Part shown: positions 1 to 32,558 of the stretch, one piece after another
How positions within the stretch are numbered: position 1 is the stretch's first letter
How the letters are laid out: each line of letters begins with the position of its first letter
Translations under genes and position numbers: made by a program
From: Zarconia navalis LEGE 11467
GTDB lineage: Bacteria; Cyanobacteriota; Cyanobacteriia; Cyanobacteriales; Geitlerinemataceae
Direction of reading: 5' to 3'
DNA length: 32,558 nt
Assembly (NCBI RefSeq): GCF_015207075.1
Contig: NZ_JADEXN010000003.1
Coordinates: forward strand, 1-32,558
Notes under the pieces: generated by a model
What the model saw: only the letters and a program-made list of their open reading frames with translations
Told to the model about the DNA's origin: nothing
Database searches by the model: none

Positions 1-138
1 AAAAGAGGAGTCCAGTTTGAGAAGCGATGTTTCAATAAAAACTTTTTCCTCTGCTTTTTCTCTTCGATCTTCCGTCCGTAAGACAGTCAATCCGTACTCG
101 CTTAATTCATAGATTAAAGGGAAAGTTCGTTGAATGCA
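1..138 (-). other. possible 3' part of a gene cut by the window edge
   Basis: On the minus strand a frame is open from a TAG at 139-141 to the window edge. It reads as a plausible charged helix (LIYELSEYGLTVLRTEDRRE and onward). No ATG or GTG lies inside the visible part, and the same frame upstream of the TAG is also open to 393. It could be the end of a decayed gene, or chance. I do not recognise the family, and the sequence beyond position 1 would settle it. Confidence 0.2.
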
Positions 139-563
139 CTAGAGTTTTCTTCCAACGCGATCGGTTCGGGCTGGCAGTATCTCTGACGCGATTGGGTGAG
201 GTTCGTTGCGCAAAACTACATCGCTACATAGAATGTCGATCGCAGCCAGAGGCATTCTTCGCAGTTGTATCGGAGTGCCTGAATTGTGGGGCGAGGTTTC
301 CTGTTCTGGCGATGCAGCCGGACGGGTGGCGTACGAGGTGTTTGAAATGGTGAAGGAGCAAAAAATACTCTGAATATTCCGACAGAACGGCAATTTTCAG
401 CGGCACGAAACTAACTTTGACCGAAGCCTTTTCTTTTTACCTTTGCATCCGTACGCAAGAAACGATTGTGCAAAGCCCAGAGGTAAAACCTAAGGTTCTA
501 TGTTGCTAATCCAACCCATCAAATCTGCTAGACCTTATATCCCTACCACATTGCAACGATCGA
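139..563. other. intergenic stretch, no supported gene
   Basis: Short open frames exist on both strands but none has a recognisable product, ribosome site or protein-like composition. I see no RNA gene, terminator or repeat that I can defend. Confidence 0.45.
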
Positions 564-758
564 TTACGACCGACTACCAATGCCATATAAAAGCCCGCAG
601 CCAATCGCTAACAGAACCAATGCCACATAAACAATATTTGAAACACCGGGAATGACTCCCGCTGCCTGTAATAGCAGTAAAATGGCAAAGATCACGAAGA
701 GCAAGCCCCCTGCGTAAAGACCAATAGTCGTAATGAGGTTTGGTTTTTTGTGGCTCAT
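564..758 (-). CDS. small membrane protein with two transmembrane segments
   Basis: This is a 64-residue protein of unknown function. The basic N-terminus (MSHKKPN) is followed by two hydrophobic segments at about residues 11-32 and 41-61, joined by a short GVIPGVSN turn, and it ends GSRS. The frame stays open upstream to 884, but that part is not protein-like, so the ATG at 758 is chosen. The purine run AAAAAG just before it is only a weak ribosome site. It lies in the same orientation as the next gene upstream, with a gap of about 240 bp. I recognise no family. A small inner-membrane protein is the most that can be said. Confidence 0.55.
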   Translation of the reverse strand: MSHKKPNLITTIGLYAGGLLFVIFAILLLLQAAGVIPGVSNIVYVALVLLAIGCGLLYGIGSRS

Positions 759-1000
759 CTTTTTGTTTGCGTTTAGAGATAGCGATCTAAAATATACACT
801 TTTCTGGTCAATTGAAAGAGATCTCGAGTTCGATCGAGCCGGAAAATGTGAAAGTAACAGTCCACTTGCGATCGCTGTTTTCAAAAATATAGACCCCGAA
901 ATACCGTACGGACGAGTTCAGCCGAACGTTTTGCCTTCACTGCGAGCGAGTTTCGCGTATCTACTTTCACCATCCGGGAGTCCATCAAAAAAAATTGCTA

Positions 1001-1429
1001 TCAAGATTTATTTTTATTTTTTTCCAGGATATCAATTTCCCAGCCGTTTCCTTTTTTGATAATGTCGGCTTTGAGGGGAACCTCTCGTCCGGAGGACAGT
1101 ACAACGCTCACATCCAATGTCTTTGTATCGCGATTTCGATCGGGTACGGGCATCGTAATCCGCTTGTATTTATCGAGCTTATTCGATTTAAGAAATTTTT
1201 TAAATTTTGCTTTGGGAGTGCGAGTTTTAAACTTCGGACTCGTCATTTCATACGCGCGATCGATTTCGCCAGCAACCACGAGTTCAAAAAAGTTTGTGAG
1301 CACGGCTGTCAGCTTGCGAGTTCCCAGAAAAAAACGTAGGCTAAAAAATACCCATGCCAAGATAACTGAACCGACAGCGATTCCGACACCCGTTTCAATA
1401 TAAATTAAATATGGTTGAATTGCGTCCAT
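1001..1429 (-). CDS. membrane-anchored protein with an NTF2-like-looking domain
   Basis: This is a 142-residue protein of unknown function. One transmembrane segment at about residues 13-36 acts as an N-terminal anchor. The soluble part has the pattern FFELVVAGEIDRAYEMTSPKF, then a basic stretch (KTRTPKAKFKKFLKSNK), then beta-rich sequence ending GNGWEIDILEKNKNKS. The 'few residues, AY, S-x-F' helix followed by strands resembles small NTF2-like or DUF4864/4878-type domains, but I only infer the fold. The ATG at 1429 is the only good start. It stands alone, with AT-rich spacers on both sides. Confidence 0.6.
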   Translation of the reverse strand: MDAIQPYLIYIETGVGIAVGSVILAWVFFSLRFFLGTRKLTAVLTNFFELVVAGEIDRAYEMTSPKFKTRTPKAKFKKFLKSNKLDKYKRITMPVPDRNRDTKTLDVSVVLSSGREVPLKADIIKKGNGWEIDILEKNKNKS

Positions 1430-1533
1430 TGTTTATGACTGAAGTTTCAATCGGATTTTACTAGAAATTTATGCTTTAAGTAAAGAACAATCAAAATATT
1501 TTAATAATATGCTATTTTGAAGTTTTCGATCGA

Positions 1534-2112
1534 TTATTGTGCCGGAAATATTGTCGATAAATTGAGAGTACGATCTTTAAAAAAATGCAATGGGACAGTG
1601 GCCTCGGGTAAAAATATTTGTTGCTGACTGTAATTAAAGCCACCATTTGTTTTTTGATAAGGTTGCCGATAGACTTCTAACTGCCGATCGAATAAATTCA
1701 CGATCCAATACTCGGCAATTCCGGCTTCGGCATAAAGAGGTAACTTCACTTGTCGATCGTAGTCTAAGGATGAATCGGCAATTTCAATAACCAAGATAAT
1801 ATCTTCTGGGTAAGGATGGTGGGAGAGATAACTATCGTCGCAATTGCGGGCGATCGTGAAATCTGGTTCGGGTTCGCTATTGTTGAGAAGTATAATCGGA
1901 TCTTGGCATCGTAGTATTGCCTCATCTCCAATCAGTTGAACCAGGTTTTTAATTAACTTCTGACAGCAGAAAACGTGTGCCACTCCTTTCGAGACCATTT
2001 CAATAATTTCTCCGTCAATGAGTTCGATGCGATCGTCTTCGTGGAAAAATCCAATTTCTGTGAGACGATGGTATTCCTCGATCGTGAATTTTCTTTTTGT
2101 TTTTAAAGTCAC
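1534..2112 (-). CDS. Uma2 family (DUF820) PD-(D/E)XK nuclease-fold protein
   Basis: This 192-residue protein has the usual length and motif order of the large cyanobacterial Uma2/DUF820 family. An N-terminal FTIEEYHRL is followed by RIELIDGEIIEM, then EPEPDFTIA (the PD acid), DIILVIEIADSSLDYDRQVKLPLYAEAG (the E-x-E and K of the nuclease core) and AEYWIVNLFDRQLEVYR. Members are annotated as putative endonucleases, and their biological role is mostly unknown. The start is GTG at 2112, 18 bp downstream of the kinase stop, so it is probably the last gene of the sdhA-kinase-Uma2 transcript. Family assignment is firm. Catalytic activity is inferred from the retained D, E and K residues. Confidence 0.88.
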   Translation of the reverse strand: MTLKTKRKFTIEEYHRLTEIGFFHEDDRIELIDGEIIEMVSKGVAHVFCCQKLIKNLVQLIGDEAILRCQDPIILLNNSEPEPDFTIARNCDDSYLSHHPYPEDIILVIEIADSSLDYDRQVKLPLYAEAGIAEYWIVNLFDRQLEVYRQPYQKTNGGFNYSQQQIFLPEATVPLHFFKDRTLNLSTIFPAQ

Positions 2113-2130
2113 GTTTTAAAATATTTAATC

Positions 2131-4128
2131 CTAAAAAATGCACTGATTGTGAGCGGTTACATCATCGACAGAAAAAACTCCTCCGTGCAATATGCATAAA
2201 GCTATATATTTTTCATCTAGAATTTTTATACACTCTGTAGTTTCACTCCTCGTATTACTGTTTGATGGACATTCCTGAAAGTGTTCTCTGCTTAAGCGCT
2301 GAAAATCTTCTCTAAATTTTCTTTCTTTCTCAGTTTTGATTTTGATCTGTTCTTCTTCTTCTTTTTTTTGAAGCTTTTCTTGCCACTGAGAAATGAAACT
2401 TTGAACGTCTTCATAGACAGAGTCGCGTGCCTCAATACTGCTTGCTAAATTAATAGCTTCTTGTAAATTTCCATTATTTGCTTTTTCTTTGGCAATTTCC
2501 AAATTTTCTTTTGCCAGCTTATTTAAGGCTGAAAAATAAATATTTTTAACTATCGCATCCCAATAACTATTTCGAGTTATTCTATTCCCAATCTCAACGG
2601 TTTTCTGCCATTGCTGGGCTTCAGAGGTTATTTGAATTTCTTTAAAAAGAGCAGTATCCATTTTCCATGCGTCTTTCCAATCCTGAATTTTATCCTGAGC
2701 TTTTTGATACGCAGAACTACTTTCAGGAATTCCTTTGGCTATTTCAAGAGCTTTATCTAACCCACTTAAGTTATAGGTCTCTTCTGCCTTTGCTAAAATT
2801 TGTTCTGACCATTGTTCGATCGATGTTATTCGTTTCTCATCCGCAGGGATTCCGCTGGGAATTTTTTCTGCTTCGACGATCGCTTCTCGAAATTTCTCTT
2901 CACCCGCAAGTTTCTGAGCGAGATCGAGGTGTTCGCTTGCACATCCATTCAGAAGTTCCCGAGCTTCGTTATAAATTACATTCGTTTCATCGATACCTTG
3001 AGCCTGGTTGATGCATTCTAAATATTTTTCGTCTATTTTCAGTCTTTGAATCTTTTCTAATGCCGCTTGATTTTCTCGATTCGATTGCAATTGCAGATAA
3101 GCCAAACTTCCTACGACAACAACAGTCGCCACTGCTACTCCAGCACCCACAATCGGTAGTAACCTTTTAGGAGAAGGTGACGTCCTTGCTGGAGTTCCAG
3201 GTTGTGGTAGCGGTACTTTCGGAATGCTTGACGTAGGTTGCGGTGATACCGGAGTTGCGTTGAGTCCCGGTACGGCAACCGTTGGCGTAGTTAGGGTGGG
3301 CTGCGGTGGTGCAATAATACTATTGACTCCCAACAACTCCAGCCATTCTCGAACAGACTGAGGACGATTCTGGGGTTTAAATTCCATCCCTTTGAGAATG
3401 GCTCGATCGACCTTTTCGCTAATTTTCGGATTCAGTTGTCGCGGCGGTTCTAACTCTGTTTCCGCTGCCCTCACAGGGGCGGGAACAGGCAATTCGTTCG
3501 TTAAAATGACGTAGAGCGTCGCTGCTAAAGAATAAATATCGGTATAAGCATCCCGCTTGGCACGTTTGTCATACTGCTCGATGGGGGAATAAGCATCAGA
3601 AACCAATTGAGTATGAGTTTGAGTCAGATTCGGCGTATATTCGCGGGCAATGCCAAAATCAATTAATATCGCTTCCGATCGCCCTGTTCGGAGCATAATA
3701 TTTCTTGGGTTCACATCCCGATGCAACAAGCCTTTCTCGTGGATGACAGCAAGTGCGCTGCCAATCTGTTGGATATAAGACAATGCCTCAGCTTCCGAGA
3801 AAACCCCTTGCCTGTGAACCCGACTCGCCAAATCCTCACCATTGATGTATTCCAACACCAAGCAAGGTAGCTCCCCTTCGAGAAAGAAATCGTAAATCTC
3901 CACAATATGAGGGTGAGCGCATTTTGCCAGTCGCAACGCCTCGCGCTGAAAGTCCTGTCGAAACTTTGTGAAATCGGGGCTTTGTCGAACGGTGTCATTC
4001 AGCGTTTTTATAACAATCTGTTGTTTGTTTTCATCAGTTGCCAGGTAAGTAATTCCAAAGCCTCCTGCTCCTAATTGTTTGTTAATCGTGTATTTGCCAC
4101 CGAGTAATGTTTGACCGATATTTAACAT
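2131..4128 (-). CDS. membrane-anchored Ser/Thr protein kinase (Pkn2 type)
   Basis: This 665-residue eukaryotic-like kinase probably sits in the plasma membrane with its kinase domain in the cytoplasm. The kinase domain (about residues 13-268) shows the glycine loop GAGGFG at 20-25, the ATP-binding lysine in VIK (K41), HRDVNPRNIML and the DFG in LIDFGIARE. A Pro/Thr-rich linker leads to one transmembrane helix at about 320-343, then some 300 residues of helical, charged, coiled-coil-like sequence with a Cys-containing C-terminus. The catalytic loop has Asn where most Ser/Thr kinases have Lys (HRDxNPxN rather than HRDxKPxN). The start is ATG at 4128 behind a GGAG five bases upstream. It lies 18 bp after sdhA. 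The substrate is unknown. Confidence 0.9.
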   Translation of the reverse strand: MLNIGQTLLGGKYTINKQLGAGGFGITYLATDENKQQIVIKTLNDTVRQSPDFTKFRQDFQREALRLAKCAHPHIVEIYDFFLEGELPCLVLEYINGEDLASRVHRQGVFSEAEALSYIQQIGSALAVIHEKGLLHRDVNPRNIMLRTGRSEAILIDFGIAREYTPNLTQTHTQLVSDAYSPIEQYDKRAKRDAYTDIYSLAATLYVILTNELPVPAPVRAAETELEPPRQLNPKISEKVDRAILKGMEFKPQNRPQSVREWLELLGVNSIIAPPQPTLTTPTVAVPGLNATPVSPQPTSSIPKVPLPQPGTPARTSPSPKRLLPIVGAGVAVATVVVVGSLAYLQLQSNRENQAALEKIQRLKIDEKYLECINQAQGIDETNVIYNEARELLNGCASEHLDLAQKLAGEEKFREAIVEAEKIPSGIPADEKRITSIEQWSEQILAKAEETYNLSGLDKALEIAKGIPESSSAYQKAQDKIQDWKDAWKMDTALFKEIQITSEAQQWQKTVEIGNRITRNSYWDAIVKNIYFSALNKLAKENLEIAKEKANNGNLQEAINLASSIEARDSVYEDVQSFISQWQEKLQKKEEEEQIKIKTEKERKFREDFQRLSREHFQECPSNSNTRSETTECIKILDEKYIALCILHGGVFSVDDVTAHNQCIF

Positions 4129-4146
4129 TTCTCCAATCTTGTCTCC

Positions 4147-5874
4147 TCAATACTTCCGTTCCTGGGGTTCGAACATCGAAATTGCCACCGGCATCCCACC
4201 AATCTCGATTCCCGCCGGAGAATAATACGCTAGGGTATGTTTGAGGAAATTCTCATCATCTCGCGTGGTAAAATCTTCCCGGAAATGCGCCCCCCGACTT
4301 TCCCGACGATTGTGTGCCGAAGTGAGGATGGTTCGGGCAACCACCATCAAACTATTCAACTCCATCGCCTCAATAATTTCCGTATTCCACAGCCTTCCTT
4401 TATCATCTAAATACACCTGCCCGCACTGCTGCTGCAACGCCTCCAACTGCCCCAACCCTTCCCCCATCAACTCGTCACTGCGAAACACGCCGCAATGTTC
4501 GCTCATGCAATCCTGCATCGCCTGACGCACTTCATTAATCCGGTATTCTCCAGATCGATCGAACAAACCCTGAATCTGCTGCTGCGCTTCTTCCAAATAC
4601 CGCCCTTCATCCACCTGCGGCAACTTGCGATTTTGCACGTCAGCGGCGATCGAACTTCCCGTCACTTTCCCATATACGACGCATTCGAGCAGCGAATTAC
4701 TCCCCAAGCGGTTCGCCCCGTGTACCGACACGCAGGCACATTCCCCAGCCGCGTAGAACCCTTCTACCAACCCTTCCGCACTGCTGCGAACTTGCCCTCG
4801 GGTATTCACCGGAATTCCCCCCATCGAATAGTGGGCGGTGGGACGCACGGGAATCGGTTCGCGCACTGAATCCACTCCCAACAGCCGATGGGCTTCTTCC
4901 CAAGCAAAGGGAATCCGACTCATAATCTTTTCTTTACCCATGTGGCGCAAATCTAGATGCACGCAAGCCCCACCGCCACTGCCATCGGCGTTGATACCCC
5001 GTTTCTGGCGAATTTCGGTAAAGATCGCCCGAGAGGTGATATCGCGCGGGGCTAATTCCATCTTGGCGGGGGCGTAGGTTGCCATGAAACGATCGCCCTC
5101 GGAATTAATGAGGTACGCCCCTTCCCCCCGTACCGCCTCGGAAATCAGCACTCCCACCGGATACAATCCCGTTGGGTGGAACTGGACGAACTCCATATCC
5201 TCCAGGGGAACTCCCGCCATCGCCGCCATCGCCAAACCATCTCCGGTGGAGGCAAAATCGTTGGAGGTGGTATTGAAAGCCCTACCGTATCCCCCCGTGG
5301 CGAACATTACGGCTTTGGCGCGCACCACTTGGATTTGTGCGGTTTCGATGTGGTACATCACCACTCCTTTTGCCTCGCCGTCTTCGAGAATCAGGCGCAT
5401 CACGTACCATTCGTCGTAAATCTGCACGCCGTAGCGACGCAGGTTGTTGACTAATTCGTGCAGCATGGCATGACCGGTTTTGTCGGCTGCGTAGCAGGTG
5501 CGTTTGTGGGAATGTCCGCCAAATGCCCGCTGGGCGATGCGTCCGTCGTCCAGGCGCGAAAATAGCACCCCCATGTGTTCCAAATCGATGACGACATTGG
5601 GGGCTTCGCGGGTGAGAATTTCGACTGCATCCTGATCGGCGAGATAGTCAGAACCCTTGACGGTATCGAAGGCGTGGGTTTCCCAACAATCGGCATCGTC
5701 TACGTTTTTCAGGGTGGCGGCGATTCCCCCTTGGGCAGCGACAGAGTGCGATCGAATGGGGTGGGTTTTGGCGACAACAGCGACCTTTAAACTGGGGTCG
5801 GTGCGAGCAATTTCGACAGCGGCCCGACTACCGGCGAGTCCACCGCCGACAATGAAAACGTCATACTCTAGCAT
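4147..5874 (-). CDS. sdhA: succinate dehydrogenase / fumarate reductase flavoprotein subunit
   Basis: This is the 575-residue FAD subunit that oxidises succinate to fumarate and feeds electrons to the iron-sulfur subunit at the thylakoid or plasma membrane. It shows the dinucleotide-binding GGGLAG at 10-15, the flavin-linking His in RSHSVAAQGG (H43), QFHPTGLYP, and the active-site region RPTAHYSMGG with its Arg and His. Length matches the cyanobacterial SdhA/FrdA proteins, which group with L-aspartate oxidases. The ATG at 5874 starts directly at the FAD fold. No sdhB or membrane anchor is adjacent, as is common in cyanobacteria, where the sdh genes are scattered. Kinase and Uma2 genes follow in the same direction. 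Confidence 0.95.
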   Translation of the reverse strand: MLEYDVFIVGGGLAGSRAAVEIARTDPSLKVAVVAKTHPIRSHSVAAQGGIAATLKNVDDADCWETHAFDTVKGSDYLADQDAVEILTREAPNVVIDLEHMGVLFSRLDDGRIAQRAFGGHSHKRTCYAADKTGHAMLHELVNNLRRYGVQIYDEWYVMRLILEDGEAKGVVMYHIETAQIQVVRAKAVMFATGGYGRAFNTTSNDFASTGDGLAMAAMAGVPLEDMEFVQFHPTGLYPVGVLISEAVRGEGAYLINSEGDRFMATYAPAKMELAPRDITSRAIFTEIRQKRGINADGSGGGACVHLDLRHMGKEKIMSRIPFAWEEAHRLLGVDSVREPIPVRPTAHYSMGGIPVNTRGQVRSSAEGLVEGFYAAGECACVSVHGANRLGSNSLLECVVYGKVTGSSIAADVQNRKLPQVDEGRYLEEAQQQIQGLFDRSGEYRINEVRQAMQDCMSEHCGVFRSDELMGEGLGQLEALQQQCGQVYLDDKGRLWNTEIIEAMELNSLMVVARTILTSAHNRRESRGAHFREDFTTRDDENFLKHTLAYYSPAGIEIGGMPVAISMFEPQERKY

Positions 5875-5942
5875 TTTCTAACAAGTGGGTTCGATCGGAA
5901 ATATTTTGGAGATCGGATTTGGAAGTGAGAATATTCAAGATA

Positions 5943-5997
5943 AAAGGAGACTGGAAAAATCGAGAAACTCGCACGCGAGCGATTTTTAGTCTCCTTT
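5943..5997 (-). terminator. long hairpin terminator between a small membrane protein and sdhA
   Basis: AAAGGAGACT at 5943-5952 pairs with AGTCTCCTTT at 5988-5997, and AAAAATCG pairs with CGATTTTT inside it, separated only by a GG bulge. The apical loop holds a second small hairpin (CTCGC/GCGAG, 5968-5979). Read on the minus strand, the stem ends in CTTTT, which fits transcript termination after the 6018-6326 gene and ahead of sdhA. Confidence 0.7.
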
Positions 5998-6017
5998 GCC
6001 TTTTCTAATCTTTTTCG

Positions 6018-6326
6018 TCAGGCTTGAGCGGGTTTCTTTCGACTTCCTCGACGAGAAGCTAACAACGCTTCTTCTGCTGCCGAATCGACAGCTTGTAACT
6101 CAATATGATTGAGTAATGTGGTTACGAATGCAAATAATAAGAAAGGTAAAGAGAGAACTAGAATTAGACCCACGGTTAATAGAGCGTAAGTTTGGCGGGC
6201 GCTACTCCATAAAGCCAAAGCTCCCGCTAAACTTAGAAAAATTACGATTAACCAGATAATGATTTGACCGTAAATATCACCGAAGGATAGGGTACAAGCT
6301 AAACGATATTTTTGAGGTTTATCCAT
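6018..6326 (-). CDS. conserved-type small membrane protein, two transmembrane helices
   Basis: This 102-residue protein has an N-terminal cytosolic stretch (MDKPQKYRLACTLSFGDIYG), two hydrophobic helices at about residues 21-42 and 48-72, and a basic tail (SRRGSRKKPAQA). An AAGGAG ribosome site lies six bases before the ATG at 6326, which makes it a well-supported gene. It is divergent from rpoZ, with about 280 bp between the starts, and a strong hairpin follows it. I do not recognise a named family, and the function is unknown. Confidence 0.7.
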   Translation of the reverse strand: MDKPQKYRLACTLSFGDIYGQIIIWLIVIFLSLAGALALWSSARQTYALLTVGLILVLSLPFLLFAFVTTLLNHIELQAVDSAAEEALLASRRGSRKKPAQA

Positions 6327-6607
6327 GATGCTCCTTTATGTATGTCGTTTCTTTTATCTAAGTTAAGCCTTACGATCGGGTTGTATGCGATATTTAAATT
6401 TTTTTAAAGGTATTGCGGTTCTGTTGACACGAATATGCAAAAAACTTAATATTTTTAAACTTTTTGATGAGTTCTGACAAAGATTGCCGACCTTACTTGG
6501 CTCCATCGACACCTTCAAAGGTCTATCTACAGCAATCTCACACCCGATCCGCCGTTTCCGGTAAACTAGATACATCCGTTCGCAAAAATAAACACTTTCC
6601 AAAACTT
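6327..6607. promoter_or_regulatory. divergent promoter region between a small membrane protein gene and rpoZ
   Basis: This AT-rich spacer must hold the promoters for genes leaving in both directions. The rpoZ frame is open upstream to 6464, but that part is not similar to omega subunits, so I treat it as leader. No clear -35/-10 pair stands out. Confidence 0.4.
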
Positions 6608-6835
6608 ATGCAAAAACGCAATGCGCTCGATACCCACCACTTGATGCGCCGGGCAGAAGATTTAGTCAATGCCGCATCCAATCGCTATCGGATTACCGTC
6701 CAGGTGGCGAACCGAGCCAAGCGTCGCCGCTACGAAGATTTTGAGAATCTCGAAGATCCGATGATGAAACCCGTAATGCGGGCGATTATTGAGATGTCCG
6801 ACGAACTGACCAGTACGGAAATTATTGGAGAATAG
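6608..6835 (+). CDS. rpoZ: RNA polymerase omega subunit
   Basis: This 75-residue protein is the small omega subunit that helps assemble and stabilise RNA polymerase around beta-prime. The core [20 protein letters not shown], then [20 protein letters not shown] and the end [16 protein letters not shown] are characteristic of cyanobacterial omega. The ATG at 6608 gives the normal cyanobacterial length. An in-frame extension back to 6464 (about 48 residues) exists but has no counterpart in the family. The following gene begins within or just after its stop codon region, so the two are probably cotranscribed. Confidence 0.93.
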
Positions 6836-6881
6836 CTCGTTGGGGCAAGGATCTCGGGCAGAAGACAGCCGGGATAGTCTA

Positions 6882-7568
6882 ATGGAGAAACCAGAATTAA
6901 TGAACGTTAACGATTTGCGATCGAACTGTTCGCGAGTTTTTCTACGACTGCTCCCACTCGGGGCGATCGCATTATTCCCATTGGGGGCGATCGCATCTGT
7001 CGTCACAGACCCGAGTCCGACCGAAAAAATCGATAGAACTAGGTCGCTTCCCACATCGGATACCCCCCAAATCGTCCAGCGCATCCGGGTTCGAGAGGTG
7101 TGGCGGCAAGTGTACGAGCAGTTACCCGATCTACCCCTGGAGAATGAATACGTCGATCTCGAAACCGGCGAAGTCGATCCCGAAGACACCCTAATTAGCC
7201 GCTTTATTCGATATCACGTTTACGTCAAAGGTCGTCCTCCCCAATACCGTTTGGATTGGAAGTTGACTCTGGCCGACTATTTAGGGGCAAACGATTTAAT
7301 GTTTGAAGGGGTCTATCCGGGGGGCGACGAACTCGATCGCAATCCCATGTACGGCGATCGAGAAACTATTGCCAGTCTCTCCCGCACCGAACGAAATGCC
7401 CTCGTTCATACCCTGACCGGCCTGTTCAATCCTCAATACCTATCTCTGCTCGAAGCCGCTGCCCAACGGAACGCTCCTTCATCCACGCCCGACGATCGCC
7501 CCCGAAGGGACGCTCGCACTCCTCCCCGACAGCCTCAACCGGGAGATGCCGAGTTGTTACTTCCATAG
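6882..7568 (+). CDS. secreted protein of unknown function downstream of rpoZ
   Basis: This is a 228-residue protein. A hydrophobic signal-like segment lies at about residues 18-40 and is followed by a polar region. The middle part contains VWRQVYEQLPDLPLENEYVD, TLISRFIRYHVYVKGRPPQYRLDWKLTLADYLGAND, then SLSRTERNALVHTLTGLFNP and a Pro/Arg-rich tail. The start could be a TTG at 6825 overlapping rpoZ, or the ATG at 6882 or 6900. I choose 6882. The signal segment contains a 24-bp tandem duplication built on two HIP1 octamers (6951-6998), giving the repeated PLGAIA. A periplasmic or lumenal location is inferred. I know no function. Confidence 0.7.
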   Translation: MEKPELMNVNDLRSNCSRVFLRLLPLGAIALFPLGAIASVVTDPSPTEKIDRTRSLPTSDTPQIVQRIRVREVWRQVYEQLPDLPLENEYVDLETGEVDPEDTLISRFIRYHVYVKGRPPQYRLDWKLTLADYLGANDLMFEGVYPGGDELDRNPMYGDRETIASLSRTERNALVHTLTGLFNPQYLSLLEAAAQRNAPSSTPDDRPRRDARTPPRQPQPGDAELLLP

Positions 7569-7656
7569 GGGGCTTGGGAAGGCAACGAGTGCTTCGGAAG
7601 AATGAATAGATCGTTAATGGGTTAACTACGATGCTTTTCTTTCTTTCCCCATTCCC

Positions 7657-7892
7657 CATTGGTGAAAGGTTAAGGTTGTATTCACTTTGTCAACTTCCCA
7701 ATAATTGACCCAAAACCCGGCACGCGCGAAACCCCCCGCGCTTGGGACGAAACGCCTCCCGGTCGCGCTCGCCTGTCGAAGTGCCCCCTGCGTACAAGAG
7801 GGAGATCGTGAAAAACTATAGCCTAAAAGGGATCTAGCTATTTGAGTCAGTCAACTTGACATCTAGCCAAATTACTTAACCTTTCACCAATG
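7657..7892. repeat. 236-bp element bounded by perfect 18-bp inverted repeats
   Basis: CATTGGTGAAAGGTTAAG at 7657-7674 is the exact reverse complement of 7875-7892. The interior (about 200 bp) has no open frame worth calling. Just outside both ends lies the same direct repeat, TCCCCATTCCCC. The arrangement looks like a small non-autonomous transposable element (MITE-like) that inserted into a heptad repeat tract, although no transposase copy is present to confirm this. Confidence 0.5.
7759..7788 (+). repeat. dispersed 30-bp repeat, copy 1
   Basis: This copy matches 31826-31855 at 26 of 30 positions, with CCGGTCGC at the left and GTGCCCCC at the right. It lies inside the inverted-repeat element. 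Confidence 0.55.
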
Positions 7893-7916
7893 CCTATTCC
7901 CCATTCCCCATTCTCC
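7893..7916 (+). repeat. CCCCATT heptad tract before DUF1818
   Basis: Two to three copies of ATTCCCC lie between the inverted-repeat element and the next start codon. The same motif occurs at about 7645-7660 and again near 13130 and 27543. This is the kind of short tandem heptad found between cyanobacterial genes. Confidence 0.5.
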
Positions 7917-7917
7917 A

Positions 7918-8283
7918 ATGAATCGTATTGTCAAAAGTGATTCCGGTTGGCGCTTGGGTTGGGATGCAGCGGCGAGCGAATTTAAGGGATTAGTGGGAAC
8001 TGATGACTGGGCTTTCGAGCTGAGGGAGGATGAATTTCAGGATTTTTGTCGTTTGTTCGATCGACTCGCCACCACCATGAGCCAAATGAGAAGCGAATTG
8101 ATGGATGAAGAGAAAATTACCTGCGAAGCTCAAAGCGATCGACTTTGGCTGGAAGTCGAAGGGTATCCGGATGCTTACAGTTTGCGTTTAATTCTCAATA
8201 CAGGTCGTCGGTGCGAAGGGGAATGGTTACCAGAAGCAGTTCCGGGCTTGTTGCAAGCCGCTCGCACGATCGCAGTTTTTTAA
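7918..8283 (+). CDS. DUF1818 family protein
   Basis: This 121-residue soluble protein has the DUF1818 pattern: SGWRLGWD at the start, FKGLVGTDDWAFELREDEFQDFCRL, CEAQSDRLWLEVEGYPDAYSLRL in the middle, and RCEGEWLPEAVPGLLQAAR near the end. The family is restricted largely to cyanobacteria and plastid-bearing plants, and its role is unknown. From memory, a solved cyanobacterial member resembles PC4/Whirly-type folds, which should be checked. The ATG at 7918 follows a CCCCATT heptad tract with no clear ribosome site. Confidence 0.87.
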   Translation: MNRIVKSDSGWRLGWDAAASEFKGLVGTDDWAFELREDEFQDFCRLFDRLATTMSQMRSELMDEEKITCEAQSDRLWLEVEGYPDAYSLRLILNTGRRCEGEWLPEAVPGLLQAARTIAVF

Positions 8284-8946
8284 GAAATTGCAGCTCGTAC
8301 TTGTCTGGTTTCCCCTTTTACTTGGGGCGAGCATCCCGCGCGCATCGGAGGAGTTCTGCGATCGTTCCCTTTCTCCAAACTCGAGGGTGTGAAGGGTTAT
8401 ATCGGCTTGGGAACTCAACTCTATGGGTTTGAGTCATGGCAACTATTCAACGATCGAACAGACGAGCGATACATCGCGATGTCATGAAATTTTTAGGCGA
8501 TCGATCGGCAAATTGTGGTTAACTAAGGTTAAGACTATCTTGACCGAGAAACTTCACTTTCTCTGGTGTAACTCGATTATTCCGTGCAAAATCGATGTGC
8601 GAGCGAACACAAATAAGTTTCAGGCAGAAGATTCCTTTTTTCTTGCTTTAAAGTGCTCGAAATATATCGACCATTTGAAAGCAACAAAACTAACATTCGC
8701 TTCATTCTAATTATATTAGAAAACCGAATTGCGATCGCGATTTAATAGATAAAAATATAGATTTTATTGATTCGCAAACGAGTATATATTATTGTATTTG
8801 GGTGTGCGTTTTAACTTGTTTAACTTTAAAAAGTGTCATATCCCAAATCACTTTTTAAAGAGTCGATCGTCGTGCTATTGTACAATATCCGAAAGCTTCA
8901 CCTCTATTTTTCGGGTTGTGAGCGAGTCCACTGTATCTGTAAAACC
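8284..8946. other. 660-bp spacer with a palindrome and no supported gene
   Basis: A 95-codon frame at 8423-8710 has no protein-like character and I do not accept it. TTCTAAT-TAT-ATTAGAA at 8705-8721 is a perfect 7-bp palindrome with a 3-base centre and could be an operator. It is followed by an extended HIP1 site (ATTGCGATCGCGAT). The 3' half is AT-rich and probably carries the promoter for the secreted DUF1400 gene. Confidence 0.45.
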
Positions 8947-9849
8947 ATGTCTCTAAAATTACCTCAATTTTTAAACCCACTAAAGAACGCAGCATCAAAG
9001 TCACTATTTCTGGGTCGGTCTCTACTATTGGGAGCCAGTGTTGGTATCTTTAGCTTTTGCTCCGGCGCAATGGCAATCGAAACCATCATTATTCGATATC
9101 AAAATGAGGAAGTAACCATTACTTTCGACGATATCAGAAGCTTTTCTGCGGGAGATGTCGTTCCCGAAATTGAGGACTTTCTGCGGGAGCAGGACGATCG
9201 GGTTCAAAACACGGCATCGGATGTCAGTACCGATATCGTCAAATTGCTGCGGGACGCTCTGCGAGAAGAAATCACCATCAGTTCGAGCTTCCGCGACGAT
9301 ATTGAGGGGTTCCTCGATAGCGGCACTGGAGAATTTCTACTCGTTCAACTCGACCGCGTCATCAGTGGTGCTGGCGCGAGCACCCGACGCAGCGTGGACG
9401 ATCTCGAAATCGCCATCACTTCAGCCATCGATAACGACGGTTTTATCTCGGCATTGGAACTGATCGAGAAATTCCCTCAAGATACGGTTCGCATCGACGC
9501 GAGCGGTTTATCTAACGCCGTCGCCGACGTCAAAACCTTTGTCGAAGAAATCGAACCGATCCTGCAAACGGTGCGCAACGTTTTGGAAGATGTCGTCTGC
9601 GACTGCGACGACAACAGCAGCGTGCCCCAAAACGGCATCCTCTCAGCAAGCAGCGAGTCGGGCAAAACCTGCAACACCAACCACACTGCCACGGAGATAA
9701 CTGAGGACTCGACAGTCGAACCGGAACTCGCAGACGTTTCCGAACCCATCGAAGCAGAAACCCAAATCGCCATCGAACCCGAAGTGACTGAGGCGACTCA
9801 GAACGTTTCCTCTCAAAAAGCGATCGTCCCCAATCGATCGAAGAAGTAG
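8947..9849 (+). CDS. secreted stand-alone DUF1400 protein, copy 1
   Basis: This 300-residue protein has a signal peptide at about 1-40 (SLLLGASVGIFSFCSGAMA, cut near AMA-IE). The next ~170 residues follow the DUF1400 layout: a short strand ETIIIRYQNEEVTITFDDI, helical segments, LLVQLDRVI, then an ISALELIEKFPQDTVRIDAS-like end. In most known cyanobacterial proteins DUF1400 precedes an alpha/beta hydrolase (lipase-like) domain, which is absent here. Instead there is VCDC (C218, C220) and an acidic low-complexity tail. The ATG at 8947 is chosen because it starts directly at the signal peptide. A GTG at 8833 would add 38 unlikely residues. A paralog follows 78 bp later. Confidence 0.8.
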   Translation: MSLKLPQFLNPLKNAASKSLFLGRSLLLGASVGIFSFCSGAMAIETIIIRYQNEEVTITFDDIRSFSAGDVVPEIEDFLREQDDRVQNTASDVSTDIVKLLRDALREEITISSSFRDDIEGFLDSGTGEFLLVQLDRVISGAGASTRRSVDDLEIAITSAIDNDGFISALELIEKFPQDTVRIDASGLSNAVADVKTFVEEIEPILQTVRNVLEDVVCDCDDNSSVPQNGILSASSESGKTCNTNHTATEITEDSTVEPELADVSEPIEAETQIAIEPEVTEATQNVSSQKAIVPNRSKK

Positions 9850-9927
9850 AGAAGACCGGGGACTAGGAGCTAGCGACGATGCCCCGAGTCCCAAATTCGA
9901 TTCTGTCACTTTTTATTAAAGAAAATA

Positions 9928-10629
9928 ATGTCATTTTTCGCGAACAATTTGGCGCGTTGGTATCGCCGCCAGACATCAAATTTAGTATCCCTGGGTGGTG
10001 TCGTTTCGATGGTCGCCCTTTCGATGGTCGCCCTGCCCGCCAGACCGACTGTCGCGGCACAGGATGTCGTACTCACCTATGGGGTGTTCGAGAGAAGCGT
10101 CTCTGTCGAATCGTTGCAGAAGTTGGCTGAAACTGGAGAAACTACGCCCACCCTCGATTTTCTCCTCAATGTCACCAATACCCCCCCCGAAGCAGCTCAG
10201 AGCGCTCTAAACGCCAAACTCGGGGTCAGTTTGGGATTCGTAGACGATGTTTTTAACTCGTTACCTGGGGAATACGCTCTGTTCCAGCTCGGTCAGATTT
10301 TTTATAACAAAGCCCGATTTGCCGAGATTCAAGCCCTTAGAGCGGCGATCGTTTTATCCGTGAGCGAGGATAACGAGTTGACGCTGCTGGAATTCTTTGA
10401 AAAGTATCCCAATCAGGAGCTGTATGTCGATGGGAGACTCCTGTCTGAGGTGGGCAATACCGTCGCCAATTTTGTGGAAGACACCGGGCGCAGTTTGGCC
10501 GTTCCCCTTGCAGTCATCAAAGATATACTCGACAATCTTGTATGCGACTGTGTGGTGGAAGGTGTCCTTCCCCTAGAGGATTCGGAAGCCGAACTTTCGG
10601 TTATACCGTTGGAACCTATGCGACCTTAG
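9928..10629 (+). CDS. secreted stand-alone DUF1400 protein, copy 2
   Basis: This 233-residue paralog of the preceding gene has a signal peptide at about 1-43 (VVSMVALSMVALPARPTVAA). DUF1400 features follow: DVVLTYGVFERSVSVESLQKLAETGE, then FLLNVTNTPPEAAQSALNAK, FALFQLG-type helices, LRAAIVLS, and LTLLEFFEKYPNQELYVDG. As in copy 1, the domain ends in a helix capped by VCDC (C206, C208), and no hydrolase domain follows. The signal region includes the repeated SMVAL from a short DNA duplication at about 10008-10035. The two genes probably share one transcript. Function is unknown, and a periplasmic location is inferred. Confidence 0.8.
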   Translation: MSFFANNLARWYRRQTSNLVSLGGVVSMVALSMVALPARPTVAAQDVVLTYGVFERSVSVESLQKLAETGETTPTLDFLLNVTNTPPEAAQSALNAKLGVSLGFVDDVFNSLPGEYALFQLGQIFYNKARFAEIQALRAAIVLSVSEDNELTLLEFFEKYPNQELYVDGRLLSEVGNTVANFVEDTGRSLAVPLAVIKDILDNLVCDCVVEGVLPLEDSEAELSVIPLEPMRP

Positions 10630-10751
10630 TTTCTGTCGCGGCGGACTCGAATGGGGTTGCAGCTCGATCGCTGCGAAAGATTGAAGCGGACGATTTTTAA
10701 TGGCGACCCCAATTCCCGATCGCCCCTGAACGATTACTCTACACGACTTTT

Positions 10752-11153
10752 ATGATGTACCCCGCGACGAGCTTAGTCACCGTTGCCGCTTTAATTGTTT
10801 ACTTCGCGGTAACGGTGAATGTCGGTCGCGCCCGACTCAAGTATCAAGTGACACCCCCGCAAATGTCTGGGAATCCAGATTTTGAGCGAGTGGTACGAGT
10901 CCACCAAAATACCCTAGAACAATTAATCTTATTTCTGCCAGCGCTGTGGTTATTTTCGGGATTTACCAATCCGAGTTGGGGCGCAGGAATTGGGGCGGTT
11001 TGGGTGGTCGGACGAATTCTCTATGCCTGGGGATACTATCAAGCTGCCGAGAAAAGGATGGCGGGTTTTGCGATCGGGACTCTGGCAACACTCACTTTGT
11101 TACTGGGGAGTTTGGTAGGAATCGTGATGTTTCTAGTGCAAAATCGAGCCTAA
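10752..11153 (+). CDS. MAPEG family membrane protein
   Basis: This 133-residue protein has four hydrophobic helices and the MAPEG signature region: NVGRARLKYQV, then the conserved FERVVRVHQNTLEQLILFLPAL, and WVVGRILYAWGYYQ. MAPEG proteins are membrane enzymes related to microsomal glutathione S-transferase. Bacterial members conjugate glutathione to lipophilic compounds or lipid peroxides, but the substrate here is unknown. Start at the first ATG of an ATGATG pair at 10752; the second would also serve. The gene ends 54 bp from the convergent TetR gene. Confidence 0.9.
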   Translation: MMYPATSLVTVAALIVYFAVTVNVGRARLKYQVTPPQMSGNPDFERVVRVHQNTLEQLILFLPALWLFSGFTNPSWGAGIGAVWVVGRILYAWGYYQAAEKRMAGFAIGTLATLTLLLGSLVGIVMFLVQNRA

Positions 11154-11207
11154 TCAATCTTTTTCATTGAGCGATGAAAGATATCGAGCGATCTCACCTT
11201 TCTGCAG

Positions 11208-11801
11208 CTATGATGTCAATGTTTTTAAATATCGGCTAACTAAGGTATCCAACTCTTCGGGCGAGTAGGATTGGGGGGCGGAGATCGTATTGACGCCGAT
11301 GCCATCAAAAGTGGCAATCCAAGCAGCAGCCTCAAAATCGAGGTTGAGCTTGGGGTCGATTTCACCCGCTTCTTGCAACATTACCAGTTCTTGGTGAATA
11401 AAAGCTTTGAAGTTGGCGTAATGACGTTTGTGCTCGTCAAGCAATGCGGCATGACCCAACGCAGCCCCCACAAAGGCCAACCAAGCTCGCCAAATCGTCA
11501 CCAATTCGGGGGTTGTGGGCAAAATCGCCAGCATCATCACTTTCAAACGCTCGACCCCTTGGGTTCCTTGAGCCGCCTGTGCCAAAGTCTCGGATAAACG
11601 CTCCATAACTGTTTCTAGTACGAACAGCAATAACTCATCCTTATTGCGAAAGTAGTGGGTCAATACTCCCGTCGTACAGCCCAACTCATGGGCTATCGCT
11701 CGCAAACTGGCTCCTTGCAATCCCTCGCGGCTAATTAACTCTAAAGCTGCCGTTGCTACCTTCGATTTCCACTGGGTTTGCTTGTCTGCGGGAACGCTCA
11801 T
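11208..11801 (-). CDS. TetR/AcrR family transcriptional regulator (BetI-like)
   Basis: This 197-residue repressor-type regulator has an N-terminal helix-turn-helix with SLRAIAHELGCTTGVLTHYF followed by NKDELL, and a ligand/dimer domain with the TVMERLSETLAQAAQ and ELVTIWRAWLAF helices typical of BetI-like C-terminal domains. The ATG at 11801 gives the family's usual length. The frame stays open further upstream to 12176, but that would run through the operators and into the divergent Rieske gene, so it is rejected. Its start is 84 bp from that gene's ATG, so it probably represses itself and the oxygenase. The inducing ligand is unknown. Confidence 0.9.
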   Translation of the reverse strand: MSVPADKQTQWKSKVATAALELISREGLQGASLRAIAHELGCTTGVLTHYFRNKDELLLFVLETVMERLSETLAQAAQGTQGVERLKVMMLAILPTTPELVTIWRAWLAFVGAALGHAALLDEHKRHYANFKAFIHQELVMLQEAGEIDPKLNLDFEAAAWIATFDGIGVNTISAPQSYSPEELDTLVSRYLKTLTS

Positions 11802-11836
11802 ATTTAGATATATTAATGAAATATTTTCCAATTTTA

Positions 11837-11869
11837 TAACAACTGTTACGATAATTATAACAACCGTTA
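11837..11869. promoter_or_regulatory. double palindromic operator between TetR and Rieske genes
   Basis: TAACAACTGTTA (11837-11848) and TAACAACCGTTA (11858-11869) are near-perfect palindromes with the shared frame ATAACAAC-GTTA-GAT. They start 21 bp apart, which is two helical turns and puts both on the same face of the DNA. They lie in the 83-bp gap between divergent starts, where a TetR repressor usually binds. Confidence 0.7.
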
Positions 11870-11884
11870 TGATATTTGAGTTCC

Positions 11885-12913
11885 ATGGTCGTCTCTTCGC
11901 AAGTTCCCCAAACTCAACCCGACCGTCCAGAGAGAATCGAGAAAGCTTTTCCCGTAGCTTGGTATGCGATCGCGCCGTCCCACAGCATTGGGTCTCAACC
12001 TGTCGGTATTCGTCGCCTCGGGCTTGACCTGGTACTCTGGCGCGATACCGACGGTCAGATCGTCTGCCAAAGTCGCCACTGTCCCCATCGAGGCGTTGAC
12101 TTAGCTCTGGGCAAGATTTCCACCCAGACCGGCAAAAGCTGTCTGGAATGTCCTTACCACGGGTTTCAATTTGCACCCGACGGTGGTTGTGTTTTGATGC
12201 CCTGTGAAGGAGAACACGCGCGGATTAGTCCCCAAATGCGGGTTGAGCGTTATCCCGTGGAAGAGTCTGGTGGGTTTATCTGGCTGTGGTGGGGAGACGA
12301 TCCGACCGCCACCCCAGATATTCCTGGGTTTGCGGAACTTGGGGATAACCCCCGTTGCTGGGCTGATGGAGAAATGGTTTGGGAGGTTCACTTCAGCCGT
12401 GCGGTTGAAAGCGCTCTAATCGATCTGCATCATTTTGCCTTTGCCCACCGCCGCATTGCCAAATGGTTCGGGTTTGGGGCTGCCAAGCGTCTGGATGACT
12501 TTGAAATCGAGGTGGTGGGCGATCGCATTACAACTCGGGGTGTTCTCAAAAGCGATCGCCCCGAAGGAGTTTCTTTTGGGTTCGAGAACGAGATTCAATT
12601 TCCCAACCTCGCCGTTTTTGACTTCGGGTGGGGTGGCACGAAGCTATTGGCAACCCTAACCCCCATCGATGGTCGGAAAACCTGGATAAGCTTCCGATAT
12701 TACGTACCCTTCCGTTGGGCATTCCTCCGTCGAGCGATCGCCAAAATTGCCGTCTGGTTCGAGTTAAATTTCGTGCAACCCGACGACTATCGTTTGATTC
12801 GATCGACTGTTCCCCAACGCAGCAGTTTAACCGCCAATCGGTTCGTTCGCGCCGATGGTGCGATCGTCCGCTGGCATCAATTGAATCAATACCACCCACA
12901 AAAGGAGATTTAA
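11885..12913 (+). CDS. Rieske-type aromatic ring-hydroxylating oxygenase subunit
   Basis: This 342-residue enzyme has a Rieske [2Fe-2S] domain (CPHRG, then CLECPYHGFQF: C-x-H with a C-x2-H partner) and a C-terminal mononuclear iron domain. The iron ligands are visible in IDLHHFAFAH as D-x2-H-x4-H. Length and layout resemble vanillate demethylase-type and PaO/TIC55-type monooxygenases, and it needs a reductase partner that is not adjacent. The substrate cannot be told. The ATG at 11885 is chosen; a TTG three codons earlier is possible. It is divergent from a TetR gene, with two palindromes immediately upstream, so it is probably induced when the regulator binds its ligand. Confidence 0.9.
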   Translation: MVVSSQVPQTQPDRPERIEKAFPVAWYAIAPSHSIGSQPVGIRRLGLDLVLWRDTDGQIVCQSRHCPHRGVDLALGKISTQTGKSCLECPYHGFQFAPDGGCVLMPCEGEHARISPQMRVERYPVEESGGFIWLWWGDDPTATPDIPGFAELGDNPRCWADGEMVWEVHFSRAVESALIDLHHFAFAHRRIAKWFGFGAAKRLDDFEIEVVGDRITTRGVLKSDRPEGVSFGFENEIQFPNLAVFDFGWGGTKLLATLTPIDGRKTWISFRYYVPFRWAFLRRAIAKIAVWFELNFVQPDDYRLIRSTVPQRSSLTANRFVRADGAIVRWHQLNQYHPQKEI

Positions 12914-13033
12914 CAGGAGATTTAAAATCAGAAGAGATCGTCGATCTTCTCCATGACCGCTTGAGGAAGATTTGAGAGTGCAACGACGAAGATGTCAGGT
13001 CGCCTATGGGTATCGAGCGCGCAACTGGGGGTG

Positions 13034-13066
13034 AATCCTCGATCGAGTGACTAAGAATCGAGGATT
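13034..13066. repeat. perfect 10-bp hairpin downstream of the Rieske gene
   Basis: AATCCTCGAT at 13034-13043 pairs with ATCGAGGATT at 13057-13066 around a 13-base loop. No T-run follows on either strand, so it is only a candidate transcript-end structure between the convergent Rieske and comB genes. Confidence 0.4.
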
Positions 13067-13157
13067 TAAGTCGAGGGGTCCACGGGTGAGTTCCGATCGT
13101 GCGAATTGCACGGGTTATTAAATCCCTATTCCCCATTCCGCGCCTCCAAATTCTCTT

Positions 13158-13192
13158 AATTCCGAATTCCGAATTCCGAATTCCAAATTCCG
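13158..13192 (+). repeat. five tandem AATTCCG heptads
   Basis: Four exact AATTCCG units and one AATTCCA (the fourth) run in tandem 10 bp beyond the comB stop. A related ATTCCGA tract is at 22298-22325. These look like the short tandemly repeated heptads common between cyanobacterial genes. Confidence 0.8.
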
Positions 13193-13202
13193 CGCTTCCC
13201 CA

Positions 13203-13946
13203 TCACGACTTCAAACTCACTAAAACGCCGGGTTCCTTCTGAATGGGTAACACATCGAGAATGTCGGTTTTTGCGCAGTAAGCCAAATCCCGAGCGCAGT
13301 TGAGACCCAACAGCCGCTGTCCGTGGCTGGCAATCGAAAGAAGTTCTAAGAGGCGATCTTGCCACTGTTGGTATAACGCGATCGCATCAATCGTTTCGTC
13401 GTTTCCGGCCAGATCGCCAAAATCTAGTTTTGCCGCTTCCATAAACCCATGGGCGATCGCACCGGCGCAGACGCTATCTTCGAGCGCGTAACTGCCTTGC
13501 CAACCCGAACCGACGATACCAATGGTCTCGGGAGAATGCTTTAGCAAATAATCGACTGTCGCTTGACGGTTGACCAGAGCTGATGTTATCAGGGTGGGGG
13601 CGGATGCCACGCGATCGAGCGCTCGGGTACCGTTGGTGGTACTCAGAAACAGCCGTCGTCCTCGAACTTTTTCGGTGGTGTATTCCAACGGAGAATTACC
13701 GCAATCGCAGCCGTCCACCTTCGCGCCTCCCCGTTCTCCAGCACGAATTCGAGTCTCGGGCAGCCACTTTTCGCTTTCCCCCATCAGCACATCAATATCG
13801 CTAAACGCCTGGACAGCCTCGACCCCAGCATCTAGGGCAGTGGCAATAGTGGTCGTGGCGCGCAAAACGTCAATGACAATCGCACAATCTGGCATAGGGT
13901 CAGTTGGCGTGAGTTCTGGAGTGTGATAAACGAAGATTTTAGGCAT
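13203..13946 (-). CDS. comB: 2-phosphosulfolactate phosphatase family protein
   Basis: This 247-residue member of the ComB family hydrolyses 2-phosphosulfolactate to sulfolactate in coenzyme M-type biosynthesis. Cyanobacteria lack coenzyme M, so its substrate here is uncertain. Family motifs are [21 protein letters not shown] near the N-terminus (the acid in VIDVLR), [33 protein letters not shown], and [19 protein letters not shown]. Length is typical, and the ATG at 13946 is the only good start. It is divergent from the dehydrogenase gene, with 187 bp between starts. Confidence 0.9.
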
Positions 13947-14133
13947 ACGATATGGACTTAAACTCTCAATCTACTGTACAACCCGTTGTTGGTTCCCCAT
14001 CCATCACTTTGGGTTGGCGATCGGGTGTCACAATAGAATGGACGGGATTCGGATCTGGCAAATTAAAGACAGCAGAAGGAGGAGGGGAAACACCCAAACG
14101 TCCCCGAATACTGCACGAGTGGCTTAACAATTG

Positions 14134-15192
14134 ATGATGAAAGCACAAGTTTTCCGAGGTGTGAATCAACTGAGCTATGAAGACGTACCCATTCCAACGC
14201 TAGACGCTGATGAGGTGCTCGTCGAAGTTGAGGTGGTGGGTCTCGGTCGCGAGGATCTCGCTCGCATTCGCTACCCCCTATACAGCCCCCCTCGAATTTT
14301 CGGTCACCAAATTGCCGGGAAAATCGCTGCTGTGGGCGACCTCGTCGAGGATTGGTCTTTAGGGCAACGGGTCGCCGTTATGCCCCACGTTCCCTGTTTT
14401 CGCTGCCACTACTGTCTGAGCGGCAAATTCTCGTTGTGTAAAACCTACCAGGACATAACCACCACAAGCGGATTTATCCCCAGTGGCGGAGGCTTTGCTC
14501 AGTATGTCAAGGTTCCGGGTCATATGGTTCGTAATGGGGGATTGATCGACGTTCCAGAACGGGTGAGCTTAGAACCTGCGAGTTTTTTATATCCGGTCAA
14601 CTGCTGCCTGAAAGCGATTAAAAAAGCGAAAGTTAGTGCAGGTCAAATTATATTTGTTGCTGGGGCAGGACCGAGGGGACTGCTGGCGATCCTGCTGCTG
14701 AAGTATTTTGGCGTGAGATCGGTGGTGGTGGATTGCCATCCCCATCGCCTCGATAAAGCATTGCAAGTTGGTGCCGAGGCGGCTTTTCTGGCGAGCGATC
14801 GAGATTTACATACGAAGGTAAATTACCTCAGCAGTGGGTTGGGGGTAGATGGGAGTTTGTTATCGATTTCAAACGAACTGACCTACAGCCAAGCTCTTGA
14901 TTGCACCCGAAAAGGGGGAAAGATTCTGGTTTTTTCGGAATTTTCCGATTACAGCATTACCATTAATCCCAATCTGCTCTACCGTCGTGAAATCGATCTG
15001 CTCGGCAGTCACGGCGCAGATTTTCAACTTCAATCCCAGGCGATCGATATTTTGTTTAACCAACGAATCGATGTAGAACTATTGATTAGCGATCGCTACC
15101 CCCTCGAGGATTTACCCAAGGCCGTCGATCGAATTGCAAAGGTGGTGCCGGATACCTATAAGATATTGCTCTACCCCCAAGATGTTCGGTGA
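14134..15192 (+). CDS. medium-chain zinc-binding dehydrogenase-like protein
   Basis: This 352-residue MDR-superfamily protein has an N-terminal GroES-like domain and a Rossmann domain with FVAGAGPRGLLAILLL for NAD(P) binding. The four structural-zinc cysteines are intact (C88, C91, C94, C102 in CFRCHYCLSGKFSLC). The catalytic-zinc site is degraded: the ligand Cys of the usual G-x-C-G-T/S-D is Gly38 (GLGRED), and GHE is GHQ at H58. It may therefore be a reductase without a catalytic zinc, or have lost dehydrogenase activity. Starts are in-phase TTG-ATG-ATG at 14131-14139, and I use the first ATG. The substrate is unknown. Confidence 0.85.
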   Translation: MMKAQVFRGVNQLSYEDVPIPTLDADEVLVEVEVVGLGREDLARIRYPLYSPPRIFGHQIAGKIAAVGDLVEDWSLGQRVAVMPHVPCFRCHYCLSGKFSLCKTYQDITTTSGFIPSGGGFAQYVKVPGHMVRNGGLIDVPERVSLEPASFLYPVNCCLKAIKKAKVSAGQIIFVAGAGPRGLLAILLLKYFGVRSVVVDCHPHRLDKALQVGAEAAFLASDRDLHTKVNYLSSGLGVDGSLLSISNELTYSQALDCTRKGGKILVFSEFSDYSITINPNLLYRREIDLLGSHGADFQLQSQAIDILFNQRIDVELLISDRYPLEDLPKAVDRIAKVVPDTYKILLYPQDVR

Positions 15193-15354
15193 GTAACAGT
15201 CAATCAGGACAATCGAGTGGTTGGGCGATCGCGATGTCTCAAAAGTTTCTCGGGACTGGGTTTTAAAAGACTTAAATTCAAAAACGATGAAAGTTTATTC
15301 TGGAAAGGGTTTCAAAGATTTGCGGGCGCATTGCCCGATCGCTCTAACGGGCAA

Positions 15355-15888
15355 TTATCGATTCACCAATGGCGATTCGCGTCCTTCAAGTTCCTGGCAA
15401 ATCGTCATAAAATCCACAAGAATCGGTGCTAAGTTTTGTTCGTTAAGCAGGGGAATATGAACGAAAAGACAGGGTAATGGCCACTGTCGATCGCGCAGGT
15501 ATTGGAGGACAGTATAGTACAGGTGGTTGCAAACAAAGTCTCCCGCATCGTGGCTGATAGCCGTCACGGCCAATTGAGTCATGAGACGATCGAGATCCAC
15601 CGTTGTGGGCAAAATCTTCTCTCCACGAGTGGCTTGAGATTCCACTGTCATTTGCGATCGCTTCTCGGCCATGCCGCAGCAAATAATCCCAGTCGGCTGC
15701 AGTCGATCGATTTTGGCAAGGACGCGATCGCTCGCGAGTTGGTTATCCACCGGTAGTTTTCGCAGTAAACAGCTTGTAGGGTGAAACGATTTGAGTGCAG
15801 AAACTTCGCCCAAGAGATCGTCGGAGGTGTTAGATTTTTGATGGGGTAGCCAAGTCTCGAAAGATGTGAGTAAAAGTTGGGAACGCAC
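15355..15888 (-). CDS. short peptidase C15 (pyroglutamyl-peptidase I-like) protein
   Basis: This 177-residue homolog of pyroglutamyl peptidase I removes N-terminal pyroglutamate if active. The triad is recognisable: Glu83 in GMAEKRSQMTVES, Cys120 in SHDAGDFVCNHLYY and His144 in LFVHIPLL. The Cys-His spacing of 24 equals that of the classic enzymes. The Glu-Cys spacing is about 37, whereas classic enzymes have about 63, so the loop between them is shortened, and the whole protein is about 35 residues shorter. The start is GTG at 15888, since no ATG fits. It is divergent from hisH. Activity is plausible but not certain. Confidence 0.83.
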   Translation of the reverse strand: MRSQLLLTSFETWLPHQKSNTSDDLLGEVSALKSFHPTSCLLRKLPVDNQLASDRVLAKIDRLQPTGIICCGMAEKRSQMTVESQATRGEKILPTTVDLDRLMTQLAVTAISHDAGDFVCNHLYYTVLQYLRDRQWPLPCLFVHIPLLNEQNLAPILVDFMTICQELEGRESPLVNR

Positions 15889-15974
15889 GGTGACTCTAGA
15901 ACGCTATATTGATTTAGATGGCAAATAGATGGCAAATTAGATTGCCCCTTAGATGGTAGGTGGATGGCAGGGTC

Positions 15975-16592
15975 ATGGCAACAATAGCAGTCGTAGACTA
16001 CGATATGGGCAATTTGCACTCGGCGTGCAAAGGGCTGGAAAAAGCGGGGGCCACTCCGAAAATCACCGATTCTCCCCAAGAAATCGATCGAGCTGATGCG
16101 GTGGTTTTGCCAGGGGTGGGGGCGTTCGATCCCGCAGTGCAACACCTGAGATCTCGTAATCTCGTCGAACCCATTCAACGCGCAATTGCCAGCGGTAAGC
16201 CCTTTCTCGGTATTTGTCTGGGGCTGCAAATCCTTTTTGACGGTAGCGAAGAAGGCAAGGAACCGGGTTTGAGCATTATTCCCGGTAAGGTGCGTCACTT
16301 CGATTCCGAACCGGGTTTGACAATTCCTCACATGGGTTGGAATACCCTCGACTTTACCCAACCCAACCTACCCCTGTGGAAGCAATTATCTCATCCGGCA
16401 TGGGTCTATTTCGTCCACTCCTATTATGTCGATCCCATCGATCCTCAAGTTCGGGCGGCAACAGTAACGCACGGCACGCAAACCATAACAGCCGCCATCG
16501 CCCGCGATAACCTAATGGCAGTACAGTTTCACCCAGAAAAGTCTTCGACGGCGGGGTTGCAGATTTTAGCCAATTTCGTCGAGTCGCTGTAG
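15975..16592 (+). CDS. hisH: imidazole glycerol phosphate synthase, glutamine amidotransferase subunit
   Basis: This 205-residue protein releases ammonia from glutamine and channels it to HisF in the histidine pathway, in the cytoplasm. It shows IAVVDYDMGNLHS at the start, LPGVGAFDPAV, the nucleophile Cys81 in GKPFLGICLGLQ, HMGWNTL, FVHSYYV and the His186/Glu188 pair in AVQFHPEKSS. The ATG at 15975 gives the normal length. A GTG five codons earlier adds nothing conserved. hisF is not in the window, as usual for cyanobacteria with scattered his genes. Short TAGATGGCAAA repeats lie just upstream. Confidence 0.96.
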   Translation: MATIAVVDYDMGNLHSACKGLEKAGATPKITDSPQEIDRADAVVLPGVGAFDPAVQHLRSRNLVEPIQRAIASGKPFLGICLGLQILFDGSEEGKEPGLSIIPGKVRHFDSEPGLTIPHMGWNTLDFTQPNLPLWKQLSHPAWVYFVHSYYVDPIDPQVRAATVTHGTQTITAAIARDNLMAVQFHPEKSSTAGLQILANFVESL

Positions 16593-16719
16593 GATTTTGT
16601 CAGTTCCCTTTCCCTATTTGAAGGGGTTATGCTTGCGCTTGTGTCAGCCCTGCCAGGAGGGGATGGGACGCTCGCTGGTGCTTGTTTATGTCCGACGACT
16701 ATAGGAGGTCAAATTCTCA

Positions 16720-17583
16720 ATGTCGATCGAAAATCAGTCGCATGTTGGGGCAAGTTACGCCATCGATTCCGATCGAGAATGGTGGGTACAGCAATGGCTG
16801 GCACTTCTCGATAAATATCGCTTTAAAAAGCGCTTAGAACGGGGTCGAAATTATGCCCGACAGGGAAATGTCCTCAGCATTAATTTTGAAGGGGATAAAA
16901 TTGCCTCTCGCGTTCAAGGCAGCGAACCAGACCCCTATCAGCAATCTCTGTGGTTGGATACCTTCACCGATGAAGATTGGGATTGTATCGTGCAAACGAT
17001 GTCGGAACAGGCAATTTTCTCGGCAAAGTTAATGGCTGGGGAAATGCCCCAAAATATTGAAGATGTGTTTGCAGCAAATGGACTGAGACTCTTTCCATTT
17101 CAGCTCTCAGAAATTCGGTCTCGTTGTAGCTGTCCCGATAAAGCCAATCCCTGCAAACATATCATTGCCGTCTACAATTTGCTCGGCGATCGCTTTGCTG
17201 ACGATCCCTTTGTTTTATTTCAACTGCGCGGACGCAGCCAAGAAAAAATTATTGCCGCCTTGCGACAGATTCGTGGAGAAGAGGCAAAAGATATCGGTGC
17301 GGAGGAGTTAGTATCTGATGCCAATATCGAACCATCGATCGAACTCGAAAATTTTTGGGACTACGATCGCCAACTCGAATCATCTTTAGTCGTCATCGCA
17401 CCGCCTCCGGATAGTAATACGATTTTGGATGTTTTGGGAACTGCGGCTCTGGCAAAACAGGCGAAAATCAGTGGGAGATCGTCAGTTTCGATTGCGGATG
17501 CCGTGAAAAACGATCTCGATCGCATTTATCAAACGGTGAGCCAAGGGGCAATGAAAAGGGCAATGGAAATCGATACAGTTTAA
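16720..17583 (+). CDS. SWIM zinc-finger protein
   Basis: This 287-residue protein has a SWIM zinc-binding motif C-x-C-x6-C-x-H (C136, C138, C145, H147 in CSCPDKANPCKHIIAVY). The region before it (FKKRLERGRNYARQGNVLSINFEGDKIASRVQGSEPDPY) is typical of SWIM proteins encoded beside SNF2-family helicases. No helicase gene is adjacent here. SWIM domains bind DNA or protein, and the partner is unknown. A good AGGAGG ribosome site lies 11 bases before the ATG at 16720. The C-terminal half is helical and less conserved-looking. Confidence 0.88.
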   Translation: MSIENQSHVGASYAIDSDREWWVQQWLALLDKYRFKKRLERGRNYARQGNVLSINFEGDKIASRVQGSEPDPYQQSLWLDTFTDEDWDCIVQTMSEQAIFSAKLMAGEMPQNIEDVFAANGLRLFPFQLSEIRSRCSCPDKANPCKHIIAVYNLLGDRFADDPFVLFQLRGRSQEKIIAALRQIRGEEAKDIGAEELVSDANIEPSIELENFWDYDRQLESSLVVIAPPPDSNTILDVLGTAALAKQAKISGRSSVSIADAVKNDLDRIYQTVSQGAMKRAMEIDTV

Positions 17584-17937
17584 AGAACGAACCATTGAAA
17601 ATCCATTTAAAACTGTAAACTTAGGAGTTTGAAAAACGTAATGACGATTCGGAGCAGCTTTTAAATGGCTCTTAAATAAAGACAGAAGTGGGTACGCGAA
17701 TTTCAAGTATCGATCGGGTATTTCAAAATATAGACATTTGTAATTGGAAAGAGTTGTCGAGCAGTTTGATTTGGATACTAGAATAACGACGGTGCCGCGA
17801 TCGTTAAAAAATAGTTCTAAACTATCGGTCGCGATCGAACTTTATAAATAATAGAAATGTCTGCATCTCAAAGGTGAAATACAGACATTTAAGAGTTGTA
17901 ATATCTAGAAGGATGTGTGGACAATTGACCCTGAATA
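17584..17937. other. spacer between convergent SWIM and patX-like genes
   Basis: This AT-rich stretch separates two genes that point at each other. It contains the AAATGTCTG/CAGACATTT inverted repeat listed separately and one HIP1-like site near 17830. I see no gene in it. Confidence 0.5.
17855..17890 (-). repeat. 9-bp inverted repeat downstream of the patX-like gene
   Basis: AAATGTCTG at 17855-17863 pairs exactly with CAGACATTT at 17882-17890 around an 18-base loop. It sits 48 bp past the stop of the patX-like gene and could end its transcript, although no T-run follows. Confidence 0.4.
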
Positions 17938-18117
17938 TTAGCGTCCGCTACCTCGGTAGGGGGCAAGTTCAGACACATTTTGTGCTTCAAAAGTTAAGGT
18001 TTGGTAGATGGAATTGTTAGACTCGATGCTGTTAGAAGCAGCGCTCGCGACTTGGGCGTTTGCAGCTAAACCAGCGAATACAAGGCTAGAGATGGCAAGA
18101 GTTCCATAGATGCGCAT
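17938..18117 (-). CDS. patX: PatX-type secreted precursor ending in RGSGR
   Basis: This is a 59-residue precursor. Residues 1-27 form a signal peptide: MRIYG, a hydrophobic core TLAISSLVFAGLAANA, and an AxA cleavage site at VASA-ASNS. The short mature part ends ELAPYRGSGR followed directly by TAA. The C-terminal pentapeptide RGSGR is identical to the active end of PatS and to the motif of PatX and HetN. These inhibit the master regulator HetR and set heterocyst pattern in Anabaena. PatX-like proteins with a signal peptide also occur in filamentous species without heterocysts. GGAACG about ten bases before the ATG is a weak ribosome site. The gene follows the ATP synthase terminator and faces the SWIM gene. 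hetR is not in the window. Confidence 0.85.
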   Translation of the reverse strand: MRIYGTLAISSLVFAGLAANAQVASAASNSIESNNSIYQTLTFEAQNVSELAPYRGSGR

Positions 18118-18334
18118 AATTAACGTTCCATTTGTGAGCTTCTATTTCTGGTTACGCAGCTATGGCAATACAATCCGGAGCAAAGTTTCTAATCATTTAA
18201 AATTCAGTAATACTACGGAGTATTCTTTAAAGCGATCGACGATAAGTGCTTGAAAATACCGTGAGTTTCTGTAAAGTATTCGATCGCGCTGTACTCACAG
18301 CACTCCGAAACCGAAAATATTGAAGATCGAAATC

Positions 18335-18363
18335 AAAAAGGCCTGCCGCAAGACAGACCTTTG
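18335..18363 (-). terminator. intrinsic terminator of the ATP synthase beta-epsilon operon
   Basis: On the minus strand CAAAGGTCTGTC and GGCAGGCCTTTTTG form an 11-bp stem with a TTGC loop, and the stem runs into TTTTT. It lies 34 bp beyond the epsilon stop and separates it from the patX-like gene. Confidence 0.85.
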
Positions 18364-18396
18364 ATGACGTACCCAAAATTTAATCCCAGCTCGCGA

Positions 18397-18804
18397 TTAA
18401 ACAGTGCCTCCAGCAGCCAGGACGCGAGCGCGAGAGCGTTTGAGATTCCTTTTCGCTTTGAGTTGCTCTTGTTTAGTTCCCGTTTCAGATTTGGTAAATT
18501 GAGATTGAGCTTGTTCGTACTCTTCGCGAGCTGCTTTGAGATCGATATCTTTGCCCGGTTCGGCTCCATTGACCAAAATCGTGACGCGATCTTCTTCCAC
18601 TTCGGCGAAGCCCCCCATCAGCGCAATGGGAACCCATTCTTTATCGGGGCGCACGCGCATCACGCCAATATCGAGAGCCGTTAGCAAGGGAGCGTGACCG
18701 GACAGGATACCCAGTTGTCCGGTCGTACTCGGTAAAATAATTTCTTGAGCGGTGTCATCCCAAACCGTGCGGTCTGGAGCAATGACGCGGATATTTAAGG
18801 TCAT
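18397..18804 (-). CDS. atpC: ATP synthase F1 epsilon subunit
   Basis: This 135-residue epsilon subunit of the F1 rotor couples rotation to the c-ring and damps ATP hydrolysis (named atpE in chloroplast usage). N-terminal beta-sandwich: [20 protein letters not shown], then [26 protein letters not shown] and [22 protein letters not shown]. The C-terminal helix pair rich in Arg, Lys and Glu follows. The ATG at 18804 is the family start; ten upstream in-frame residues are not part of it. It lies 121 bp after the beta gene and is followed by a strong terminator, so the two form the usual cyanobacterial beta-epsilon operon. Confidence 0.96.
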
Positions 18805-18925
18805 AGGTAATTTAGATGTGACGATCGGTAGCAACGAATTGAAGTTCGGTAAAGCTTGCGAATCGAGAGTGATTCGGGGACAAATCCTTCGCGATTCGCA
18901 GTTTATCGAGAGTTATCTTTTTAAC

Positions 18926-20639
<1,714 letters not shown>

Positions 20640-21302
20640 ATGCAAAAACTTCTCTTAAATTTTTTCAAGCCAGAAATCTTACGAGACGAACTTTCAATTT
20701 TACCTTTTTTTCATAGATTAAGTTTTGCCGTTTCTTGCTGTGAAAGAATCCTGCCGATTTATCATGCTTTTTGCGCTATGGAAAATTGGGGAGATTTTTC
20801 AATACCCCGAAAGTCAATTGACATCATATGGGCGACTTTACAAGGGAAAGAAATCGACTCTAAAAAAGTCGAGAAATATAGAGAATATTGCGGGCATGAC
20901 AATATATTTCCCGATGCATATGACTTTGGAGATGCTTATTACTGCTATGAAGCCCAGGAAGTTTTAATGGCAGTGCGGGCAACTTTAGCAGCGTACTCAA
21001 AACCTAAAATAGGCGATATTATTAATGTCGTTCGTTGTACTAGAAATATAATTGAATCTTCCATTACAACGCGAGATCAATTCTTTCATCTAAGTATTCA
21101 AGAAACCGATTCAGAAATATTTGAGCAAGAATTTTTAAAGCACTCACTCGCTATCCGAGAAATAACTAAGGAAGAAGAAGACCTAAAAATATTGAGAAAA
21201 GAGGAGATTTTAACTCCGAACTCGCTCTTGTTTCTTCAGGGTTCTTCTCAACAGGAGGGTCGAGAATTAATCGCTTTATTGAATTCCTGGGCAGAAACAT
21301 AG
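20640..21302 (+). CDS. DUF416 (YjaG) family protein
   Basis: This 220-residue soluble protein resembles E. coli YjaG. FAVSCCERILPIYHAF followed by a short linker, then SIDIIWATLQGKEID, then DAYDFGDAYYCYEAQEVLMAVRATL match the order of conserved DUF416 segments (CER-P-Y, the DxxW helix, and a later acidic/aromatic region). The function of the family is unknown. The coding sequence is more AT-rich and has fewer HIP1 sites than neighbouring genes, which may mean transfer from elsewhere. The start at ATG 20640 has no strong ribosome site. It is divergent from the ATP synthase operon. Confidence 0.8.
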   Translation: MQKLLLNFFKPEILRDELSILPFFHRLSFAVSCCERILPIYHAFCAMENWGDFSIPRKSIDIIWATLQGKEIDSKKVEKYREYCGHDNIFPDAYDFGDAYYCYEAQEVLMAVRATLAAYSKPKIGDIINVVRCTRNIIESSITTRDQFFHLSIQETDSEIFEQEFLKHSLAIREITKEEEDLKILRKEEILTPNSLLFLQGSSQQEGRELIALLNSWAET

Positions 21303-21449
21303 AACTCGCCATCAAGGTTAACCGAAATAATATACACTCCCCCCAATGAAACCCGATCTCACTATCCAAGCCTTAACGCTTTCCATAACAGCAAACCACC
21401 TCAATCCGGCCTTCTTAAGGCTTAAATATCGTCGCTCTCGATGGCTAGA

Positions 21450-22232
21450 TTAACTCGACGCGCTGGTATAGAAACGCAGGGCAAAATTCCAAAACATCCG
21501 CGAGGCTTGCAACAGAGCGATCGCCAGAAATCCAGAGCCGATCGTCCATCCGATCTCGGTGCGTCCGAGTAAGACTTCCGATGGTACGGTGGTCAGGAAG
21601 GCCACGGGGACGACAAAGGTAAAGAAAAATCGATAGGCTGCCGGGTACGCTACCATCGGATATCGACCCGCATCGAGAAGTCCGCGCAACACTTCAGTAA
21701 CATTATAGATTTTCACGAACCAAACACTGGTGGCACTTAAAATAAACCAGAGAGCATAGAGACTGACCGCTCCAAAGAATAGAGGCGCGATCGCCAATAA
21801 ATAGCGATCGAACCCCAACTCCAACTTCATCCCCCCATAGCCAATCAGAACGCAACCGAAAATTAAATCCGGCAATCCCCAGGGGGAAACCGTGCGGGTG
21901 GAAAGCCAGAATTGAGAGCTAATGGGTTTGAGGAGCACAAAATCGAGGGTTCCCTCCTGAATCTGAGTGACGATCCGGTTGAGGTTGGGAACCAGGCAGG
22001 TTTGGGAAAAGCCTTGCAGGAGGGTAAATACCCCCAAGACGATCGTCGCTTCCTCCCAACTCCAACCGCCGAAGGTATAGCCGGTACGGTAGAACAAAAA
22101 CAAACCGAACAGGCTCCCGACTAGATTGCCCAAGCTACTGAGACTCGCCAGGAGAAAATTGGCGCGATACTCCATCTGGGCTAATATCGATGCGCCCCAG
22201 AATAATTTTAAAATTTGCCAGTATCGTCTCAT
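21450..22232 (-). CDS. ABC-2 family transporter permease (DUF990 type)
   Basis: This integral membrane protein of 260 residues has about six hydrophobic helices and the DUF990 pattern: ILAQMEYRANFLLASLSSLGNLVGSLF, GGWSWEEATIVLGVFTLLQGF, IQEGTLDFVLLKPISSQFW and DAGRYPMVAYPAAYRFFFTFVVPVAFLTTVPSEVL. Such permeases export an unknown substrate together with an ATPase and usually a second permease, neither of which is visible here. The ATG at 22232 is chosen; a TTG twelve codons upstream is possible. The gene lies downstream of and in the same direction as the glucolipid synthase gene, separated by a heptad repeat tract. Confidence 0.88.
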   Translation of the reverse strand: MRRYWQILKLFWGASILAQMEYRANFLLASLSSLGNLVGSLFGLFLFYRTGYTFGGWSWEEATIVLGVFTLLQGFSQTCLVPNLNRIVTQIQEGTLDFVLLKPISSQFWLSTRTVSPWGLPDLIFGCVLIGYGGMKLELGFDRYLLAIAPLFFGAVSLYALWFILSATSVWFVKIYNVTEVLRGLLDAGRYPMVAYPAAYRFFFTFVVPVAFLTTVPSEVLLGRTEIGWTIGSGFLAIALLQASRMFWNFALRFYTSASS

Positions 22233-22297
22233 GAGGGAATCGGGAAAGTTTTGAGTTTTAGGAAACAAGAGGAAGTAAAGGAAGCTAAATTCTTCCC

Positions 22298-22325
22298 ATT
22301 CCGAATTCCGACTTCCGAATTCTGC
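22298..22325 (-). repeat. degenerate ATTCCGA heptad tract
   Basis: Four 7-bp units (two exact, two changed by one or two bases) lie between the ABC-2 permease and glucolipid synthase genes. They are related to the AATTCCG tract at 13158-13192. Confidence 0.6.
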
Positions 22326-22328
22326 CTA

Positions 22329-23744
22329 TCAATGCCCTTGATGTACGGTTTTGACCCATTTCAATCGTTTGGGACGAACGGACACTCGCGCGGTGGTAGC
22401 AGCCATCACGGCAAACCAGTGCAGCATATACAGCGCACCTTGTAAAATTTGCCAGAGCGTTTGCCCGAGATGTAGGGGTTGGCTCTCTCCACGGCGAACT
22501 TGCCGCAAACCCAGCCACATCCCGGTCACGGAGACGAATACCGTTAAGCTCGTAATGGGGGTCAACATCGGCATTTGACGGCAGACGATCGCCATCAATA
22601 AGTCAGGAACGGCCGCTGTGGGAAGAAGATACATGGTGATAAAAAACACACCGGTATCCATGGTTTTTCCCCATCCCATCCGGTTGCGAGAAATCAATCG
22701 CCAGTAATCTAAATAGCGTTGGTAGCCCCCTTCTGCCCAACGGGAGCGTTGATGCCATAGGGAAACTGCATCGGTCACCCCTTCTTCGCCAACGGTGGGA
22801 AAAAAGGCACAGTCAATATCCCATCCATCGAGGTGCAAACGCAAAGTTAAATCCAGATCGTCGGTAATGGTTTCTTCATTAAAATAGCCGCAACTGGCTA
22901 GAGCTTTTCGCCGCACGAACTGACCGTTGCCCCGCAGTTCTCCGATTCCCCCGGTAGCGTGGCGTTGCTGTTGCAAAAAAGCATCGAAGATCATTTCCGT
23001 TGCTTGACCCCGCGTCCAGAAGTTTCGTCCGGCATTAGAGATGACTTTGCGCAATTGTACCGCACCGATTCGAGGTCGATCGAACTGGGGAATGACTTGT
23101 CGCAGCAAATCGGGACTGACTCGCGCATCGGCATCGAAAACGGCGAGAATCTCACCGGTGGCCAGTTTCAGCGCTTGATTTAACGCGCCGGATTTTCCTC
23201 CACAAGCATCGGCAGTACGATGAAGAACGTTGAGGCGATCGTATTTGCCGACGAGTTCTTTTAAAACGGCGGCGGTGCCATCGCTACTGTTATCGTCAAT
23301 AATCCAAACTTCATAACGATCGACGGGATAATTGAGATGGCACAGACGCTCCACAAGAGAACCGATGACCGCTTCCTCGTTTTTGGCCGCGACGAGCACT
23401 GAAATCGAAGGCCACTCCGATCGCTCTTCGGGAGGAAGAGATTTTATGGTGGATTTGGGGGCGAGCAGAAAAAAGCGCACTGTATGAAAGCCTAGTACGC
23501 TCGTCAAACCCAGAACCAATGCCGATCCCCACGGCAAAAAATATAATAGAATCGTCCCCAGCCAGATGGTCGTCAAAACCATAGCCGCTTTGCGCCGTCG
23601 TCCGGCGTATCCTCGATAAGATACGGCACTCACCATCGACGAATCGATGGATTCTTCCTTCTGGTGGGTCTGACCAAATAGAATAGATGCTAGTGGCTCG
23701 AACTCGCGAGCAGAATTGTCGTCCTCCCAAGAATTTGCCCTCAT
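22329..23744 (-). CDS. mgdA: beta-monoglucosyldiacylglycerol synthase (GT2 family)
   Basis: This 471-residue membrane glycosyltransferase probably transfers glucose from UDP-glucose to diacylglycerol, the first step of thylakoid galactolipid synthesis in cyanobacteria. N-terminal MRANSW and a transmembrane region precede the GT2 domain. That domain has LVAAKNEEAVIGSLV, the nucleotide-binding IIDDNSSDGTA, metal-binding VFDADARVSPDLL, the acceptor-site ITDDLDLTLRLHLDGW and QRSRWAEGGYQRYLDYW. Two to four helices and PKRLKWVKTVH close the protein. The whole layout, including the C-terminal motif, fits Synechocystis Sll1377. A cellulose-synthase-like or exopolysaccharide enzyme is the alternative. 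The start is ATG at 23744. Confidence 0.85.
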   Translation of the reverse strand: MRANSWEDDNSAREFEPLASILFGQTHQKEESIDSSMVSAVSYRGYAGRRRKAAMVLTTIWLGTILLYFLPWGSALVLGLTSVLGFHTVRFFLLAPKSTIKSLPPEERSEWPSISVLVAAKNEEAVIGSLVERLCHLNYPVDRYEVWIIDDNSSDGTAAVLKELVGKYDRLNVLHRTADACGGKSGALNQALKLATGEILAVFDADARVSPDLLRQVIPQFDRPRIGAVQLRKVISNAGRNFWTRGQATEMIFDAFLQQQRHATGGIGELRGNGQFVRRKALASCGYFNEETITDDLDLTLRLHLDGWDIDCAFFPTVGEEGVTDAVSLWHQRSRWAEGGYQRYLDYWRLISRNRMGWGKTMDTGVFFITMYLLPTAAVPDLLMAIVCRQMPMLTPITSLTVFVSVTGMWLGLRQVRRGESQPLHLGQTLWQILQGALYMLHWFAVMAATTARVSVRPKRLKWVKTVHQGH

Positions 23745-24135
23745 CGGTTATCCCCCCAACCCAAATTAGCGGATGGTGTGGGGTCAACGGTCAACGGTTG
23801 CCAAAACCCAGTCCCGACGCGATCGGATATCTGCTTCATAGTCTCAATTCGTAGGTTGGAAACTCACAGTTTCCAGTTGTCAATTCGGATGTATAACTGT
23901 TAATCGATGTTGCGTTTTGTATCCCTATTGTATCGAAAAGGGGGATCTCCCTGGAAAATTCGCAAATTTCCCGCTCTCGAGAGAGAATCGAAAACTTTTG
24001 CCAGACACTCGGGCGATCGTGGGTAAAATGTAGGAGCCGCTCGCCCGATCGACCTGTTGCGATCGCATCCGAAACGGTTCAACGAAACAGTCACAAATTG
24101 TCCGAGTCGAGTTGTTAAAGGACGCCCTATATAAA
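23745..24135. promoter_or_regulatory. 390-bp divergent promoter region with a palindrome
   Basis: It separates the glucolipid synthase gene (minus) from the EbsA-like gene (plus). TGGAAACT-CAC-AGTTTCCA at 23857-23875 is a perfect 8-bp inverted repeat with a 3-base centre and is the best operator candidate. A GTCAACG tandem pair is near 23786. No gene is seen. Confidence 0.45.
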
Positions 24136-24519
24136 ATGTCTACCTCTTTAGAGCAACTGCAACCCGCACCCAATGCCAAAGTCGGGATCTACTTGCCCTA
24201 CTACAAAAGTAACAATCAGCGTACTGCTCTGCCTCTAGTCATCAGTCTCTACGATAAAGGCTCTCTCGAAGGAGAGCGAAAAATCGAAGGGGGAAATAAC
24301 ATTCCTTTTGTCGCCACATGGAGCGTTTCGACTCTGCCGGCGGATATGACTCGGTGTCGCCTCCAGTTTGATGGCAATGCCGATCTCAGCTATGAAATCA
24401 CCATGGCAAACTTCGAGTTTATTAACTACTTAATCGAGTTACTAATTATCTTCAAACGATCGCGAGTGGTTGATTTTTCTCGACGTTTCTACACTAAGCT
24501 ACTACGGTATGATGACTAG
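24136..24519 (+). CDS. ebsA: EbsA-like type IV pilus biogenesis factor
   Basis: This is a 127-residue soluble protein. Key features are KVGIYLPYYK near the N-terminus, LPLVISLYDKGSLEGERKIEGG, the very conserved-looking IPFVATWSVSTLPADMTRCRLQFDG and NADLSYEITMANFEFINYLIELL, with a basic tail. From memory this matches EbsA of Synechococcus elongatus, which is needed for pili and acts with PilB and Hfq in biofilm self-suppression. The identification rests on recalled motifs and on its neighbour, a BioD/DRTGG protein. The ATG at 24136 is preferred over an in-frame start at 24112. Confidence 0.65.
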   Translation: MSTSLEQLQPAPNAKVGIYLPYYKSNNQRTALPLVISLYDKGSLEGERKIEGGNNIPFVATWSVSTLPADMTRCRLQFDGNADLSYEITMANFEFINYLIELLIIFKRSRVVDFSRRFYTKLLRYDD

Positions 24520-24566
24520 CATCAGTTCGCACGATTGCGAAATATACCCAGAGGGAGGAGACGGGT

Positions 24567-25658
24567 GTGCCACAACCCAAAAAATATCTGCTAGTTGGCT
24601 CGACAGAAGCTTATAGCGGTAAGTCGGCGACGATCTTGGGACTTGCCCACCAACTACAATCGCGGGGCATCGACTTGGCTTACGGCAAGCCTTTGGGGAC
24701 TTGTTCGAGCGAGTCTGGCGATAACCAGATGGACCAGGACGTTCGGTTTCTGTCAAGTCTCCTGAAATTACCACCCGAGCGGGTGAAACCGACGCTGCTC
24801 TCTCTCAATGCCGAGACGATTGAAAAACGTCTGCTCCAACAAGATACGACAGATTATCACAAGTTGTTGGTGGAGTCAGACTCGACCGGCGAATCCGAAC
24901 TCGTAGTTCTCGAAGGTCCGGGAAATTTAGAAGAAGGCAGTTTATTCGATCTATCCCTGACCCAAGTGGCTCGGGTCATCGATGCGCGAGTCTTATTAGT
25001 CGCTCGCTTCCACTCGGTTTTGTTGGTGGACGCGCTGTTGGCAGCCGGACGGCGTTTGGGCGATCGTCTCCTTGGGGTTGTCATCAACGATATTCCTAGC
25101 TCGCAACTCGATACGGCCCGGACGCAAGTTCAGTCGTTTCTCGAAGACCGGGGTATTCGGGTGCTGGGTTTGCTTCCCAGTAGCGAGTTGCTGCGAAGTG
25201 TCAGCGTGGGGGAAGTCGCTCACAACCTCAATGCCGATGTTCTGTGCTGTGCCGATCGCCTGGATTTAATGCTAGAAGGCATTCAAATTGGGGCAATGGG
25301 GGTCAATTCGGCCGTACAGTATTTCACTCAAGCTCGAAATATGGCGATCGTTACGGGGGGCGATCGAGCGGATATTCAGCTTGCGGCATTGGAAACGGCT
25401 GCCCATTGTCTGATTTTGACCGGACATATTACGCCTCCACCTCTGGTTCTCAGTCGCGCGGAGGAAGTGGAAATTCCGGTGCTGTCGGTGGATCTCGATA
25501 CCCTGCAAACTGTCGAACAGATCGAGCAAACTTTTGGCAAGGTGCGCTTGCACGATGCGATTAAAGTAGAGTACGTACGGCAAATGATGGCGGAACATTT
25601 CGATCTCGATCGACTTTTAGATGAATTGGATCTCAAATCGGCGATCGCCTCTTCCTAA
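24567..25658 (+). CDS. BioD-like / DRTGG domain protein (phosphotransacetylase family)
   Basis: This 363-residue protein has an N-terminal P-loop NTPase domain related to BioD and cobyrinate synthase, with GSTEAYSGKSATILGLA (G-x4-GKS), and later VVLEGPGNLEEGSLFDLS. A DRTGG domain is in the C-terminal half, with ADIQLAALETAAHCLILTG. The order equals the N-terminal part of long Pta enzymes, but the catalytic phosphotransacetylase domain is absent, so the protein is likely regulatory or an orphan NTPase. Strong ribosome site GGGAGGAG ahead of the GTG start at 24567. It follows the EbsA-like gene by 47 bp and is probably cotranscribed. Confidence 0.87.
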   Translation: MPQPKKYLLVGSTEAYSGKSATILGLAHQLQSRGIDLAYGKPLGTCSSESGDNQMDQDVRFLSSLLKLPPERVKPTLLSLNAETIEKRLLQQDTTDYHKLLVESDSTGESELVVLEGPGNLEEGSLFDLSLTQVARVIDARVLLVARFHSVLLVDALLAAGRRLGDRLLGVVINDIPSSQLDTARTQVQSFLEDRGIRVLGLLPSSELLRSVSVGEVAHNLNADVLCCADRLDLMLEGIQIGAMGVNSAVQYFTQARNMAIVTGGDRADIQLAALETAAHCLILTGHITPPPLVLSRAEEVEIPVLSVDLDTLQTVEQIEQTFGKVRLHDAIKVEYVRQMMAEHFDLDRLLDELDLKSAIASS

Positions 25659-25715
25659 GTCCTAATTTCATACATCAAACCGGAGTTTCTGTGTCCCTTG
25701 TCGGGCAATCCAGTT

Positions 25716-26804
25716 ATGTCTCAGAAAAACGAAACGGCAACCCTGGCGATCGCCTTGCTAGTCACTCTCGGATTAATCGGCGGTGGTATTTGGCTGTTCA
25801 AAACGCAACTGGGTCAACTGTTTGCCCGTTCTTCCGACTCTCCGGTACCAGAAGCAGTGGATGGTCAGACCAATTCCTCTAGCACCGGATCGACTGTGCG
25901 CGATTCGTTCGATCGGCGCGATCTGACGGGTATTGCCGAGGTGTCTGATATTCCGGATGGATTATTTAACTACGGAGGAAGCACCACCTGGGCCCCCCTA
26001 CGCCCGACCGTTGACGCTCTTCTTCAAGAGGTATTACCCAGTTTTGGGTTACGCTATGTCAATCCATTAAACGGCGTTCCGAGTTCTGGGGGTGGGATCG
26101 AGATGTTGATCGACGACCAATTAGCATTTGCCCAGTCCTCGCGACCACTCGAGGATGAGGAATACGATCGCGCCAAACAACGGGGATTGACGTTGAAACA
26201 AATTCCCGTTGCCATCGACGGTATCGCTGTTGCCGTCCATCCCGAGTTAGACGTAGCTGGAGTGACCATCGCCCAACTCAAAGATATCTATACGGGAAAA
26301 ATCACTAATTGGAGTCAAGTGGGCGGCCCCAACTTACCGATCGTTCCCGTCTCCCGTCCCGCCGAAAGCGGGGGAACGGTGGAATTTTTCATCGATAACG
26401 TCCTCGGGGGTCAAGCCCTGGGGGCGAATGTCACACTCGCACCCACGACGACCCAAGCCCTGCGCCGAGTTGGAGATAACCCCGGCGGAATTTACTACGC
26501 CTCCGCGCCGGAGGTAGTTCCTCAATGTAGCATCAAACCCCTGCCGGTCGGTCGATCGCCCGATCGCCTCGTGGCCCCTTACCAAGAACCCCTCGTCCCA
26601 TCCCAAGTCTGTCCCGATCGACGCAACCAACTCAATGCTGCCGCCTTTCAAAACGGCGACTATCCCATTACCCGGCGTTTGTTCGTCATTGTTAAACAAA
26701 ATGGTCAAATCGACGAACGGGCGGGAAATGCCTACGCCCAACTCCTGCTAACAGAACCCATTCAAGAACTGCTCGCCGAAGCGGGATTTGTCAGCATCCA
26801 GTAG
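25716..26804 (+). CDS. PstS-like phosphate-binding protein, membrane anchored
   Basis: This 362-residue protein has a transmembrane anchor at about residues 9-29 (LAIALLVTLGLIGGGIWLF), a Ser/Thr-rich linker, and a type II periplasmic binding domain. The latter includes GGSTTWAPLRPTVDALL, LAFAQSSRPLEDEEYDRAKQ, VHPELDVAGVTIAQLKDIYTGKITNWSQVGG and RPAESGGTVEFF, all typical of the PstS/SphX family. It probably binds phosphate in the periplasm. No pstCAB genes are beside it, so it may serve sensing or an orphan role. The ATG at 25716 is chosen; TTG at 25698 is possible. Its stop overlaps the convergent GST gene by 14 bp. Confidence 0.9.
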   Translation: MSQKNETATLAIALLVTLGLIGGGIWLFKTQLGQLFARSSDSPVPEAVDGQTNSSSTGSTVRDSFDRRDLTGIAEVSDIPDGLFNYGGSTTWAPLRPTVDALLQEVLPSFGLRYVNPLNGVPSSGGGIEMLIDDQLAFAQSSRPLEDEEYDRAKQRGLTLKQIPVAIDGIAVAVHPELDVAGVTIAQLKDIYTGKITNWSQVGGPNLPIVPVSRPAESGGTVEFFIDNVLGGQALGANVTLAPTTTQALRRVGDNPGGIYYASAPEVVPQCSIKPLPVGRSPDRLVAPYQEPLVPSQVCPDRRNQLNAAAFQNGDYPITRRLFVIVKQNGQIDERAGNAYAQLLLTEPIQELLAEAGFVSIQ

Positions 26805-27450
26805 GATGGCGATACTCTCGATACAATCGCAGTCCGTATTGCCCTGCGGCGGTTTGCCGACATTTTTCTACTTCTTGGAGCATTACCGAAGGCATTTTTA
26901 TCTTTTCTGTTTTCGTCGCTTTAATAGGGTGCCGTTCGGGCAGTAGAATCGGTGCGGCTAAGGCTGCAAAGGATATATTGGCTGCCGAAAGGTGCTCTCC
27001 GACGAGAAACGGGCGATCGTCGGCAAGCTGTTCGCCGACTCGATCGAAAAGACTCTCAATTTCGCGGTAGGCGGTTGCTGCGCCAGCGGCAGTGGGTTGG
27101 TAAGCGCGTCGCACGGCAGAACGCATCACCGGCAAAGCGATCGCTAGGGCGATTTTCTCGTATCCAGCAGTCCCCTGTCCCCAAGCTCGTAGCAACCGCT
27201 CTCTATTATCTAATCCGTAGAAATACCCCCAGCGCCGCGTGCAATCCCCCAGTTGGGTATCGAATACATCTTCCCATTCTTCAACCTGTTGCCGGAGTTG
27301 GGGTTCTTTGGGGTAAAGCGGCTTGTCCTCTGGGGCGATCGAATCTAAATAATGTAAAATTTCCGTCGAGTCGGTGAATGTACCCGAGGCACTCACCAGT
27401 ACCGGCACGCTTTTCCCCCCTTGAGGGCGCGTTGCGAGTCGATGAAACAA
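26791..27450 (-). pseudogene. glutathione S-transferase family gene lacking its N-terminal start
   Basis: From 27450 the frame reads a GST of the type with EEPHVPLFHRLATRPQGGKSVPVL and TDSTEILHYLDS followed by an all-helical domain. The usual first ~30 residues are missing: strand beta1 and the catalytic Ser/Cys region, often SHYCEKAR-like. In-frame homology continues upstream to GDYTEE but then becomes unrelated sequence, and an in-frame TAA lies at about 27530. No ATG or GTG fits; a TTG at 27450 is the only start. Either the gene is decaying or a short non-catalytic protein is made. Stop overlaps the PstS-like stop. Confidence 0.65.
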
Positions 27451-27594
27451 AGGAACGTGAGGTTCTTCGGTATAGTCCCCTCCGCTTTGCTCCGCCCGCA
27501 GTTTATTTACACGATCGAAGAAATAGGTTTTTTACATTCTCCATTCCCCGTACCCCATTCCCTGTAATGAAAAGGACGCGCGCCCCTACCATCC

Positions 27595-28575
27595 TCAACC
27601 ATTTTGCAACATCCCCGCTGCGATCGCCCCTAAAATAACGATCCCAAATGCCACTCGATACCACACAAAAATCCAAGTGCTTTGGGTCTGCAAGAACTTA
27701 ATCAACCAGGCGATCGCCAGATAGGAAAAGACCGCCGCCGAAATCAGCCCGGCAAGCAAAGGTAGCCAAGAGACATCGCCACCTTCTCCCAAAGCCCCTT
27801 TTAACTCCACCAACCCCGCCAGGGTAATGGCAGGAATGCCTAGCAGGAAGGAAAATCGAGCAGCCGTTGCCCGCTCCAAGCCCATAAATAACCCGGCGGT
27901 AATCGTCGAACCGGAACGGGATACCCCCGGAATCAAAGCCAGGGCTTGGGCACAACCCATCAAAATGCCATCAGACATGCTGAGGCTGGAAAAATCGCGT
28001 TTGTGAGAGCAAATCTTTTCGGCGACACCGAGTAAAATACCCATCACGATCGAGACGACGGCAATGACGATGAGGGTTCGCACGCGGGTCTCGTAAAATT
28101 CGGCGAAGACAAACTTAATCAGCAAGCCGAAAAAGACGATCGGGATCGTTCCCAACCCGATTCCCAAGGCAATGCGAAAATCTTGCGCCTGATAGTCCGA
28201 TTTGGCGATCGCTCGCGCGGCCCCCGTGGTCACTTGGACTAAATCTTCCCAGAAGTACGACAATACAGCGGCAATACTACCCAGTTGGATAACAGCGGTA
28301 AATGCCACTCCCGGATCGCCCCATTGCAACACTTCGGGAACCACTTTTAAATGTGCCGTACTGCTGATCGGCAAAAATTCTGTTAGCCCCTGAACCATGC
28401 CGAGGATAATGGCTTGAAATACGTTGGGTGTCCAGACGCTTGCATCGCCAATGGCATCAGTTGTCGCCGCAGCGAGCGAGGCTTGGGGCATCGCTGTCTC
28501 CCAAACCGAAGCGAGCGCTGCACTTGCACTGCCCAGGGCGCAAAAAGGTAAGAGTTTACGGAACGATAAAATCAT
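27595..28575 (-). CDS. uppP: undecaprenyl-diphosphatase
   Basis: This 326-residue polytopic membrane enzyme dephosphorylates undecaprenyl diphosphate so that the lipid carrier of peptidoglycan synthesis is recycled. Motif one GMVQGLTEFLPISSTAHL (Glu and the Ser-Ser-Thr-Ala-His region) and motif two ALIPGVSRSGSTITAGL are both intact. An N-terminal extension of about 50 residues with an Ala-rich hydrophobic segment precedes the canonical start near VFQAIILGMVQG. The ATG at 28575 is the first in frame. It may confer bacitracin resistance when overproduced, as known for the family. It precedes the GST remnant in the same direction. Confidence 0.95.
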   Translation of the reverse strand: MILSFRKLLPFCALGSASAALASVWETAMPQASLAAATTDAIGDASVWTPNVFQAIILGMVQGLTEFLPISSTAHLKVVPEVLQWGDPGVAFTAVIQLGSIAAVLSYFWEDLVQVTTGAARAIAKSDYQAQDFRIALGIGLGTIPIVFFGLLIKFVFAEFYETRVRTLIVIAVVSIVMGILLGVAEKICSHKRDFSSLSMSDGILMGCAQALALIPGVSRSGSTITAGLFMGLERATAARFSFLLGIPAITLAGLVELKGALGEGGDVSWLPLLAGLISAAVFSYLAIAWLIKFLQTQSTWIFVWYRVAFGIVILGAIAAGMLQNG

Positions 28576-28973
28576 TTCGAGTCTGGATATTGGATGTTCG
28601 GTGTTTTTGAGGGTTAGATTTGGTCAGAGCGGGAGGTCGATACTTTATTTTTAGCCTTTGAATCTTCTGAAAGCAGAAAGGCGATTAAAAAATACCGCGA
28701 CGACATTGAAAAATTTACATTTTCATGTATCGCCTTAGAGAAAACGGTAAATTGTCAAGAATGTACTCCAAAGACTAAGAAAGTATAAAAAAATTTACAG
28801 TCCACTCGATCGAAATCGGAAAAGTTCGATCGAAATTTGGAGATTGCAGAATCTCTTGGGCCTTGAGGGCGAACCTTATGTGTCGGGGTACGCCCCCACG
28901 CAGCGGGTTCGATCGCCTCTAAGTGTAGATGTGATAACCTTTATTAAGATAATTTGCAAATATTAACAATCCG
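28576..28973. promoter_or_regulatory. 400-bp divergent region between uppP and DUF3120
   Basis: This AT-rich region between divergent genes contains a direct repeat TCGATCGAAAT (about 28806 and 28829) and GC-rich repeat-like sequence at 28885-28915. I see no gene or RNA structure I can name. Confidence 0.4.
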
Positions 28974-29708
28974 TTGTTTTACTTTCCTTTTACAAACTCC
29001 ACGTCCTATTCTGTCGATTCCGCGCCAGATTCCCCAGTGTTTTCCTGGCGCGGAATTGAGCTAAGGAAGTCCGGACTTATTTTTGCGGCTGCCGTTTTTT
29101 TAGTCGCTGTCCCCGTATTTATTGAAGCACCTTTAGTACGTCACCTGCCGGGAGTTAGTTTGGCTCTGACAATGGCCTGGGTGGGTTTGAGTCTCGCGCT
29201 GCTGTCGAGTCCTTCTACTCGGTTCTGGGGCGACTTGCTACTCGGATTCGCCGGTAGTTGGTTAGCTGGTTCTCTCTATTGGGGGTGGTTGCGATGGGAA
29301 CCCTTATGGCACTTGCCCGTCGAGGCGATCGTCCTTCCTTTTTCCCTATGGTGTCTTTATCGCCGTCGATTGACCGTCGGTAGCTGGTTTGCCATCGTCT
29401 CTTTCTTTGGTACGGCCGTTACCGACGGGTATTTCTACCTTGTGGGCTTGATGCCTCGGTGGCGAGAATTGATGCAGGTAGAACCCGAGCTGGTGGCTCC
29501 GATCTTCGGTGAGGCGATCGCTCAAGTCCGCACGCCCTGGGGGGCCCTTTGCGCGTTGGTTCTCGCCGCGATTTTACTACTCGGGGGTCTACTTCCTTTG
29601 CGTGGCCCCAATCCTCCCCTGCATTATTGGGCATTTTCTGGGGCAGTCTTGAGTACAATTTTGGTGGATGCACTCTTTTGGCTTGCCGCCCTCGCAGCTG
29701 TCGGGTAA
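28974..29708 (+). CDS. DUF3120 membrane protein
   Basis: This 244-residue polytopic protein fits the cyanobacterial DUF3120 family: VFLVAVPVFIEAPLVRHLPGVSLALT, WGDLLLGFAGSWLAGSLYWGWLRWEPLWHLPVEAI, TAVTDGYFYLVGLMPRWRELMQ and HYWAFSGAVLSTILVDALFWLAA are in the family's order. The family's function is unknown. No ATG exists near the start. TTG at 28974 or GTG at 29037 must serve, and I give the longer form. Possibly cotranscribed with the cyclase gene downstream (117-bp gap). Confidence 0.87.
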   Translation: MFYFPFTNSTSYSVDSAPDSPVFSWRGIELRKSGLIFAAAVFLVAVPVFIEAPLVRHLPGVSLALTMAWVGLSLALLSSPSTRFWGDLLLGFAGSWLAGSLYWGWLRWEPLWHLPVEAIVLPFSLWCLYRRRLTVGSWFAIVSFFGTAVTDGYFYLVGLMPRWRELMQVEPELVAPIFGEAIAQVRTPWGALCALVLAAILLLGGLLPLRGPNPPLHYWAFSGAVLSTILVDALFWLAALAAVG

Positions 29709-29825
29709 ATATCGAGCGCAGTTCGGGAACGGACAACAAACTCTGGTGGCGTGCCGCAGGAGGGAAAAGAAGAGAAATGATTGTATGCGTTAGATCGTCA
29801 CTGACCGATCGCAACCGTGACACCT

Positions 29826-30911
29826 ATGAAATTGACGACTTCGAGTTGGCAGTCCCGGTTAACAAAAGGCAAAATTGAAAAGGGTGCAACTCGATACAAT
29901 ACGTTGGTCAGAATCGACGAAGAGCCTGTGATAACGATCGAATCCTCTCCCCATCTGGTACTGCACACTGACTCGGGCGACCGCTATTTGTCCTTAGAAG
30001 GCTATAAATGCTGGACGATCGGTCGCAACGACGATAATAACTTTGTCGTCCGAGATCGGTGGATTTCTCGCAATCATTCGATGCTCCAATGCACCGATGG
30101 CGGCGATTTTTACCTAATCGATCTCGGAAGCCGAAATGGAACTTTCGTCAACGGTCGGCGGGTGAGTATTCCCGTCACCCTTAAAAACGGCGATCGCTTG
30201 ACTTTGGGGCAAACCCAACTTGACTTTTTCTGTCCGGTTCGGTCTCTTCAAGAAGACTCCGAAGAAGTTGATGGCGACGACTCAGCAACGGCAACAGCCC
30301 TCTTATCCGTCCGCCGGTTGATTTCCGTGATGGTCATCGATATTCGCGATTTTACCGTCCTCACTCGCCAACTCGACGAGGCGATCCTCTCCGAGGTGAT
30401 TGGTACTTGGTTCCGACAGTCTGGGGAAATTATCCGTATTTCTGGCAGTTGGGTCGATAAGTATATTGGCGATGCGATTATGGCCGTCTGGTTTCATCCC
30501 CAAGATCGAGTCACCTCCAAAGAAGGTCTGCAAATTTGTCAAGCCCTCAGCAATATGCAGAAGATGACACAGAAACTAAGCGCTCGCTATCCTTTGCCCT
30601 TTCCCTTGCGCATTGGGGCAGGGGTCAATACGGGATACGCGATGGTGGGCAACACCGGCAGCGGCGATCGCCCGGACTATACCGCATTGGGCGATACCGT
30701 AAACGCAGCATTTCGCCTGGAGTCCTGTACGAAGCAATTGGGCAAAGAGGTCGCCCTGGGTCAAACCACATATCAAGGTCTAGAGGCGGCACAACTTAAT
30801 CTAAACTCTCTCGAAGCCCACGAGGTTCATCTCAAAGGCTACGATCGCCCCATGCCGACCTATGCCGGAAACTTTGCCGATATTGAGGCTTTCTTGCCAC
30901 GGGACAATTGA
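29826..30911 (+). CDS. FHA domain-class III adenylate cyclase
   Basis: This 361-residue soluble signalling enzyme has an FHA phosphothreonine-binding domain at about residues 43-134 (IGRNDDNN, SRNHSML, IDLGSRNGTFVNGRRV), followed by a class III cyclase domain. The metal aspartates are D172 (VMVIDIRDFT) and D216 (YIGDAI). The purine-selecting Lys212 and Thr286 (DKYIGD, PDYTALG) and the transition-state Asn293 and Arg297 (DTVNAAFR) fit an adenylate cyclase of the CyaB1 kind, with Thr in place of the usual Asp. It likely makes cAMP in response to binding a phosphorylated partner. ATG at 29826; a GTG three codons earlier is possible. Confidence 0.92.
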   Translation: MKLTTSSWQSRLTKGKIEKGATRYNTLVRIDEEPVITIESSPHLVLHTDSGDRYLSLEGYKCWTIGRNDDNNFVVRDRWISRNHSMLQCTDGGDFYLIDLGSRNGTFVNGRRVSIPVTLKNGDRLTLGQTQLDFFCPVRSLQEDSEEVDGDDSATATALLSVRRLISVMVIDIRDFTVLTRQLDEAILSEVIGTWFRQSGEIIRISGSWVDKYIGDAIMAVWFHPQDRVTSKEGLQICQALSNMQKMTQKLSARYPLPFPLRIGAGVNTGYAMVGNTGSGDRPDYTALGDTVNAAFRLESCTKQLGKEVALGQTTYQGLEAAQLNLNSLEAHEVHLKGYDRPMPTYAGNFADIEAFLPRDN

Positions 30912-31031
30912 CGGACTCCCTCGTAAACTTCGCGCTGTAACATTAGGTCGGCATCGGGAGTATCCCACTTCTCATTAAGAATGGTAATATTTTGTATATT
31001 AAATATTTGTCTATGAAGAGGAACCCACAAG

Positions 31032-31451
31032 ATGAAACGATTGGTTCGCCTGTTAACAGCTTTTTGCGTTTTATTAAGCTGCTTGGGGATGTTGGCGCTG
31101 CCGCAAAAAGCCCATGCTGCCGATCTTAGCGTTCGTCCCATGCCAGTTTTGGCGCAACTCCCCGCACAAAATGCCGCCGATAAGAAGTTAGGAACGGAAT
31201 TTGGCCAGAAGATCGATCTCAATAATACTAACGTCCGAGCCTTCCGGAAATATCGCGGCATGTATCCTACCCTTGCGGGCAAAGTTGTGGATAACGCTCC
31301 CTACGATAGTGTTGAAGATGTACTGAAGATCGAGGGATTGAGCGCTCGGCAAAAAGAGCGCCTGCAAGCTAACCTCGAAAACTTTGCAGTGACGACCCCG
31401 GCCAATGTGTTCACCAGTGGAGGAGATCGTCTCAATAACGGAATATACTAG
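31032..31451 (+). CDS. psbU: photosystem II 12 kDa extrinsic protein
   Basis: This 139-residue precursor of PsbU is a lumenal subunit that shields the oxygen-evolving manganese cluster on cyanobacterial photosystem II. The signal peptide ends at KAHA-ADLS (residues 1-29). The mature part has [41 protein letters not shown] and the helix-hairpin-helix-like region [19 protein letters not shown], as in known PsbU. Start ATG 31032 lies 9 bases after GAAGAGGA. An upstream A/T-rich run (TTGTATATTAAATATTTG) probably carries the promoter. A terminator follows the stop codon closely. Confidence 0.96.
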
Positions 31452-31484
31452 GCTGCCAAACCTGCAGATCCGAACGAACCCGCT

Positions 31485-31515
31485 CGTCCCACCTCACGGT
31501 GAGATGGGCGTTTTT
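31485..31515 (+). terminator. intrinsic terminator of psbU
   Basis: CGTCCCACCTCA pairs with TGAGATGGGCG around a CGG loop, and the stem runs into TTTTT at 31511-31515. This is a standard hairpin-plus-T terminator 34 bp past the psbU stop. Confidence 0.9.
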
Positions 31516-32021
31516 GTCTCCAGGGTAAGGCGATTTCCTCGATCTACAAGACTTACGCAAAGCCGCTCTCGGTAGAATGTGAAGCGCGCAGCGTAACCTA
31601 TTGCTACTAGCAGATTTAGTGTGGGTGTATAAGTCCCGATCTCGCCACGATCGAAAGTTTTAGAACCCAAGTGAAGGCGAGCTGAGGAAGAGTAAACGAA
31701 CGAACAATTAGCGAGTCGTTGTTCTACTTATCTCCCCATCCCCCATCTCTTACAAGAGAATGCTTTTCACAATTGGTGCGATCGAGCATTGGAGTCTAAC
31801 GACATTCTAAGGGGCGCGCTCTCCCCCGGTCGCACTCGCCGGTCGTTGTGCCCCCAGCTCACATCCACCGGAATCTAAAAAACCTACACTTGTAAGCTCC
31901 CCCATCTCCCGTGTTGCGATCGGCAAACTATGCTTAAATGTAATGCAAAGATTAAGGTGCGACCCGTAGAGTGAGGGGCAATTTCTGAGTGGTAAATTCG
32001 TCAGCGTTGGATTGCGATTCC
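31516..32021. other. 500-bp spacer between psbU and nadB
   Basis: It holds the second copy of the dispersed 30-bp repeat (31826-31855), a CCCCATC-like tract near 31735 and a lone GACTTACGCA (about 31549), which resembles the end of some cyanobacterial repeats but has no partner. I see no gene. The nadB promoter must lie in the 3' part. Confidence 0.4.
31826..31855 (+). repeat. dispersed 30-bp repeat, copy 2
   Basis: It matches 7759-7788 at 26 of 30 positions. The flanks GGGGCGCG (31811) and GCCCCC suggest an imperfect foldback. Confidence 0.55.
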
Positions 32022-32558
32022 ATGCCGCACCCGGAAACAGCATTGCGAGATCGATTTGACGTTTTGGTGGTCGGTGCGGGAGCTGCAGGTTTATACGCCG
32101 CACTTTGTTTGCCCGAATCTCTGCAAATCGGCTTAGTCACCAAAGATGAGTTGCCCCTGTCTGCCAGCGATTGGGCTCAGGGTGGAATTGCGGCGGCCGT
32201 TGCTCCCGAAGATTCTCCCACACTCCATGTCGAAGATACCCTCAAAGCCGGTGCGGGCTTGTGCGATGTGGGAGCAGTGGAATTTTTGGCTTCTGAAGCC
32301 CCAGACTGCATTCGATCGCTCATCGACTTGGGAGTAGCATTCGATCGCCACGGCAAAGACCTCGCCCTGACTCTCGAAGCCGCTCACTCGCGACGGCGAG
32401 TCCTCCATGCCGCCGATACCACCGGTCGGGAGATCGTCAGCATCCTCAGCCAGCAAGTATGCCGACGCAAAAACATTCAAGTGCTATCGCGAGCGTTCGT
32501 TCTGGATTTGTGGCTAGATCCTCACACCAACCGTTGCCGGGGGGCGAGTTTGTTGTAT
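32022..32558 (+). CDS. nadB: L-aspartate oxidase, N-terminal part, cut by the window end
   Basis: These are the first 179 codons of the FAD enzyme that oxidises L-aspartate to iminoaspartate for quinolinate and NAD synthesis. It shows the FAD motif VVGAGAAGLYAAL, LVTKDELPLSASDWAQGGIAAAVAPEDSP (the flavin-contacting region before the GG), DTLKAGAGLCD, FLASEAPDCIRSLIDLGVAFDRHG and the RVLHAADTTGREI motif typical of NadB rather than SdhA. The frame runs to the last base without a stop. ATG 32022 gives a normal N-terminus. Confidence 0.93.
   Translation, partial: MPHPETALRDRFDVLVVGAGAAGLYAALCLPESLQIGLVTKDELPLSASDWAQGGIAAAVAPEDSPTLHVEDTLKAGAGLCDVGAVEFLASEAPDCIRSLIDLGVAFDRHGKDLALTLEAAHSRRRVLHAADTTGREIVSILSQQVCRRKNIQVLSRAFVLDLWLDPHTNRCRGASLLY

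Follow-up and report, generated by a model that had tools for sequence, protein, structure and literature searches.

The stretch of DNA analysed here as a whole, which we refer to as the window, comprises 32,558 nucleotides of the draft genome of Zarconia navalis LEGE 11467. It contains a small gene on the minus strand which we designate patX. Its 59 codons translate as MRIYGTLAISSLVFAGLAANAQVASAASNSIESNNSIYQTLTFEAQNVSELAPYRGSGR*, the last five residues being RGSGR, directly followed by a TAA stop codon. The start of the protein resembles a signal peptide: by eye an n-region (MRIYGT), a hydrophobic core (LAISSLVFAGLAA) and thereafter ANA and ASA sites can be distinguished, and the best mean over 11 residues in a hydropathy analysis of the N-terminus is 2.2, i.e. 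it is hydrophobic and of the Sec type. Cleavage is predicted to occur after ASA, or earlier after ANA. Translation and hydropathy thus bear out the first-pass annotation, which had described a minus-strand gene of this length with a signal peptide, an AxA site and an RGSGR end. Positions of this gene, of its promoter elements and neighbours and of related genes elsewhere are listed in Table 1.

Table 1. Location of patX and neighbouring features in the window, and of related patX genes in other contigs and genomes.
Feature	Location	Strand	Basis or remark
patX (window type, C-terminal form)	17938-18117	-	59 aa precursor with YRGSGR-stop end; NF047413.1 match; family orthologues
Predicted Sec signal peptide, residues about 1-26 (ends VASA)	18040-18117	-	Sequence reading and hydropathy
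RGSGR and stop, predicted HetR-binding pentapeptide with free C-terminus	17938-17955	-	Translation; PatS6-HetR structure in PMC4649674
DIF1 motif TCCGGA (palindromic), 62 nt before ATG	18174-18179	-	Position conserved in relatives
Promoter block GTAACCAGAAATAGAA, conserved, 18 nt downstream of DIF1; putative -10 or start-site region	18140-18155	-	Upstream alignments
SWIM zinc-finger protein gene, adjoining patX	16720-17583	+	Pfam SWIM, 28.5 bits
atpC (ATP synthase epsilon), upstream neighbour of patX	18397-18834	-	Pfam ATP-synt_DE_N
Second PatX, tailed	L003:1483-1734 (own genome, contig C32)		36.6 bits; RGSGR, then 17-residue tail; TCCTGA promoter box
25-codon leaderless patX of G001	L033 about 976-1053 (same as G001 contig C31)	-	Keeps DIF1 and RGSGR-stop
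Tailed PatX with altered motif	L231, L232, L233 (genus g5); L030 (G001)		RGGGR (g5); RGSSGR (G001)
Multi-copy PatX (11, 5-6, 3-4 RGSGR)	L017:1501-2106 (G021); L161, L162, L163; L134, L135, L137, L138, L164		

The linkage of patX with the SWIM protein gene is kept in two relatives (G001 and G003; tblastn and ORFs). The first-pass annotation had also suggested looking for orthologues beside the ATP synthase operon of related genomes; this arrangement is not conserved beyond one relative. Only in the nearest relative (L033) is patX located beside atpD/atpC, and the atp genes are inverted there with respect to patX. Likewise, among 80 atpC loci with flanks of up to 6 kb, many of them shorter, a small gene ending in RGSGR was found near that of the nearest relative only. 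We did not find evidence for a functional tie between atpC and patX, and the ATP synthase was rejected as functional context of patX because a single relative shows the linkage and the atp block is inverted in it. As a side observation, the atpD gene of the window carries an in-frame TAA (19277-19279, minus strand) at a position occupied by a glutamine codon in the relative (TMLQPSVVGEEHY), either a consensus error of the draft genome or a real lesion.

The product of patX matches the NCBIfam equivalog model NF047413.1 (heterocyst_PatX) with 50.1 bits (3.6e-13, cut-off 30), residues 1-59 being aligned to positions 1-66 of the 69 positions of the model. A Pfam search of the product returned no domain match. 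The earlier assignment to the PatX-type proteins is thereby supported. On the basis of this match, the positioned DIF1 box, the conservation within the family and dN/dS values well below 1 in relatives (see below) we conclude that the gene is a genuine PatX. It is an added member of an already known family, reportedly described by Elhai and Khudyakov in 2018 and by Xu in 2025. The exact C-terminal placement of RGSGR had likewise been read as the PatX layout; it does fit PatX, but represents one of two layouts, as many PatX proteins are tailed.

In comparison to PatX of Anabaena/Nostoc PCC 7120 (NF047413) the window gene shares the signal peptide, the HetR-binding pentapeptide, a DIF1 promoter and the presence of HetR in the genome. 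It differs in that RGSGR forms the exact C-terminus without a tail, that no NtcA-type box (GTA-N8-TAC) is found in the 260 nt upstream, and that two PatX copies are present in its own genome, while nifH was not found in this assembly (61% complete). PatS of Anabaena PCC 7120 has 17 aa and no signal peptide, and its maturation is assumed to be cytoplasmic. It also has RGSGR as its last five residues and a DIF1-type promoter; with 59 aa and a signal peptide, however, the window gene is not a very short, leaderless PatS. HetN, a ketoreductase-like (SDR) protein with an internal RGSGR, has the pentapeptide in common with the window protein, in which an SDR domain is absent, as is any Pfam domain.

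For the chance occurrence of an RGSGR end, we calculated 0.88 expected codon strings of the RGSGR type in a stretch as long as the window. Counted over the whole 4.2 Mb assembly, RGSGR is directly followed by a stop codon at two places: in patX and in a frame of 23 codons that lies inside a long ORF read in another frame. Chance therefore provides about one such end per genome, so that the pentapeptide end alone proves nothing, and we rejected it as stand-alone proof. The same rate would favor the view that patX is an open frame next to the ATP synthase genes whose RGSGR end is accidental, as would the count of TCCGGA, which on its own shows no enrichment in the window (7 versus 12.9 expected). 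However, the match to the PatX model, orthologues in every genome of the family, low dN/dS among relatives and a positioned DIF1 promoter all contradict a chance frame. We consider its probability to be practically nil; the conservation data have already refuted it.

The position of the promoter motif was compared between patX genes. TCCGGA is located 61-64 nt before the ATG in 11 of 13 window-type genes, and in the other two CCCGGA replaces it at the same place. When considering 109 PatX frames from 12 families, we found TCC(G/T)GA at 56-67 nt in 76 of them, versus 0.35 expected in shuffled sequences. Most of the frames without this motif have, at that place, a variant differing by one or two bases. 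The downstream block is recognisable in most of the patX genes aligned.

Conservation of the frame and of its RGSGR end in close relatives, as proposed by the first-pass annotation for testing, was found throughout: a window-type orthologue whose RGSGR end is intact occurs in all 13 other genomes of the same GTDB family. In 12 of these the protein has 56-58 residues and ends in RGSGR-stop. The 13th genome, that of the nearest relative (G001), contains a version of only 25 codons whose signal core has been lost in frame. It still begins with MRIY, ends in PHRGSGR, has an intact DIF1 promoter and adjoins the SWIM protein gene, and its layout is similar to that of PatS. Within genus g6 pairwise dN/dS of the window-type patX is about 0.04-0.21, which indicates a protein under purifying selection in this genus.

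The second PatX of the genome adjoins a sugar-kinase-like gene (SBD_N/NBD_C domains), and a pair of window-type and tailed PatX is also present in relatives of the family. Whereas the window type keeps its RGSGR end in every family genome, the tailed type has drifted in four of them, to RGGGR in three genomes of genus g5 and to RGSSGR in G001. Since the serine of PatS6 forms a hydrogen bond with Glu253 of HetR (PMC4649674), RGGGR should bind HetR less well than RGSGR. The tailed type shares a locus with hetR in several other families. All 26 PatX examined from family f33, whose PatX is Nostoc-like and scores highest, have a short tail after RGSGR. Upstream of tailed patX genes (L003, L016, L031, L032) we further noticed a CAGG/CCTG-like inverted repeat around the putative transcription start; its letters vary, yet pairing seems to be kept, and it may be an operator or an RNA hairpin. 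Given a second PatX in the genome, the window copy could also be regarded as a redundant and decaying relic, in line with the shortened gene without signal core in the nearest relative. This is very unlikely, however: loss of the motif affects the tailed copy, the window copy is of full length with intact promoter and RGSGR end, and purifying selection acts on its orthologues.

A genome search for hetR and a comparison of the HetR residues contacting RGSGR had been proposed as checks, and both came out in favor of a PatX. A single hetR gene is present (contig C73, 142.6 bits); its product of 320 aa matches solved HetR structures with 3e-168. Binding of PatS6 has been tied to Arg223, Glu253, Glu254, Asp256, Asp270 and Asp278 of HetR (PMC4649674), and all six residues are identical in the HetR of this genome. 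When searching 293 genomes of the order with the family models, PatX and HetR were found together in 110, HetR only in 54, PatX only in 3 and neither in 126. The group with HetR only reflects at least in part a limit of sensitivity; G017 and G018, for example, have PatX-like genes below the cut-off. One of the three PatX-only genomes contains a hetR cut by a contig end, beside patX. In G002 and G021 (97% and 99% complete) PatX is present and HetR was not found with a full-length query; PatX could have other targets there, or the assemblies could have gaps.

These two nearly complete genomes would be consistent with a secreted PatX signal that acts on a separate target and largely independently of HetR. 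Work on Leptolyngbya BL0902, which is non-heterocystous, points the same way: the effects of patX on transcription looked largely hetR-independent there, the transcriptomes of delta-patX-hetR resembling those of delta-patX and not of delta-hetR in two gene groups (PMC11298460). On the other hand PatX and HetR co-occur tightly in the order, RGSGR is invariant in the window-type copies, the HetR contact residues are all intact and the exceptions may be due to assembly gaps. For the present lineage we therefore regard HetR-independent action as rather improbable.

Taken as a whole, the observations are very probably best explained by a patX gene with its own DIF1 promoter whose product is exported by Sec, trimmed at the N-terminus and inhibits the multicellularity regulator HetR. 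In Nostoc, PatX requires export, and PatP, a peptidase of the periplasm, cleaves it; the hexapeptide PatX6 binds HetR with a Kd of 88 nM and stops its DNA binding (PMC12756182). As far as can be judged from its sequence, the window protein has all the parts that this mechanism calls for. By analogy with the Anabaena/Nostoc work, patX would be transcribed from the DIF1 promoter, and after Sec export and cleavage by a PatP-type peptidase periplasmic trimming would release (X)RGSGR. Trimming at the N-terminus would suffice because RGSGR already ends the protein. The peptide would then pass to neighboring cells of the filament and occupy the cleft of the HetR hood domain, thus taking HetR off the DNA. 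We infer that the organism signals with a PatX peptide.

The lineage is apparently non-heterocystous, and the role of HetR and PatX in cyanobacteria without heterocysts has been called a mystery (PMC11298460), on which the window gene bears. A link of patX to nitrogen fixation is not supported. The gene is kept in relatives with nifH (G003, g6) as well as in relatives in which nifH was not found (G001, G002, genus g5), and as several of the latter are nearly complete, a role in nitrogen fixation is not required. In nitrogen-replete Anabaena, cells lysed and necridia formed when HetR was unrestrained (PMC7761841). The HetR-controlled process that PatX restrains in this lineage may therefore be cell death with breakage of the filament (necridia), a reasonable guess and the likeliest one.

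A further feature was noticed in three other families, in which RGSGR is repeated in 3-11 copies within the PatX precursor: 5-6 copies in f20, which includes Oscillatoria sp. PCC 10802 (G128), 3-4 copies in f32 and 11 copies in G021. In the precursors tested, the first unit gives a PatX score above the cut-off. The 11-copy protein reaches 23.3 bits as whole protein and 34.1 bits in the genome search (cut-off 30). Multi-copy precursors were not mentioned in the open papers that we searched; as the founding paper of 2018 lay outside this search, priority is uncertain.

It is conceivable, albeit tentative, that in non-heterocystous filaments HetR is fed by two PatX precursors, one with a strict RGSGR at the C-terminal end and a tailed one that can drift, the dose being tuned by the number of motif copies. 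In that case the C-terminal type would need N-terminal trimming only, while the tailed type is often found beside hetR elsewhere. Baaleninema simplex PCC 7105, a cultured strain, belongs to the family for which this two-PatX system is added here, and the system would predict the true HetR-inhibiting copy. Yeast alpha factor is a multi-peptide hormone precursor, and amplification of RGSGR within one precursor would, if true, be a bacterial counterpart of such precursors. Multi-copy precursors, of which the cultured Oscillatoria strain has one, would make the peptide dose directly testable.
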